A stretch of DNA of 64,000 bases from Microbacterium sp. Root53 (GTDB taxonomy: Bacteria; Actinomycetota; Actinomycetes; Actinomycetales; Microbacteriaceae). Both the position numbers and the translations under genes were made by a program. Positions within the stretch are counted from its first letter, which is position 1. The number at the start of each line of letters is the position of its first letter. Positions 1-64,000 of the stretch are shown here, one piece after another. Under the pieces are notes generated by a model. It saw only the letters and a program-made list of their open reading frames with translations, did not search any database and was not told the origin of the DNA. The stretch covers positions 1 through 64,000 of the forward strand of contig NZ_LMFR01000021.1 of NCBI RefSeq assembly GCF_001426925.1, in the 5' to 3' direction.

Positions 1-69
1 CGTCTGGGCCGTTTGACGCCGATCGAGTTCGAGACCATCATGAACCAGAACCTGGCCCTCGCGGCCTAA
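1..69 (+). CDS. IS3-family transposase, C-terminal end (partial)
   Basis: Twenty-two codons before TAA encode a tail containing RLGRLTPIEFE. This closely matches the usual C-terminus of IS3-family OrfB (DDE/rve integrase) transposases, where an LGxLSPxEFE motif lies just after the catalytic core. The catalytic residues lie upstream of the window, so it is not possible to tell whether the enzyme is intact. Confidence 0.65.
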   Translation, partial: RLGRLTPIEFETIMNQNLALAA

Positions 70-101
70 CCGAAACTGTCACCACTTCGTTCAGCAGACC
101 C
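1..101 (+). mobile_element. Right end of an IS3-family-like insertion sequence
   Basis: The window opens inside a transposase reading frame that stops at 67-69. The stop is followed by about 30 bases (70-101) that look like the terminal inverted repeat of actinobacterial IS3 elements (TGTCACC...GCAGACCC). Only the right end is visible, so neither the matching left repeat nor a target duplication can be checked. Its position directly against a patch of broken stress genes suggests it took part in their loss or import. The family is inferred from the C-terminal residues and the terminal sequence. Confidence 0.6.
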
Positions 102-120
102 TTCTGTTAAAGGAGACATC

Positions 121-591
121 ATGACGAACTCACCCATTTCGACACCCGCCCGTGAACTCCTCGCACGCTACGACGACTACGCGTCTGCGCAGGCCGCGGT
201 CGATCGGCTCTCCGACGCGGAGTTCCCCGTCGAAGAGGTTTCAATCATTGGCTGGAACGTGCGCATCGAGGAGCAGGTGATCGGGCGCATGACACTGGCC
301 CGCGCCGCCGGCTACGGCGCCGCCTCCGGTGCCTGGTTCGGTCTGCTCATCGGCCTCATTCTCGGCATCTTCGCCCCCGTCCTCTTCTTGCTGTGGCTGC
401 TGATCGCCGCGACCGGCCTCGGCGCGCTCTGGGGCGCCCTCTTCGGGCTCGTCGGACATGCCCTATGGCGCGGCAAGCGGGACTTCTCGTCCGTGAAGAA
501 CCTCGCGGCCGAGCACTGGGACGTTATGGTCAACCCCGCGCACCTCGACCGAGCGCGCACACTGCTCTCGACGACACAGCCACAGCATTAA
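121..591 (+). CDS. General stress protein 17M-like membrane protein
   Basis: 156 aa. The N-terminal half (about residues 10-45) has the 17M-like fold signature (ARYDDYASAQAAVDRL, then EVSIIGW), as in Bacillus general stress proteins of the YflT/GsiB-neighbour type. It is followed by a Gly/Ala-rich hydrophobic region (about 60-115) that should form two membrane segments, and a basic C-terminal tail. A good Shine-Dalgarno (AAAGGAG) sits 6 nt before the ATG. The molecular function of the family is unknown; it is induced by stress in relatives. It is the first intact gene after the IS end and the only complete one besides the thioredoxin in this redox patch. Confidence 0.75.
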   Translation: MTNSPISTPARELLARYDDYASAQAAVDRLSDAEFPVEEVSIIGWNVRIEEQVIGRMTLARAAGYGAASGAWFGLLIGLILGIFAPVLFLLWLLIAATGLGALWGALFGLVGHALWRGKRDFSSVKNLAAEHWDVMVNPAHLDRARTLLSTTQPQH

Positions 592-660
592 CGTCTGCCG
601 ATACCCCCGCTTTCATGCGGAGTCGGCCAAGGAGCTGGAGAAGGCGACGTCTTCGCAGAC

Positions 661-1035
661 TTGGAGACTTTTCTCCAGCTCGGGAATAACGACGCATGCG
701 CGTGCGTCGCCGAGGCCGGACTGCTGACAGTCCGGGCTCATCGAGACACCTCGCGAGAGGACCGCGGTGAGCGCTGGCTGGTCCGTGAGCGCGGTTCGGC
801 GAGCGTGGTGCGGCAGCTTGCACTTGGCGACGAGGTCGATCTTGATGCTATTGCCGCCGACTACCGGGACGGAGTGCTGAGAGTCACACTGCCGGTGAAA
901 TCCGACGCGCTCCCGCGCAAGGTCGCGGTCGCCGTCGAATCGTCGTCACCCGCATCGCGGGCTACCGAGTCCACGCCGGCGGAGCAGGAGGCTGCGGACC
1001 CAAAAGCCGATCCCGCGCATTCGGTCGCTTCCTGA
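661..1035 (+). pseudogene. Hsp20 (alpha-crystallin) small heat-shock protein, N-terminally truncated
   Basis: From about codon 22 the frame reads like the second half of an Hsp20 domain: LLTVRAHRD, a WLVRERGSASVVRQLALGD strand-loop-strand, then YRDGVLRVTLPV and PRKVAV. The N-terminal arm and the first strands (the usual DLPG region) are absent. The in-frame sequence upstream to the previous stop at 591 is unrelated, and the only available start is TTG at 661 with no clear ribosome site. An alanine/proline-rich tail follows. I interpret this as a broken sHsp holdase. If translated it would lack the region needed for oligomerisation. Confidence 0.6.
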
Positions 1036-1131
1036 CCGGGCGGCTTCCCGGGGCCCGAAAGGGTCCCGGGCGCCGAAAGCACGGGAACGTCCCCGTTCGG
1101 GTGATCCGTCCACTGCAGAAGGCGGGGGTGC

Positions 1132-1520
1132 GTGATGGACGCTTTCGACGTGCTGGAGTCCGCGACGGTCATCGAGACCGCGCAGGTGCCGGAAACATCG
1201 GATGACCTCGCCGCCGTCCGGGACATGTTCAAGAGCGCGCCCCCGATGGACGGACCACGCGTGACGACCGGGCTGGAGCCAGGAACGCCGGCACCGGACT
1301 TCGCACTCCCCGCGGCGGACGGCACGATCGTGCGGTTGTCGGAGATGCGCGGAACGCCGGTGGCGGTGGTGTTCTACCCGCTGGACTGCATGCACGCCTG
1401 GCGGCACTGACCGGTGGCCGGCTGCGCACCCCGGTCGTGCACATCGACGGCGAGTGGCTCATGGAGCCCAGCCTCCGCCAGGTGCAGGCCGTGCTCGCCC
1501 GTCACGGGGTGTGGCTGTGA
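1132..1520 (+). pseudogene. Redoxin remnant: peroxiredoxin 5' half joined to a glutaredoxin-like 3' end
   Basis: GTG 1132 or ATG 1135 opens a frame that resembles an AhpC/TSA-type peroxiredoxin up to VAVVFYPLD, then diverges and stops at 1410 before the peroxidatic cysteine region. From about 1389, in another frame, the DNA reads LAALTGGRLRTPVVHIDGEW and on to a TGA at 1518-1520, which looks like the end of a glutaredoxin/NrdH-like domain. An internal deletion near 1385-1395 best explains the switch. Its stop overlaps the thioredoxin start as GTGA, so the pair was once translationally coupled. Confidence 0.55.
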
Positions 1521-1957
1521 ACGTGGTGACGTGCCCGGGGTGCGCGGCGAAGAACCGCGTGCCCCCGGCACGCGCCGGGCGAGTCCGATGCGCGAAGTGC
1601 CACGCCGACCTGCCGTGGCTCGTGGAAGCGGACGACGACTCGTTCGACACGGTCGTCGGCGACGCTACCCTTCCCGTGCTCGTCGACGTGTGGGCGCCCT
1701 GGTGCGGGCCATGCCGCCAGATCGCGCCCGTCGTCGAGCAACTATCCCGCGACCTCGCCGGACGCCTCAAGATCGCCAAGGTCAACGCGGACACCTCGCC
1801 GCGCGTCTCCCAACGACACGGAATCTCCTCAATCCCCACCCTCCTGCTCTACCGCAACGGAAAAGAGGCAGACCGCATGATCGGCGCCGCCCCTGCCCCG
1901 CAACTGCGCACCTGGATCGAACGCTCACTCACCATGGACGGAACGCACCACCGGTGA
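1517..1957 (+). CDS. trxC: Thioredoxin with N-terminal zinc ribbon (TrxC/Trx2 type)
   Basis: 146 aa from GTG 1517. Residues 5-32 form a two-CxxC zinc ribbon (TCPGC ... RCAKC), as in Trx2. The thioredoxin fold follows with WAPWCGPCRQ around residues 55-64 carrying the redox-active CGPC pair, and the cis-proline loop SSIPTLLLY. It should reduce protein disulfides in the cytoplasm, and the Trx2 class is linked to oxidative stress. I chose the GTG because it overlaps the preceding stop (GTGA); starts further upstream would run through the redoxin remnant. It appears fully intact although its neighbours are damaged. Confidence 0.85.
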   Translation: MNVVTCPGCAAKNRVPPARAGRVRCAKCHADLPWLVEADDDSFDTVVGDATLPVLVDVWAPWCGPCRQIAPVVEQLSRDLAGRLKIAKVNADTSPRVSQRHGISSIPTLLLYRNGKEADRMIGAAPAPQLRTWIERSLTMDGTHHR

Positions 1958-2257
1958 CGCATCTCCAGTCCGGTAGCAGACGTTCTATCGGACTGAGCAA
2001 CAGCCGAGACGGCGTCGGTGGGGAGCGGTTTCCGCCGGTGCGCCATGCGGTCGTGTCGGAGGCTGCTGGATACTCCGGGGGGGCGGTGAGTATCTCCGCC
2101 AACATCACCCAGCTCCTCGCGCGGTCCCTGGGGCCGCGCGGGTCGCGCGGACTGGTCGGGTCGGCTCGGGGTCGACTACAGCCACTTCCGCGGTCGGCGG
2201 CGATGGGACGAACACGCCCTTCGTGCGGCGATATCGACCGGAGAGTCCTGGGACGAC
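1958..2257. other. Gene remnant region between thioredoxin and the PD-(D/E)XK gene
   Basis: No intact gene. From about 2150 the frame that continues into the next gene already reads LGVDYSHFRGRRRW and ISTGESWDDVAEKL. This resembles the helix-turn-helix and 'SHF' segment usually found in front of such nuclease domains, but a stop at 2087-2089 and the absence of ATG/GTG/TTG between there and 2258 leave it without a start. The stretch 1958-2086 shows nothing recognisable. Confidence 0.45.
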
Positions 2258-2746
2258 GTGGCTGAGAAGCTCGATGTCCAGGGGCCGGGCGCGGTAAGCG
2301 TGCTCAAGGGCCACGCGCTGCGTCTGCACATCGACATCGGGCACCTCGCGGAGCCGCCGGAAGGGCGCCGGAGGGTCAGGACGCCGGACACCGCACACCT
2401 GCGCAAGGCGGGGCCGTTGCTCGCCGCCGCGTGGTTCACGCTCTGCGGCGAGGATGTGTCGTGGCCTCTCGAGCCGTGTCGCTACGACCTGCTGGTGTCG
2501 GGAGCCGACGGCATCCGGCGCATCCAGGTGAAGACCACGACCGTCCGCGCCGGTGATTCGTGGAAGGCCTACCTCTCGACCACTCGGGGACAGCGGAGGC
2601 CGTACGATCCGGACGAGATCGACGAGTTCTTCGTGATCGATCCCGACATGACCTATTACCTGATCCCCGTCGCGTCGGTGGGAGGGCTCCACGCCATCCA
2701 CCTCAGCGCGTACCAGGAGCACCGCCTGCCTCACCTGGGCAGTTGA
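2258..2746 (+). CDS. Group I intron endonuclease-like PD-(D/E)XK protein, probably truncated at the front
   Basis: 162 aa from GTG 2258. The C-terminal half has the PD-(D/E)XK pattern: YDLLVSGADGIRRIQVKTTT gives the catalytic D and the Q-V-K motif, and EIDEFFVIDPD then YYLIPV complete the core, as in PDDEXK_5-type proteins. The N-terminal 70 residues are the end of a helix-turn-helix region whose beginning lies upstream in frame but has no start codon. The protein may be a residual gene from a mobile element. Nuclease activity is inferred from the fold motif only. Confidence 0.5.
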   Translation: MAEKLDVQGPGAVSVLKGHALRLHIDIGHLAEPPEGRRRVRTPDTAHLRKAGPLLAAAWFTLCGEDVSWPLEPCRYDLLVSGADGIRRIQVKTTTVRAGDSWKAYLSTTRGQRRPYDPDEIDEFFVIDPDMTYYLIPVASVGGLHAIHLSAYQEHRLPHLGS

Positions 2747-2839
2747 GCCCGTGGCGTGTTCACATCGGCGTCACTCGGTGGCGTTAGCGTGCGGACAGGC
2801 CCCGCGATCGCGGGCCGTCGTCATGCTCGAAGGAGAACC

Positions 2840-4597
2840 GTGAAGCTTCACCTCGCGTCCGCGCTCGCGGCCGTGCTGGTCGCGACCGCCGCTGTGCCCG
2901 CCGCAGCCGCGCCCGAGGACCACACGCTCGACCTGACCCTGCTCGCCACCACCGACCTGCACGGCAACGTCGCGAACTGGGACTACTTCAACGACCGGCC
3001 CTACTCGGACCGGGCCGGGGACGCGATCGGGCTCGCGTCGGTCGCCTCCGTGGTCGACGCCGTCCGCGAGGAGCAGGGCGACGACAGCGTGATCGTGGTC
3101 GACAACGGCGACGCGATCCAGGGCACGCCGCTCAGCTACTACTACGCGGTGCAGGAGCCGGTCGAGGAGACCGGCGCCGTCCACCCCATGGCCGCCGCCT
3201 ACGACGCGATCGGCTACGACGCGCAGGTCGTGGGCAACCACGAGTTCAACTACGGTCTCGACACGCTCGAGGCCTATGAGGGCGCGCTGGACTTCCCGCT
3301 CCTGGGCGCGAACGTCATTGACGTCGCGACGGGGGAGCCGGCCCTGAAGCCGTTCACGATCGTCGCCAAGCGCGTGCCGGGCGAGAAGCCGGTCAAGGTC
3401 GGCATCCTCGGACTCACGACGCCGGGGTCGGCCATCTGGGACAAGGGCAACGTCGAGGGCCGGCTGGAATTCCAGGACATGGTGCAGGCCGCGCAGACCT
3501 GGGTCCCGCGGGTCAAGGAGGCGGGCGCCGACGTGGTCGTCGTGCTGTCGCACGCCGGCCTGGGCGCATCGTCGTACGACGAGTCGATCGCGGCGCCCGA
3601 GAACCCCTCCGACGTCATCGCCCGCACGGTGCCGGGCATCGACGTGATGGTGCTCGGACACACGCACCGCGATGCGCCGTCGCAGACGATCGTCAACGAG
3701 GTGACCGGCGAGGAGGTGCTGCTCACGCAGCCGTACCGCTGGGGATCCACGGTCTCGCGCGTCGACCTCGACCTCAGCAAGGTGCGCGGCCAGTGGCAGG
3801 TCGACTCCGCGCAGGCGTCGGCCATCCGGACCAGGGACTACCCGCAGTCGCAGGAGATCCTCGACCTGGTCGCCGAGCAGCACGCGACCACGGTGGCGTA
3901 CGTGAACCAGGTCGTCGCCCAGTCGACGCAGGAGCTGTCGGCCGTCACCTCGCGCTACGAGGACACGCCGATCATCGACTTCATCCAGCAGGTGCAGACC
4001 GACACGGTGGACGCGGCGCTCGAGGGCACGGCGTACGCCGAGCTGCCGGTGCTCTCGATCGCGGCGCCGTTCTCGCGCACCGCGGTGTTCCCGGCCGGCG
4101 ACGTCTCCGTCAAGGACATCGCGTCGCTGTACATCTACGACAACACGCTCCACGCGGTGACGATGACCGGAGCGCAGATCGACGACTACCTCGAGTTCTC
4201 GAACAAGTACTTCGCCACCGTGCCGGCCGGCTCGACGTTCGACCCGGCGCGCGACACGGGCGCCGGCGGAACGCCCGACTACAACCTCGACATCACCGCG
4301 GGGCTGGACTACTCGGTGGACCTCTCGCAGCCCGTCGGCTCGCGGGTTGACGGCATCACGCTGGCCGACGGCACGCCCCTCGCGGACGACACCCAGGTGG
4401 TCGTGGCGGTCAACAACTACCGGCGCTCGGGCGGCGGCGGCTTCCCGCACATCGCCTCGGCTCCGCTCGTCTACGACGAGCAGAAGGAGATCCGCCAGCT
4501 GCTGATCGACTGGGCCCAGGCGAAGGGCACGATCGACCCGGCCGACTTCTGGCAGGACTCGTGGGAGCTCACCGTGGCGGGCACGCCGATCGGCTGA
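2840..4597 (+). CDS. Secreted bifunctional metallophosphatase/5'-nucleotidase
   Basis: 585 aa. GTG 2840 is preceded by AAGGAGAACC and starts a clean signal peptide (KLHLASALAAVLVATAAVPA) ending near AAAA-PED. The calcineurin-like metallophosphoesterase domain shows TTDLHGN (about 37-43), a metal-binding D/N region, GNHEFNYG, VVLSHAG and GHTH, all in the order seen in UshA/YfkN. The C-terminal 5'-nucleotidase domain (about 350-570) carries the NNYRRSGGGGF substrate loop. No LPXTG or lipobox, so it is probably released. It likely scavenges phosphate and nucleosides from nucleotides outside the cell. It stands alone, closed by a strong hairpin. Confidence 0.88.
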   Translation: MKLHLASALAAVLVATAAVPAAAAPEDHTLDLTLLATTDLHGNVANWDYFNDRPYSDRAGDAIGLASVASVVDAVREEQGDDSVIVVDNGDAIQGTPLSYYYAVQEPVEETGAVHPMAAAYDAIGYDAQVVGNHEFNYGLDTLEAYEGALDFPLLGANVIDVATGEPALKPFTIVAKRVPGEKPVKVGILGLTTPGSAIWDKGNVEGRLEFQDMVQAAQTWVPRVKEAGADVVVVLSHAGLGASSYDESIAAPENPSDVIARTVPGIDVMVLGHTHRDAPSQTIVNEVTGEEVLLTQPYRWGSTVSRVDLDLSKVRGQWQVDSAQASAIRTRDYPQSQEILDLVAEQHATTVAYVNQVVAQSTQELSAVTSRYEDTPIIDFIQQVQTDTVDAALEGTAYAELPVLSIAAPFSRTAVFPAGDVSVKDIASLYIYDNTLHAVTMTGAQIDDYLEFSNKYFATVPAGSTFDPARDTGAGGTPDYNLDITAGLDYSVDLSQPVGSRVDGITLADGTPLADDTQVVVAVNNYRRSGGGGFPHIASAPLVYDEQKEIRQLLIDWAQAKGTIDPADFWQDSWELTVAGTPIG

Positions 4598-4612
4598 TCC
4601 ACGCCGCTGGAA

Positions 4613-4644
4613 CGAGGGGCCCCGCCGCACGGCGGGGCCCCTCG
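4613..4644. terminator. Strong hairpin after the nucleotidase gene
   Basis: 15-bp perfect GC-rich inverted repeat (arms 4613-4627 and 4630-4644, 2-nt spacer) 16 nt after the stop. There is no T-run, as is usual in high-GC Actinobacteria. It most likely ends the monocistronic transcript. Confidence 0.75.
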
Positions 4645-4758
4645 TCGCGTCCGCTCGGGCGATCTTCGAAGACTGCCGCCATACCGTGATCGTCCGCCCG
4701 TTTCCGCCGCCGAGACGCGGGCGTAAGATGGCGCTCCCCGGGCGTCAGGAGGCGTCAG

Positions 4759-5463
4759 ATGAGCACCACAAGGGGACCCCTTCGAACCGGATCGGCCGGC
4801 GGCGCGATCGCCGCGCTGGCCCTTCTGTTCTCACTGGCGGCGTGCACCGGCGGCCCGCCGCAGCCGCCGCCGACCACGGGCTCGGCCGGGCCCACCGAGA
4901 CCGCCTCGCCGCCCGGCTCCACTCCGGGCGAGAGCCCGCCCGCCACCACGCCGGGCTCGACACCCGACATGACGCCCCCGGCGACGGCCAGCCCTCCGCC
5001 CGAGACGCCGTGCCCCGACGCGGGCGGGACCGACCGGGTCGAGGACGGATTCCCGCAGCGGCTCTCGACCGTCGTGGGCGCCGAGATCCGGACAGGGGCG
5101 CACGAGCCGTGCTTCGAGCGCGTGGTGATCGAGTTCTCCGGATCGGGCACGCTGCCGGGCTATCGCGTCGAGTACCGGGACGACCCGATCCTCGACGCGC
5201 CGCGGGGCGAGCCGGTCGACGTCGCCGGCGACGCGACGCTGGTCGTGTCGGCGGGCGCCTGGATGCCGGGCCCGGATGGCGCGGGTTACGACGGGCCGGC
5301 GCAGCTGCATCCCGACAACGTCTCGGTGATCCAGGAGCTCGAGCGGATCGAGAACTTCGAGAGCCAGACGTCGTGGGCGATCGGTCTCGACCGCGAGCGC
5401 GACTTCACGGTCACGACGCTCGAGGATCCGATGCGGCTGGTGGTCGACATCTCGCTCGACTGA
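4759..5463 (+). CDS. AMIN-like domain lipoprotein
   Basis: 234 aa. AGGAGG lies 8 nt before the ATG. The signal peptide ends in the lipobox LAAC (Cys about residue 32). A low-complexity Pro/Thr/Gly/Ser linker (about 33-85) crosses the cell wall. The folded part (about 95-234) contains RVVIEFSG, YRVEY, and an ending LVVDIS strand, typical of the AMIN-like beta-sandwich found in actinobacterial lipoproteins. The family is thought to bind cell-envelope polymers; no enzymatic residues are apparent. Single gene between two unrelated ones. Confidence 0.75.
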   Translation: MSTTRGPLRTGSAGGAIAALALLFSLAACTGGPPQPPPTTGSAGPTETASPPGSTPGESPPATTPGSTPDMTPPATASPPPETPCPDAGGTDRVEDGFPQRLSTVVGAEIRTGAHEPCFERVVIEFSGSGTLPGYRVEYRDDPILDAPRGEPVDVAGDATLVVSAGAWMPGPDGAGYDGPAQLHPDNVSVIQELERIENFESQTSWAIGLDRERDFTVTTLEDPMRLVVDISLD

Positions 5464-5527
5464 CCTCCGTCGTCCCGCTCTGTCAAGCGGATCGCCGTGC
5501 GGGGCGCGTCCGCGTCACCATGGGGCG

Positions 5528-6172
5528 ATGGCGGCAGACGGCGAGGAGCGCCCCGGCGCGGAGCACTGGGTCCCGCACGGCGCGGACCTGCAGGAGCTGC
5601 GACGTGCGGCCGAGGGGTGCCGCGGGTGCGAGCTGTGGCGCGACGCGACGCAGGTGGTGTTCTCGTCGGGCCCGGATGCGGCGCAGATGATGCTGGTCGG
5701 CGAGCAGCCCGGCGACCGAGAGGATCTCGAGGGCGAGCCGTTCGTCGGCCCCGCGGGGCGGGTGCTGGACGAGGCGCTCGCCGCGGCGGGCGTCGCGGGC
5801 GACGCGGTCTACCGCACGAACGCCGTGAAGCACTTCCGCTTCGAGCGCCGCGGCAAGCGGCGGATCCACGAGAAGCCGTCGGTCGCGCACGTCACCGCGT
5901 GTCACGCGTGGCTCGAGGAGGAGATCGCGCTCGTGCGGCCCACGGTCATCGTCGCGCTCGGCGCGACGGCCGCGCGAGCGGTGCTCGGCAGGTCGGTGAG
6001 GATCGGCGAGGTCCGCGGCATGGTGATGGAATCGTCGGACCCCTCGGGCACACCGACCGTCGTGACCGCGCACCCGTCGAGCATCCTGCGCATCCGCGAG
6101 GACGCGGACCGCCGGGCCGCCCTCGCGCATCTCGTGGACGTCCTCCGTCGGGCCGCCGAGCTGATCCGCTGA
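5528..6172 (+). CDS. udgX: UdgX family uracil-DNA binding/crosslinking protein
   Basis: 214 aa, the usual length. The family-4-like uracil-DNA glycosylase fold starts with CRGCELW; motif 1 is GEQPGD (about 57-62), and the C-terminal motif is AHPSSILR. The decisive feature is the KRRIHEKP loop (about 110-117): in M. smegmatis UdgX the histidine in this R-loop attacks the abasic sugar and stays covalently attached, so the enzyme tags uracil sites rather than releasing a clean product. The equivalent here is His114. The start has no clear Shine-Dalgarno and may be leaderless. It is convergent with the following VOC gene. Confidence 0.9.
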   Translation: MAADGEERPGAEHWVPHGADLQELRRAAEGCRGCELWRDATQVVFSSGPDAAQMMLVGEQPGDREDLEGEPFVGPAGRVLDEALAAAGVAGDAVYRTNAVKHFRFERRGKRRIHEKPSVAHVTACHAWLEEEIALVRPTVIVALGATAARAVLGRSVRIGEVRGMVMESSDPSGTPTVVTAHPSSILRIREDADRRAALAHLVDVLRRAAELIR

Positions 6173-6186
6173 GTCCGCGCCCCGGG

Positions 6187-6591
6187 TCAGCCGACGTCGC
6201 GGGGCGGGTTGTGCATGAACTCGATGCGGATGCCGTCGACGTCCTCCAGGAAGGAGGCGTAGTACCGGTCGGTGAAGCGCGGGTACTCCTTGGGGTCGCG
6301 CACCGCGGTCCAGCCGGCGTCGAGCGCGATGCGGTGCAGCCGCTCGACCTCCGCGCGCGAGTCGACCGCGAACGCGAGGTGCTGCCAGCCGACCCGGCCG
6401 TGCACGTGCGGGCCCGTGCCGGGCTCGCGCGCCGGCATCACGATGAACTCGGTCTCGCCCTCGCGCCACCACGACGCGGAGTTCTCGGCGTCGGACCTCT
6501 CGAAGCCGAGCGCCTGCAGGATCGGATCGAAGCGCGCGATCGCATGCGGGACGTCGTCGACGGTGATTCCGAGGTGATCGAAGACGGGCAT
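6187..6591 (-). CDS. VOC (glyoxalase-fold) family protein
   Basis: 134 aa, one bleomycin-resistance/dioxygenase fold: FDHLGITVDDV at the start gives the first metal ligand His; WQHLAFAVDSRAEVERLH gives the second; DVDGIRIEFMHN at the end gives the Glu. The substrate cannot be read from sequence. ATG 6591 was chosen over upstream starts because a TACACT box ends exactly 6 nt before it, the arrangement of a leaderless mRNA, and there is no Shine-Dalgarno. Confidence 0.8.
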   Translation of the reverse strand: MPVFDHLGITVDDVPHAIARFDPILQALGFERSDAENSASWWREGETEFIVMPAREPGTGPHVHGRVGWQHLAFAVDSRAEVERLHRIALDAGWTAVRDPKEYPRFTDRYYASFLEDVDGIRIEFMHNPPRDVG

Positions 6592-6597
6592 GGGGTC

Positions 6598-6603
6598 AGT
6601 GTA
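6598..6603 (-). promoter_or_regulatory. -10 box of a leaderless transcript for the VOC gene
   Basis: TACACT on the minus strand, 6 nt before ATG 6591. Together with the absence of a ribosome site this suggests that transcription begins at the start codon. Confidence 0.5.
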
Positions 6604-6640
6604 GGGCGGGCGTGGGGTGGAGCCGGTGGCGGTTGGGTGC

Positions 6641-6715
6641 GCTCCGACTCCGCTCGCTGACGCTCGCTCCGCTGACGACCGGGGTGGGCTGGCGCTCGCT
6701 CCGCTCAACGACCGG
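6641..6715. repeat. Two copies of a dispersed intergenic GTCGTTGAGC-type repeat
   Basis: Read on the minus strand, units of the form CCGGTCGTTGAGCGGAGCG (from 6715) and CCGGTCGTCAGCGGAGCG (from 6682) occur in tandem, each followed by GCGAGCG(C/T)CAGC. A related copy with GGTCGTTGAGCGGAGG is at about 15101-15118. Such sequences are common between genes in Microbacteriaceae genomes; their role is unknown. Confidence 0.6.
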
Positions 6716-6836
6716 CGACGTGAGTTCGCATACTGATGAATCCATCGCCGATCGAGTGCGATAATCTCTGGTCCCAGGTATTTGGACGGCGTACTATCTC
6801 CTTTGAAGGACAACGGATGTCCGACGGGAGACGGCG

Positions 6837-8336
6837 ATGGTGCGAGAGCTCACCCACTTCATCGGCGGAGCGCACGTGCAGGGCACGTCCGGCCGCTTCG
6901 GCGACGTGTACGACCCGAGCACCGGCGAGGTGCAGGCGCGCGTCCCGCTCGCGAGCTCGGCGGAGGTCGCGGAGGCGATCGCGGTCGCCGAGGCCGCGCA
7001 GATCGAGTGGGGCGATCAGAACCCGCAGAAGCGCGCCCGCGTGCTCCTGAAGTTCCTCGACCTGGTCGCGAAGGACCTGCCGCATCTGGCCCGTCGGCTC
7101 TCGAGCGAGCACGGCAAGACGATCGCCGACTCGATGGGCGACATCCAGCGCGGCGTCGAGGTCATCGAGTTCGCCGCGGGCGCCCCGCACCTGCTGAAGG
7201 GGGAGTACACCACGGGGGCCGGTGCGGGCATCGACGTGTACTCCATGCGCCAGCCGCTCGGGGTCGTGGCCGGCATCACGCCGTTCAACTTCCCCGCTAT
7301 GATCCCGCTCTGGAAGGCGGGCCCGGCGCTCGCCGCGGGGAACGCCTTCATCCTCAAGCCCAGCGAGCGCGACCCCTCGGTCCCGCTGCGGCTCGCCGAG
7401 CTGTTCCTGGAGGCGGGGCTGCCGGCGGGGGTGCTCAACGTGGTCAACGGCGACAAGGAGGCGGTCGACGCGATCGTGCGCGACACCCGGGTCAAGGCCG
7501 TGGGCTTCGTCGGCTCGACGCCGATCGCCCAGTACATCTACGCCACGGCCGCGGCGAACGGCAAGCGGGCGCAGTGCTTCGGCGGCGCCAAGAACCACCT
7601 CGTTGTGATGCCGGATGCCGACCTCGACCAGGTCGCGGACGCGCTCGTCGGCGCGGGATACGGGTCCGCGGGGGAGCGCTGCATGGCGATCTCGGTCGCC
7701 GTGCCGGTCGGCGCCGAGACCGCGGACGCGCTCGCCGCCAAGCTCGCCGAGCGGGTCGCGCACCTGCGCGTCGGCCCGGCGCTCGAGGAGGGCTTCGACT
7801 ACGGCCCGCTGGTCACGGCCGAGGCGAAGGCCCGCGTCGAGCGCTACATCCAGCTCGGCGTCGAGCAGGGTGCCACGCTGCTCGCCGACGGCCGCGGGCT
7901 CGCCGTGCCCGGCCACGAGAACGGGTTCTACATCGGCCCGACGCTCTTCGATCACGTCACGCCCGACATGGACGTCTACCGCGACGAGATCTTCGGCCCG
8001 GTGCTGATCATCGTGCGGGCCGACACCTACGAGGACGCGCTGCGCCTGGCGAGCGAGAACCCCTACGGCAACGGCGTGTCGATCTTCACGCGCGACGGGG
8101 ACGCGGCTCGGGACTTCAGCGCCCGCGTGAACATCGGCATGGTCGGCGTCAACGTCCCCATCCCCGTCCCGATCGCGTACCACACGTTCGGCGGCTGGAA
8201 GAGCTCGGGGTTCGGCGACCTGAACCAGCACGGGCCGGATGCGTTCCGGTTCTACACGAAGACCAAGACGGTCACCAGCCGGTGGCCGTCGGGGATCAAG
8301 GAAGGCGCGAGCTTCGTCATCCCGACGATGCACTGA
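6837..8336 (+). CDS. mmsA: CoA-acylating methylmalonate-semialdehyde dehydrogenase
   Basis: 499 aa, full length. Aldehyde dehydrogenase fold with the MmsA signature PFNFPAMIPLW, the FGGAKNH segment where most ALDHs have a glutamate-bearing motif, and the catalytic Cys282 in GSAGERCMA. It converts methylmalonate semialdehyde to propionyl-CoA (NAD+, CoA), the last step of valine catabolism. GGGAG lies 8 nt before the ATG. It is followed after 12 nt by the acyl-CoA dehydrogenase and then mmsB, an order that identifies a distal valine/isobutyrate operon. Confidence 0.93.
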   Translation: MVRELTHFIGGAHVQGTSGRFGDVYDPSTGEVQARVPLASSAEVAEAIAVAEAAQIEWGDQNPQKRARVLLKFLDLVAKDLPHLARRLSSEHGKTIADSMGDIQRGVEVIEFAAGAPHLLKGEYTTGAGAGIDVYSMRQPLGVVAGITPFNFPAMIPLWKAGPALAAGNAFILKPSERDPSVPLRLAELFLEAGLPAGVLNVVNGDKEAVDAIVRDTRVKAVGFVGSTPIAQYIYATAAANGKRAQCFGGAKNHLVVMPDADLDQVADALVGAGYGSAGERCMAISVAVPVGAETADALAAKLAERVAHLRVGPALEEGFDYGPLVTAEAKARVERYIQLGVEQGATLLADGRGLAVPGHENGFYIGPTLFDHVTPDMDVYRDEIFGPVLIIVRADTYEDALRLASENPYGNGVSIFTRDGDAARDFSARVNIGMVGVNVPIPVPIAYHTFGGWKSSGFGDLNQHGPDAFRFYTKTKTVTSRWPSGIKEGASFVIPTMH

Positions 8337-8348
8337 GGGGACCGTGAC

Positions 8349-9500
8349 ATGAGCATGACGATGACCGACACCGAGGAGCGCCTGGCCCTCGTCGAGATGG
8401 TGCGGGAGTTCGCGGAGACCGCGCTGGCCCCCTACGCGGGGGAGTGGGATCTCGAGAAGCACTTCCCGGTCGAGACGCTGCGGCAGGCGGGGGAGCTGGG
8501 ACTCGGCGGCATCTACGCCCGCGAGGACGTCGGCGGCTCCGGTCTCACGCGCCGCGACGCGCTGGCGATCTTCGAGGAGCTCGCCAAGGGCGACACGACG
8601 ATCGCCGCGTACATCTCGATCCACAACATGGTGGTCTGGATGATCGACACGTTCGGCGACGAGGAGCAGCGCCGGCGCTGGGTCCCGCGGCTGGCCGCCA
8701 TGGAGGATCTCGCGAGCTACTGCCTCACCGAGCCGGGCGCCGGATCCGACGCCGCCGCGATCACGACCTCCGCGCGGCGCGAGGGCGACGAGTACGTGCT
8801 CAACGGCACCAAGCAGTTCATCTCGGGCGCGGGCGCCTCGGCGGTGTACGTCGTGATGGCGCGCACGGGCGGACCCGGGCCGAAGGGGATCAGTGCGCTG
8901 ATCGTCCCCGGCGACGCTCCCGGCCTCTCGTTCGGGCCGAACGAGCGGAAGATGGGCTGGAACGCGCAGCCGACGCGGCAGGTGATGTTCGACGACGTCC
9001 GGGTGCCGGCCTCGCACCTGCTCGGCGACGAGGGCACCGGCTTCCACATCGCCATGAAGGGCCTCAACGGCGGCCGCGTGAACATCGGCGCGTGCTCGCT
9101 CGGCGGCGCCCAGTGGGCGCTGGACCGCGCGGTGGCGCACGTGCAGCAGCGGCCCGCGTTCGGCGCTCCGCTGGCGGCGCTCGACTCGGTCGTGTTCACG
9201 CTCGCCGATATGGAGACCCGGCTGCAGGCCGCTCGGGCCCTGCTCGAGCGCGCGGCCGCGAAGATGGACGAGAACGCGCCGGATGTGGCGGTGGCGTGCG
9301 CGCTCGCGAAGCGCTTCGCGACCGACGCCGCGTTCGAGGCCGCCAATGCGGCCCTCCAGCTGCACGGCGGATACGGCTACCTCCACGACTACGGGATCGA
9401 GCGCGTGGTCCGGGACCTCCGCGTGCACCAGATCCTGGAGGGCGCCAACGAGATCATGAAGCTGATCGTCGGGCGCGACCTGCTCGAGAGGAAGCGCTGA
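8349..9500 (+). CDS. Acyl-CoA dehydrogenase (isobutyryl-CoA dehydrogenase-like)
   Basis: 383 aa. Three-domain FAD enzyme with CLTEPGAGSDAAA (FAD/substrate loop, about 123-135), NGTKQFISG, and the C-terminal QLHGGYGYLHDYGIERVVRD segment including the catalytic-base region; it ends EIMKLIVGRDLL. Its place between mmsA and mmsB argues for isobutyryl-CoA to methacrylyl-CoA oxidation. Short branched-chain substrates in general cannot be excluded. Electrons would pass to the EtfAB encoded downstream. AGGGGACC precedes the ATG. Confidence 0.88.
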   Translation: MSMTMTDTEERLALVEMVREFAETALAPYAGEWDLEKHFPVETLRQAGELGLGGIYAREDVGGSGLTRRDALAIFEELAKGDTTIAAYISIHNMVVWMIDTFGDEEQRRRWVPRLAAMEDLASYCLTEPGAGSDAAAITTSARREGDEYVLNGTKQFISGAGASAVYVVMARTGGPGPKGISALIVPGDAPGLSFGPNERKMGWNAQPTRQVMFDDVRVPASHLLGDEGTGFHIAMKGLNGGRVNIGACSLGGAQWALDRAVAHVQQRPAFGAPLAALDSVVFTLADMETRLQAARALLERAAAKMDENAPDVAVACALAKRFATDAAFEAANAALQLHGGYGYLHDYGIERVVRDLRVHQILEGANEIMKLIVGRDLLERKR

Positions 9501-9549
9501 CCCGCACCTCGCAGACGGGGTGCCGAACCCAGGCGTCGAAGGAGACGAC

Positions 9550-10467
9550 ATGAGCATCATCGCGTTCATCGGCCTCGGCCACATGGGCGGCCCCATGGCC
9601 GCCAACCTCGTCCGCGCGGGGCGCGACGTGCGCGCCTTCGACCTCGTGCCCGAGCTCTGCGCGGCGGCGCGCGACGCCGGCGTCGCGATCGCGGAGTCGG
9701 GCGAGGCGGCCGCCGCCGAGGCGGACGTCGTCATCACGATGCTGCCCGAGGGTCGGCACGTGCTCGCCGCGTACGGAGACGGCACGGGCGACGGACTCCT
9801 CGCGACAGCGAGACCGGGCACGCTGTTCATCGACTCGTCCACCATCGCCGTCGATGACGCGCTGATGGCCGCCTCGCGGGCCGTCGCGGCGGGTCATCGT
9901 GCGCTGGACGCGCCGGTGTCGGGCGGCGTGGTCGGTGCGGAGAACGCGACGCTCGCGTTCATGGTGGGCGGCGACGAGGCCGACTTCGTCGAGGCGAAGC
10001 CCATCCTCGAGCTGATGGGGCACCGGATCGTGCACTGCGGCCGCGCGGGGCTGGGTCAGGCGGCCAAGGTCTGCAACAACCTCATCCTCGGGATCTCGCA
10101 GATCGCCGTCGCCGAGGCTTTCGTGCTCGGCGAACGACTGGGGCTGTCCCACCAGGTGCTGTTCGACGTCGCCTCCAACGCGTCCGGGCAGTGCTGGGCG
10201 CTGACCACCAACTGCCCGGTGCCGGGACCCGTGCCGACAAGCCCCGCGAACCACGACTACCGCCCGGGGTTCGCCGGCGCGCTCATGGCGAAGGACCTCG
10301 GCCTCGCGGAGCAGGCGATCGCCCGCACCGGGGTGGATGCGCGCCTCGGGCTGCTCGCGAGGGAGATCTACCGGGAGTTCGCCGAGGGGCCGGGCGCCCA
10401 GCAGGACTTCTCGGCGATCATCAACACGATCCGGGCGCAGGCGGAGCCGGGAGCCTCGGGACGATGA
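9550..10467 (+). CDS. mmsB: 3-hydroxyisobutyrate dehydrogenase
   Basis: 305 aa. Rossmann start IAFIGLGHMGGPMAANLVRAG (NAD-binding), the family substrate motif DAPVSGGVVGAENATL (about 118-133), and the catalytic lysine in GQAAKVCNNLILG. It oxidises 3-hydroxyisobutyrate to methylmalonate semialdehyde, the MmsA substrate. ATG 9550 has AAGGAGACGAC in front and removes ten non-conserved residues given by the upstream GTG. Third gene of the catabolic operon, 49 nt after the dehydrogenase. Confidence 0.93.
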   Translation: MSIIAFIGLGHMGGPMAANLVRAGRDVRAFDLVPELCAAARDAGVAIAESGEAAAAEADVVITMLPEGRHVLAAYGDGTGDGLLATARPGTLFIDSSTIAVDDALMAASRAVAAGHRALDAPVSGGVVGAENATLAFMVGGDEADFVEAKPILELMGHRIVHCGRAGLGQAAKVCNNLILGISQIAVAEAFVLGERLGLSHQVLFDVASNASGQCWALTTNCPVPGPVPTSPANHDYRPGFAGALMAKDLGLAEQAIARTGVDARLGLLAREIYREFAEGPGAQQDFSAIINTIRAQAEPGASGR

Positions 10468-10486
10468 CGGGCCGGCGTCCGGCGGA

Positions 10487-11023
10487 TCAGAGCGGCTCGG
10501 GCATCGGCCGCGGGTCGGTGAAGTCGCCCGCGCGCCGGCGCAGCCGCGCGATGATGTGCGCGAGCGAGCGCAGCTCGTCCGCGTCGAGCCCGATCTGCTC
10601 GAACACCTTCGCGTTGAGCGCGTGCGTCGCCCGCTCGGCGAGATCGCGTCCCTCGTCGGTGAGGGTCAGGATGGCCGCACGCCCGTCCTGCGGATGGGCC
10701 TCGCGCCGCAGCAGCCCGTCCTGCTCCAGGCGCCGCACGGTGTTCGTGACGCTCGCCGGATGCACCTGCAGGCGGGTCGTGGCGGAGGACATCGGCAGCC
10801 GGCCCTCCCGCGTGAACGCCAGCAGCCGCAGCATCTCGTACCGCGCGAAGGTCAGCCCGAACGGGCGCAGGGCGCCGTCCACCCGCGCGAGCATCAGCTG
10901 GTGCGCCCGCATGATCGACGTCACCGCCGCCATGCCGTCGGCGGCGTCCTCCCACTCGTGCGCGATCCACTGGCGCCGGGCCTCGGCGATCGGATCCACC
11001 GGCAGCGGTGAGTGCGGAGCCAT
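10487..11023 (-). CDS. MarR-family transcriptional regulator
   Basis: 178 aa. Winged-helix domain about residues 45-145: FARYEMLRLLAFTREG, LQVHPASVTNTVRRLEQDGLL (recognition helix) and DGRAAILTLTDEG wing. ATG 11023 is preferred to GTG 11032 because GGGAGG lies 8 nt before it. It sits convergent to the mms operon and divergent from etfB, so the likely targets are the etf-cytochrome block and its own gene; acyl-CoA thioesters are plausible effectors for this type, but that is inference. Confidence 0.85.
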   Translation of the reverse strand: MAPHSPLPVDPIAEARRQWIAHEWEDAADGMAAVTSIMRAHQLMLARVDGALRPFGLTFARYEMLRLLAFTREGRLPMSSATTRLQVHPASVTNTVRRLEQDGLLRREAHPQDGRAAILTLTDEGRDLAERATHALNAKVFEQIGLDADELRSLAHIIARLRRRAGDFTDPRPMPEPL

Positions 11024-11122
11024 CCGGTGCACCTCCCTGTCTCACGGTCACGTTATCGGGTGGACGCCGGCGTCCTCCGCGGCGCCGCGCGAGCGCCGGG
11101 CATCGACGGACGGGAGCCGCGG

Positions 11123-11899
11123 ATGAGGATCGTGGTGCTCGCGAAGGAGGTGCCGGACACGGCGGGGGACCGGAGCCTGTCGCTGGAGACGGGTCTCGCG
11201 GAACGCGAGGCCGCGGCGCGGGTGCTCGACGAGATCTCCGAGCGCGCGATCGAGGTCGCCCTGCGGTACGCCGACGCCCATCCGGGGACCGAGGTGGTCC
11301 TCGTGTCGATGGCCCCCGCCACGGCCGCCGCCACGCTCCGGAAGGGACTCGCGATGGGCGCCACGTCGGCCCTGCTCGTGGCCGACGACGCGCTGCGCGG
11401 CGCCGACCTGTCCCTGACCGCCGAGGTGCTCGCCGCCGCCGTGCGCCGGGTCGGCTTCGACCTCGTGATCGCGGGCGACCGGTCGACGGACGGGTCGGGC
11501 GGGGTGCTGCCCGCGATGCTCGCGGAGCGCCTGGGCGTCGCGCACGCGACCTCGCTCGCCTCGGTGGAGATCGCGGAGGAGCGGGTCTCGGGGGCGCGCG
11601 CCGTGGAGGCGGGCGTCGCGCGCGTGACGGCCGCGCTGCCCGCGGTGATCTCGATCACCGAGGCGCTGCCCGACCCGCGGCTCGCGAGCATCAAGGGGAT
11701 CATGGCCGCCAAGAAGAAGCCCTTCGAGACCGCGAGCCTCTCGGACCTCGACGTCGAAGCGGAGCGGATCGACGCCCCGCGGTCGATCATGATCGCGGTC
11801 GCCGAGCGGCCGGCGCGGGGCGCGGGGACGATCATCACGGACCAGGGGGATGCGGGCGAGCGCCTGGCGGAGTTCCTCGTAGAGAACCGGCTGGTGTGA
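11123..11899 (+). CDS. etfB: Electron transfer flavoprotein, beta subunit
   Basis: 258 aa. Begins [16 protein letters not shown], with the ETF-beta signature region around [28 protein letters not shown] (positions about 175-202), which includes the recognition loop that docks acyl-CoA dehydrogenases and the AMP site. It forms a heterodimer with EtfA and takes electrons from acyl-CoA dehydrogenases such as the one at 8349. The next gene begins 1 nt after its stop, indicating coupled translation. Confidence 0.93.
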
Positions 11900-11900
11900 G

Positions 11901-12893
11901 GTGGAGGACGTGGAGATCGCCGAGGACGCCATCCTGGTCGTGGTCGAGCTCGCTCCCGACGGCGAGCCGGCGGCCTCCGCGGCGGGGCTGCTGGGCGCCG
12001 CCGACGCCGTGGGAGCGCCCGTCGCGCTCGTGGTCGCACCGGCGGAGCGGCATGAGGCGCTCGCCGCGGCCGTGGCCGCGCTCGGGGCCGAGACCGTGCT
12101 GCTCGCGGCGCCCACGGGAGATCCGGCGCTCCTGACCGTGCCGACAGTCGACGCGCTCGCTGCGGCGTACGCGCTGGTGCAGCCCGACGCGGTGCTGGTG
12201 TCGAACTCGGTGGAGGGGCGCGATGCCGCGGGCCGCTTCACGGCGCGCGCGGGGCTTGCGATCGCGGTCGACGCAGTCGGGGTCTCGCGGGACGAGCTCG
12301 GCATCGTGGCGCACCACTCGGTGTACGGCGGCGCGTACACCGTGGACTCCGCCGTCACCTTCGGCGCCCCGGTCATCACGCTCCGGCAGGGGGCGGTCGA
12401 GCATCGGGCGCAGCCGCGGCCCGTGACGTCGCGCGTGCTCGATGTCGAGTCGTCGGGCGCGCCCGCCGCCGTGGTCGAGTCCTTCGAGGCGACCTCCGGG
12501 GCGACGTCGCGCCCGGATCTGCGGGGCGCCGCGAGGGTCGTGGCGGGCGGGCGGGGGCTGGGATCCGAGGAGGGGTTCGCGCTCGTCGGCCGGCTCGCCG
12601 ATGCGCTCGGCGCGGCAGTGGGCGCATCCCGTGCGGCGGTCGACGCGGGGTACGTCCCCGCCGCGCACCAGGTCGGGCAGACGGGCGTCTCGGTCTCGCC
12701 CCAGCTGTATGTCGCCCTCGGCATCAGCGGCGCCGTCCAGCACCGCGTCGGCATGCAGACCGCGAAGACGATCGTCGCGATCAACAAGGACGCCGCCGCG
12801 CCGATCTTCGAGATCGCCGACTTCGGGGTCGTGGGCGACGTGTTCACCGTCGTGCCGCAGCTGATCGCCGCCCTCGAGGCACGGAGGCCCTGA
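11901..12893 (+). CDS. etfA: Electron transfer flavoprotein, alpha subunit
   Basis: 330 aa. The C-terminal FAD domain (about 200-325) carries [45 protein letters not shown] and [20 protein letters not shown], the standard ETF-alpha signature. GTG start 1 nt after etfB. Partner of EtfB. No gene for ETF:quinone oxidoreductase (ETF-QO/FixC) is visible in the window; the adjacent membrane cytochrome may have a related role. Confidence 0.93.
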
Positions 12894-14261
12894 GTGGCGA
12901 CCTACGGCACGACGATCCGCCGCGGCCTGCCGCGCGTCCCGGGCGGCGAGCCGTGGCCGCCCGGTCCGGAGGGGGCGGCGCCGGCGCTCGCCGCGGAGCC
13001 CGAGCCGACCGCCGGGGAGCCGGAACGCGGGGAGCGCGGTCGGGTCGAGGCTCAGCCGGAACCGGCACCCGTCGAGGTCGGGCGGGCCGGCGAGGACCCC
13101 GGCCCGGCGATCACGGCGTCCGGACCCGTGCGACGCGGCCTGCCGCGCGTGCCGGGCGGCGAGCCGTGGCCGTCCGCGGCGTTCGCCGCGCGCGTGGCCG
13201 AGCGCCTCGCGGGGGCGGGTGCCGACCGGGCGAGCGGCCGGGAGGCGCCCGCGCCGCGATCGTCCACGGTCCCCGTGCGGCCGGTGCCCGATGCGGCATC
13301 GAGCCCGGGGCGCGCGGTCGCGCCGACGCGGCGCCCCAGCGCGGCGCCCGAGCCCGAGCGGATCGGGCCGTACACGCGGGGGCAGTGGGTGGGCGCCGCG
13401 CTCCTCACCGCCGGCGCCCTGCTGTACGCCGCCGCGATGGTCGTGCTCCTGACCCGCTGGATCGTGTCGCTCGACGGAGTGCGCGCGTTCATCGCCGCGT
13501 ATCCGGGGGCCTATCCGCTCCCGGCGGGCGCCCCGGTGGGCATCCCCGCCTGGCTCGGCTGGCAGCACTTCTTCAACGTGTTCCTGCTCGTGCTCATCAT
13601 CCGCAGCGGGTGGCAGGTGCGCACCGAGCGGCGCCCGCCGGCGTACTGGGCGCCGCGCGCCAAGCCGAGGGGCCGGATCAGCCTCTCGCTGTGGTTCCAT
13701 CAGTCGCTCGACCTGCTGTGGCTCGTGAACGGCGCGATCTACGTCATCCTGCTGTTCGCGACGGGCCAGTGGATGAGGATCGTCCCGACCTCGTGGGACG
13801 TCTTCCCGCACGCGCTGAGCGCGCTGCTGCAGTACGCCGCGCTCGACTGGCCCACCGAGAACGGATGGGTGCACTACAACGCCCTGCAGCAGCTGTCGTA
13901 CTTCGGCGTCGTGTTCGTCGCGGCGCCGCTCGCGGCGATCACGGGGTTCCGCATGTCGAACCTCTGGCCCGCACGGGCGAAGACGTTGAACCGGATCCTC
14001 CCCGTGGAATGGGCGCGCGCGGTGCACTTCCCCGTGATGATCGTGTTCGTGCTGTTCATCGCCGTGCACGTGACGCTCGTCCTCGCCACGGGAGCGCTGA
14101 GGAACCTGAACCACATGTACGCCGCGAAGGACGTCGTCGACTGGACGGGCTTCTGGATCTTCGGCGCGTCGATGCTCGCGATCGTCGCGGCGTGGGTCGC
14201 GGCGCGTCCGCTCGTTCTCGCGCCCGTCGCCCGGCTGTTCGGCACGGTGTCGGGACGATAG
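12894..14261 (+). CDS. Cytochrome b/b6-type membrane protein next to ETF
   Basis: 455 aa. The first 155 residues are Pro/Ala/Glu-rich and cytoplasmic, with a 14-residue motif [14 protein letters not shown] present twice (R9-P22 and R80-P93). Then come about six transmembrane segments (roughly 165-185, 215-235, 275-295, 335-355, 380-405, 425-445) with candidate haem-ligand histidines in [22 protein letters not shown] and AVHVTLV, as in cytochrome b561/b6 domains. The start immediately abuts the etfA stop. The context suggests a membrane electron acceptor or quinone link for EtfAB; direct proof is lacking. Confidence 0.7.
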
Positions 14262-14305
14262 ACCGCGAGACGTCGGGTACGGATACGAGACACGGAGGAG
14301 AGCGA

Positions 14306-15070
14306 ATGCACATCGAGGGAGCCAGCGCGCTGGTCACGGGGGCCGCGTCGGGCCTGGGGGAGGCGACCGCACGGGCGCTCGCACGCCACGGCGTCGACGT
14401 GATCGGGGTCGACCTGCCGTCCGCCGTCGAGCGTGCCGGGTCCGCGCCGGACCGCGAGGCCGGCGTGCGGCTCGTCGCGGCAGACGTGGCGGACGAGGAG
14501 CAGGTCCGGGCCGCCGTGGGGGTCGCAGCGCCGGGATCGCTCCGCGTCGTCGTCAACTGCGCCGGCATCGCGCCCGCGCGGCGGATCGTCTCCTCGCGGG
14601 GAGCGCACGACCTCGAGACCTTCCGGCGCGCGATCGAGGTCAACCTGGTCGGCACCTTCAACGTGATGCGGCTCGCGGCCGAGGCCATGGCGCAGAACGA
14701 GCCGGACGAGCAGGGGCAGCGCGGGCTCATCGTCAACACCGCGTCGGTGGCGGCGTTCGAGGGCCAGATCGGCCAGATCGCCTACGCGGCCTCGAAGGGC
14801 GGCGTCGCGGCCATGACCATCGCCGCCGCGCGAGACCTCGCGCAGCACGGCATCCGCGTGAACACGATCGCCCCCGGCATCGTCGACACCCCGATGCTCG
14901 CGTCGCTCGGCGAGGAGGTGAACGCCTCGCTCGCCGCCACCGTGCCGTTCCCGCACCGCCTCGGCCGCCCGGAGGAGTTCGCGCGGCTGGTCCTGTCGAT
15001 CGCCGAGCTTGACTACCTCAACGGCGAGACCATCCGCCTCGACGGCGCCCTCCGCATGGCCCCGCGCTGA
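14306..15070 (+). CDS. SDR-family 3-hydroxyacyl-CoA dehydrogenase-like protein
   Basis: 254 aa. NAD(P) motif [15 protein letters not shown] (about 10-24), NNAG variant VVNCAGIAP, catalytic Ser in [11 protein letters not shown] and YAASKGG (Tyr-x-x-x-Lys). The overall pattern is like type-2 3-hydroxyacyl-CoA dehydrogenase (HSD17B10 type), which acts on 2-methyl-3-hydroxybutyryl-CoA and similar intermediates; this fits branched-chain catabolism. GGAGGAG lies 6 nt before the ATG. Last gene of the etf block, 44 nt after the cytochrome. Confidence 0.8.
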
Positions 15071-15072
15071 GT

Positions 15073-15131
15073 GGAGGCGCGCCAGCGCCGCCCCCACCCT
15101 CCGGTCGTTGAGCGGAGGCGCGCCAGCGCCG
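15073..15131. repeat. Direct repeat pair and GTCGTTGAGC-type element
   Basis: An 18-nt unit GGAGGCGCGCCAGCGCCG is present at 15073-15090 and again at 15114-15131, separated by a GGTCGTTGAGC core related to the copies at 6641-6715. It lies just after the SDR stop. No coding content. Confidence 0.6.
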
Positions 15132-15140
15132 GAGTCGAAA

Positions 15141-15283
15141 CGTGTCCAAACCGTCCCTGCAGACCGGCCCACAGCTCGTCCACAGGATGCCCTCAAGACG
15201 AGTTCTCCACAGATCTCGTTTGAACCCCTGATCTGCCCTTTCCAACCCGTCGAATGTCGGTGGCCCCGGGAAGAATCAGGGGC
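15141..15283. promoter_or_regulatory. Leader of the DUF222-HNH gene with DnaA-box-like sites
   Basis: The region contains three sequences resembling DnaA boxes (TNNTCCACA type): TTCTCCACA at 15203-15211, TCGTCCACA at 15176-15184 and CGGCCCACA at 15165-15173. It ends in AGAATCAGGGGC directly before ATG 15284. I infer that this block is part of the gene unit; function unknown. Confidence 0.4.
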
Positions 15284-16594
15284 ATGACGACGGAGCCGCA
15301 CTCGACCGGGTGGACCACCACCCTCGGCGAACTGGCGCGCACGTCCGAGCTGGTGGACGACTTCCTCGCGCAGGAGCGGGCGATCGCGCAGGCGAAGGCG
15401 CGGCAGGCGCGGATCCTCGCCGAAGCCCGCGCGATCGCCGAGTCGCAGATGCGCCGCGCCGGCACGGGTTCGGAGTTCGAGCACCCGGTGCGATCGATCG
15501 CGGCCGAGTTGGGCGTCGCGGCGCGGATCTCGGACCGGTCCATCCGGCTCCGCATGGAGTGGGCGGTGGACCTCGTGGACGGGTTCCCGGCCACGTTCGC
15601 CCTGTTCGAGGAGGGGCGCATCTCGGAGGGTCACGTCCGAGCGACCCTGGACGCCGGCAGCCGTCTCGAGGATGACGACTCCCGCGCCGAGTTCGAGCAG
15701 ATCATCCTGCCCCGCGCGGTGAAGCTCACCGCCGGGCAGCTCGGGTCCGTCGCACGGAAGCTCGCCGATGACATCGAGCCGCTGCCACTGGAGGAGCGGC
15801 ACGAGGAGGCCATGGCCGACCGCTCCGTCCGCGTGGCTCCGCTCCCGGACGGGATGGGGGAGTTGACCTACGTCGGTCCCGCGGTCACTGTGTACGCGAT
15901 GCACGACCGGGTGACGCAGATGGCGCGCACGATCCACCGCACCAAGACGGAGGGCGACGACCGGACGTTGGATCAGATCCGGGCGGACGTGTTCGCCGAG
16001 ATCGCCCTCGCCGGGTTGCCCACCGCGGAGCTGATCGACCAGCACGGTGGCGACGCCCTGACGCAGATCAAGGCGACCGTGCAGGTCACCGTGCCGTGGC
16101 AGTCACTGACCGGCGTCGGCGACGAGTCGGCGTTCCTCGCCGGTTACGGGCCCATCCCCGCGGAGGCCGCGCGCCGCCTGGCCGGGGAGGCCGCCAAGTG
16201 GACGCGCCTGTTCACCGACCCCGACACCGGGTGCTTGAAGACCGTCGACACCTACACGCCCACGAAGGCGCAGCGAAGGTTCCTGATCGCCCGGGACGAG
16301 CACTGCCGCTTCCCCGGCTGCCGGCAGCCGGCGGTCCGCTGCGAGGACGACCACACCATCCCGTACTCCCACGGTGGCCCCACCACCGTCGGGAACCTCG
16401 CCAACCTGTGCCGGGCCCACCACGTCCTGAAACACAACTCGAATTGGGACTTCCGACACGGACCCGGCGGGGTGATGGAGGTCATCAGCCCGACCGGCCG
16501 GATAGTCAAGCACAAACCCACCCCGGTCGTGAGGTTCGAGGCATCCGCCGAGATCGCCCGCGCCGACTTCGGCGCCGACCCGCCCCCGTTCTGA
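15284..16594 (+). CDS. DUF222 and HNH endonuclease domain protein (13E12 type)
   Basis: 436 aa. The DUF222 domain spans about 30-310; the HNH nuclease (about 335-390) shows CRFPGCRQPAVRCEDDHTIPY with the catalytic histidine, then GGPTTVGNLANLCRAHHVLKH. These genes occur in many near-identical copies in Actinobacteria (REP13E12 in M. tuberculosis) and are suspected selfish or mobile units; the biological target is unknown. ATG 15284 was chosen over ATG 15254 because AGGGG lies 4-8 nt before it. Length is normal and all motifs are intact. Confidence 0.85.
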   Translation: MTTEPHSTGWTTTLGELARTSELVDDFLAQERAIAQAKARQARILAEARAIAESQMRRAGTGSEFEHPVRSIAAELGVAARISDRSIRLRMEWAVDLVDGFPATFALFEEGRISEGHVRATLDAGSRLEDDDSRAEFEQIILPRAVKLTAGQLGSVARKLADDIEPLPLEERHEEAMADRSVRVAPLPDGMGELTYVGPAVTVYAMHDRVTQMARTIHRTKTEGDDRTLDQIRADVFAEIALAGLPTAELIDQHGGDALTQIKATVQVTVPWQSLTGVGDESAFLAGYGPIPAEAARRLAGEAAKWTRLFTDPDTGCLKTVDTYTPTKAQRRFLIARDEHCRFPGCRQPAVRCEDDHTIPYSHGGPTTVGNLANLCRAHHVLKHNSNWDFRHGPGGVMEVISPTGRIVKHKPTPVVRFEASAEIARADFGADPPPF

Positions 16595-16712
16595 CGCTTC
16601 CCGCTCACCGGCGTATACCGCGTGGACCGCGCGAGCGCAATGCCCTGTCCGCCGTGCGAAGCGGTGCGTTCACTGGGATCACCGCAGGGTGAATCCCGAA
16701 AGGAGCATCGTC

Positions 16713-17537
16713 ATGAGCACTCCCACCGATCCGGACCGGACGACCCCGGAGGACCCGCGCCGCGCGCCCGAGCACGGCCGTCACGTTCCCGGCGACGGCG
16801 ACGCAGGCTACGGCAGCGACGAGCCGACGCGCTCGTACGACGTGGCCCCGGGCGACGACCGGACCCGCGCGCACGACGTCGACGACTCGCGTGACCGCCG
16901 CGTCGACGACAGGCGGGACGACGGCGTCGTCCACCATGACGCGGCTCCCGCGACCGGCGTGGCCGGGATGCCGGGCCGCGAGGTGCGCGAGGAGGTCGTG
17001 GCACGCGAGAAGGAGGAGTTCGGCGGCATGAAGTTCGGCTCGGCCTTCTTCGGCTGGCTGTGCGCCATGGGCATGACGGTCCTGCTCACGGCGCTCGTCG
17101 CCGGGACCGGGGCCGCGCTGGGCCTCGGCGCACAGGTCGACCCCGAGCAGGCCGCGGAGGAGAACGCCGGCACGATCGGGATCGTCGGCGCGATCATCGT
17201 GCTGGTCATCCTGTTCATCGCGTACTACTGCGGCGGCTACGTGGCCGGCCGGATGTCGCGCTTCAGCGGAGCCAAGCAGGGCGTCGCCGTCTGGCTCTGG
17301 GCGATCATCATCGCCGTCGTGGTCGCGATCATCACGGCGATCGCGGGCGCGCAGTGGAACATCCTCGCCGAGGTCAACACCTTCCCGCGTCTGCCCTTCA
17401 ACGAGGGCGAGCTGACCACGCTCGGCGTCATCACCGCCGTGGGCGCGCTGCTGGTGAGCCTGGGAGGCGCCGTTCTCGGCGGCGTCGCGGGCATGCGGTT
17501 CCACCGCAAGGTCGACAAGGTCGGCTTCGGGCGCTGA
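16713..17537 (+). CDS. Conserved membrane protein with charged N-terminal tail
   Basis: 274 aa. AAAGGAGC precedes ATG 16713. Residues 1-100 are rich in Asp, Arg, Pro and His and are probably disordered in the cytoplasm. Four membrane segments follow (about 108-138, 152-178, 188-212, 232-258), with Gly-rich helices (GGYVAGRM, GGAVLGGVAGMRFHRKVDK). This pattern resembles TIGR04086/YrzE-type small membrane proteins. No catalytic residues; function not recognised. Confidence 0.65.
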   Translation: MSTPTDPDRTTPEDPRRAPEHGRHVPGDGDAGYGSDEPTRSYDVAPGDDRTRAHDVDDSRDRRVDDRRDDGVVHHDAAPATGVAGMPGREVREEVVAREKEEFGGMKFGSAFFGWLCAMGMTVLLTALVAGTGAALGLGAQVDPEQAAEENAGTIGIVGAIIVLVILFIAYYCGGYVAGRMSRFSGAKQGVAVWLWAIIIAVVVAIITAIAGAQWNILAEVNTFPRLPFNEGELTTLGVITAVGALLVSLGGAVLGGVAGMRFHRKVDKVGFGR

Positions 17538-17558
17538 CCCGGCACTCCGGCCCAGACG

Positions 17559-17587
17559 CGAAGGCCCGCCGATCCGGCGGGCCTTCG
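17559..17587. terminator. Bidirectional hairpin between convergent genes
   Basis: 13-bp perfect stem (17559-17571 with 17575-17587, loop ATC) centred between the membrane-protein gene and the convergent dehydrogenase gene; it can serve both strands. Confidence 0.8.
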
Positions 17588-17610
17588 TCGTGCCCGGGGG
17601 CGTCGCGCCG

Positions 17611-18669
17611 TCAGACGTGCACGTCGGTCCGGGCGCGTGCGAGCCGCTCGGCGACGATGCGGCTGGCGGCCTCGACCGTCGTGACGCCCTCGCGCTCGGC
17701 GACGTCGAACACCGACCGCAGCGTGTCGGCGATCCCGTCGAGGCGCGCGTCGAGCTGGGCCCGCGGCAGATCGACCGGGGCGTCGAGGAAGATCACGCCG
17801 CCCGCGTTCACCAGGAAGTCGGGGGCGTAGACGATCCCGCGCGCGGCGAGCTGCTCGGCGCCGTCCGGGCGCAGCAGCTGGTTGTTCGCGGGTCCGACCA
17901 CGGCCCGGGCGGCCAGTTCCTCGATGACGGTCGGGGACAGCATGCCGCCGACGCCGGCGGGGATGAACACGTCGGCGTCGACGCGGTGGGCCTCGGCCGG
18001 CTCGACCCACGCGGCGCCCAGGCGCTCGGCGAGGTCGCGGCGCTCGGGGTTGACGTCGCACACGGTGAGGACCGCGCCCTCGGCGGCGAGCTGCTCGGCG
18101 AGGCTCGAGCCGACATGGCCCAGCCCGGCGATCGTCATCCGGCGTCCGGCGACGGCGCCGCTGCCGTCCATGCGCCGCAGCGTCTCGCGGATCGCCGCGT
18201 ACACGCCGTGCGCGGTGTGCCGCGCGGGGTCGCCGTGGCCACCGGTCTCGGGCGGCAGGCCCACGACGTGGGCGGTCTGCTCGGCGACGACGGCCATGTC
18301 GGCCGACGTGACGCCCACGTCCTCGGCCGTCCGGTAGCGGCCGCCCAACTGCTCGACCAGGTCGCCCAGGTCGAGGAAGGCGGCGCGCCGGCGCTCGTCC
18401 TCGAGGCGCTCGCCGATCGGCAGATGGATGACGGCCTTGCCGCCGCCGGCGTCCAGCCCGGCGAGCGCGTTCTTGAAGGTCATGCCCTGCGACAGACGCA
18501 GGGCGTCGTCGACCGCGTCCTGCCACGACGGGTAGTTCCAGACTCGGCAGCCGCCCAGGGCGGGGCCGAGCACGGTGCTGTGCACCGCGACCGCGATGAC
18601 CAGGCCGGATCGGCGGCCGGTGACCACGCTCAGGTGCTCGTGCTCGAAGGGGGTGGTGATCTCAGACAC
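17611..18669 (-). CDS. Leu/Phe/Val dehydrogenase (Glu/Leu/Phe/Val family)
   Basis: 352 aa. N-terminal substrate domain with GPALGGCR, MTFKNALAGLDAGGGKAVI (catalytic Lys in GGGKAV) and TAEDVGVTSADM; C-terminal Rossmann domain with IAGLGHVGSSLAEQL (NAD binding) and PAGVGGMLSP. It deaminates branched-chain or aromatic amino acids to 2-oxo acids, feeding the same catabolic route as the mms block about 9 kb away. GTG 18669 gives the usual family N-terminus (TTPFEHEHLSVV); the Shine-Dalgarno is weak. The precise amino acid preference cannot be told. Confidence 0.87.
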   Translation of the reverse strand: MSEITTPFEHEHLSVVTGRRSGLVIAVAVHSTVLGPALGGCRVWNYPSWQDAVDDALRLSQGMTFKNALAGLDAGGGKAVIHLPIGERLEDERRRAAFLDLGDLVEQLGGRYRTAEDVGVTSADMAVVAEQTAHVVGLPPETGGHGDPARHTAHGVYAAIRETLRRMDGSGAVAGRRMTIAGLGHVGSSLAEQLAAEGAVLTVCDVNPERRDLAERLGAAWVEPAEAHRVDADVFIPAGVGGMLSPTVIEELAARAVVGPANNQLLRPDGAEQLAARGIVYAPDFLVNAGGVIFLDAPVDLPRAQLDARLDGIADTLRSVFDVAEREGVTTVEAASRIVAERLARARTDVHV

Positions 18670-18909
18670 GATGGTTCCGTTCTCTCGGGTGCGGCTTGTG
18701 GCCGCTATGGAGATTCCACGCCCATCGCGCAGGGGCATCAAGGCCCCGCGCGGATTCTGATCATCCTGCTCGTCCACGGGCCGATCCCGGTGGCGCGGAC
18801 GCGCAGGATGCGCCGCCATCCGGCGCTCGTCAAGGCGGGTGCCTCGAGCGTCCCTCGCCGGTAGACCGGAACGCACGAGGACAGACGTACAGGACGAGGG
18901 AGGTGCGGC

Positions 18910-19257
18910 GTGACCGTCAAGCTGAACGAGAGCGCGCTGCGTCACGCGAAGAAGCTCGTGCGAGACGGGCGCGTGGTGCACGACGAGCGCGACGACTGGA
19001 GCGAGCACGCGCTGCCCGCGAAGAAGGAGACGGCGTGGCGCGAGGAGCACGGCTGGGGCGAGTACGCCCGGTGGCACCTCGGCATCGACACGGATGAGAA
19101 CGAGGAGACCAAGGCGCACTACTCGTTCCCGTTCGGGGATTACGAGAAGGTGCACCGCTGCGCCGTGATCTCGCTCGAGTCCCGGGCCGCGCAGTACGAC
19201 CACGACGAGATCGCGGCCGCGGCGAAGGAGCTGCTGGAGCTGATCGACGCCGAGTGA
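18910..19257 (+). CDS. Conserved hypothetical protein, charged, 115 aa
   Basis: GAGGGAGG lies about 6 nt before GTG 18910. The protein is soluble and rich in Glu, Lys, His and Trp (EHGWGEYARWHLGID, HYSFPFGDYEKVHR), with no membrane segment or known catalytic motif. Proteins of this appearance are common in Actinobacteria as uncharacterised single-domain genes. It stands alone between a divergent dehydrogenase and a convergent hydrolase. Confidence 0.7.
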   Translation: MTVKLNESALRHAKKLVRDGRVVHDERDDWSEHALPAKKETAWREEHGWGEYARWHLGIDTDENEETKAHYSFPFGDYEKVHRCAVISLESRAAQYDHDEIAAAAKELLELIDAE

Positions 19258-19267
19258 CGCAGACCGG

Positions 19268-20212
19268 TCAGCGCGGCGCCACGGCGTCGCGCAGCCACGC
19301 GACCGCGCGTTCGGTGAACCGGGCGGCGACCTCGGCGTCCACCCCGAGGGTGTCGAAGCCGTGCGGCGCCCCGGGCACGACGTCGAGCACGACGGGCACA
19401 CCGGCCGCCTTCAGCCGCCGCGCGTAGGCGACGTCCTCGTCGTGGAAGAGGTCGATGTCGCCGACGCCGATCCACGTGGGAGGCAGTCCGCGGAGATCCT
19501 CGCGCCGCGCGGGAGCGGCCGCCGCCGGCACGGTGTCCTCGCCGGGGCGCGCGGTCCCGAGCAGCAGCGCGGTCCAGCCGACCCGGTTCGCGGCGTTGTT
19601 CCACACCGGGTGGTCGAGTGCGTCGAGGTCGGTGCGGGTCGCCGTGCGGTCATCCAGCATCGGGTAGATCAGGAGCTGCGCGACCGGCTCGGTCCCTCGG
19701 GAGCGACCGCGGGCGGCGTCGTGCACCGCGTTGACCACCGAGGCCGCCAGGCCGCCGCCGGCGCTGGCCCCGCCGACCGCGACGCGCGCGGGGTCGACGC
19801 CGAGCTCCGCGGCGTGCGCCTGCAGCCAGGTCCATGCGGCCAGGCAGTCCTCCTGCGGCGCGGGGAACGGATGCTCCGGCGCCAGCCGGTACTGCGGCGC
19901 CACGACCGTGATCCCGAGCTGCGCCGCCATCCGCGCGCACAGCCGGGCGTCCTGCCGCGGTGCGCCGATCACCATGCCGCCGCCGTGGATCCACAGCAGG
20001 GCGCCGCCGGTGTGCGTGCCGGGGGAGTGGACGCGCAGCCGCAGGGAACCGGCGCGCAGGTCGCGCGTGGTGACGCCGGGCGCGCGCGCCGCCGGCACGA
20101 GGTGCCGCGCCCCGAACCGCGCCAGCACGCGCATCGCGGCGTTGCCGACGTCGACGCGCGGCGCCCGTCGCGCCATGTCGCGCAGGTCGGGATGCACGTC
20201 GTCGAGCCTCAT
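19268..20212 (-). CDS. Alpha/beta hydrolase, HSL-type esterase
   Basis: 314 aa. Oxyanion motif WIHGGGMVIGAP (about 75-86), nucleophile elbow GGASAGGGLA (Ser about 154), acid in GVGDIDLFHDED and base in GAPHGFDTLG. These place it in the hormone-sensitive-lipase/acetyl-hydrolase family that cleaves esters of small to medium acids. The last residues are close to the convergent gene, 10 nt apart. No signal peptide; cytoplasmic. Confidence 0.85.
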   Translation of the reverse strand: MRLDDVHPDLRDMARRAPRVDVGNAAMRVLARFGARHLVPAARAPGVTTRDLRAGSLRLRVHSPGTHTGGALLWIHGGGMVIGAPRQDARLCARMAAQLGITVVAPQYRLAPEHPFPAPQEDCLAAWTWLQAHAAELGVDPARVAVGGASAGGGLAASVVNAVHDAARGRSRGTEPVAQLLIYPMLDDRTATRTDLDALDHPVWNNAANRVGWTALLLGTARPGEDTVPAAAAPARREDLRGLPPTWIGVGDIDLFHDEDVAYARRLKAAGVPVVLDVVPGAPHGFDTLGVDAEVAARFTERAVAWLRDAVAPR

Positions 20213-20294
20213 GCGGACAGCCTGGCACGCAGGCCCGGCGTGCTCAGCAGGCGCGTCGCGGAAGGCGTTCACACCGTCGGATGCCCGCGCTAAC

Positions 20295-20314
20295 GTACAA
20301 CCAAATGGTTGTAC
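20295..20314. promoter_or_regulatory. Palindromic operator overlapping the ArsR-type gene start
   Basis: GTACAACCA-AA-TGGTTGTAC is a perfect 9-bp inverted repeat with a 2-nt centre; the ATG at 20305 falls inside it. A TAACGT box at 20291-20296 lies just upstream, so bound repressor would block a leaderless transcript. Autoregulation is inferred. Confidence 0.65.
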
Positions 20315-20655
20315 AAATGGGAGCCCAGCTCAGCGACGCGGAGGTCGACGCGATCTTCCACGCGCTCGCCGATGCGACGCGACGCGACATCGTGACGCGC
20401 GTCATCGAGCGCGAGCGGTCGGTCTCGGCGCTCGCGGAGCTGTACGACATGAGCTTCGCCGCGGTGCAGAAGCACGTCGCCGTGCTCGAGCGCGCGTCGC
20501 TCGTGACCAAGCAGCGCCGCGGGAGGGAGCAGATCGTGCACGCCGAGCCATCGGCGATACGGGACGCCCGCCGTCTCCTCGACCGGTTCGAGGACCTCTG
20601 GCGGCAGCGCATCGACCGGATGCAGAGCATCCTCGACGAAGGAGAAGAGCGATGA
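20305..20655 (+). CDS. ArsR-type metalloregulator-fold repressor (SRPBCC-linked)
   Basis: 116 aa. Winged helix with FHALADATRRDIVTRV, ELYDMSFAAVQKHVAVLERASLV (recognition helix) and RGREQIVHAEP wing. No metal-binding CxC; members of this subgroup typically control a downstream AHSA1/SRPBCC gene. ATG 20305 overlaps the operator and suits a leaderless mRNA; ATG 20317 is an alternative. It overlaps the next gene as ATGA. Confidence 0.85.
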   Translation: MVVQMGAQLSDAEVDAIFHALADATRRDIVTRVIERERSVSALAELYDMSFAAVQKHVAVLERASLVTKQRRGREQIVHAEPSAIRDARRLLDRFEDLWRQRIDRMQSILDEGEER

Positions 20656-21143
20656 CGTTCATCGAAGCGGTGAAGGACCCCGACGCCCTCACCATGACCA
20701 TGGTCGCCGAGTTCGACCGCCCCGCCGAGCGGGTCTGGAAGTTGTGGGAGGACCCGCGGCAGCTCGAGCGCTGGTGGGGCCCTCCGGGGTGGCCGGCGAC
20801 CTTCACGCGCCATGACTTCGCTGTGCCGGGGCGCTCGACGTACTACATGAGCGGCCCGGAGGGCGAGAAGGCCCACGGGTGGTGGAGCCGGCTCGAGATC
20901 GCGGAGCCGACGACCCTGCGGGTCGAGGACGGCTTCGCCGACGAGAACGGCGATCCCACCGGCGACCTGGGCTCCACCGTGTTCACCGTGACCCTCGAGC
21001 CGACCGACGGCGGCGGCACGCGCATGTCGATCGCCTCGCAGTTCGAGTCGGCGGAGCAGCTCCAGGCCATGGTGGACATGGGCATGGAGGAGGGCATGAA
21101 GGGGTCGCTCGGGCAGATCGACGCGATCCTGGCCGAGGACTGA
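20652..21143 (+). CDS. SRPBCC (AHSA1-like) domain protein
   Basis: 163 aa. START-like hydrophobic-ligand fold with EFDRPAERVWKLWEDPRQLERWWGPP at the start (AHSA1 signature), a middle beta-sheet and the C-terminal long helix (about 135-160). It is co-translated with the ArsR-type regulator through ATGA. The ligand is unknown; the pair is a common bacterial module of sensor repressor plus ligand-binding protein. Confidence 0.85.
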   Translation: MTFIEAVKDPDALTMTMVAEFDRPAERVWKLWEDPRQLERWWGPPGWPATFTRHDFAVPGRSTYYMSGPEGEKAHGWWSRLEIAEPTTLRVEDGFADENGDPTGDLGSTVFTVTLEPTDGGGTRMSIASQFESAEQLQAMVDMGMEEGMKGSLGQIDAILAED

Positions 21144-21151
21144 CAAGGCAC

Positions 21152-21192
21152 GCGAGGCGGCCCGGGCGCGTGCGCCGCCCGGGCCGCCTCGC
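21152..21192. terminator. Hairpin after the ArsR-SRPBCC operon
   Basis: 17-bp perfect GC-rich stem (21152-21168 with 21176-21192, 7-nt loop) starting 9 nt after the stop codon. Confidence 0.8.
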
Positions 21193-21224
21193 ATCGCGCG
21201 GAGCCGATGCCCAGGCGGCCCGGC

Positions 21225-21416
21225 TAGACTGGGGGAGCGCGACCGCCTGACCGGCGATTCCGACGCCCGTTCTCACCGGGCGCCCCGGTCTGCGGATATC
21301 GCGCCATCCGACCGCTCACCCGGTCCACCCCCTTCGCACACGCCGAATCGCGCGTGCGCCCGCACCTTCCGCGATGCGCCGACGACGGCGCCGTCGCCTC
21401 CACGAAACGATCACCC
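21225..21416 (+). promoter_or_regulatory. -10 box and long structured leader of the following gene
   Basis: TAGACT at 21225-21230 is a good -10 and the next start is at 21417, giving about 180 nt of untranslated leader. It contains several short GC-rich hairpins, for instance a CGCCCG/CGGGCG stem around a TTCTCAC loop, and a GACGGCGCCGTC palindrome before the start. No known riboswitch consensus is recognised. Confidence 0.4.
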
Positions 21417-21731
21417 ATGCACTCCGCACTTCCCCCTGTCCACCTCGACCACGTCGGTCCCGCGGCTCTCCGCTGGAAGCAGGCCGACCACGACGTCTAC
21501 GTCGCGACCCTCCACGACGAGTTCGCCGGCTTCATCGCCGTCACCGGCGACGACCGCTTCGCGCTGCACGGCCCGCAGGGTCAGCCCATGGGCGCCTTCC
21601 GCACTCAGCACGAGGCGCGCGCGGCGCTGCGAGCCGAGCTGCAGGAGGCCGCCGCGCCTGCTCCCGAGACCCGGAAGCGCGCCACCCCGCCCCGCCGCAC
21701 GCGCCGGCCGCGCGCCCGAGTGCGCGGCTGA
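21417..21731 (+). CDS. Conserved hypothetical protein with basic tail
   Basis: 104 aa. Residues 1-70 appear folded (LRWKQADHDVYVATLHDEFAGFI, then DRFALHGPQGQPMGAFRTQHEA); residues 80-104 are Arg/Pro-rich (RKRATPPRRTRRPRARVRG) and could bind nucleic acid. No clear Shine-Dalgarno precedes ATG 21417; GTG 21354 in the same frame is an alternative start but adds non-conserved-looking sequence. Function not recognised. Confidence 0.55.
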   Translation: MHSALPPVHLDHVGPAALRWKQADHDVYVATLHDEFAGFIAVTGDDRFALHGPQGQPMGAFRTQHEARAALRAELQEAAAPAPETRKRATPPRRTRRPRARVRG

Positions 21732-21849
21732 GCCCGCCTGGTGGGACGGCCCCTATCGGTGCGCTGGGTGTCGCCCGGGCAACCGCCTGGTATACGCGAC
21801 GCCGCATGCCTCGGCCTGTAACGTAAGCCTCAGCGATCGGCATCCGCCT

Positions 21850-23025
21850 TTGGCTTCGAAGGCCGTCCGGCGGCCGACCGATCGACAGGGGCACGCCATC
21901 TCCTCCACCGACACCCTCGTCCGCGCGGACGCCGTCGCCAGCCGTCTCGGGCCCGTGCGTCAGACGTATGCCGGGACCGACACATATCCGCCCATCGCCC
22001 GCGCCTACACGCAGGTGTCGCAGGTCGTGCGAGAGACCGGCCTGCTGCGCCGCGCGGTCTGGTTCTACGCCCTCGTCGGCGTCGCGCTCGCCCTGGCATT
22101 CGGCGGCGTGGTCACCGGGTTCATCCTGCTCGGCGACAGCTGGTTCCAGCTGCTCATGGCGGCGGCGCTGGGCATCCTGTTCACGCAGGTCGCCTTCCTC
22201 GCCCACGAGGCCGCCCACAAGCAGATCCTCACCACCGGTCCGGCGAACGACCGGCTGGCGCGCATCCTCGCGGCAGGCGTCGTCGGCATCAGCCTCTCCT
22301 GGTGGGACGCCAAGCACACCCGCCACCACGCGAACCCCAACCGGGTGGGCAAGGACCCCGACATCGAGGTCGACACGATCTCGTTCCTCGACGCCGACGC
22401 GGCCGACGCCCGCGGGCTGCGACGCTGGATCACGCGCCGCCAGGGCTGGCTGTTCTTCCCCCTGCTCACGCTCGAGGGGCTCAACCTGCACTTCCTCGGC
22501 CTCAAGCACCTGTTCTCGCGTGAGCCCGTCAAGGGCCGCTGGCTCGAGCTGAGCCTGATCGCGCTGCGCCTCGCCGTCGTGCTGGTGCCCGTGTTCCTGC
22601 TGCTGCCTCTCGGCATGGCGTTCGCGTTCGTCGGCGTGCAGCTGGCCGTGTTCGGCGTCTACATGGGCGCCTCGTTCGCGCCCAACCACAAGGGCATGCC
22701 GATCATCGCCCACGACGCCAAGCTCGACTTCTTCTCGAAGCAGGTGCGCACTTCGCGCAACATCTCGGGCGGCTGGTGGGCGACCACCCTCATGGGCGGC
22801 CTGAACTACCAGGTGGAGCACCACCTGTTCCCGAACATGCCCCGGCCGCACCTGGCCAAGGCGCGCGAGATCGTCCGCGACTACTGCGCCTCGTTCGACG
22901 TGCCCTACACCGAGACCACGCTCTGGCGCTCGTACGGCATCGTGATCGAGTACCTCAACCGCGTCGGCATCGCCGCGCGCGACCCGTTCGACTGCCCGGC
23001 GGCCGCGCAGCTGCGCCGCGCCTGA
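21850..23025 (+). CDS. Membrane fatty acid desaturase
   Basis: 391 aa if TTG 21850 is used. Three histidine boxes of the diiron site are present: HEAAH (about 118-122), HTRHH (about 157-161) and VEHHLFPNMPR (about 322-332), along with four hydrophobic segments. It introduces a double bond into acyl chains, most like the actinobacterial acyl-CoA or acyl-lipid delta-9 type. The start is unclear: AGGGGC lies 6 nt before an ATC at 21898, which gives the natural-looking N-terminus, while the legal starts are TTG 21850 and GTG 21955. Electron donor not encoded nearby. Confidence 0.85.
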   Translation: MASKAVRRPTDRQGHAISSTDTLVRADAVASRLGPVRQTYAGTDTYPPIARAYTQVSQVVRETGLLRRAVWFYALVGVALALAFGGVVTGFILLGDSWFQLLMAAALGILFTQVAFLAHEAAHKQILTTGPANDRLARILAAGVVGISLSWWDAKHTRHHANPNRVGKDPDIEVDTISFLDADAADARGLRRWITRRQGWLFFPLLTLEGLNLHFLGLKHLFSREPVKGRWLELSLIALRLAVVLVPVFLLLPLGMAFAFVGVQLAVFGVYMGASFAPNHKGMPIIAHDAKLDFFSKQVRTSRNISGGWWATTLMGGLNYQVEHHLFPNMPRPHLAKAREIVRDYCASFDVPYTETTLWRSYGIVIEYLNRVGIAARDPFDCPAAAQLRRA

Positions 23026-23056
23026 GGGGATCGCGTGCAGCGCACGCGACATCGCC

Positions 23057-23098
23057 GAGGACCCCGCAACCCGACAGTCGTCGGAGAGCGGGGTCTTC
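23057..23098 (+). terminator. Hairpin after the desaturase gene
   Basis: GAGGACCCCGC pairs with GCGGGGTCTTC (core arms 23060-23067 and 23088-23095); an inner CCGAC/GTCGG stem stacks on top. It starts about 30 nt after the stop and is followed by TTCTGG. Confidence 0.7.
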
Positions 23099-23179
23099 TG
23101 GCGCAGGTCGGCAGGATCCATGCCACGGGTGTCCGATCGGCCACGTCCCGGCGCGTCCGCGGGCGGTGAGAATGAGGGG

Positions 23180-24490
23180 ATGACCCCGCCGTCTCCCGCG
23201 CCGACCCGGCCGCGCCTGCATCCCGCCTGGATCGTCGCGATCGTGGCGTTCCTGGCCCTGGTGGGCGCCGCCGGCTTCCGTGCGGCGCCGAGCGTGTTCA
23301 TGGTGCCGATCGAGGCCGAGCTCGGTTTCAGCCGCACCGACCTGTCGATCGCGATCGGCATCAACATCGTGCTGTTCGGTCTGACGGCGCCCTTCGCCGC
23401 GGCGCTCATGGACCGGTTCGGGCTGAAGCGCGTCACGATCGCGGCGCTCGCGCTCGTGGCCTCCGGCGCCGTGCTCGGCACGCTCGCGACGGCGCCGTTC
23501 GTGCTGTGGCTGACGTGGGGCGGGCTGATCGGGATCGGCACGGGATCCATGGCGATGGTCTTCGCCGCCACCGTGACGCAGCGCTGGTTCATCCGGCATC
23601 GCGGCGTGGTCTCCGGCGTGCTGAGCGCGGGAAGCGCGACGGGCCAGCTGGTGTTCCTGCCGCCCACCGCGTGGCTGGCGACGGAGGTGGGGTGGCGCGA
23701 GGCGAGCCTGGTGGTCGCGGGCGGCGCGCTGATCGTCGTGCCGCTCGTCGCGTGGTTCCTGCATGACTCGCCGCACCGCATCGGGCTGCTGCCGTACGGC
23801 GCGGATCCCGCGGATCCCCCCGCGCCGCCGTACCGGTCCCTCGTCAACCCGGCCGTGCTCGCGCTGCGCGCGCTGCGCGACGCCGCGCGGCAGCGGACCT
23901 TCTGGGCGCTCGTGATCGGCTTCGCGGTGTGCGGCGCCTCGACCAACGGCCTGATCGGCGCGCACTTCATCCCCGCCGCGCACGACCACGGCATGACCCA
24001 GCCGGTCGCGGCGGGACTGCTCGCGACCGTCGGCATCTTCGACATCGTCGGCACGGTGTTCTCCGGCTGGCTCACGGACCGGGTGAACCCGCGCATCCTG
24101 CTGGGGGTGTACTACGCCGGTCGCGGCATCAGCCTGCTGTTCCTGCCGTTGCTGCTCTCGAGCGAGGTCCACCCACCCATGTGGTTCTTCATCGTGTTCT
24201 ACGGACTGGACTGGGTCGCCACCGTGCCGCCGACCATCGCCCTGTGCCGCGAGGTGTTCGGCGACCGCGGGCCGCTCGTGTTCGGCTGGGTGTTCGCGAG
24301 CCACCAGCTCGGCGCCGGCATCGCGACGATCCTCGCCGGCATCGTCCGCGACGCCACGGGCCAGTACACGATCGCCTGGTTCGCCGCGGCAGGGCTTTGC
24401 ATCGTGGCGGCGCTGGTGTCGCTGCGCATCCGGCGGGTGCCGGTCGCGCCGCCCGAGCCGGACCCGCTCGTCGAGGAGCGGGTCGGCTGA
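23180..24490 (+). CDS. MFS transporter, monocarboxylate/OFA-like
   Basis: 436 aa with 12 predicted membrane helices. The first loop has DRFGLKRV (motif A variant), and the sixth-seventh loop is cytoplasmic (about 200-235, RSLVNPAVLALRALRDAARQ). The N-terminal FRAAPSVFMVPIEAELGFSRTDLS segment is typical of the MCT/OFA branch (oxalate/formate-like and monocarboxylate carriers). AGGGG overlaps the ATG region closely. Substrate not determinable. Confidence 0.75.
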   Translation: MTPPSPAPTRPRLHPAWIVAIVAFLALVGAAGFRAAPSVFMVPIEAELGFSRTDLSIAIGINIVLFGLTAPFAAALMDRFGLKRVTIAALALVASGAVLGTLATAPFVLWLTWGGLIGIGTGSMAMVFAATVTQRWFIRHRGVVSGVLSAGSATGQLVFLPPTAWLATEVGWREASLVVAGGALIVVPLVAWFLHDSPHRIGLLPYGADPADPPAPPYRSLVNPAVLALRALRDAARQRTFWALVIGFAVCGASTNGLIGAHFIPAAHDHGMTQPVAAGLLATVGIFDIVGTVFSGWLTDRVNPRILLGVYYAGRGISLLFLPLLLSSEVHPPMWFFIVFYGLDWVATVPPTIALCREVFGDRGPLVFGWVFASHQLGAGIATILAGIVRDATGQYTIAWFAAAGLCIVAALVSLRIRRVPVAPPEPDPLVEERVG

Positions 24491-24493
24491 GCC

Positions 24494-24709
24494 TCACCAG
24501 CCGATGTGCTGGGACGGGTACACGTCTCGGATGCGCTCGCTGAAGAACCGGCCCGCGCTCGCGGCGTTGCGCAGGCCGCGGTACACGGACGGCGGCACGG
24601 CGAAGTACCGGTAGACGTCGCCGGTCGTGAACTCGATCTCGAGCACCGCCGTCCCCGGGTCGTACCCCGCAGCGGCGATCACGCTGGAATCGAGCGACAC
24701 GCGCCTCAT
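24494..24709 (-). CDS. KTSC domain protein
   Basis: 71 aa, a complete KTSC domain: SLDSSVIAAAGYDPGTAVLEIEF, then GDVYRYFAVPPSVYRGL, and FFSERIRDVYP. This small fold is predicted to bind nucleic acid and is sometimes fused to lysyl-tRNA synthetases or nucleases. GGGGGAACGGG precedes ATG 24709. It is convergent with the MFS gene, 3 nt apart. Confidence 0.8.
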   Translation of the reverse strand: MRRVSLDSSVIAAAGYDPGTAVLEIEFTTGDVYRYFAVPPSVYRGLRNAASAGRFFSERIRDVYPSQHIGW

Positions 24710-24843
24710 CCCGTTCCCCCGTCCGCACCCTGCTTCGACGGTAGACGCCCGCGACGCCTCGGCGACCCGGGATTGACGGCCGGCGAAGCGTGCGGTACAC
24801 CGGCACCCGCGCTCCGGGAGCGGGGATGTCGGCGCCCCCCGCC

Positions 24844-24849
24844 TACCAT
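24844..24849 (+). promoter_or_regulatory. -10 box of a leaderless transcript
   Basis: TACCAT followed by 6 nt and then ATG 24856. It has the same geometry as the boxes at 6598, 42627 and 63453. Confidence 0.5.
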
Positions 24850-24855
24850 GGCGCC

Positions 24856-25449
24856 ATGACAGCCGAGGAGCGCCAAAGCGGCGCGGAGCTCGTCGTGGCG
24901 GATGCCGCGGCCTGGCGTGCCTGGCTCGACCGGCACGAGGACACGACCGACGGCGTCTGGCTGATCCTCGCGAAGAAGGGCACCACGTCGCCCACCTCGC
25001 TGACCTACGCCCAGGCGCTCGAGGAGGCGCTGTGCAGCGGCTGGATCGACGGGCGCCGCCAGAGCGTCGACCGCGCGGTCTTCCGGCAGCACTTCACGCC
25101 CCGGCGCCGCGCGTCGATCTGGTCGCAGCGCAACGTGGGCATCGTGTCGGAGCTGATCGCGCAGGGCCGGATGCGCCCGCGCGGGCAGGCGGAGATCGAC
25201 CGGGCGAAGGCCGACGGACGGTGGGAGCGGGCGTACGCGGGACCCGCGACGGTGCAGGTCCCCGAGGATCTCGCGGCGGCGCTGACGGCGTCCGCCGGCG
25301 CGGCGGAGTCCTTCGCGCGGCTCAACGGGCAGAACCGCTACGCCGTCCTGCACCGGGTGCTGACGGCGCCCAGCGCCACCAGCCGCGCCGACCGGATCGC
25401 CAAGCTGGTCGCCATGCTCGAGAGGGGCGAGACGCCGTACCCGCAGTGA
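24856..25449 (+). CDS. YdeI/OmpD-associated family protein
   Basis: 197 aa. Characteristic blocks: WRAWLDRHEDTTDGVWLILAKKG, LTYAQALEEALCSGWIDGRRQSVD, HFTPRRRASIWSQRNV, and a C-terminal FARLNGQNRYAVLHRV segment. The family (DUF1905/YdeI-like) is widespread and its function is poorly defined. ATG 24856 was chosen because the upstream TACCAT box suggests a leaderless mRNA. Confidence 0.82.
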   Translation: MTAEERQSGAELVVADAAAWRAWLDRHEDTTDGVWLILAKKGTTSPTSLTYAQALEEALCSGWIDGRRQSVDRAVFRQHFTPRRRASIWSQRNVGIVSELIAQGRMRPRGQAEIDRAKADGRWERAYAGPATVQVPEDLAAALTASAGAAESFARLNGQNRYAVLHRVLTAPSATSRADRIAKLVAMLERGETPYPQ

Positions 25450-25526
25450 GCCCCGTCCCGGGCTCGGCCCGCGCCGCCGCTACGCTGGGTGCCCACACAC
25501 CGTCGCGCATACGTGAGGAGGGACGC

Positions 25527-26567
25527 ATGCCCGCATCCCGGCCGCCGTCCATGGCGGACGTCGCCGCGCGCGCCGGCGTCTCGCACCAGACGGTCTCCCG
25601 GGTGCTGAACGGGCACGCCTACGTCCGCCCCGAGACGCGCGACCGAGTGCTCGCGGCGATCGAGGACCTCGGGTACCGGCCGAACCAGGCGGCGCGCGCC
25701 CTCGTGACCGCGCGCACCGCGACGGTGGGCATCCTGACCGCGGCCACCACGCACTTCGGCCCGGCCAGCACCGTGCTCGCCATCGAGGCCGCCGCGCGGT
25801 CGGAGGGCTACTTCGTGTCGGTGGCGGCGCTCGCCGGAGACGACTCCGCCTCGGCGCGCGAGGTGCTCGACCAGCTCATGAACCAGGGCGTCGACGGCGT
25901 GGTCGTGGTCGCCCCGCTGGAGGACGTCGCCCGCCTGATCGACGACCTGGCCCCGGCCGTTCCCGTCGTCGTCGTCGCGGCGCGCCCCGACATCCCGGCC
26001 GAGACCAGCGTCCGCTACGTGTGCGTCGACCAGCACCGGGGCTCCTCGCTGGCGACCCGCCACCTGATCGAGCTGGGGCACAGCAGGATCGTGCACGTCG
26101 CGGGCCCGGACGGCTGGTACGACGCGGCGCGCCGCGTCACCGGCTACACCGAGGCGATGGCCGAGGCGGGGCATCCCGCGCGCACGGTGGCGGCCGAGGG
26201 ATGGTCGGCCGACCGCGGATACGAGATCGGCCGCGCGCTCGCCGCCGAGATCGGCGGCGCCGACGGGCCGACGGCGATCGTCGCCGCCAACGACTACCTC
26301 TCGCTGGGGCTGCTGAAGGCGTTCTGGGAGAGCGGAGTGCGCGTTCCCCAGGACGTCGCGGTCGTAGGCTTCGACGACATCGACGGCAGCGGGTTCCTCG
26401 TCCCGGCGCTCACGACCGTGCGGCAGCCCTTCGCCGAGCTGGGGGAGGCCGCGCTCCGGGCCCTCCTCGACCACTGGTCCGCCGGCGCGGCCGCGTCGAC
26501 CGGCGGCATGGTGGCGGTCATCCCGCCCGTGCTCGTCGTGCGCGACAGCACGGCTCCGCCCGCCTGA
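25527..26567 (+). CDS. LacI-family regulator 1 (likely arabinose repressor)
   Basis: 346 aa. LacI helix-turn-helix ADVAARAGVSHQTVSRVLNG (about 9-28) with hinge helix QAARALVTART, then a periplasmic-binding-like effector domain ending VVGFDDIDGSGFLVPALTT. GAGGAGGGAC precedes the ATG. The recognition helix HQTVSRV is one residue away from E. coli LacI (YQTVSRV), and the operators before araB and chvE (TGTGAGCGCTAACA) resemble the ideal lac operator; so this protein probably represses those two promoters, with arabinose as inducer. That pairing is inferred. Confidence 0.85.
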   Translation: MPASRPPSMADVAARAGVSHQTVSRVLNGHAYVRPETRDRVLAAIEDLGYRPNQAARALVTARTATVGILTAATTHFGPASTVLAIEAAARSEGYFVSVAALAGDDSASAREVLDQLMNQGVDGVVVVAPLEDVARLIDDLAPAVPVVVVAARPDIPAETSVRYVCVDQHRGSSLATRHLIELGHSRIVHVAGPDGWYDAARRVTGYTEAMAEAGHPARTVAAEGWSADRGYEIGRALAAEIGGADGPTAIVAANDYLSLGLLKAFWESGVRVPQDVAVVGFDDIDGSGFLVPALTTVRQPFAELGEAALRALLDHWSAGAAASTGGMVAVIPPVLVVRDSTAPPA

Positions 26568-26607
26568 GCCCGCGGCTCCTTCACCCGCGGCGCGGGCCTG
26601 ACGCGTG

Positions 26608-26636
26608 TTGCGCATATGTGAGCGCTAACATATGCT
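26608..26636 (+). promoter_or_regulatory. araBDA promoter with LacI-type operator in the spacer
   Basis: -35 TTGCGC (26608-26613), 17-nt spacer and -10 TATGCT (26631-26636). A 24-bp palindrome with one mismatched pair (26612-26635) is centred on TGTGAGCGCTAACA (26617-26630), so repressor binding would cover the whole promoter. Confidence 0.75.
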
Positions 26637-26709
26637 GACGTCCGGGCCGAACCGGCCCGACCTGGACGGATGACCCGGGCGAGGACGCCCGGCGGAACGG
26701 AGCAGTGCG

Positions 26710-28341
26710 ATGTCGCATCCCGAGACGGCGGCCCCCGCGGCCGAGGCCCGAGCGGCGATCCTCGACGGCCGCACCGCGCTGGGGATCGAGCTGGGATCGA
26801 CCCGGATCAAGGCCTGCCTCATCGGGACGGACGGCGGCGTGCTCGCCGTCGGCGGGCACGAGTGGGAGAACGAGCTCGTCGACGGGCTGTGGACCTACTC
26901 GCTCGACGCCGTGCGCGACGGGCTCCGCGCCGCGTATGCGGAGCTGGCGTCCGACGCCGAGCGCCGCCACGGCGCCCGCCCCGAGACGATCGGCGCGATC
27001 GGGGTGTCGGCCATGATGCACGGCTACCTGGCGTTCGATGCCGCGGGGGAGCTGCTCGTGCCGTTCCGCACGTGGCGCAACGTCAACACCGAGCGCGCCG
27101 CCGCGGAGCTGTCCGAGGCGCTGGCCTGCAACATCCCGCTGCGCTGGTCGGTCGCGCACCTGCACCAGGCGGTCCTGGACGACGAGGAGCACGTCGCGCG
27201 CATCGCGCACCTGAACACGCTGGCCGGCCACGTGCACGAGCTGCTCACCGGCGAGCGCGTGCTCGGCGTCGGCGACGCCTCGGGCATGTTCCCGATCGAC
27301 CCCGCGACCGGCGACTACGACGAGGCCCTCATCCGGATCGCGGACGAGCGCCTCGCCGCGGCGGGCGCCCCGCACCTGCGGCTGCGGGAGCTGCTGCCGA
27401 CGGTGCTGCCGGCGGGCGCGCCGGCCGGCGCGCTGACCGACCAGGGCGCCGCGCTGCTCGACCCGACCGGCTCGCTGCGCGCGGGCGCGCCGCTGTGCCC
27501 GCCCGAGGGCGACGCCGGCACGGGCATGGTGGCGACGAACGCCGTCACGCCGCGCACCGGCAACGTGAGCGCGGGCACGAGCATCTTCGCCATGGTCGTG
27601 CTCGAGCGAGCCCTGTCGCGCCCGTACCCCGAGATCGACGTCGTCACGACGCCCGCCGGCGACCCCGTGGCGATGGTGCACTGCAACAACGGCGCCAGCG
27701 AGCTCGGCGCCTGGGCCGGCGTGTTCGGCGAGTTCGCGGCCGCGATCGGATCCCCGGCGACGGGCGACGACGTGTTCGCCGCGCTGCTGCGGGGAGCGCT
27801 CGAGGCGGGCGCCGACGACGGGCTCCTGGCCTACAACCACCTGGCCGGCGAGCCGATCGCCGAGCTGCTCGAGGGGCGCCCGCTCTTCGTCCGCACGCCG
27901 GGCTCGCGCCTGACGCTCGGCGGGTTCTTCCGCGCCCAGCTGCGGGGCGTGTTCGCCACCCTGAGCCTCGGCATGCGCACCCTCGCCGACGAGGGCGTGG
28001 CGATCGACGCGATGTGCGCCCACGGCGGGGTCTTCCGCACCGCCGGGGTCGCGCAGCGGCTGCTGGCGGCCGCGGTCGAGGCGCCCGTGGTCGTCGGAGA
28101 GACCGCGGGAGAGGGCGGCGCGTGGGGCATGGCGGTCCTGGCCGCCTACGCCCGTGCCGTCGCCGACGGCGCGGCCGCGGGCCGCACCCTGGCCGCGTGG
28201 CTCGCCGACGCCGTGTTCGCGGGGGCGGCGACATCCGTGGCGGAGCCCACGGCCGAAGAGATCGCCGACCACCGCGCGTACCTCGATCGCTGGGCCGCCG
28301 GACTGGCCGCCGAGCGCGCCGCCGTCGCCGCCATCCGCTGA
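26710..28341 (+). CDS. araB: FGGY-family L-ribulokinase (AraB-type)
   Basis: 543 aa. FGGY sugar kinase fold: phosphate-1 motif [13 protein letters not shown] (about 25-37), substrate region MMHGYLAFD, phosphate-2 [13 protein letters not shown] and adenosine motif near [14 protein letters not shown]. It belongs to the divergent kinase branch used by Actinobacteria rather than the enterobacterial AraB sequence, so xylulokinase cannot be excluded from sequence alone. Location before araD and araA under an arabinose-type operator makes L-ribulokinase the best call. Confidence 0.82.
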
Positions 28342-28374
28342 CCGTTCCCGTTCCGATCCCACCTGGAGCCTCCG

Positions 28375-29070
28375 ATGACCGCATCAGTCCCCGCCGCCAT
28401 GCGCGCGGCCGTCGACGACGCCAAGGCCCGTGTCGCCGCCCTCCACGCCGAGCTGCCCCGCTGGGAGCTCGTGGTCTGGACCGCCGGCAACGTCTCGGAG
28501 CGCGTCCCCGGCGTGGACGGGCATCCCGATCTGCTCGTGATCAAACCCTCGGGGGTCTCGTACGACGAGCTCGACGCCGATGCGATCGTGGTCTGCGACC
28601 TCGACGGCGAACTCGTGGAGGGCACGCGGAACCCGTCGTCCGACACCGCCGCCCACGCGTACGTCTACCGGCACATGCCGCACGTCGGGGGAGTGGTCCA
28701 CACGCACTCGACCTATGCCGCCGCATGGGCCGCGCGGGGCGAGGAGATCCCCTGCGTGCTGACCATGATGGCCGACGAGTTCGGCGGGCCGATCCCGGTC
28801 GGTCCGTTCGCGATCATCGGCGACGACTCGATCGGACGCGGCATCGTCGAGACGCTGCGCGACCACCGCAGCCCGGCCGTGCTGATGCAGAACCACGGCC
28901 CGTTCACGATCGGCCGCGACGCGAAGTCGGCCGTCAAGGCCGCGGTCCTCCTCGAGGAGGTCGCCCGCACCGTGCACATCTCGCGCCAGCTGGGCGAGCC
29001 GCTGGCCATCCCGCAGCAGGCGATCGACAGCCTCTACGACCGCTACCAGAACGTCTACGGCCAGCGCTGA
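28375..29070 (+). CDS. araD: L-ribulose-5-phosphate 4-epimerase
   Basis: 231 aa. Class II aldolase fold: [12 protein letters not shown] and [11 protein letters not shown] (phosphate binding), then [11 protein letters not shown] giving the metal-binding histidines, and [13 protein letters not shown] with the third His. It converts L-ribulose 5-phosphate to D-xylulose 5-phosphate. CTGGAGCC precedes the ATG. Middle gene of araBDA, 33 nt after araB. Confidence 0.93.
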
Positions 29071-29102
29071 CGCGGCCGCCGAGCAACTCAGGAAGGACAT
29101 CC

Positions 29103-30614
29103 ATGAGCAAGCCCTATGCCGACCGCGAGGTCTGGTTCCTCACCGGCAGCCAGGACCTCTACGGCGAGGAGACGCTGCGTCAGGTGGCGGAGCAGTCGCA
29201 GGAGGTGGCGCGGGCGCTGGACGCGTCGGCCGACGTGCCCGCCACGATCGTGTGGAAGCCGGTCCTGAAGGACGCCGCCTCCATCCGCCGCGCGATGCTC
29301 GACGCGAACGCCGACGACCGCGTGCTGGGCGTGATCACGTGGATGCACACGTTCAGCCCCGCCAAGATGTGGATCGCCGGCCTGGATGCGCTCCGCAAGC
29401 CGCTGCTGCACCTCCACACGCAGGCGAACGTCGAGCTGCCGTGGGACAGCATCGACTTCGACTTCATGAACCTCAACCAGGCCGCGCACGGCGACCGCGA
29501 GTACGCGTACCTCGCCACCCGCCTGGGCGTCGCCCGTACGACCGTCGTGGGTCACGTGTCGAACCCCGCCGTCACCCGTCGCGTGGGCACCTGGGTGCGC
29601 GGCGCCGCCGGATGGGCCGCGACCCACGAGCTGCGCCTCGCCCGCTTCGGCGACAACATGCGCAACGTCGCCGTGACCGAGGGAGACAAGACCGAGGCGG
29701 AGCTCCGCTTCGGCGTCTCGGTGAACACATGGGGCGTGAACGACCTGGTCGCGGCGGTCGAGCGCGTGGCCGATGCGGACGTCGACCGGCTGGTGGCCGA
29801 GTACGAGGACCTCTACGACGTGGTCCCCGAGCTGCGCCGCGGCGGCGAGCGCCACGAGTCGCTGCGGTACGCCGCGAGCCAGGAGCTCGCGCTCGAGGAG
29901 TTCCTCGGCGGGATCGGCGCCAAGGCGTTCACCACCAACTTCGAGGACCTCGGGGCGCTGCGCCAGCTGCCCGGCATCGCGGTGCAGCGGCTGATGTCGA
30001 AGGGCTACGGCTTCGGCGCCGAGGGCGACTGGAAGACCGCCGTGCTCGTGCGGGCCGCGAAGGTCATGGGCGAGGGCCTGCCCGGCGGCGCGTCGCTCAT
30101 GGAGGACTACACGTACGATCTCACGCCCGGCGCGGAGCTCATCCTGGGCGCGCACATGCTCGAGATCTGCCCGTCCCTCACCACGGCGAAGCCGAAGGTC
30201 GAGATCCACCCGCTCGGCATCGGCGGCAAGGAGGACCCGGTCCGCATGGTGTTCGACGCCGATGCGACCGAGGGCGCGGTCGTCGTGTCGCTGGCCGACA
30301 TGCGCGACCGCTTCCGCCTCACCGCGAACGTGGTCGACGTCGTGGCGCCTCCCGCGCCGCTGCCGCACCTGCCCGTGGCGCGGGCCGTGTGGCGCCCGCG
30401 CCCGTCGTTCGACGTCTCGGCCGAGGCCTGGCTCACGGCCGGCGGCGCGCACCACACGGTGCTGTCGACCGCCGCGGGCGTCGAGGCGTTCGAGGTGTTC
30501 GCGGACATCGCCCGCTGCGAGCTCCTCGTGATCGACGAGTCCACGACGCGCCGCGGCTTCGCCGACCAGGTGCGCTGGAACGCCGCGTACCACCGCCTGG
30601 CCCAGGGGATCTGA
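29103..30614 (+). CDS. araA: L-arabinose isomerase
   Basis: 503 aa, the standard length. N-terminus [29 protein letters not shown], and the metal/catalytic region with [19 protein letters not shown] (Glu and Lys) and the histidine in [11 protein letters not shown]. It isomerises L-arabinose to L-ribulose, feeding AraB. AGGAAGGA precedes ATG 29103. Third gene of the operon; a hairpin follows the stop. Confidence 0.95.
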
Positions 30615-30626
30615 CGCCCTCGGCGA

Positions 30627-30665
30627 CGGCTCGGGGTCTTCCGCACACGGATGCGCCCCGAGCCG
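30627..30665 (+). terminator. Hairpin after araA
   Basis: 10-bp stem CGGCTCGGGG/CCCCGAGCCG (30627-30636 with 30656-30665, 19-nt loop), 13 nt after the araA stop. Confidence 0.65.
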
Positions 30666-30732
30666 GCGGATCCGCTGCGCCTGCATAGAATGCCGATGTC
30701 GGGCGAGAGGCCGCGGCGGAAGGCGAGGACGC

Positions 30733-31740
30733 ATGTCGGTGACGATGCGCGACGTCGCCGACCGCGCCGGCGTCTCGGTCAAGACGGTGTCGAACGTCGT
30801 GAACGGGTTCGTCCACGTGCGGCCCGGGACACGGGCGCGCGTCGAGTCGGCGATCTCGGACCTGGGGTATCGGGTCAACGTCTCCGGGCGCAACCTGCGG
30901 CGCGGGCGCACTGGGATGATCGGGCTGGCGATCCCCGAGCTGCGCAATCCGTACTTCGCCGAGCTCGCCGACTCGTTCATGCGAGCGGCGGAGGCGCGTG
31001 ATCTCGTGCTGCTGATCGAGCACACCGGGCCGATGGGAGAGCACGAGCTGGACGTGCTGCGCAGCGAGCGCCGCCAGCTCACCGACGGCCTGCTGTTCTC
31101 GCCCATGACCATGGATCCGGCCGACCTGTCGCCGTTCGAGGACCTCGACTACCCGCTGGTCATGCTGGGGGAGCGGGTGTTCGGTGCGCCCGTCGACCAC
31201 GTCACGATGAACAACCGGGAGGCGGCGCGCGCCGCCACCCTGCACCTGGCGGAGCGCGGCTGCCGCCGCATCGCCGTGATCGGCGCGCACGTCGGCGAGC
31301 AGATGGGATCGGCGATCCTGCGCTTCGAGGGCTACCTGGCGGGTCTGGCCGAGGCGGGGCTCGAACACGACCCCCGCCTGGTCGGCGAGGCCGGCAGGTG
31401 GCGTCGTTCGACGGGGGCGGCCGCCATGGCGCGGATCCTCGACTCGGGAGCGCCCGTCGACGGCGTGTTCGCGATGAACGACGCGCTCGCGCTCGGGGCG
31501 CTCCACGAGCTGCACGAGCGCGGCATCGCGGTGCCGCGCGACGTCGCGGTCGTCGGATTCGACGACATCGAGGAGGGCAGCTACTCGGCCCCGACCCTGA
31601 GCTCGATCGCGCCGGGCCGGGAGCAGATCGCGCGCGTCGCCGTGGACCTGCTCATCGAGCGCATGGCGGGGGAGTCCCGCCCGCCGCGCCTCGTGGTCGC
31701 CGACTTCCAGCTCGTGCCCCGCGACTCGACCGCGCGCTGA
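30733..31740 (+). CDS. LacI-family regulator 2 (importer repressor)
   Basis: 335 aa. HTH RDVADRAGVSVKTVSNVVNG (about 6-25), hinge NVSGRNLRRGRT, effector domain ending VVGFDDIEEGSYSAPTLSS. The recognition helix VKTVSNV is the type paired in Actinobacteria with A/T-rich palindromes with a CG centre; TTTACATCGATGTAAA lies 46 bp after its stop, in front of the ABC importer. A TAGAAT -10 is at about 30686. It probably represses the importer and GH51 genes in response to an arabinoside. Confidence 0.85.
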   Translation: MSVTMRDVADRAGVSVKTVSNVVNGFVHVRPGTRARVESAISDLGYRVNVSGRNLRRGRTGMIGLAIPELRNPYFAELADSFMRAAEARDLVLLIEHTGPMGEHELDVLRSERRQLTDGLLFSPMTMDPADLSPFEDLDYPLVMLGERVFGAPVDHVTMNNREAARAATLHLAERGCRRIAVIGAHVGEQMGSAILRFEGYLAGLAEAGLEHDPRLVGEAGRWRRSTGAAAMARILDSGAPVDGVFAMNDALALGALHELHERGIAVPRDVAVVGFDDIEEGSYSAPTLSSIAPGREQIARVAVDLLIERMAGESRPPRLVVADFQLVPRDSTAR

Positions 31741-31774
31741 CCGCGTCCCCTTCGACGGGATGTCGGAACCCCTC

Positions 31775-31803
31775 TTGCGTCACCGATTTACATCGATGTA
31801 AAA
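31775..31803 (+). promoter_or_regulatory. Promoter and 16-bp LacI-type operator of the oligosaccharide importer
   Basis: Perfect palindrome TTTACATCGATGTAAA at 31787-31802. It overlaps a probable promoter: -35 TTGCGT at 31775-31780 and a -10 within the right half (TGTAAA). Binding by the upstream regulator would block initiation. Confidence 0.75.
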
Positions 31804-31846
31804 AGAACCAGGTGACATGGTCGTCACCCTCACCGAGGAAGGCGCG

Positions 31847-32746
31847 ATGAAGCGACTGCTGTACTCGAAGAAGGCCGCACCGTACCTGTTCGTGCTGCCG
31901 TTCGTGATCACGCTGCTGGTCTTCTGGGCCGTGCCGATCGTCCGCTCGTTCATGATGAGCTTCCAGGAGCTCCTGTACGGGCAGGCGACGTTCATCGGCT
32001 TCCGCAACTACGAGCGGATGGTCGGCGACCGCGTGTTCTGGCAGGCGGTGGGCAACAGCTTCCGCTACATGGTGCTCACCCTCGTGCTGCTGATCCCGAT
32101 CCCGATGGTGCTCGCGGCGATCCTCAACTCCAAGATCGGCAGCCCGCGGATCAAGAACCTCTTCAAGGCGTCGCTGTTCGTCCCGGCCCTCACGTCCATC
32201 GTCGTCGCGGGCCTCGTCTTCCGCCTCATGTTCTCCGAGAGCGACTCGGCCATGGTGAACCAGGTGCTCGACTTCATCGGGTTCGGGCCCGTGCGGTGGC
32301 TGCGCGAGGACATCCCCGGCCTGATCGTCCTGCTCGTGCTGGCGCTGTGGCGGTGGACCGGCGTCAACACGATGTACTTCCTCGCGGGGATGCAGTCCAT
32401 CCCGCGCGAGTACTACGAGGCGGCGGCCCTGGACGGCGCCGGGCGGATCAAGCAGTTCCTCCACATCACGGTGCCGAACCTGCGCCCGACCATCGTGTAC
32501 GTCATCACGATCAGCATCTACGGCGGCCTCGCGATGTTCACCGAGAGCTTCATGCTCTACGCCGGCAACCAGTCTCCGAACAATCAGGGCCTGACCATCG
32601 TCGGATACCTGTACCGGCAGGGGATCCAGCAGAACGACATGGGCTTCGCCTCCGCCGTGGGCGTGGTCCTGCTCCTGGTGGTCCTCGTCATCAACGTCAC
32701 CCAGCTCACGCTGACGGGCACGTTCCGGAAGGAGGCGACGCGATGA
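31847..32746 (+). CDS. ABC sugar importer permease (AraP/MalF type)
   Basis: 299 aa, six membrane helices, with the EAA loop YYEAAALDGAGRIKQFLHITVPNLRP (about 187-212) for ATPase contact. ATG 31847 is preferred over ATG 31817 because GAGGAAGG lies 6 nt before it. It pairs with the next permease (ATGA overlap) and the lipoprotein at 33683. No ATPase gene is in this operon, so a shared MsiK/MsmX-like ATPase encoded elsewhere probably drives it, as is usual for such importers in Actinobacteria. Confidence 0.85.
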   Translation: MKRLLYSKKAAPYLFVLPFVITLLVFWAVPIVRSFMMSFQELLYGQATFIGFRNYERMVGDRVFWQAVGNSFRYMVLTLVLLIPIPMVLAAILNSKIGSPRIKNLFKASLFVPALTSIVVAGLVFRLMFSESDSAMVNQVLDFIGFGPVRWLREDIPGLIVLLVLALWRWTGVNTMYFLAGMQSIPREYYEAAALDGAGRIKQFLHITVPNLRPTIVYVITISIYGGLAMFTESFMLYAGNQSPNNQGLTIVGYLYRQGIQQNDMGFASAVGVVLLLVVLVINVTQLTLTGTFRKEATR

Positions 32747-33630
32747 CCGAGACGCGCGCGAACATCACCGTGATCGAGGGCGTGCGGCCGCCGCTGCCGT
32801 GGCCTCAGCGGTTCGCGGGCCTGATCCAGTCCGCGTTCCTGATCGTCATCGCGGTCATCGCCCTGATCCCGATCATCGCGATCCTCCTGGGCACGTTCCA
32901 GGACGGCGGATCCCTCATCCGCAGCGGCATCAGCTTCGCGATCGACTTCGGGTCCTTCGACCTGGACAGCTACCGCGTGCTGTTCACGGATTCCGGCGAC
33001 TACTTCCTGTGGTTCTGGAACAGCCTGTGGCTCACCGCCGTGCAGGTCGTGCTGACCCTCCTGGTCAGCTCCTTCGTCTCCTACGGCCTCGCGATGTACG
33101 AGTTCCGCGGCAAGCAGGTCGTGTTCGTCGCCGTCCTGATCGTGATGACGGTCCCGTTCGAGATGCTGATGCTCCCGCTCTACATGCAGGTCAACGACTT
33201 CGACCTCGCCGACACGTTCACGGTGATCTGGCTGCCGTTCCTCGCCCACGCCATGACGATCTTCTTCTTCCGGCAGTACTTCCTCGGCGTGCCGTACGAG
33301 CTCGTCGAGGCGGGACGCGTCGACGGCGTGAGCGAGTTCGGCATCTTCTTCCGCCTGGTGCTCCCCATCGCGAAGCCGGCCATCGCCGCCATGGCGATCC
33401 TCAACGGGATGATGTGCTGGAACAACTTCCTCTGGCCGCTGCTGGTGCTGCGCAGCTCCGAGAAGTTCGTCCTGCCGATCGGCCTGAACGCGCTGCTGAC
33501 GCCCCACGGCAACAACTACGACCTGCTCATCGTCGGCGCGTTCTTCTCGCTCGTCCCCATCCTCCTGCTCTTCCTCGCGTTCCAGCGCTACTTCATCGAA
33601 GGCATGACCGCCGGCGCGGTCAAGGGCTGA
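32743..33630 (+). CDS. ABC sugar importer permease (AraQ/MalG type)
   Basis: 295 aa, six helices with an EAA loop around ELVEAGRVDGVSEFGIFFRLVLP. It starts inside the stop of the previous permease (ATGA). The short N-terminal cytoplasmic arm and QYFLGVPYELVEAG segment are typical of the CUT1 family that imports oligosaccharides. Confidence 0.87.
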   Translation: MTETRANITVIEGVRPPLPWPQRFAGLIQSAFLIVIAVIALIPIIAILLGTFQDGGSLIRSGISFAIDFGSFDLDSYRVLFTDSGDYFLWFWNSLWLTAVQVVLTLLVSSFVSYGLAMYEFRGKQVVFVAVLIVMTVPFEMLMLPLYMQVNDFDLADTFTVIWLPFLAHAMTIFFFRQYFLGVPYELVEAGRVDGVSEFGIFFRLVLPIAKPAIAAMAILNGMMCWNNFLWPLLVLRSSEKFVLPIGLNALLTPHGNNYDLLIVGAFFSLVPILLLFLAFQRYFIEGMTAGAVKG

Positions 33631-33682
33631 CGACGCAAGACCCCACCCCCCCCGCACACAGCAACGATCGAAGGAGATCACC

Positions 33683-35005
33683 ATGAACGCACGAAGGATC
33701 ATCCCGATGGGGGCGGTTCTCGCCCTCACGGCCGGCGCCCTGGCCGGCTGCAGCGGCGGCGGCCAGGCGCCCACCGTGAATGAGGACGGCTCCACCGTCG
33801 TCGACATGTGGGTGTTCGCCGAGGTCCACGCCGCCTTCTACGAGGCGATGGCCGAGGCCTGGAACGAGGAGAACCCCGACAGCGCGATCGATCTCCAGAT
33901 CACGGTGTACCCGTACGAGGAGATGCACAACAAGCTGCAGCTGGCGCTCAACGCCGGCGAGGGCCTCCCGGACGTCGTCGACATCGAGGTCAACAAGTTC
34001 GCGAACTTCGTGCGGGGCGAGAACCCGCCGCTGGTCGACCTCACGGAGGTCGCCGAGCCCTACGTGGACGACATCGTCCAGGCGCGCCTCGACCTCTACT
34101 CGAAGGACGGCTCGATCTACGCGTTCCCCACACACGTCGGGGCGTTCGTCGCGTTCTACAACACCGAGCTCCTCGAGGGCGCCGGCATCGACTACACCAC
34201 GATCCAGACCTGGGACGACTTCAGCGCCGCGGGCCAGCAGTACAACGAGGCCACGGGCAAGGCGTTCGGCATCGCCGAGACCGGCGTGACGTTCGTCGAG
34301 CCGCTCATCACCGCGCAGCTGGGCGGCGAGTGGATGGACGCCGACGGCAACCCGCAGGTGGACAGCCCGGAGGCGGTCGAGACCATCTCGATGCTGCAGG
34401 AGATGCAGGAGGCCGGCGCGATCTCGACGATCCCCGGCGGCAGCCCGGACGACGAGCAGGCCTACGGCGCCATCAACAGCGGCGACTTCGCCGCGGTCGT
34501 GTACCCGGCGTGGTACACCTCGCGGTTCGTGGACTACATGCCCGACCTCGCCGGCAAGATCGCCATCGCGCCGGCTCCCGTCCCCGACGGCGCCGCGGTC
34601 AAGACGATCGGCGGCGGCGGCACCGGCACCGCGGTCATCGGCTCGTCGCCCGTCGCGGAGTTCGCGGCCGACTGGCTGGCGTTCGCGAAGCTCTCGCCTG
34701 AGGCCAACGTGGCCGTGTGGGAGGAGCTCGGCTTCGACCCCGTGAACATGTCGGTCTGGGAGGACGAGGCCGTCACCCACAACCCCGACAACAAGTTCAA
34801 CCAGTACTTCCAGACGAACCTGTTCGACGTCCTGAACCAGGTGAAGGACGGCATCGGCCACTGGGAGTCCTTCTCGTCGCCGAACTGGCCCTCGGTCGAC
34901 AACCTGTTCCGCACCGTGACGCTGAACGAGGCGTTCGAGAACAAGGTGCCGGCTCAGCAGGTCCTCGAGCAGGCGCAGACCGACCTCGAGAACGAACTCG
35001 GCTGA
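33683..35005 (+). CDS. ABC sugar-binding lipoprotein (CUT1)
   Basis: 440 aa. GAAGGAG before the ATG; signal peptide with lipobox LAGC (Cys about 23). Family 1 extracellular solute-binding fold with DVVDIEVNKFANF and GKAFGIAETGVTF, and aromatic residues suitable for sugar stacking. It delivers the substrate to the two permeases upstream. The adjacent GH51 suggests arabino-oligosaccharides; sequence alone does not prove this. A long hairpin follows. Confidence 0.85.
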   Translation: MNARRIIPMGAVLALTAGALAGCSGGGQAPTVNEDGSTVVDMWVFAEVHAAFYEAMAEAWNEENPDSAIDLQITVYPYEEMHNKLQLALNAGEGLPDVVDIEVNKFANFVRGENPPLVDLTEVAEPYVDDIVQARLDLYSKDGSIYAFPTHVGAFVAFYNTELLEGAGIDYTTIQTWDDFSAAGQQYNEATGKAFGIAETGVTFVEPLITAQLGGEWMDADGNPQVDSPEAVETISMLQEMQEAGAISTIPGGSPDDEQAYGAINSGDFAAVVYPAWYTSRFVDYMPDLAGKIAIAPAPVPDGAAVKTIGGGGTGTAVIGSSPVAEFAADWLAFAKLSPEANVAVWEELGFDPVNMSVWEDEAVTHNPDNKFNQYFQTNLFDVLNQVKDGIGHWESFSSPNWPSVDNLFRTVTLNEAFENKVPAQQVLEQAQTDLENELG

Positions 35006-35010
35006 TCCCG

Positions 35011-35046
35011 CCGGCCGGCGGCGCGTGCCTCCGCGCCGCCGGCCGG
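35011..35046 (+). terminator. Hairpin between the binding protein and abfA
   Basis: 15-bp perfect stem (35011-35025 with 35032-35046, 6-nt loop) 5 nt after the stop. It probably limits read-through or protects the importer mRNA end, reducing expression of abfA relative to the binding protein. Confidence 0.65.
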
Positions 35047-35119
35047 TCATCCCGACCACCTCACCGGCCGTCCGCGGCCGTCCCCTGCCGTGCATCCACC
35101 ACCGAAAGGAAATCCCTCC

Positions 35120-36631
35120 ATGCTGACCGCCTCCGTCACGGTCGACCCGGCCTTCACCGTCGGCCCCGTGCGTCCGCGCACCTTCGGCTCGTTCGTCGAG
35201 CACCTCGGGCGCTGCGTGTACACGGGCATCCACGAGCCCGGCCACCCCACGGCCGACGCCGACGGCTTCCGGGGCGACGTGCTCGAGCTCACCCGCGAGC
35301 TCGGGGTCACGACGGTGCGCTATCCGGGAGGCAACTTCGTCTCCGGGTACCGCTGGGAGGACGGCATCGGCCCGGTCGCCGACCGACCGCGGCGGCTCGA
35401 GCTCGCCTGGCACTCCACCGAGCCGAACCTCGTGGGCGTCGACGAGTTCGTGCGCTGGTGCCGGGCCGCGGGGGTCGAGCCCATGATGGCGGTCAACCTC
35501 GGCACGCGCGGCGTGCAGGAGGCGCTCGATCTGCTCGAGTACTGCAACGGCACGGGCGACACGGCCCTGGCGAACCTGCGTCGCGCCAACGGCTCCGAGG
35601 AGCCGCACGACATCCGGATGTGGTGCCTCGGCAACGAGATGGACGGCCCGTGGCAGATCGGCCACAAGACGGCCGCCGAGTACGGCCGGCTGGCGGCCGA
35701 GACGGCCCGCGCCATGCGGATGATCGACCCCGATCTCGTGCTCGTCGCGTGCGGATCGTCCGGATCGGGCATGCCCACCTTCGGCGAGTGGGAGCGCGTC
35801 GTGCTGACGGAGTCGTACGACCACGTCGACATGGTCTCCGCGCACGCCTACTACTACGAGGAGGACGGCGATCTCGCGTCGTTCCTGGCCTCCGCGGTGG
35901 ACATGGATCACTTCATCGAGTCGGTGGTCGCGACCTCCGACGCCGTCCGCGCGGCAGGCAAGCACCGCAAGCGGATCGCGATCTCGTTCGACGAGTGGAA
36001 CGTGTGGTACCAGAAGCGGGCCGAGTCCCACGTGCCCGAGGGCGACGACTGGCCCGTCGCGCCCGTGCTGCTCGAGGACAGGTACAACGTGGCGGACGCC
36101 GTCGTGGTGGGCGGGCTGCTGATCTCGCTGCTTCGCCACAGCGACCGGGTGCACGCCGCGTCGCTCGCGCAGCTGGTGAACGTCATCGCGCCGATCATGA
36201 CCGAGCCGGGCGGGCGCAGCTGGCGGCAGACCATCTTCCACCCGTTCGCCCTCACGGCCCGGCACGCCGCGGGCGACGTGCTGCGGCTCGCGGTCGACAC
36301 GCCCACGCACGAGACGGCGAAGTTCGGCGAGGTCGCGGCGCTCGACGCGGTCGCGACCCACGACCCGGCGACCGGCGACGTCGTGGTCTTCGCGGTCAAC
36401 CGCTCGGTCGCGGACGAGCTCGAGCTCGCCGTGGACGTGCGGGGGCTCGGAGATCTGCGCATCGTCGAGGCGGTCACGCTGTCGAATCCGGATCACACCT
36501 GGCAGGCCACGGCCGACGATGCGGACTCGGTGGTGCCGGTTCCGAACGCGGGAGCGACCGCGGACGGCGCCCGCGTGAAGGCGGTGCTGCCGGCCGTGTC
36601 CTGGACGATGCTGCGACTCGCCACCAGCTGA
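35120..36631 (+). CDS. abfA: GH51 alpha-L-arabinofuranosidase, intracellular
   Basis: 503 aa. AAAGGAAAT lies before ATG 35120. The (beta/alpha)8 barrel shows RYPGGNFVSGYRWEDG, the acid/base in WCLGNEMDG (Glu173) and the nucleophile in SFDEWNVWY (Glu292); spacing matches the characterised Geobacillus AbfA (175/294). A C-terminal beta-domain ends the protein. There is no signal peptide, so it acts on imported arabino-oligosaccharides, releasing L-arabinose for AraA. Confidence 0.93.
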   Translation: MLTASVTVDPAFTVGPVRPRTFGSFVEHLGRCVYTGIHEPGHPTADADGFRGDVLELTRELGVTTVRYPGGNFVSGYRWEDGIGPVADRPRRLELAWHSTEPNLVGVDEFVRWCRAAGVEPMMAVNLGTRGVQEALDLLEYCNGTGDTALANLRRANGSEEPHDIRMWCLGNEMDGPWQIGHKTAAEYGRLAAETARAMRMIDPDLVLVACGSSGSGMPTFGEWERVVLTESYDHVDMVSAHAYYYEEDGDLASFLASAVDMDHFIESVVATSDAVRAAGKHRKRIAISFDEWNVWYQKRAESHVPEGDDWPVAPVLLEDRYNVADAVVVGGLLISLLRHSDRVHAASLAQLVNVIAPIMTEPGGRSWRQTIFHPFALTARHAAGDVLRLAVDTPTHETAKFGEVAALDAVATHDPATGDVVVFAVNRSVADELELAVDVRGLGDLRIVEAVTLSNPDHTWQATADDADSVVPVPNAGATADGARVKAVLPAVSWTMLRLATS

Positions 36632-36671
36632 CGGTCGGGGGCGCCGCCGCGCCCGGGGGATAAAGTGCCTC

Positions 36672-36709
36672 GTGTGAACGTGCACACAGCCATGTGTGAG
36701 CGCTAACAT
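36672..36709 (+). promoter_or_regulatory. chvE-gguAB promoter with LacI-type operators
   Basis: Core TGTGAGCGCTAACA at 36695-36708, the same as before araB. A second imperfect palindrome, GTGTGAACGTGCACAC, is at 36672-36687. A -35 TGCACA (36681-36686) and -10 TAACAT (36704-36709), 17 nt apart, overlap both sites. Confidence 0.7.
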
Positions 36710-36759
36710 GGTCCCACGCCGGGACGTCCCGGATCTCGAAGAAGAGAAGAGGCACAGCA

Positions 36760-37920
36760 ATGAAGCGGACTGCGAAGCGGTTCACCCTCGCGACGGCGGC
36801 CACGGCCGGACTGGCCCTGGCGCTCGCCGGATGCGCCGGAGGCGGAGCGGGCGCGCCCGCGGGCGGCGGCGACACCGAGGCGCCCGAGGACATCACGGTC
36901 GGCGTCGCGATGCCGACCGAGACGTCGGAGCGCTGGATCGCCGACGGCGACGCCGTCAAGGCGGGCCTGGAGGAGGCCGGTTACACGGTCGATCTGCAGT
37001 ACGCGGCCGACGACATCCCGACCCAGCAGCAGCAGATCGACCAGATGATCACGAAGGGCGCCGACATCCTGATCGTCGCCTCGATCGACGGCACCGCGCT
37101 GGCCAACCAGCTGCAGGCCGCCGCCGACCAGGGCGTGCCGATCATCGCCTACGACCGTCTGATCAACGGCACCGAGAACGTCGACTTCTACGTCACGTTC
37201 GACAACTACAACGTGGGTGTGCAGCAGGCGACGTCGCTGCTCACCGGCCTGGGCATCCTCGACGAGAGCGGCGCCGAGACGGGTGAGACGGGGCCGTTCA
37301 ACATCGAGCTCTTCGCGGGTTCGCTGGACGACAACAACGCGCACTTCTTCTGGCAGGGCGCCATGGACACGCTCCAGCCCTACCTCGACAACGGCACGCT
37401 CGTCGTCCCCTCCGGCCAGACGGACATCGAGCAGGCCGCGACGCTGCGCTGGCTGCAGGAGACCGCGCAGAAGCGCATGGAGGACCTTCTCACGTCGACG
37501 TACGACGGCGGCGCGAAGGAGCTGCACGGCGTGCTGTCGCCCTACGACGGCCTCTCGCGCGGCATCATCACGGCCCTGCAGAACGCCGGGTACGGCCCGG
37601 ACCAGGCCTCGGGCCTGCCGATCGTCACGGGCCAGGACGCCGAGATCGCCTCGGTGAAGCTGATCGCGGACGGCGTGCAGTACTCGACCATCTTCAAGGA
37701 CACGCGCAAGCTCGCCGAGCAGGCGGTCGAGGCCGCCAAGGCGTACGCCGCGGGCGAGGAGCCGGAGGCCAACGACACCGAGACCTACGACAACCAGGTC
37801 AAGGTCGTGCCGTCGTACCTGCTCGAGTCGGACATCGTGGTGGCCGAGAACATCGAGTCGCTGCTCGTGGACTCGGGCTACTGGACCGCCGAGGAGATCG
37901 AGAAGGGCCAGTCGGACTGA
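36760..37920 (+). CDS. chvE: ChvE-type monosaccharide-binding lipoprotein
   Basis: 386 aa. Signal peptide with lipobox LAGC (Cys about 26). The fold is the ribose-binding type: [39 protein letters not shown] and [14 protein letters not shown] are close to ChvE, which binds several pentoses and hexoses. Under the arabinose operator the physiological sugar is likely L-arabinose (or D-xylose, D-galactose). A hairpin separates it from the ATPase gene. Confidence 0.87.
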
Positions 37921-37937
37921 GTCCGTCCCACCTCCCG

Positions 37938-37973
37938 ACGATGCCCGCCGGACCCCGCTTCGGCGGGCATCGT
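37938..37973 (+). terminator. Intra-operon hairpin between chvE and gguA
   Basis: 13-bp perfect stem (37938-37950 with 37961-37973, 10-nt loop). It lies 17 nt after the chvE stop and 33 nt before the next start. Partial termination here would give excess binding protein over ATPase. Confidence 0.65.
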
Positions 37974-38006
37974 CATCCCGGATCCGACGAGACGAAGGAC
38001 ACCACG

Positions 38007-39557
38007 ATGTCGGACGCCATCCTCGAGATGCGCAACATCACCAAGAACTTCCCCGGCGTGAAGGTGCTCAAGAACGTCAACCTGAGCGTGCGCCGCGGGG
38101 AGATCCACGCCATCTGCGGCGAGAACGGCGCGGGCAAGTCGACCCTCATGAAGGTCCTCTCCGGCGTGTACCCGCACGGCACGTACGACGGCCAGATCCT
38201 GCTGGACGGCGAGGAGGTGCGGTTCTCCTCGATCAAGGACTCCGAGGAGCACGGCGTCGTCATCATCCACCAGGAGCTCGCGCTCGTCCCGTTCCTGTCG
38301 GCGGCCGAGAACATCTTCCTCGGCAACGAGCGCGTGCGCGGCGGGCTGGTCGACTGGAACCAGACCAACGCCGAGGCCGCCGAGCTCATGGAGCGCGTCG
38401 GCCTGCACGAGAACCCGGTCACGCACGTCGGCCAGCTCGGCGTGGGCAAGCAGCAGCTCATCGAGATCGCCAAGGCGATGACGAAGGACGTGCGCCTGCT
38501 GATCCTGGACGAGCCGACGGCCGCGCTGAACGACACGGACTCCGAGCACCTGCTCGGCCTGCTGCGTCAGCTGCGCGACCAGGGCATCACGTGCATCATC
38601 ATCAGCCACAAGCTCGGCGAGATCGAGGCCATCGCGGACTCGACCACGATCATCCGCGACGGCGAGACCGTCGAGACGATCGACATGCACGGTCCCGACG
38701 CCACACAGGAGCGGATCATCCGCGGCATGGTCGGCCGCGACCTGGAGCACCGCTTCCCGGAGCGCACGCCGCACATCGGGGAGGAGGTCTTCCGCGTCGA
38801 GGACTGGACCGTGCATCACCCCACGCAGCCCGGCCGGGTCGTCGTGGAGGGCGCCTCGTTCGACGTGCGGGCCGGCGAGATCGTCGGCATCGCGGGCCTG
38901 ATGGGCGCAGGGCGCACCGAGCTGGCGATGAGCCTGTTCGGGCGCTCTTACGGCCGCGACATCTCGGGCCGGGTGTACCTGCACGGCCGCGAGATCCAGA
39001 CCCGCACCGTCGGGGAGGCCATCGACAACGGCATCGCCTACGTGTCGGAGGACCGCAAGCACTACGGCCTCAACCTGATCAGCGACATCCGCACGAACAT
39101 CTCGGCGGCGTCGCTCGAGAAGGTCTCCTCGAACGGCTGGATCAACGAGAACGAGGAGATCCAGGTCGCGCAGGAGTTCCGCCAGAGCATGAACATCAAG
39201 GCGCCCACCGTGATGGCCACGGTCGGCACCCTGTCCGGCGGCAACCAGCAGAAGGTCGTGCTGTCGAAGTGGCTCCAGAGCGCTCCCGAGGTCCTGATCC
39301 TCGACGAGCCCACGCGCGGCATCGATGTCGGCGCGAAGTACGAGATCTACACGATCATCAACCGCCTCGCCGAGGCCGGGAAGGCGGTCGTGATGATCTC
39401 GTCCGAGCTGCCCGAGCTGCTCGGCATGTGCGACCGCATCTACACCCTCGCCTACGGGCGGATCACGGGACAGCTCCCGGTCGCCGAGGCCACCCAGGAG
39501 AGCCTGATGGCCCTCATGACCATCGAGAAGAACACGCCGAAGGAGGAGGCGCGATGA
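38007..39557 (+). CDS. gguA: Multiple-monosaccharide ABC importer ATPase (two nucleotide domains)
   Basis: 516 aa. First domain: Walker [10 protein letters not shown] (about 37-45), signature [15 protein letters not shown], Walker [12 protein letters not shown]. Second domain starts near residue 265; it keeps the signature [15 protein letters not shown] and [12 protein letters not shown] but its Walker A is degenerate ([10 protein letters not shown]), as usual for this CUT2 family. Start ATG 38007 follows ACGAAGGAC. ATGA overlap with the permease. Confidence 0.9.
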
Positions 39558-40738
39558 GCAGCGCCCTCACGGATCTCAAGGATCTGTTCACCCGCAACCT
39601 GCGCACGTCCGGCATCTACATCGCGTTCGTCATCATCGTCGCGTTCTTCGCGATCGTCACCGACGGCGTGCTGCTGAGCCCCAACAACCTCACCAATCTG
39701 GTGCTGCAGTACTCGCACATCCTGATCCTCGCCCTGGGCATGATCATGGTGATCATCGCGGGCCACATCGACCTGTCGGTCGGATCGGTGGTGGCCCTCG
39801 CGGGCGCCGTCTCGGCCGTGCTCGTGATCAAGCAGGGCGCGCCCTGGTGGGTGGGCATCGTCGCGGCGATCGCGGTCGGCCTGGTGGTCGGCGCGTGGCA
39901 CGGCTTCTGGGTGGCGATCGTCGGCATCCCGGCCTTCATCGTGACGCTCGCCGGCATGCTGCTGTTCCGCGGCGTGACCTACCTGGTGCTCGAGAACATC
40001 TCGCTCTCGCCCTTCCCGCGCGAGTACACGACCATCGCGACGGGCTTCCTGAACGGCCTGATCGGCGGCGACGGCTACGACGCGTTCACGGTCCTGATCG
40101 GCGCGGTCGCGGTGGCCGGCTTCGCGTGGTCGCAGTGGCGCACGCGCCGGGGCCGCATCAAGTACAAGCAGACCGTCGAGGCGATGTATCTGTTCGTGCT
40201 GAAGATCGTGCTGGTGGCGGCCGTCGTGATGGCCTTCGCGTGGCAGATCGCCCACAGCCGCGGTCTGCCGATCGTGCTGATCATCCTCGCGGTGCTGATC
40301 ATGGTGTACCAGCTGATCACCACGCGCAGCGTGTTCGGGCGCCACGTGTACGCGATCGGCGGCAACCTGTCGGCCGCGCAGCTGTCGGGCGTGAACGTCA
40401 AGAAGGTCAACTTCTGGATCTTCGTGAACATGGGCCTGCTGTCGGGCATCGCCGGCGCGATCTTCTCGGCGCGCTCGAACGGCGCCCAGCCGGGGGCGGG
40501 CAACATGTTCGAGCTCGACGTGATCGCGGCGTGCTTCATCGGCGGCGCCTCGACCACGGGCGGTGTCGGCCGCGTCACGGGCGCGATGGTCGGCGGCCTC
40601 GTGATGGCCGTCATGTCGAACGGCATGCAGCTGCTCGGCATCGACCAGGCGACGCAGCAGATCGTGAAGGGCATCGTCCTGCTGATCGCCGTCGCGTTCG
40701 ACATCTACAACAAGCGCCGCGCGGGCGCCGCGCGCTGA
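39554..40738 (+). CDS. gguB: Multiple-monosaccharide ABC importer permease
   Basis: 394 aa with about 10 membrane helices. CUT2 permease features: [14 protein letters not shown] (about 72-85), [20 protein letters not shown], and [20 protein letters not shown] coupling region. ATGA overlap with gguA. Completes a ChvE-GguAB importer. Confidence 0.88.
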
Positions 40739-40750
40739 GGGATCCCGCTC

Positions 40751-40847
40751 CCGCCGGCTCGCGGAGCTGACGGACGGGACCCGCACGGTGGTGATCCAGG
40801 GCCCCGAGCGCGTCGCGCTCGTCGGGCCGAACGGCGCGGGCAAGACC
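40751..40847 (+). repeat. 97-bp inverted repeat, left arm
   Basis: Identical, in opposite orientation, to 41286-41382, with 438 bp between. The sequence is an internal piece of the ABC-F gene (coding for the second Walker A region, LAELTDGTRTVVIQGPERVA ... GAGKT) placed backwards just after the gguB stop. It replaces the proper end of the ABC-F gene. Confidence 0.9.
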
Positions 40848-42394
40848 GTCGATGCCGACGCGGCGCAGGAACGCATGGTCGTGACTGACGATCAGTACGG
40901 CGCCGCGGTAGGCCTCCAGCGCCTCGGCGAGCTGCTCGACGCTGGAGATGTCGAGATTGTTGGTGGGCTCGTCGAGGATGAGCAGCTGCGCCGGGGGATC
41001 CGCGAGCAGCAGCCGCCCGAGCGCCACTCGGAACCGCTCGCCCCCGGACAGCGTGCGGACCGGGCGATCGAGCGCGCTGCCGCGCAGCAGCAGTCTCGCC
41101 AGCTGGTTGCGCAGCTCGCCAGGGGCAGTGCCGGGTGCCGTGTCCCGCACGTTGTCGACCGCGGAGCGCGCGTCGTCGAGGTCGTCCAGACGCTGGCGCA
41201 GGTACCCGACCCGCGACGTGAGCAGCGTTCCGCGCACGGCGCCCGGGGGCGCTGCCGCGCCCGAGACCAGCTGCTCCAGCAGCGTGGTCTTGCCCGCGCC
41301 GTTCGGCCCGACGAGCGCGACGCGCTCGGGGCCCTGGATCACCACCGTGCGGGTCCCGTCCGTCAGCTCCGCGAGCCGGCGGTGAGGTGGATGTGCTCCT
41401 CGTCGCGCACCAGCGCGTCGGCGGCGTCCATCGCCTCCTGAGCGGCCTCGACCCGGCTGTCGAGCGTGCCGCGCAGCGATCCCGCGGTCGCCTGCGCCTT
41501 GCGGGCGAGGGCGTTCGCGAGGATCTTCGGCATGTTCTCGGAGGCCTTCTTCCCGGCCCGGGCGCGGGCCGCGATCTTGGCCTCGGCCTCTGCGCGCTGC
41601 CGCTTCTCGACCTTCAGCGCCTGCTTGGCGGTGCGCGCGGCCTGCGCAGCCGCGGCCTGATCCTGCTCGACGGACTCGCGGAACGCGCTGTAGGGGCCGC
41701 CGAACACCTCCAGGCGCGCGCCCCGGCCCCGGGCCTCCTGGCCGAGGCCGGTGGCGCGCAGCTCGGCGGTGTGCTCCATCCGCTCGAGCAGCTCGAGGTC
41801 GTGGCTGACGACGATAAGCGTCCCGGGCCAGGCGTCGACCAGGTCGCCGAGCAGCCCGCGGGTCGGCCGGTCGAGGTTGTTCGTCGGCTCGTCGAGCAGC
41901 GTGATGGGCGTGCGCCTCAGGCGCAGCCCGGTGAGCGCGATCAGCATCGCCTCGCCGCCCGACAGGCGGGCGACCGGGCGGTCGAGGTCGGCGGCCGAGA
42001 AGCCGATCTCGTGCAGGGCCTCGTCCGCGCGGGACTCGACGTCCCAGTCGTCGCCGACGGCGTCGAAGTGGCGCTCGTCGACGTCGCCCGACTCGATCGC
42101 GCGGAGCCCCGCGATCACGGGGGCGATGCCGAGCAGGTCGGCGACCGTGGCGTCGTGGTCGAGGGTGAGCGTCTGCGGCAGGTAGCCGACGTCGCCCGCG
42201 GTCTCGATCCGGCCGCGGGTCGGGGCGAGCAGGCCGGCGATGAGCCGGAGCAGCGTCGACTTGCCGACGCCGTTGCGGCCGACCAGACCGGTGCGGCCCA
42301 TGGGCAGCGTGCCGTTCAGGCCGTCGAGGGCGGGCGAGCCGTCGGGCCACTCGAACGCGAGGTCGCGGAGGGTGACGGAGGTGGGGGCTGGCAT
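40848..42394 (-). pseudogene. ABC-F ATPase (ribosome-protection type), broken
   Basis: ATG 42394 begins a frame of 343 codons: first ABC domain with Walker A GRNGVGKST, signature LSGGEAML and ITLLDEPTNNLDRP, followed by a charged linker rich in Ala/Lys/Glu. It stops at 41363 (EEHIHLTAGSRS). The second ABC domain continues in another frame ([52 protein letters not shown]) but loses its natural end at 40848, where the repeat starts. Frameshift plus 3' replacement make a functional protein unlikely. ABC-F proteins of this type protect ribosomes from antibiotics or aid translation. Confidence 0.75.
41286..41382 (-). repeat. 97-bp inverted repeat, right arm
   Basis: The in-gene copy of the repeat at 40751-40847, 100 % identical over 97 bp. 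Its outer edge at 41382 coincides with the point where the ABC-F reading frame shifts, which ties both lesions to a single rearrangement. Confidence 0.9.
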
Positions 42395-42593
42395 GAGTGT
42401 GGGACCTTTCGGCGGTGCGGATGCGCACGGGCCGGTCGAGGTCGACGCGCGTCCGCGGGCGCCGGAGGGCGTGCGGACGGGGATCCGATCGGGTGAGGAA
42501 TCGCTGCGCGTCACCGTCGGCCGGAACGGCGCGAGAACGGTGGGGCGCGAACGCGGGGCCCTGAGCCATCTGTGCGATGGGGGCGGCGTTCGG
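42395..42593 (-). promoter_or_regulatory. Long leader of the ABC-F gene
   Basis: About 200 nt between the uORF stop and the ABC-F ATG with no other gene. It contains a CGTCCGC/GCGGACG hairpin (arms around 42474-42480 and 42452-42458) and an 11-nt segment (42436-42446) complementary to the uORF (42603-42613). Such pairing could gate the ABC-F ribosome site depending on ribosome position on the uORF. Confidence 0.4.
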
Positions 42594-42620
42594 CTAGATC
42601 CTGTCGACCTCGATCTCCAT
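42594..42620 (-). CDS. Leaderless 8-codon uORF (MEIEVDRI) before the ABC-F gene
   Basis: ATG 42620 lies 6 nt after a TACGGT -10 box (42627-42632) and is followed by eight codons and TAG. Short leader peptides of this kind in front of ABC-F genes act as antibiotic sensors through ribosome stalling (known from Listeria and staphylococcal systems). Here it is inferred from position only. Confidence 0.45.
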   Translation of the reverse strand: MEIEVDRI

Positions 42621-42626
42621 GCGCTC

Positions 42627-42632
42627 ACCGTA
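42627..42632 (-). promoter_or_regulatory. -10 box for the ABC-F leader transcript
   Basis: TACGGT on the minus strand, then GAGCGC, then the uORF ATG. Transcription would start at or next to the uORF start codon. Confidence 0.5.
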
Positions 42633-42751
42633 GCATCCGCGCACGTGCGGCGTCCCGGAGGATGCTGACACGGAGGCGCTCGCACGGTCGGTGTGGGAGT
42701 CTCGGATCAGCGGTCGACGACGGCGTCTCGCTCAGCACGAAGTGGCACCTG

Positions 42752-44092
42752 ATGGGCATCGCGGGGGAACAGCCGGCCTCCGATTCGCTCAACACCCGTG
42801 ACCTGCGCCGCGTGCTCGGCTCGTCGTTCATCGGCAGCGTGATCGAGTACTACGACTTCATCCTGTACGCGACCGCGGTCGCCCTGATCTTCGACAAGGT
42901 GTTCTTCGGCGACCAGCCCGACGGGATCGGCCTGCTGGCCTCGTTCGCGACGCTCGCGGTGGGCTACCTCGCGCGGCCCCTCGGCGGCATCCTGTTCGGC
43001 CACTTCGGCGACATCCTCGGCCGCAAGCAGATGCTCGTGCTGTCCATGCTGATGATGGGCGTCGCGACCGTCGCGATCGGCCTGCTGCCCACGCCCGCGA
43101 TGATCGGCGTCGCGGCCCCGATCATCCTGGTGCTGCTGCGCATCGTGCAGGGCATCTCGGTCGGCGGCGAGTGGGGTGGCGCGACGCTCATGGCTCTCGA
43201 GCACGCGCCCGAGCGCAAGCGCGGCTTCGCGGCCGCGTTCGCCAACGCCGGCGGTCCCGCGGGCGGGCTGCTGGCGACCTTCGTGGTGTCCGGGGTCTCG
43301 GCGCTCACAGGTGACCAGTTCCTGGTGTGGGGCTGGCGCATCCCCTTCCTCTTCTCGGCTCTGCTGATCGTCGTCGGTCTCGTCATCCGGCTGAAGGTGG
43401 CCGAGTCGCCCGTGTTCGAGCGGCTGGAGGCGGAGGCGGCGGAGCGCACGCAGCGTCGCCGCATCCCGCTGACGCGCGTGCTCACCGGGCACCCGCGCGT
43501 CGTGATCCTGACCCTCGTCGCCTCGCTCGGGTTCTACGCGTGCCAGGGCATCCTGACGTCGTGGGGTGCGTCCGAGGCGACCGGCGCGGGCGTCGCGCGC
43601 GAGGCCGTGCTCAACATCAAGGGCCTCGCGGCGGTCGTCACGATCGTCGTGTCGTTCGCCGCGGCACGCCTCTCCGACCGGATCGGGCGGCGCACGGTGC
43701 TGACGATCGGCGGCGTGCTGGGGGTGCTGTGGGCCTTCCCGGCGCTCGTGCTGCTGCACGACGGCACGGCATGGGGCTTCGCGATCGCGGTGGTGGTCGG
43801 CAACGGTCTGATCCAGGGCATCCTCGCCGGCCCGATCGGCGCGTACATCTCGGAGCAGTTCCCGCCGGACGTGCGCTACACGGGCGCCTCGCTCGCGTAC
43901 CAGGGTGCGTCGACGCTCGGCGCCGGCTTCACACCCATGATCGCGACCGCCCTCATGGTCGTCGGCGGCATCGGGGCGGTCGCCGGGTTCTGGATCGTCG
44001 TCCTGGTGCTCGGACTGATCGCCGTGCGGCTCTCGCGTGAGGGCGCCGTGCTGACGCCGCGGGCCGGAAAGCGCCGAGCGGCGCGCGCCTGA
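42752..44092 (+). CDS. MFS transporter, metabolite:proton symporter (MHS) family
   Basis: 446 aa, 12 helices. The N-terminal SSFIGSVIEYYDFILYATA (about 20-38) and GHFGDILGRKQML (loop 2-3), then QGISVGGEWGGATLMALEHAP, are hallmarks of the MHS branch (ProP, KgtP, PcaK, ShiA). Substrates in this branch are organic acids, betaines or aromatic acids; which one is not visible. ATG 42752 was taken because it gives the usual short N-terminus; its ribosome site is weak. Confidence 0.83.
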   Translation: MGIAGEQPASDSLNTRDLRRVLGSSFIGSVIEYYDFILYATAVALIFDKVFFGDQPDGIGLLASFATLAVGYLARPLGGILFGHFGDILGRKQMLVLSMLMMGVATVAIGLLPTPAMIGVAAPIILVLLRIVQGISVGGEWGGATLMALEHAPERKRGFAAAFANAGGPAGGLLATFVVSGVSALTGDQFLVWGWRIPFLFSALLIVVGLVIRLKVAESPVFERLEAEAAERTQRRRIPLTRVLTGHPRVVILTLVASLGFYACQGILTSWGASEATGAGVAREAVLNIKGLAAVVTIVVSFAAARLSDRIGRRTVLTIGGVLGVLWAFPALVLLHDGTAWGFAIAVVVGNGLIQGILAGPIGAYISEQFPPDVRYTGASLAYQGASTLGAGFTPMIATALMVVGGIGAVAGFWIVVLVLGLIAVRLSREGAVLTPRAGKRRAARA

Positions 44093-44143
44093 GCGATTCC
44101 GCAACATCTCGTCACGGGGCTGGGTGATGCGGGCATCCGGACG

Positions 44144-44149
44144 TACCGT
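44144..44149 (+). promoter_or_regulatory. -10 box of the tRNA-like gene
   Basis: TACCGT ends 8 nt before the first base of the acceptor stem at 44158, so transcription would begin at the tRNA 5' end. Confidence 0.4.
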
Positions 44150-44157
44150 GGGGTCAT

Positions 44158-44230
44158 CGCGGCGATCCGGGTGGTCCCGGGCCCCGGCTCATACCCGGCG
44201 GCGTTGCGGGTTCGACTCCCGTCGCCGCGT
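44158..44230 (+). tRNA. tRNA-like gene with CAT anticodon, atypical D-arm
   Basis: The 5' CGCGGCG pairs perfectly with 3' CGCCGCG (7 bp; 8 if the next A-T is included). The T-arm is standard (GCGGG-TTCGACT-CCCGT). The anticodon loop CTCATAC has U33, CAT and A37, on a 4-bp stem with one C-C mismatch next to it. The D-arm is short (CCGG-GTGGTC-CCGG) and lacks the usual A14/A21. The discriminator would be T and no CCA is encoded. A GGGCG/CGCCC hairpin with TTCT follows at 44237-44256. It is either a degenerate tRNA-Met/Ile2 or a specialised tRNA. Confidence 0.45.
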
Positions 44231-44277
44231 CTGATCGGGCGGCGCATCGCCCTTCTGACGTGCCGTCCTTCCGGCCG

Positions 44278-45414
44278 TCAGACCGCCACGTCCTCCTCGG
44301 CCCAGCCCTCGTCGAGGTAGCGCACGAGGCCCGCGACGGCTTCGCGGCCGGCCCGGTTGGCGCCCACGGTCGACTGAGACGGACCGAAGCCGATCAGGTG
44401 GACGCGCGGCTCGCCGCGCACCTGCGTGCCGCGCATCGTGATGCCGCCCAGCTCGTTGCGCAGGTACAGCGGGTCGAGGTGGCGCAGGTCGGCCTTGAAA
44501 CCCGTGGCCCACAGGATCGCGTCGAGCGGCGTGAACGAGCCGTCGGCCTCCCGCACGCCCTCGGGCTCGATCCGCGTGAACATCGGGCGGCGCACGAGGG
44601 CGCCGCGCGCCTGGGCCGCGCGCGCGTACCGCGACCAGCCGAGCCCGGTGTAGCCGACGACGCTCCCGGTGGGCCGGCCCGCCTCCACATCGGCGATGAC
44701 CTTGTCGATCGTGCTCCGACCCGTGGTCTCGGGGTCGAACTCGCCCTCGATGAAGACCGGCTCGCGGCGCGTGTACCAGAAGGTGTCGGCGACGCGGGAG
44801 ATCTCCTCGAGCTGCTGGATGGCCGAGATCCCGCCGCCCACGATCGCGACCCGCTTTCCCGCGAAGTGCTCCAGCGCGCCGTAGTCACGCGTGTGGAGCT
44901 GTCGGCCGCGGAACGTCTCCTTGCCGGGGTAGGAGGGCAGCACAGGGTTGTTCCACGTGCCGGTCGCGTTGACGAGCGCGCGGGCGGTCCACGTGCCGTG
45001 GTCGGTGCGCACGATCAGGTCGCCGGTCTCGTCGTCGTCCGCGTAGTCCACGCTGTCGACCCGCACGGGGCGGAGGATCGGGAACGCGTAGCGGTCCTCG
45101 AACTCCGCGAAGTAGCGCGGCACGGCCGTGCGGCTGGGCTCGTCGGCGTCCATGGCCGGCTGCGGCAGACCCGGCAGGTCGAAGATCCGGTTCAGGTTCG
45201 CCACGTGCAGCGACTCCCAGCGGTGCTGCCAGGCCCCGCCGGGCGCTGGGTTCGCGTCCAGCACGACGTATGTGCGCTCGCCGCCCGGGCGCTCGAGCGC
45301 GCTCTGGAAGCCCTGGCGGCGCAGGTGGTACGCGGCCGACAGCCCCGCCTGGCCCGCGCCGATCACGACGACGGTCGCCCGGCGGTCGGCGGGCATGCGG
45401 AGGGCGTCGGTCAC
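44278..45414 (-). CDS. Flavin-containing monooxygenase-like FAD/NAD(P) protein
   Basis: 378 aa. FAD site VIGAGQAGLSAAYHL (about 17-31), NAD(P) site AIVGGGISAIQQLEEI (about 185-200), and the ATGF motif WATGFKADLRHLDPL near residue 310, as in YUCCA/CzcO-like FMOs. GTG 45414 with GGGGAC upstream. It probably inserts oxygen into a small organic or sulfur/nitrogen compound; the substrate is unknown. Upstream DUF72 gene is in the same direction, 38 bp away. Confidence 0.82.
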   Translation of the reverse strand: MTDALRMPADRRATVVVIGAGQAGLSAAYHLRRQGFQSALERPGGERTYVVLDANPAPGGAWQHRWESLHVANLNRIFDLPGLPQPAMDADEPSRTAVPRYFAEFEDRYAFPILRPVRVDSVDYADDDETGDLIVRTDHGTWTARALVNATGTWNNPVLPSYPGKETFRGRQLHTRDYGALEHFAGKRVAIVGGGISAIQQLEEISRVADTFWYTRREPVFIEGEFDPETTGRSTIDKVIADVEAGRPTGSVVGYTGLGWSRYARAAQARGALVRRPMFTRIEPEGVREADGSFTPLDAILWATGFKADLRHLDPLYLRNELGGITMRGTQVRGEPRVHLIGFGPSQSTVGANRAGREAVAGLVRYLDEGWAEEDVAV

Positions 45415-45452
45415 GTCCCCATTCAACCGAATGGACCGGGCGCGCATTCCCC

Positions 45453-46313
45453 TCAGCCGGCCGGCACCGCCGCGAGCCGGGCCTCGAGCGCGACGGCGTC
45501 GTGCGGCGCGAACCCGCGGCCGTCGTTGTCGAAGTACACGTAGACGTCGCGCGGAACGCCGTCGGGACACCCTGTGCCGTCCGCCCATGCGCGCACGCGC
45601 GCAGCCCATTCGTCGAGCTCCTCCGCGGTGTACCCGCTCATGTAGAGCTCCTGCGAGCCGTGCAGCCGGACGTACACGTGATCGGACGTGACGGCGTCGA
45701 ACATCGGGAACTTCTGCGCGCTGTCGGCGACCACGAGGGCCACGTCGCGCTCCCGGAGCATCTCGGTGAACGCCGGATCCGCGAAGCTCTCCGAACGGGG
45801 CTCGATGGCGTGCCGCAGCGGGCGGTCCTCGTCGATCTCCAGCCACGTGCGCCCCGTGAGCCGGCTGTCGTGCCCGCGCGCGATCTCGAGCGCGGCGGCT
45901 GTCGTGCGCGGCAGCGAGGCCAGGAACGCGTCGAGCGTGTCGGGTTCGAACGGATGGCGCGCCGGCAGCTGCCAGAGGATGGGCCCCAGCTTCGGTCCGA
46001 GCGCGAGCGGCCCCGAAGCGAAGAAGTTCGACAGGGCGGTGCCGGCGCTGCGCAGGCGGAGCATGTGCGTGATGTAGCGCGGTCCCTTGACCGCGAACAC
46101 GAAACCGCCCGGCACGCTGTCGCGCCACCGGACGTAGCTCTCGGGGCGCTGCAGCGAGTAGAAGGAGCCGTTGATCTCGGCGCTCGACATGCGCTCGCCG
46201 ATGTACTCGAGCTCGCGCCGCTGCACCAGGCCGCGCGGGTAGAAGTCTCCGCGCCAGCTGGGGTAGCGCCAGCCGGAGACCCCCACCCGCACGAGACCCG
46301 GTGCGGTGGTCAT
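45453..46313 (-). CDS. DUF72 (YecE-type) domain protein
   Basis: 286 aa. TIM-barrel family: RVGVSGWRYPSWRGDFYP (start), EINGSFYSLQRPESYVRW, FVFAVKGPRYITHMLRL, GPILWQLP and the ending DVYVYFDNDGRG. Function unproven. The start overlaps the stop of the upstream Vms1-like gene as ATGA, so the two are co-translated. Confidence 0.88.
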   Translation of the reverse strand: MTTAPGLVRVGVSGWRYPSWRGDFYPRGLVQRRELEYIGERMSSAEINGSFYSLQRPESYVRWRDSVPGGFVFAVKGPRYITHMLRLRSAGTALSNFFASGPLALGPKLGPILWQLPARHPFEPDTLDAFLASLPRTTAAALEIARGHDSRLTGRTWLEIDEDRPLRHAIEPRSESFADPAFTEMLRERDVALVVADSAQKFPMFDAVTSDHVYVRLHGSQELYMSGYTAEELDEWAARVRAWADGTGCPDGVPRDVYVYFDNDGRGFAPHDAVALEARLAAVPAG

Positions 46314-47452
46314 CCGCCGTCCGCCCACCTCAGCGACGCGAGCGGCTCGGCCGGCGGGCGCCCGTCCCGGGGCTCGCCATCGGGCAGGTCGTCCTCGATC
46401 ACGAGCACGCGCGCGCCGCTCAGCACGGCCGCGCGGGCCAGCGCCTCGGCGGCCTGCACGGGGCCGAGCGAGCCGGCCGCGAGCTCGTCGCCGCGCTGTC
46501 GCGCGATCCACGGCTGCGTGTCGAGTGCGACCAGGGTCTCGTCGGAGTCGGCGAGACGCGCATCCAGCAGCAGCGTGTCCACGCGCGCCTGCTGCAGCGC
46601 CGCGACGACGTCGCCGAAGCCGCGCGCTCCCGACGCGCCGTGACCGGCGGCCGCGCGGTCGCGGGCCTCGGCGATCTCGGCGTCGATGCCCGCCTGCACG
46701 GCGCGCGAGACGGCGTCGTCGAGCGCGCCGTCGTCGGAGCCCTCCGCCTTGGTGTGCGCGTCGACCTCGAGGACGAGCCCCCGCGACGCGAGCGCGAGGC
46801 GCTCGAGCAGCAGCTGTCGCGCTCGCACGTCGCCTGCGACGACCACGAACCGCGGCCGCCGCTCGCGCACCAGCCGGTCGACCGCCTCGGCCACCTCGGC
46901 CTGGTTGTGCTCCCAGATGTCCTCGGAGTGGTTCTGGTATCTGCGGTGCGACCATCCGCCGGCCTGCACCTTGTTGAGGCTGTCGGTGCGGCCCTCGATC
47001 TCGGTCGTCTCGGTGTCGCGCGCGCCGCGCTGCGCCTGGCACAGGCTGAGCCGGGCGCCCTCGCGCGCGGTCTCGACGACCAGATACGGGACGACGCCCG
47101 CGCGATGCCGCAGGAGCGGCAGGATGCGGGGGAGCGGCCCGTGCTCCAGCACCTCGCCCCCGCGCCGGGCGCCGACGAAGGACTCGTCCAGGACCGCGCG
47201 GCCGCCGCGGACGAGCAGCACGCGCGTGGACGGGCTCGGCAGGCCGTCGCCCTCGTCGAGCGCCTCTGCGACGGCGCGGACGTCGTCGCCCGGCGCTCCG
47301 AGGTCGCCCAGCGTGTCGGTCACCGCGCGGCGCCGAGCCAGCTCCTCGGCCTGGGGACGCCCGCCGCGGCCGTCGACGACCACGGTCGTCCACGGCCCGG
47401 GCTCGGCGAGCAGGTCGGCCAGATCGGCGGTCTTCACGCCGGTGTCACTCAT
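46310..47452 (-). CDS. Vms1/Rv2629-like release-factor-fold protein
   Basis: 380 aa. Central loop NKVQAGGWSHRRYQNHSEDI (about 165-184) followed by WEHNQAEVAEAVDRL, then VVVAGDVRARQLLLERL, as in the Rv2629/baeRF2 group related to eukaryotic Vms1/eRF1. Vms1 releases peptides from tRNA on stalled ribosomes; the GGW/GGQ-like loop suggests a similar action here, but this is inference. ATGA overlap with the DUF72 gene and 8-bp overlap with the acidic gene upstream. Confidence 0.8.
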   Translation of the reverse strand: MSDTGVKTADLADLLAEPGPWTTVVVDGRGGRPQAEELARRRAVTDTLGDLGAPGDDVRAVAEALDEGDGLPSPSTRVLLVRGGRAVLDESFVGARRGGEVLEHGPLPRILPLLRHRAGVVPYLVVETAREGARLSLCQAQRGARDTETTEIEGRTDSLNKVQAGGWSHRRYQNHSEDIWEHNQAEVAEAVDRLVRERRPRFVVVAGDVRARQLLLERLALASRGLVLEVDAHTKAEGSDDGALDDAVSRAVQAGIDAEIAEARDRAAAGHGASGARGFGDVVAALQQARVDTLLLDARLADSDETLVALDTQPWIARQRGDELAAGSLGPVQAAEALARAAVLSGARVLVIEDDLPDGEPRDGRPPAEPLASLRWADGG

Positions 47453-47792
47453 CCGCGCCGCCCTCCTCGACCCCGCGGTCGTCGAGAAGATCCTCGGGCG
47501 CGTCCTCCTCCGAGGCGCCGCGCCGCGGCGGCTCGACGTCGTCGGCGACCGGTGCGTCCCCCACCGGCGCCTGCTCGAGCGCGCCGTCCTCGGTCTCCGC
47601 GCCGGGCGCGGTCTCGTGCCGGAACGCCCGACCGACGTCCGGCGCATCCGTGTCATCGGTCAGCGGCTCGGTCTCGCGGAACGGCTCGGCGTGCGGGGCG
47701 CCGTGTCCCTGCACCATGCCGCGCGATTCCTGCGCCAGCTGCTCGTCCGTTCGGGGACCGTGCGTGGTGTTGCCTCGCTCGGAATCGGTCAT
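47445..47792 (-). CDS. Small acidic hypothetical protein
   Basis: 115 aa, very rich in Asp, Glu, Ala, Pro and Gly with no hydrophobic segment or predicted domain; probably disordered. GGAAGGGAGC precedes ATG 47792. It is the first gene of the operon with the Vms1-like and DUF72 genes and overlaps the former by 8 bp. Possible role as a partner or tether of the Vms1-like protein is speculation. Confidence 0.7.
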   Translation of the reverse strand: MTDSERGNTTHGPRTDEQLAQESRGMVQGHGAPHAEPFRETEPLTDDTDAPDVGRAFRHETAPGAETEDGALEQAPVGDAPVADDVEPPRRGASEEDAPEDLLDDRGVEEGGADE

Positions 47793-47949
47793 GATCGTGC
47801 TCCCTTCCGGATCGGTGTGCTCCCGACCGTAGGTCGCCGGCGCATCCTGCCGAACGGGGTTGACGATGCCCCACTGCGGCGGTACGGCCGGCGATCCGCG
47901 GCCGTGCCGGTGAACCGGACACTCGTCCCCGACGTGGAACGATGGACGG

Positions 47950-50451
<2,502 letters not shown>

Positions 50452-50502
50452 GCGGAGACGAAACGGAGGCGAAACGACGGAAGCCGCCACCGCCATCCGT
50501 TC

Positions 50503-50516
50503 TGTAAGCGCTTGCA
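50503..50516. promoter_or_regulatory. LacI-type operator, upstream copy (TGTAAGCGCTTGCA)
   Basis: Near-perfect 14-bp palindrome, 172 bp before the pullulanase start and 86 bp from a second copy. Two sites in this arrangement would allow looping. Confidence 0.65.
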
Positions 50517-50588
50517 CTCCCGTCGCTCACCGATGCTCCCGCTGTGCGGGCCATCGCTGTAACGCGCGATCAGTCCGGATGTAACGCG

Positions 50589-50627
50589 TGCAAGCGCTTG
50601 CAGATCCAGCGTGCGCGTTGCTACGGT
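50589..50627 (+). promoter_or_regulatory. Pullulanase promoter with LacI-type operator
   Basis: Perfect palindrome TGCAAGCGCTTGCA (50589-50602) overlaps a -35 TTGCAG (50598-50603). After 18 nt there is a -10 TACGGT (50622-50627). The site type is that of maltose/alpha-glucoside repressors of the LacI family; the cognate regulator is not in the window. Confidence 0.7.
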
Positions 50628-50674
50628 CGCGGGGACGCCCCGCGTCGCCGTTCCCGTGCATCGATGGAGATGAC

Positions 50675-53600
50675 TTGTCGAAGACGACCCGCGCGCACCG
50701 CCGCGCCCTCGCCCTGCTGACCATCCCGGCCCTCGCGCTGTCGGGCGCCGCGGTCACGTCGCTCCCGGCCGCGGCCGCCGAGCGATCCGTCGCGCTCGTG
50801 GGCAGCCTGCAGTCCGAGCTCGGCTGCACCGAGGACTGGCAGCCCGCCTGCGCCGACACCGAGCTGCTGCCCACGGGGACCGAGGGGGTGTACGCCGCCG
50901 AGTTCGCCGTGCCGGCCGGATCGTACGAGTACAAGGTCGCCCTGAACGACACGTGGGACGAGTCCTACGGCCTCGACGGCGGCGGCGACAACATCCCGCT
51001 CACCGTGGCGGGCCCGGCGAGCCTGAGGTTCGTGTTCGACGACAACCGCAAGCGGGTGGGCGTCGAGGTGACGGGCCTTCCCGGCGAGTACACGGACGCC
51101 GACGCCGCGCTCGCGGCCGCCCCCGTGCGTCAGCCGGGCGGAGACGAGCGCTTCTACTTCGTCATGACCGACCGGTTCGCGAACGGCGACACCGCGAACG
51201 ACACGGGCGGGATCGAGGGCGACCGCTTCGCGCACGGCTTCGACCCGACCGACAAGGGCTTCTACCAGGGCGGCGACATCGCGGGCCTGCGGTCGAAGCT
51301 CGACTACATCGAGGGTCTCGGCACGACCGCGATCTGGCTCACGCCGAGCTTCGCCAACCGCCCCGTGCAGGGGACCGGCGCGAACGCGAGCGCCGGCTAC
51401 CACGGCTACTGGATCACCGACTTCACGCGGATCGACCCGCACCTCGGCACGAACGAGGAGCTCGCCACGCTGATCGACGAGGCGCACGCGCGCGGCATCA
51501 AGGTGTACTTCGACATCATCACCAACCACACCGCCGACGTGATCGACTACGCCGAGGCGCAGTACTCGTACGTCGACCAGGCGACGAGCCCGTACACCGA
51601 CGCCGACGGCAACGTGTTCGACCCCGCCGACTACGCGGGCGGCGACACGTTCCCCGCGATGGACGCGGCCACCTCCTTCCCGTACACGCCGGTCGTGACG
51701 GACGCCGAGGCCAAGACCCCGGCGTGGCTCAACGACCCGACGCTGTACCACAACCGCGGCAACTCGACCTGGAGCGGCGAGTCCGTCACCTACGGCGACT
51801 TCGACGGCCTCGACGACCTGATGACCGAGCACCCCACCGTCGTGAACGGCTTCGTCAACGTCTACCAGGACTGGATCGACCTCGGCATCGACGGCTTCCG
51901 GATCGACACCGTCAAGCACGTGAACTTCGAGTTCTGGGAGCGCTGGACCACCGAGGTCCTGGACTACGCGCATGCGCAGGGCAAGAGCGACTTCTTCATG
52001 TTCGGCGAGGTGTACGACGCCGACCCGGTCAAGCTGTCGCCCTACGTGCGCGACACCGACATGAACTCGGTCCTGGACTTCGCGTTCCAGTCGTCGGCCG
52101 TCGGATTCGCCGGCGGCAACTCCGCCAAGGGGCTGCAGGGTCTCTTCGCCGGGGATGACCGCTACACGACGCCGGACTCGTCGGCCCACGCGCTGCCGAC
52201 GTTCCTCGGCAACCACGACATGGGCCGCGTCGGCCACTTCCTGCTGAACACGGGCGAAGCGCTCGAGCGCGACGAGCTCGCTCACGAGCTGATGTTCCTC
52301 ACGCGTGGTCAGCCCGTCGTCTACTACGGCGACGAGCAGGGCTTCGCGGGCCTGGGCGGTGACAAATCCGCCCGCCAGACGCTGTTCGCGAGCCAGGTCG
52401 CCGAGTACGCGGACCAGCCCCTCGTCACGGGCGAGAACGCCGGGTCGGTCGACCGCTACGACACCGCCGCACCGCTCTACGGTCACATCTCGGCGCTCGC
52501 GGCGCTGCGCGACGAGCACAGGGCGCTCGCCACCGGCGCGCAGATCGAGCGTCACGCCGACAGCGGCGCGGGCGTCTACGCGTTCTCGCGCGTGGACCGC
52601 GACGAGAAGGTCGAGTACCTGGTGGCGGTGAACAACGCCGAGGAGGCGCGCGAGGTCACGCTGACGACGCTCACGGCCGACGCCGCATACGCCCCGGTGT
52701 ACGGCGCGGAGGCGGGCATCGCGAGCGACGCCGCGGCATCCGCGACCGTCACGGTGCCGGCCCTGAGCGCGGTCGTGTACCGCGCCGACCGCGCCGTCAC
52801 GGCCGACGCTGCGGCCCCCGCGGTCGCCGTCGCGGTGCCGGCGGCCGGTGCCGGCCTCGAGGGCCAGGCCGCGGTGTCGGCGGACGTCGAGGGCGACCGC
52901 TGGATCGAGACGAGCTTCGCGTGGCGGGTCGCGGGGGAGAGCGAGTGGCGTCCGCTCGGCACCGCCGAGGACACCACGCCGCGCGTGTTCCACGACGTCG
53001 CCGGCCTGGCCCGCGGCACCCTGGTCGAGTACCGCGCCGTCGTGACCGACGCCGCGGGGAACCGCTCGGCCGCGTCGACGTACGCGTCGGTCGGCAACGC
53101 GGTCACGCTGGCCGAGACCGAGGAGCCCGAGAACCCGATCGAGATGGTGACGGTCCCCGGCAGCCACAACTCCGAGCTCGGCTGCGCCGGCGACTGGGAC
53201 CCGGCGTGCGAGGCGGCGAAGCTCTCGCTGCGCGCCGACGGCGTGTACGAGGCGACCTTCGACCTGCCCGCGGGCGACTACGAGTACAAGATCGCGATCG
53301 ACGGCAGCTGGGCCGTGAACTACGGCGTCGGCGGCGTGCGCGACGGGGCGAACTACGCGTTCACGCACGGCGGCGGCCCGATCACCTTCGTGTTCGACCC
53401 GCGCTCGAACGCCGCGCAGTCCACGGCCGAGGGCCCCATGGTCACCGTGCCGGGAAGCTTCCAGAGCGAGATCGGCTGCGCGGGCGACTGGGCGCCGGAC
53501 TGCCTGGCCTCGCTGCTGCTCGACGGCGACCGCGACGGCGTGTACGAGCTCACCACGGATGCGATCCCCGCGGGCTCGTACGAGGCCAAGGTCGCGCACG

Positions 53601-56476
53601 GTCGCAGCTGGGCCGAGAACTACGGCGCTGACGGCGCGCGCGACGGCGCGAACATCGCATTCAGCGTGGACGACGGCACCCCGGTCGCCTTCCGATACAC
53701 GATCGCCGACCACCGGCTCGAGATCACGGCCGCGGCCCCGCCGCTGGCCGGCACGGGCGAGGAGCGCGCGCACTGGATCGACGCGGAGACCATCGCATGG
53801 CCGGCCGACCTCGGCTCGGCCGAGAGCGCGTCGTACGCGCTGCACGCGTCCGACGAGGCGGGCCTCGAGGTCGTCGACGGGCAGGTCGCGGGCGGCGAGG
53901 GCATCGCGCTTGCGGTGGTCGACGGCGGCCTCACCGAGGCGCAGCGCGAGCGCTTCCCGGCGCTCGCCGACCACCTCGCGCTGCGGATCGAGGGGCAGGA
54001 CGCCGCGGCGCTCGTGCGAGGGCAGCTCGCGGTCTCGCAGACCGCGCCCGACGGCACGCTCACGGCGTTCACGGGCGTCCAGATCCCGGGCGTGCTCGAC
54101 GACCTCTATGCGGAGGCGCTCGAGGACGTGGACCTCGGCGTGACGTTCCGCGGCAAGACCCCCACGTTCCGGCTGTGGGCGCCCACGGCGCAGACCGCGA
54201 CCCTGCTCACGTGGGAGGCGGGCGCCGACGGCGACCCGGTGCGACACGAGGCGGACTTCGACGCGGCCTCGGGCGCCTGGGAGGTGCGCGGCACGCGCGC
54301 CCTCAAGGGCGACGAGTACGCGTGGGAGGTGCGCGTCTACGCGCCGACCACCGGCGCGATCGAGACCAACGTGGTGACCGACCCCTACTCGGTCGCCCTC
54401 ACGGAGAACTCGGAGCGCTCGGTCGCGATCGACCTGCGGGACGGCGAGTGGCGCCCGCGCGCGTGGCGCGACGCCCCGGATCCGGATGTCGAGCAGGACG
54501 TGGACCGCGCGATCTACGAGCTGCACATCCGCGACTTCTCGATCACCGACGAGACGGTTCCCGAGGAGTTGCGCGGCACCTACGGGGCGTTCACGCGCGA
54601 CAGCGACGGCACGGATCAGCTGCGCCAGCTCGCGGACGCCGGCATCACGACCGTGCACCTGCTGCCCTCGTTCGACATCGCGACGATCCAGGAGGATCGC
54701 GACGCGCAGGCGACGCCCGACTGCGACCTCGCGGCGCTGCCGCCGGCATCCGACCAGCAGCAGGCCTGCGTCGGCGCGGTCGCGGGTCAGGACGGCTTCA
54801 ACTGGGGCTACGACCCGTACCACTTCACGGTGCCCGAGGGCTCGTACGCGGTCGACCCCGACGGCGGCGCGCGCGTCGCCGAGTTCCGCTCCATGGTGGG
54901 CGCGCTGCACGGTATGGGCCTCGAGGTCGTGCTGGACCAGGTGTTCAACCACACGGCGCAGTCCGGTCAGGGGGAGCGGTCGGTGCTCGACAGGGTCGTG
55001 CCGGGCTACTACCACCGCCTCAACGCGGCCGGCGCGGTCGAGAAGTCGACGTGCTGCGAGAACGTCGCCACCGAGCACGCGGCCGCCCAGAAGCTCATGG
55101 TCGACTCGGTCGTCACGTGGGCGCGCGACTACAAGGTCGACGGGTTCCGCTTCGACCTGATGGGACACCACTCGACCGCGAACATGGCGGCCGTGCGCGA
55201 GGCGCTCGACGCCCTGACCCTCGAGGACGACGGCGTCGACGGGACGACCGTGTACCTGTACGGAGAGGGCTGGGACTTCGGGGAGGTCGCGGGCGACCGG
55301 CTGTTCGAGCAGGCCAAGCAGGGCAACCTCGGCGGCACGGGCATCGGCACGTTCAACGACCGGCTGCGCGACGCGGTCCACGGCGGCAGCCCCGTCGACT
55401 CCTCGTCGACCTTCCGGCAGGGCTTCGGCACGGGCCTGGGGGTCGACCCGAACGGCGATGCGATCAACGGCTCGACCGAGCAGGCGCTCGCCGACCTCGG
55501 GCACGAGACCGACCTGGTCAAGCTGGGCCTCGCGGGCAACCTGCGCGACTACGAGCTGCGCGCGTCGAACGGCGAGGTGCTGCGCGGCGATCAGCTCGAC
55601 TACCGCGGGTCGCCCGCAGGCTACGCCGACGAGCCGGCCGAGGTCGTCAACTACGTCGACGCGCACGACAACGAGACGCTGTACGACCTGTCGGTGCTCA
55701 AGCTGCCGCGCGACACGGCCATGTCCGACCGCATCCGGATGAACACGCTGTCGCTCGCGACCGCGACGCTGTCGCAGTCCGTGTCGTTCTGGCACGCGGG
55801 CACCGAGCTGCTGCGCTCGAAGTCGCTCGACCGCAACAGCTACGACTCGGGCGACTGGTTCAACCGCATCGACTGGTCGGGGCAGGAGTCCACGTTCGGA
55901 TCGGGCCTGCCGCCCAAGGCCGACAACGGCGGCAAGTGGGGCATCATGGCGCCGCTCCTGGGCGACCCCGCGCTCAAGCCGACCGCGGACGACATCGCGA
56001 CGGCCGAGGCCGCGGCCCTTGACCTGCTGCGGGTGCGCTCGTCGGTCGACCTGCTCACGCTGGGATCGGCGGACCTCATCCACGAGAAGGTGTCGTTCCC
56101 GCAGACGGATGCCGCGGGCTCGATCGTCATGCTCGTCGACGACACGGTCGGCGCCGACGTCGACGCGGCCCTGGAGGGCGCCCTGGTGGTCTTCAACGCC
56201 TCGCCCGAGCCGCTGACCCAGGTCGTCGACGGCCTGGAGGGCCGTGGCTTCACCCTCGCGGACGCCCTCGCGGACGGCTCCGACCCGATCGTCAAGGGCA
56301 CCACGTGGGATGCCGCCACGGCGACCGTCACGGTCCCGCCGCGCACGGTCGCCGTGCTGGTCGAGCGCGGCTGGTCTGATGACACGTGTTCTCACCGGCG
56401 GCACGTCATCCGGGTGCCTGTGATGTCTCAGGACATCACAGGTCATCCGGGTGCCCGGATCGCGTGTCCCCGGTGA
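50675..56476 (+). CDS. pulA: Secreted bifunctional alpha-amylase/pullulanase
   Basis: 1933 aa from TTG 50675 (GGAGA 4 nt upstream; gives a clean signal peptide ending SLPAAAA). Order: X25-type starch module (38-130), GH13 alpha-amylase (157-705; Asp411 in GFRIDTVKH, Glu445 in FGEVYD, then NHDMGR), Ig-like linker (715-810), two more X25 modules (824-905, 922-1010), CBM48 (1149-1235), GH13 pullulanase domain (1276-1720; Asp1494 in FRFDLMGHH, Glu1531 in YGEGWD, then AHDNETL), and a C-terminal domain. Hydrolyses alpha-1,4 and alpha-1,6 bonds of starch or pullulan outside the cell. The last 30 or so residues are odd. Confidence 0.93.
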
Positions 56477-56486
56477 GAACACGTGT
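56382..56486. repeat. Nested palindromic element at the 3' end of the pullulanase gene
   Basis: Outer 17-bp inverted repeat (56382-56398 with 56470-56486, ACACGTGTTCTCACCGG), inner 11-bp hairpin (56417-56427 with 56432-56442, loop TCAG), and a 14-nt direct repeat GTCATCCGGGTGCC (56405-56418 and 56442-56455) around the inner stem. The last 30 codons of the pullulanase gene lie inside it. It may act as a terminator, but its complexity and lower GC than the surroundings suggest an inserted miniature element. Confidence 0.7.
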
Positions 56487-56504
56487 TGTGAGGAGCAGGG
56501 GTGG

Positions 56505-56810
56505 TCAGCCCGCGCCGTCGGGCGCCGCCGGTGGCGGCGGGGCGGCCGGGCGGCCGCGCTCGCGCACGCGCTCGACGAGGATGCGCCAGGGGCCGCGCAG
56601 CTGGCGCTCCGCGAGCACGACCTCGTGCTTCTCGCAGCGGATCCGGTAGATGTAGCGGTCGGGCTCGGGCGGGGCGGGCGGCACGTCGTCCCACGGCATC
56701 GACTCCACGAGCTCGCGCCACGCGGCGCGGTCGGGCTGCGCCTCGACGTGCACCTCCCACGTCGCGCGGATGCCGGCGAACCCGCCGGTCCTCGAGACGG
56801 TCACCCTCAT
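56505..56810 (-). CDS. Emfourin (protealysin inhibitor)
   Basis: 101 aa. MRVTVSRTGGFAGIRATWEV, then DRYIYRIRCEKHEVVLAERQL, typical of the emfourin fold, with a Pro-rich tail. Emfourins are cytoplasmic inhibitors that block the protealysin active site through their N-terminal residues. Its gene lies 10 nt downstream of the M4 protease gene, so both are made together. Good support from family and context. Confidence 0.85.
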   Translation of the reverse strand: MRVTVSRTGGFAGIRATWEVHVEAQPDRAAWRELVESMPWDDVPPAPPEPDRYIYRIRCEKHEVVLAERQLRGPWRILVERVRERGRPAAPPPPAAPDGAG

Positions 56811-56820
56811 GCGGGCAAGG

Positions 56821-58011
56821 CTAGTCCCGCGACATCGCCTGCCGCAGGCGTCCGGGCGCGACGCCGACCGCGTCCCACGCGGCGGCCACGGCGTCGGCCT
56901 CCGCCGATCCTTCGCCGTAGAGCTCGCGGCCGACCGCGATCGTCGTGGCGGCGAACTGCGCGAACGTGGCGGTCGCGGTGAGCCGGTCGCCCGTGAGCGC
57001 CTCGTACCAGATGCGGCCGGCCCGCTCCCACGCGTGGCCGCCCAGCGTCTCGGCGAGCACCACGAAGGCCCGGTTCGGGATGCCCGAGTTGATGTGCACG
57101 CCGCCGTTGTCGTCGGTCGTCTCGACGAAGTCGCGCATGTGCGCCGGCTGCGGGTCCTTGCCGAGCACCGGGTCGTCGTACGCCGTGCCGGGCGCGCGCA
57201 TCGAGCGGATCGCCACGCCGCGCACCCGCTCCGTGAAGATGCCCGCGCCCACCAGCCAGGTCGCCTGATCGGCCGTGTGGCTCTGCAGTCGCTGCTCGAC
57301 CAGCGCGCCGAACACGTCGGACACGTGCTCGTTGAGCGCGCCCGACTGCCCCTGGTACACGAGGTTGGCGGTGCGCTCGGTGACCCCGTGCGCGAGCTCG
57401 TGGCCGATGATGCTGAGCGAGCCGGTGAAGCCGCGGAAGATCTCCCCGTCCCCGTCGCCGAAGACCATGCGGGCGCCGTCCCAGAACGCGTTGTCGTAGC
57501 GGTCGCCGAAGTGCACGGTCGCGTCGAGCCGCATCCCGGCCCCGTCGATGGAGTCGCGCCCGAAGGCCTCCCAGAACAGCGCGTAGGTGTCGCCGAGCCC
57601 GTCGTAGGCCTGGGCCACCGCGAGGTCGCCCGTGTCGGGTTCGCCCTCGGCGCGCACCTGCTCGCCCGGCAGGTCCTCGGTGCCCTTGGCGTCGAAGATC
57701 AGCCGATCGGGCTGCCCCGGGGGCGTCGAGCCGGTGACCGGCTGCTGCAGCCCCGGCCGCGTCGACGGCCGGACCAGGCCCGGCAGTCCCGGCTCGCCGT
57801 TGCGGCGCTCGGCCCGGAACGGTCCGTCGATCCCGAGCGTGCGGCGGGCGGCCTCGGGGGCGTGCTCGAGCTCGACGCCCTCGCCGTCATCCAACCGGGC
57901 GATCCGCCGCAGCAGGAACGGCGGCACGATGCCGCGATGGACCGGCCCGTGCGCGACGGGCGGGCGGGCGCCGGCCGGGGCCTGGGGGTTCTCGGGTGCC
58001 GGGGGAGTCAT
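56821..58011 (-). CDS. Protealysin-like M4 metallopeptidase
   Basis: 396 aa. No signal peptide; residues 29-36 give the protealysin precursor motif PPFLLRRI. Zinc site HELAHG (204-209) with the third ligand in ALNEHVSDVFG, active-site region NGGVHINSGIPN. It is therefore a cytoplasmic zymogen of the thermolysin family. Next to its inhibitor emfourin. The start overlaps the preceding frame as ATGA. In other bacteria such pairs are linked to host invasion or competition. Confidence 0.9.
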   Translation of the reverse strand: MTPPAPENPQAPAGARPPVAHGPVHRGIVPPFLLRRIARLDDGEGVELEHAPEAARRTLGIDGPFRAERRNGEPGLPGLVRPSTRPGLQQPVTGSTPPGQPDRLIFDAKGTEDLPGEQVRAEGEPDTGDLAVAQAYDGLGDTYALFWEAFGRDSIDGAGMRLDATVHFGDRYDNAFWDGARMVFGDGDGEIFRGFTGSLSIIGHELAHGVTERTANLVYQGQSGALNEHVSDVFGALVEQRLQSHTADQATWLVGAGIFTERVRGVAIRSMRAPGTAYDDPVLGKDPQPAHMRDFVETTDDNGGVHINSGIPNRAFVVLAETLGGHAWERAGRIWYEALTGDRLTATATFAQFAATTIAVGRELYGEGSAEADAVAAAWDAVGVAPGRLRQAMSRD

Positions 58012-58808
58012 ACCCCGATGCTGTCAGCACCCGCGGACATCCGCACGGCCCGCGCGGGCGCGCCGCGGATCAGCCGCGCGCGCCGAGCTCCTCGAGCGCC
58101 GCGGCCTGATGGCGGTGCCCGAAGCCCGTACCGCTCCGCGATGTGGTGCGGGTGCCAGGGCGTGCCACGGCCGCGCTCGGCGAGCACCGGCACGAGCATC
58201 TCCAGCGCCGCGAACACCGCGAACAGGGCGAGCGCGACGGGCAGCGGCGGGTCGACGAAGATCTGGACGATCCATCCGATCTGCAGCGCCCCGACCATCC
58301 CGGCGTAGCGGAGGGCGGTCGCGCGGTGCTCGGCGCTGTGCCGCGCCGCGCGCAGCCAGAGCCAGATGCCGCTCGCGCGCATCACGACGTACCCGGCCAC
58401 CACGACGGCGTTGTCCAGGTGGTGGCCCTCGTCGATCGAGTGGAACAGATCCGGCAGGCCCAGGGCGAGGATGATCACGCCCACCATCTGGACCATGGTC
58501 GCGACCCGGAACACCACGTCGTCGTTGTCGGACGCCGACGCGAGCCACGTGTAGTTGATCCACGCCCACGTCACCGCGAACACCGCCAGGACGAATCCGA
58601 CGGCGGCGGCGGCGATGTGCCCGAGCTCCAGGAGATGGGCGGCCTGCGTTCCCGCCTGGCTGAACGCCACGACGAACGTCAGGTCGTACAGCAGCTCGAG
58701 CGGTGTGGCCGAGCGGTGCGTCTCGCGGGGGTCGCGGCCCACATGCGGCGGCGCCGGTGGTGGAGCGGACCGGGCGCGTGAGGCGACGTCATGCCCACAT
58801 CGTGTCAC
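58008..58808 (-). pseudogene. LtrA (low temperature requirement A) family protein, damaged C-terminus
   Basis: 266 codons from GTG 58808 (GTG 58742 possible). Six membrane segments with the LtrA signature SATPLELLYDLTFVVAFSQAG at the start and PWHPHHIAERYGL near residue 228. Full LtrA proteins go on for another 130 residues or so with more helices. Here the sequence after YGL is Arg/Gly/Ala-rich and nonhelical, and a different frame directly after it reads GFGHRHQAAALEELGARG to a stop, which could be the original end after a deletion. Probably nonfunctional. Confidence 0.6.
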
Positions 58809-58823
58809 GGCCGCGGGCGGGCA

Positions 58824-60125
58824 TCACCGGTCGAGCAGGTAGGCGCGGGTGCGGGCGCGCTCGCGGAGGATCATGGCGATCCCGAGCAGCCAGAGCGGGA
58901 TCTGCGTCGCGAACGCCCAGCGGAACGCGTCGGCCGAGTAGAGCTCGGGCGAGCCGGCGCCCTGCACGTCCATCGCGATGCCGATGAACAGGATGGCCAG
59001 GAGCCCCGCCAGGAAGCCGCCGACGTTCGTGACGCCGGTCGCCGTGCTCAGCCGGTGCGCCGGATTGTGCGCGCGGGCGAAGTCGAACGCGACCATGGAC
59101 GCCGGTCCGCCCGCCGCGAGCGCGACCACGAGCACGACGAGGAGCCACACGGGCGCGGGCGAGGGCCGCAGCAGGACGACGCTCCACACCAGCAGCTGCA
59201 CCCACACGGCCGGGAGCACCAGGAGCCGGGAGCGCCGGTGCGGGTGCCGCGCCGAGAGCGCCCCGACCACGGGACCGAGCACGATGCCCGCGACGACGTA
59301 GATGCTGGTCACGGTCGCGGCCTGCGCGGTGCTGAGGCCCTCGCCCGCCGTGAGGAAGGGCACGCCCCACAGCATCACGAACGCCGACCCGGCGAACGGC
59401 GTGGTGAAGTGCGTCCAGAAGGCGAGCCGCGTGCCGGGGTGGGACCACGCCGCCCGGATGCCCTGCCGCGTGTCGATCGACGACGTCACGACCGTGATCG
59501 CGCCGGTGTCGGTGTCGACCGAGAGGTCGGCGGGCAGCTGCGGCGGATGGTTCCGGACGATGAGCGCGATCAGCACCGCGAACACGAGCGCGGAGCCCGC
59601 GAGCGCCCCGAACGCGACCTGCCAGCTCGTCGCGTGCAGCAGCAGGGGGAGCGGCACGAGGGCCACGACCTGGCCGAGCTGGCCCAGGATGCCCGTGAGC
59701 TGCATCATGAGCGAGCCGCGCTGGGCCGGGAACCACGTGGCGATCAGGCGCAGCACGCCCGGGAAGATGGCGGCGTCGCCGGCGCCGAGCAGCATGCGCG
59801 CCGCGATGGCCACGCCCACGTCCGGGGACAGGGCCATGACGACCTGGCCGGCCGCCATGAGCACCATCCCGAGCGCCATGATGGGGCGCGCGCCCCACCG
59901 GTCGAGCCACACGCCCACCGGCAGCTGCATGAACCCGTAGACGGCGAGCTGGAGCACCGCGAACATCGACAGGGTCGAGGCGTCGGCCTCGAACCGGTGC
60001 GCGGCGTCGACGCCGACGCCCGACAGCGAGGTGCGGTTGGTGATGGCGAGCACGTACCCGAGCACGCCGATGCCCCACATCAGCCACATGCGCCAGGACG
60101 GCGCGGGCGCGTACGCGGTGCTCAT
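58824..60125 (-). CDS. MFS transporter
   Basis: 433 aa with 12 helices. VLAITNRTSLSGVG near the start, GVWLDRWGARPIM (motif A), and GDAAIFPGVLRLIATWFPAQRGSLMMQ, which places it with NNP/ACS-like carriers. It overlaps the LOG-family gene upstream by ATGA (60122-60125), so the two are translated together. Substrate not known. Confidence 0.8.
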   Translation of the reverse strand: MSTAYAPAPSWRMWLMWGIGVLGYVLAITNRTSLSGVGVDAAHRFEADASTLSMFAVLQLAVYGFMQLPVGVWLDRWGARPIMALGMVLMAAGQVVMALSPDVGVAIAARMLLGAGDAAIFPGVLRLIATWFPAQRGSLMMQLTGILGQLGQVVALVPLPLLLHATSWQVAFGALAGSALVFAVLIALIVRNHPPQLPADLSVDTDTGAITVVTSSIDTRQGIRAAWSHPGTRLAFWTHFTTPFAGSAFVMLWGVPFLTAGEGLSTAQAATVTSIYVVAGIVLGPVVGALSARHPHRRSRLLVLPAVWVQLLVWSVVLLRPSPAPVWLLVVLVVALAAGGPASMVAFDFARAHNPAHRLSTATGVTNVGGFLAGLLAILFIGIAMDVQGAGSPELYSADAFRWAFATQIPLWLLGIAMILRERARTRAYLLDR

Positions 60126-61219
60126 GCGCCGCGCGTCACGATCTCGGCGGCCTCGTCGACCGTCTCGACCAGGTGGACGTGCGGCTCCATGGGCCGCCCC
60201 TTCGCGAGCGCCCGCAGCAGCGCCCACGCCGGCAGGGTCTCGGTCCAGTGCTCCCGGCCCACGAGCACCATGGGCGCGATCGCGTCCTCGCTCGCGTAGT
60301 AGTTCTCGCACGCGTCCTGGAAGATCTCCTGCACCGTGCCGCCCGCGCCCGGCAGGAACACGATCCCGCTCGCGCACACCTGCAGCAGGATCGCCTCGCG
60401 CTGCGCGTTGCGGAAGTACTTCGCGATCGCGGTCGCGAACAGGTTGGGAGGCTCGTGCCCGTAATGCCAGGTCGGCACGCCCAGCGTGTCCGTCGCCGGC
60501 ACGTCCGCCGCCTGCGTCAGCACCACGCGCGCCGCCGCGAGCCACGCGTCGACCGACGGGTGGTAGGAGGGTGCGGTCGCGAGCGTGACGAGCGCCTCGT
60601 CGAGGACCATCTCGTCGGCGGCGCTCAGGCGCGCGCCGAGATTGGCCGCCTCCATCGCCCCCGGCCCGCCGCCGGTCGCCACCGTGAAGCCGGCCCGGCC
60701 GAGCAGGCGACCGAGGCGCGCCGCGCCGGCGTAGTCGCGCTCGCCGCGGCGCATGGCGTGCCCGCCCATGACGCCGACGAGGCGCCGTCCGGCGACCCAT
60801 CCGGCCAGGGCGCGGTCGATTCCGTCGTCGTGGAGCACGCGCCCGAGCAGCGCGTCGGGCGCATCGTGCCCCTGCGACCACGCGTACGCGCGCCCGTCGA
60901 GGCTGCCGCGATAGTCCGGGGTGTCGTAGAGCTCGTCGGCCGTGTACAGCGTCGCGCGGTGCGGATCGGCCGGCGCGGCGCTCACGTCCGGCAGGATGAG
61001 CGCGCCGCGTGCGGCGTGCAGCAGCTCGTCGCCGGGGGCGAACGTGCAGCCCGCGAACGTCGTGCGGGACGTGTCCCGGTCCGCGAGCTCCCGCGAGCGG
61101 TCCCGCAGATCCAGCCCGATCAGGCGCCAGCCCGTGAGGTGCCGCGCGCCTTCCGCCAGACGCCGGTCGAGCTCCGCCAGCGACTCGACCGTGACGATCC
61201 GTCCCGCGCGGTGCTTCAT
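60122..61219 (-). CDS. LOG-family protein (nucleotide 5'-monophosphate phosphoribohydrolase fold)
   Basis: 365 aa. LOG/TIGR00730 motifs VMGGHAMRRGE, GFTVATGGGPGAMEAANLGA (about 180-199) and FLPGAGGTVQEIFQD (about 288-302; the usual PGGxGTxxE is PGAGGTxxE). The N-terminal 130 residues form an extra domain seen in the long actinobacterial form. The short members release bases from nucleoside monophosphates (cytokinin activation); substrate here is unknown. Co-translated with the MFS gene. Confidence 0.82.
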   Translation of the reverse strand: MKHRAGRIVTVESLAELDRRLAEGARHLTGWRLIGLDLRDRSRELADRDTSRTTFAGCTFAPGDELLHAARGALILPDVSAAPADPHRATLYTADELYDTPDYRGSLDGRAYAWSQGHDAPDALLGRVLHDDGIDRALAGWVAGRRLVGVMGGHAMRRGERDYAGAARLGRLLGRAGFTVATGGGPGAMEAANLGARLSAADEMVLDEALVTLATAPSYHPSVDAWLAAARVVLTQAADVPATDTLGVPTWHYGHEPPNLFATAIAKYFRNAQREAILLQVCASGIVFLPGAGGTVQEIFQDACENYYASEDAIAPMVLVGREHWTETLPAWALLRALAKGRPMEPHVHLVETVDEAAEIVTRGA

Positions 61220-61297
61220 CCTGCCTCCTCGGATCCAGTCTGCCCCACGGTGCGCGGGCGGTCGTCCGATGTCGGCGGGGCCTGCGAGGCTGGACGC

Positions 61298-63418
61298 ATG
61301 TTCCACGATCCCTCGCCCGCCGACGTGCCCTCCGATGCGCTCCGGGATGAGGCGCTCGCCGCGCTGCGCCGCCTCGTGGGGCGGGACGAGGCGGTGTTCC
61401 ACGAGGGGCAGTACGAGGCGATCGAGGCGCTGGTCGGGCGCCGGCGCCGCGCGCTCGTGGTGCAGCGCACCGGATGGGGCAAGTCCGCCGTGTACTTCGT
61501 GGCCACGCGGCTGCTGCGGGATCGCGGGGCCGGGCCGACCGTGCTCGTGTCGCCCCTGATCGCCCTCATGCGGGATCAGATCGAGGCGGCCGCGCGGGCA
61601 GGCGTGCGCGCGGTCGCGATCAACTCGACGAACGCGCACGAGTGGGCCGAGGTGCTCGCGCGGCTGGACGCCGACGAGGTCGACGTGCTGCTGGTGTCGC
61701 CCGAGCGCCTGAACAACCCGTCGTTCCGCGACGAGCAGCTGCCCGCGCTGGTGCGCCGCATCGGCATGCTCGTGGTCGACGAGGCGCACTGCATCAGCGA
61801 CTGGGGCCACGACTTCCGGCCCGACTACCGCCGGCTCCGCGATCTCATCGCGCAGATGCCCGCGGGCGTGCCCGTGCTGGCGACGACCGCGACCGCGAAC
61901 AGCCGCGTCGTCGCGGACGTCGTCGAGCAGCTCGGATCGCAGGACGTGACCACGATCCGCGGTCCGCTGGCGCGGTCGTCGCTGCGCCTGGGCGTGCTGC
62001 GCCTGCCCGACGCCACAGCCCGGCTCGCATGGCTGCTGAGCCACCTCGACGAGCTCCCCGGCTCCGGGATCATCTACACGCTCACGGTGGCCGCCGCGGT
62101 CGACACCGCGCGGCTGCTGCGCGAGCACGGGCACGCGGTGCGGGCCTACACGGGCCAGACCGACGCCGACGAGCGCGCGGAGTCCGAGGCCATGCTCAAG
62201 CGCAACGAGGTCAAGGCGCTCGTGGCGACGAGCGCGCTCGGGATGGGCTTCGACAAGCCCGACCTCGGCTTCGTGCTGCACCTCGGGGCGCCGTCGTCGC
62301 CCGTGGCGTACTACCAGCAGGTCGGCCGCGCGGGCCGCGCGACGGACTCGGCCGACGTCGTGCTGCTGCCGGGCCCCGAGGACCGGGACATCTGGCACTA
62401 CTTCGCGACCGCCTCCATGCCGGATCAGGAGCGCGCCGAGCGCGTGCTCGCCGCGCTCGGCGCGGCGGCCGCTCCGCTGTCGACGCCCGCGCTGGAGGCG
62501 ATCGTGGACATCCGGCGCACCCCGCTCGAGCTGCTGCTCAAGGTGCTCGATGTCGACGGCGCGGTCCGGCGGGAGCGCGGCGGGTGGGTCGCGACCGGGG
62601 CGCCGTGGGACTACGACGCCGAGCGGTATCAGCGGATCGCCGCCGCGCGCCGCGCCGAGCAGGACGACATGCTCGCGTACGAGAGCACCACCGGGTGCCG
62701 CATGGAGTTCCTGCAGTGCCGCCTCGACGACGACACGGCCGTCCCGTGCGGACGGTGCGACAACTGCGCGGGTCCGTGGCTCTCCGCCCGCATCGAACGC
62801 GACGTGACGGCACAGGCCGCCTCCGCGCTCGACCGCGTCGGGGTGCCGATCGAGGTGCGCCGGCAGTGGCCGTCCGGCCTCGACCGCCTCGGGGTGCCGC
62901 TGACCGGGCGGATCGCCCCGGGCGAGCAGGCGCTCGAGGGACGCGCGCTCGCGCGCCTCACCGACCTCGGCTGGGGCGGCGCCCTGCGGGAGCTGTTCGC
63001 GGCCGGCGCCCCCGACCAGGACGTACCGCCCCGGCTCCTCGACGCGTGCGTGCGGGTGCTGGCGGAGTGGGGCTGGGAGCGGCGCCCCGCGGCGGTCGTC
63101 TCCGTGCCGTCGCGCACGCGACCGCGGCTGGTGACGTCGCTCGCGCACGGGCTCGCGCAGATCGGCCGGCTGCCGTACCTCGGCGACCTGGCCGCCGATC
63201 CGGCGGCGCCGGCCGGCCGACCCGACGGCAACAGCGCCTTCCGGGTGGCCGACGTGCACGGGCGGTTCGACGCCTCCGGGCTCGCGCTGCCCGACGGCCC
63301 CGTCCTGCTGGTGGACGACCTGGCCGACAGCCGCTGGACGCTCACCCTGGCGGCGCGCGAGCTGCGCCGCGCCGGAGCGGAGTCGGTGCTGCCCTTCGCG
63401 CTCGCGCTGCGCGCCTGA
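61298..63418 (+). CDS. RecQ-family helicase fused to a phosphoribosyltransferase domain
   Basis: 706 aa. Walker A QRTGWGKSAVYF (about 56-67), DEAHC (about 162), motif VI QVGRAGR, RecQ zinc region with CRMEFLQC (about 467-474) and CGRCDNC (about 484-490). The last 130 or so residues form a PRTase domain with the PRPP loop VLLVDDLADSRWTLTLAA (about 669-686). Known fusion in Actinobacteria; role of the PRTase part is unclear. DNA repair. An AGGCTGGACGC before the ATG may support a leaderless start. Confidence 0.92.
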   Translation: MFHDPSPADVPSDALRDEALAALRRLVGRDEAVFHEGQYEAIEALVGRRRRALVVQRTGWGKSAVYFVATRLLRDRGAGPTVLVSPLIALMRDQIEAAARAGVRAVAINSTNAHEWAEVLARLDADEVDVLLVSPERLNNPSFRDEQLPALVRRIGMLVVDEAHCISDWGHDFRPDYRRLRDLIAQMPAGVPVLATTATANSRVVADVVEQLGSQDVTTIRGPLARSSLRLGVLRLPDATARLAWLLSHLDELPGSGIIYTLTVAAAVDTARLLREHGHAVRAYTGQTDADERAESEAMLKRNEVKALVATSALGMGFDKPDLGFVLHLGAPSSPVAYYQQVGRAGRATDSADVVLLPGPEDRDIWHYFATASMPDQERAERVLAALGAAAAPLSTPALEAIVDIRRTPLELLLKVLDVDGAVRRERGGWVATGAPWDYDAERYQRIAAARRAEQDDMLAYESTTGCRMEFLQCRLDDDTAVPCGRCDNCAGPWLSARIERDVTAQAASALDRVGVPIEVRRQWPSGLDRLGVPLTGRIAPGEQALEGRALARLTDLGWGGALRELFAAGAPDQDVPPRLLDACVRVLAEWGWERRPAAVVSVPSRTRPRLVTSLAHGLAQIGRLPYLGDLAADPAAPAGRPDGNSAFRVADVHGRFDASGLALPDGPVLLVDDLADSRWTLTLAARELRRAGAESVLPFALALRA

Positions 63419-63452
63419 GAGGCTCCCGGGCCGGCGGGCCGTGACCGGCACG

Positions 63453-63458
63453 TACGCT
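63453..63458 (+). promoter_or_regulatory. -10 box of a leaderless transcript for the sugar porter
   Basis: TACGCT, 7 nt before ATG 63466. Confidence 0.5.
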
Positions 63459-63465
63459 CGAATGC

Positions 63466-64000
63466 ATGACCGTGACGGCATATAGACGCGTGAACGCCCG
63501 TGTGACCGGCATCGCCCTCGCGGCGGCGCTCGGCGGATTCCTCTTCGGCTTCGACACGGCCGTGATCAACGGCGCGGTCGACGCGCTGGCCGGGGAGTTC
63601 GCCCTGGACGCCGCCCTCAAGGGCTTCGCGGTGTCGAGCGCGCTGCTCGGATGCGCGGTCGGCGCGTGGTTCGCCGGGTCGATGGCCAACCGCTGGGGTC
63701 GCGTGCCCGTCATGCTCGCCGCCGCGGTCCTGTTCCTGGTCTCGGCGGTCGGGTCCGGCCTCGCGACCGGCGTGGCCGACCTCATCCTGTGGCGGGTGAT
63801 CGGCGGCCTCGGCGTGGGAGCCGCCTCCGTGATCGCGCCGGCATACATCGCCGAGGTGTCACCGGCGCACATCCGGGGCCGGCTTGGATCGCTGCAGCAG
63901 CTCGCGATCGTGAGCGGCATCTTCGTGGCGCTGCTGTCCAACGCCGTGCTCGCCGCCGTGTCGGGCGGCGCGGCCGAGGTGCTCTGGATGGGCCTGCCCG
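63466..64000 (+). CDS. Sugar porter (SP) family MFS transporter, partial
   Basis: First 178 codons; continues beyond the window. ALGGFLFGFDTAVINGAV (helix 1) with the typical GFD motif, then NRWGRVPVMLA (motif A region), WRVIGGLGVGAASVIAPAYIAEVSPAHIRG (helix 4-5, PAYIAEVSP), and LQQLAIVSGIF. Proton-linked or facilitated uptake of a hexose, pentose or inositol. Confidence 0.85.
   Translation, partial: MTVTAYRRVNARVTGIALAAALGGFLFGFDTAVINGAVDALAGEFALDAALKGFAVSSALLGCAVGAWFAGSMANRWGRVPVMLAAAVLFLVSAVGSGLATGVADLILWRVIGGLGVGAASVIAPAYIAEVSPAHIRGRLGSLQQLAIVSGIFVALLSNAVLAAVSGGAAEVLWMGLP

Follow-up and report, generated by a model that had tools for sequence, protein, structure and literature searches.

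A conserved upstream reading frame with a predicted leaderless start precedes ABC-F and Cfr-like genes in actinobacteria and may be the sensor of a ribosome-mediated attenuator

Both uORF (upstream open reading frame) attenuators of actinomycete ABC-F genes and leaderless cysteine attenuators of mycobacteria are already known. In mycobacteria, leaderless polycysteine ORFs are reported, in work of 2020 attributed to Canestrari, to act as cysteine-responsive attenuators. Candidate cysteine-rich uORFs are also presented in the available text of a further study (PMC4633059). Like the uORFs considered here, which share an IEVDR-type core and are predicted to be leaderless, the polycysteine ORFs are short actinobacterial ORFs proposed or shown to attenuate an operon; unlike them, they sense cysteine through cysteine codons and are associated with no antibiotic or ribosome-protection gene. 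Among ARE-ABCF genes of actinomycetes, lmrC (PMC8546547) and are5sc and tiaA (PMC12421871) are described, in the available portions of these papers, as having uORF attenuators that switch between terminator and anti-terminator and respond to lincosamide, streptogramin A and pleuromutilin drugs. What they have in common with the present family, as far as those portions go, is a uORF upstream of an ABC-F gene in an actinomycete. The are5sc and tiaA peptides (MLV and MVGDDDISG) differ, however, and are given there with ribosome binding sites, whereas the start codon of the IEVDR uORFs follows a −10 box.

The CplR, VmlR, VmlR2 and LsaA systems belong to Firmicutes. Combined transcription and translation attenuation has been shown for cplR, and VmlR, VmlR2 and LsaA also have uORFs (PMC10201436, available text). 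These are uORF-controlled ABC-F genes like those of the present family, but their peptides are different, and a leaderless start is not mentioned in the portion of that source at hand. For whiB7/wblC, an actinobacterial antibiotic-response gene, the available text of PMC13236596 describes induction by ribosome stalling in a uORF; this uORF, unlike the IEVDR uORFs, controls a transcription factor. It is also instructive to consider ermB, a methylase gene. Stalling by ErmBL depends on Val9-Asp10-Lys11, with Arg likewise accepted at the A site, according to the accessible part of PMC4935803. The uORF described below likewise has Val-Asp followed by a basic residue (V-D-R), but ErmBL, by the same partial account, stalls once ten residues are made and has a further requirement for Arg7, a place held by Ile in our uORF; the likeness comes to three residues and is a lead, not a test. 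Within the open literature searched, a scope that excluded subscription papers, preprints and supplements, neither the MEIEVDR peptide nor a leaderless antibiotic-sensing uORF was found; the shorter string IEVDR occurs in 7 papers, whose titles point to unrelated subjects. The initial annotation of this locus knew of no description of a leaderless sensor peptide; this apparently holds for antibiotic sensing and has to be narrowed in view of the leaderless attenuator ORFs and actinomycete ABC-F uORFs above. The IEVDR uORFs apparently form an undescribed family of candidate leaderless ribosome-stalling attenuators.

The window, that is, the whole 64,000-nt stretch of Microbacterium sp. Root53 DNA analysed here, holds the following elements upstream of a disrupted ABC-F gene (window coordinates):

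42627..42632, minus strand: −10-like box TACGGT, 6 nt 5′ of the uORF ATG
42594..42620, minus strand: 8-codon uORF MEIEVDRI-stop with a predicted leaderless start (window sequence; related peptide in 41 leaders)
42549..42591, minus strand: predicted post-stop hairpin with outer stem GAACGC/GCGUUC (window fold)
42451..42478, minus strand: hairpin GTCCGC...GCGGAC (predicted fold of the window leader; consensus fold of relatives)
42436..42446, minus strand: GTCGACCTCGA, an 11-nt perfect complement of uORF positions 42603-42613 (window sequence)
42413..42435, minus strand: CCGGCCCGTGCGCATCCGCACCG (local alignments with L129 and L132)
42405..42410, minus strand: GAAAGG, Shine-Dalgarno-like, for the ABC-F gene; the predicted fold pairs part of it with the 5′ end of the uORF

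As the initial annotation had described, TACGGT (42632-42627, minus strand) is followed by GAGCGC and then by an ATG at 42620 that opens the codons ATG GAG ATC GAG GTC GAC AGG ATC TAG, the TAG ending at 42594 (minus strand). The leader it had put at about 200 nt measures 199 nt from the uORF stop to the ABC-F ATG (42394, minus strand). This leader folds to −107.7 kcal/mol, against −88.7 kcal/mol for dinucleotide shuffles (z = −4.34; 0 of 200 shuffles as good), and in the predicted fold the uORF core pairs with 42436-42446 while the first uORF bases pair with GGUCCCA, touching GAAAGG. The leaders of the two closest relatives are 56 nt long and fold no better than shuffles (z −1.15 and −1.75). 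Consensus scans of 42380-42760 found no full sigma-70 promoter, no −35-like hexamer for TACGGT and no U-tailed terminator; the window leader also has no canonical post-stop hairpin of the CCACCG..CGGTGG kind, and 42300-42800 gave no Rfam match at E ≤ 1. A comparison of whole-leader DNA within the genus matched 35 of 99 genomes at E ≤ 0.001, but the matches besides the window itself were stretches of 24-66 bases with E ≥ 7e-6 and were discarded as chance.

The peptide itself is conserved, as the comparison of orthologue leaders proposed in the initial annotation has now established. IEVDR-type uORFs occur in leaders of several actinobacterial families, 41 in all and 40 of them distinct, 5′ of ABC-F orthologues or of bL32-paralogue/Cfr-like genes, and this conservation strongly supports the reality of the window uORF. 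Scanning the collected genomes with the N-terminal part of the ABC-F protein gave 56 loci, and a search of the genus at E ≤ 1e-60 gave matches in 168 of 198 genomes. In 82 ABC-F loci (L031-L112), a promoter-blind motif search covering as much as 1200 nt of upstream sequence recovered the uORF at 23; L087 and L098 offered less upstream sequence than the other loci, and L068 (uORF farther upstream) and L086 (VLSPEIDSA) joined the set after this search. Pattern scans blind to promoter and start codon hit 5 of 346 genomes of the order, 5 of 344 of the class and 11 of 260 of one family, with order and class sharing two genomes and class and family three; the reversed pattern hit none. A scan of the window's own family matched 5 of 199 genomes, three of them real and one a new copy, with two genomes matched by the reversed control (L140 and L141 were set aside), and a looser pattern run over the phylum matched 6 of 396 genomes, two of them real. 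From the looser scan, L119-L122 were rejected as uORF loci, the box-and-start arrangement being absent by eye. Longer stretches of genus members added two more uORFs, MELSEVDRH (L143) and VETIEVDRA (L144). The window's peptide, MEIEVDRI, recurs unchanged in Nonomuraea ceibae; other examples are MEIEVDRA in Arthrobacter, MEIEVDRS in M. paludicola, VLIEVDRG in Pimelobacter simplex, VLIEVDRL in Cellulosimicrobium, and MDLIEVDGN and MDIEVDRT... in Leucobacter, with the off-consensus MEIEVGTI in M. marinilacus. L062 reads MEIEVGTI. On plasmids, a stretch of the L132 leader had no match, and the ABC-F relatives present in 48 plasmid records all fell below 60% identity.

The start of these uORFs is predicted to be leaderless because TANNNT stands 6-9 nt before it in 40 of 41 leaders. 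In the promoter-blind search the box lies 6-7 nt 5′ of the start in 22 of 23 uORFs, the exception being L111 (TAGGGC), and in all 17 of the loci examined from the pattern scans TANNNT is followed, at 6-9 nt, by a start in frame. Spacing was tabulated in a set of 40 leaders that leaves out the duplicates L127, L135 and L137 as well as L118, L138, L142 and L111, and includes L134, which is identical to L070 over 150 nt. All 40 have TANNNT, at 6 nt (14), 7 nt (25) or 9 nt (1), in a set whose collecting motif demanded TANNNT and frame except in the 82-locus search and the order, class and family scans, which were unselected in this respect. A Shine-Dalgarno-like word was found in one of the 40 leaders (L117), and the GGAGG of L061 lies just 2 nt from the ATG. 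With a −10 box some 6-7 nt 5′ of the start and no Shine-Dalgarno sequence at the usual distance, the uORF has the arrangement expected of a leaderless ORF.

The uORF follows the phylogeny of the gene downstream. In a tree of the N-terminal part of ABC-F proteins with 88 rows (L032, L033, L034, L087, L089 and L127 omitted by choice and L111-L116 by range, with L143 and L144 replacing L033 and L034 from the same genomes), all 36 uORF rows fall in a single supported clade of 42 (98/98), and none of the 46 rows outside it has the uORF, Microbacterium relatives L035-L060 included. The uORF label changes 6 times on the tree against a mean of 28 for shuffled labels (0 of 500 shuffles). Named uORF rows belong to Microbacteriaceae, Micrococcaceae, Promicromonosporaceae, Nocardioidaceae, Streptosporangiaceae and Streptomycetaceae. 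None of the 26 loci L035-L060, whose ABC-F genes are about 57-61% identical to that of the window, has a uORF with TANNNT within the 400 nt inspected, and two genus members (G111 and G163) carry both ABC-F kinds. Within the clade, L063, L071, L073, L074, L079 and L083 lack the uORF in the stretches examined. M. album (L063, the same sequence as L032) has MRI-stop 7 nt after TACCGT and 208 nt 5′ of ABC-F, replacing MEIEVDRI-stop. In L071 and L074 the IEVDR peptide is absent and another, similar short uORF, ...IEGFAPxSxR-stop, lies directly upstream of ABC-F, with no TANNNT at 5-9 nt. L088, labelled Sphaerisporangium cinnabarinum, clusters tightly with Cellulosimicrobium, which points to a mislabelled entry or a recent transfer.

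In L068 (787-4105), L143 and L144 the gene order is uORF, bL32 (rpmF) paralogue, Cfr-like radical-SAM gene and ABC-F; L145, L146 and L147 have the uORF with bL32 and Cfr-like matches and no ABC-F within the stretch taken, the Cfr-like match of L147 covering only 40 residues. The bL32 paralogue of L068 matches Ribosomal_L32p at E = 1.9e-18. Its radical-SAM protein scores 377.5 bits with Cfr (TIGR04432), below the cut-off of 550, and 223.5 with RlmN; by these profile scores it is nearer Cfr than RlmN, and we call it Cfr-like only. For the intact orthologue L061, the best ABC-F match is NF000355 (ribosomal protection) at 307.3 bits, below the cut-off of 380. The uORF, bL32 paralogue, Cfr-like gene and ABC-F gene likely constitute a single-leader operon for ribosome protection. 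Drugs of the peptidyl-transferase centre are those that Cfr-type methylation and antibiotic-resistance ABC-F proteins guard against, as stated in the available text of PMC10201436. The succession of these genes behind the uORF hence suggests, by analogy, that the inducers are peptidyl-transferase-centre drugs, against which these relatives' genes would be expected to protect.

Leaders of the relatives are predicted to form two alternative helices. The first, hairpin 1:2, begins at the stop (TAG-CCACCG-loop-CGGTGGC, or CCGCCG/CGGCGG). Six or more of its seven pairs are present in 35 of 40 leaders; the other five are those of the window, L061, L062, L076 and L077. In 29 aligned rows, 93.9% of its cells are paired and nine are two-sided (0 of 500 shuffles); counted by pairs, two are two-sided, a value equalled in 45 of 500 shuffles, and the hairpin slid by −3 scored 0.132 in covariation against 0.129, though with just 70.8% of cells paired. 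Segment 2, comprising the loop and 3′ arm (CGAACUGCCGG), also pairs with segment 3, CCGGCACGUUCG, some 100-130 nt downstream. Helix 2:3 has 98.9% of cells paired in 16 leaders, with three two-sided cells (L064, L124 and L139; 4 of 500 shuffles), or two two-sided pairs when counted by pairs (equalled in 34 of 500); L143 adds one further two-sided change. This 16-leader count is cleaner than that of a 19-row alignment (0 of 500 shuffles), since a misaligned window row gives three of the seven two-sided cells there. All 11 pairs of 2:3 are present in 16 of the 18 leaders with a recognisable segment 3, and 10 of 11 in the other two. An unselected duplex test of 2:3 in 33 leaders gave p < 0.05 in six and p < 0.01 in none (mean z −0.83). 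Compensatory changes thus support 1:2 and 2:3 as attenuator-like alternative helices in relatives, the support being weaker in the unselected test. A 3:4 helix was dropped or downgraded, with 84.1% of cells paired and covariation not above shuffles. The consensus scan of the L068 leader found neither a full sigma-70 promoter nor a U-tailed terminator. As for the window, CCGGCCCGTGCGCATCCGCACCG (42413..42435) is likely the homologue of the relatives' segment 3 (CCGGCACGTTCGCATCGCACCG), the outer GAACGC/GCGUUC stem of its post-stop hairpin resembles their segment 2 and segment 3 sequences by eye, and its hairpin at 42451..42478 is possibly, again by eye, the counterpart of their GTCCGCCC...GGGCGTTGAC hairpin.

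We consider it probable, if well short of assured, that the uORF acts as sensor in a ribosome-mediated attenuator working by arrest and release through 2:3, with the window copy as a diverged member. Transcription would start at or beside the uORF ATG, and 70S ribosomes would load on the leaderless uORF. An antibiotic of the peptidyl-transferase centre or upper tunnel would then arrest the ribosome near Val5-Asp6-Arg7, Arg7 occupying the A site. A ribosome holding codon 6 in its P site would cover the transcript to about base 31, including the stop codon and segment 1; because segment 1 would be covered, 1:2 would be blocked and segment 2 left free for 2:3. Formation of 2:3 could release expression of whatever lies downstream, be it ABC-F alone, the bL32 paralogue with the Cfr-like gene, or all three, at the level of transcription or translation. 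The attenuator with a leaderless sensor that the initial annotation had outlined is supported in part, by the conserved, predicted-leaderless peptide and by the alternative helices of the relatives; the 11-nt pairing it had relied on is weak evidence, and the main helices use a post-stop segment absent in that form from the window.

The ABC-F gene that the window leader precedes is damaged, as these features lay out:

41381..42394, minus strand: ABC-F first part, residues 1-339 of the M. paludicola orthologue (comparison with orthologue)
40848..41390, minus strand: ABC-F second part in another frame, orthologue residues 346-524 of 543 (comparison with orthologue)
41286..41382, strand not applicable: right arm of an inverted repeat (97 nt, perfect), its outer edge coinciding with the frame break
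40751..40847, strand not applicable: left arm of the inverted repeat (97 nt), occupying the expected ABC-F 3′ end

The gene is interrupted where a little sequence has been lost from between its two ABC domains, and the 3′ end is missing. The breaks at the edges of the inverted repeat could reflect either real damage, by a fold-back rearrangement, or an assembly artefact. The window element could therefore be a relic whose ABC-F gene is interrupted and whose switching hairpin is lost, which we regard as close to an even call and which is compatible with the attenuator reading of the family. The frame break and absent 3′ end, both at edges of this inverted repeat, speak for it, as does the lack of the canonical 1:2 hairpin, whereas the retained uORF, −10 box and part of the leader, a fold far from random, and the chance that the repeat arose in assembly speak against it. 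With its −10 box and uORF intact, canonical 1:2 absent and ABC-F disrupted, the window copy may be degenerate.

The complementarity between uORF positions 42603-42613 and 42436-42446, placed by the initial annotation about 40 nt before the ABC-F start, is exact, and the near edge of the site is about 42 nt from that start. That annotation had also allowed that the pairing could be due to chance through the frequency of GGTCGAC in this genome. GTCGAC-type words are indeed common there, and the complementary 11-mer is found 88 times in the 2.91-Mb genome, against 3 times for its reversed control, but of 2552 200-nt windows taken at steps of 50 along both strands of the 64 kb, with the real sites counted in, only 23 (0.9%) contain a perfect 11-nt match to the uORF complement, and the duplex energy of the uORF with the downstream leader has p = 0.020 (300 dinucleotide shuffles of the downstream leader). 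Pairing by chance at a fixed place in the window is unlikely, at about 1-2%: unusual, not extraordinary. Conservation of the pairing across orthologue leaders was not borne out. Duplexes at p < 0.05 occur in 4 of 31 leaders, the window among them. By RNAalifold the uORF is complementary, in many segment-3 leaders, to a site some 143 nt past the stop, and in 16 Streptosporangiaceae-like leaders this +143 pairing reaches 89.7% of cells, with no two-sided change and no covariation, and it was dropped or downgraded. The window stretch holding 42436-42446 aligns locally with L129 (site on GCGTTGACC) and L132 (site on GCGTGAGCCTCG), at p = 0.003 each against 300 base shuffles (the best among six comparisons, with p 0.056-0.113 for the remaining four), whereas MAFFT puts 42436-42446 on the CACCGACCTCGGTC site of relatives. 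The site lies within a conserved part of the leader, but its exact counterpart in relatives is ambiguous. As a conserved feature of the leader family the 11-nt pairing is weak, being neither proven nor general and without covariation. A GTYGACC element was dropped or downgraded as uORF partner (found by one motif in 17 of 40 leaders, retained in L129, whose uORF no longer fully matches), and was dropped as internal −35, with no −10 after it by eye.

Pairing of the uORF matters to a second explanation, in which a drug stalls the ribosome on the first codons regardless of the peptide and IEVDR is conserved mainly through RNA pairing. LSAP drugs stall ribosomes at the start codon of are5scL1 and tiaAL (PMC12421871, available text), and a ribosome on a leaderless ATG would cover the uORF bases that, in some relatives, are complementary to the leader. 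The MRI-stop retained by M. album matches MR[I/M], the clostridial CplR uORF consensus in the accessible part of PMC10201436. Codon usage argues for a constraint on the peptide, however. Among single-base changes possible in the IEVD codons, 5 of 7 synonymous types are seen against 5 of 29 nonsynonymous ones (Fisher p = 0.010; the species are not independent), so that the uORF peptide is conserved with changes biased toward synonymous, and L129 and L131, whose Val codon is GTG, retain Val-Asp yet lose one pair with the leader. We regard stalling irrespective of the peptide as unlikely.

It is improbable that the conserved stretch is a DNA or RNA element, such as a protein site at the GTCGAC palindrome or a structured RNA, that is open by accident. 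Nucleotide conservation is high and the palindrome is there; of 40 leaders, 32 spell the Arg codon AGA and 38 close the uORF with TAG, so nucleotide constraints are present too. Against this stand the in-frame start of all the pattern-found loci, the synonymous bias, palindrome-breaking variants, the lack of an Rfam match for the window leader, and one-codon insertions, the distance from start to core being one residue in 30 of 40 leaders and two in 10 of 40 (in a set mostly selected in frame). A small trans-acting peptide, for which its conserved sequence could be cited, is very improbable, given that it has mostly 8-9 residues, stands in cis to one gene set wherever the downstream genes were examined, and has a stop that opens a hairpin in 35 of 40 leaders.

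If the peptide-sensing attenuator holds for the family at large, [M/V]x(x)IEVD[R/K]x would mark a widespread, undescribed class of leaderless antibiotic-sensing uORFs in actinobacteria that undergo ErmBL-like Val-Asp-Arg arrest after six residues and switch on a bL32 paralogue, Cfr-like methylase and ABC-F; this wider claim is tentative, and we would put it a little below even. The tool uORF4u, according to the available description, searches for a Shine-Dalgarno sequence before each prokaryotic uORF. If the start is truly leaderless, a 70S ribosome would initiate on a 5′-terminal AUG, an actinobacterial class of resistance switches would easily be missed by Shine-Dalgarno-based uORF searches, and inducible drug tolerance of soil actinobacteria could be predicted from an 8-codon signature. 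Close cfr relatives have been placed in Actinobacteria and some other taxa (PMC11047308, available text), and an operon with a Cfr-like methylase bears on the origin of cfr. In L065 and L070, fragments of the Cfr-like gene lie between the uORF and ABC-F, with a bL32-like stretch also in L065, and the operon seems to have been trimmed there.
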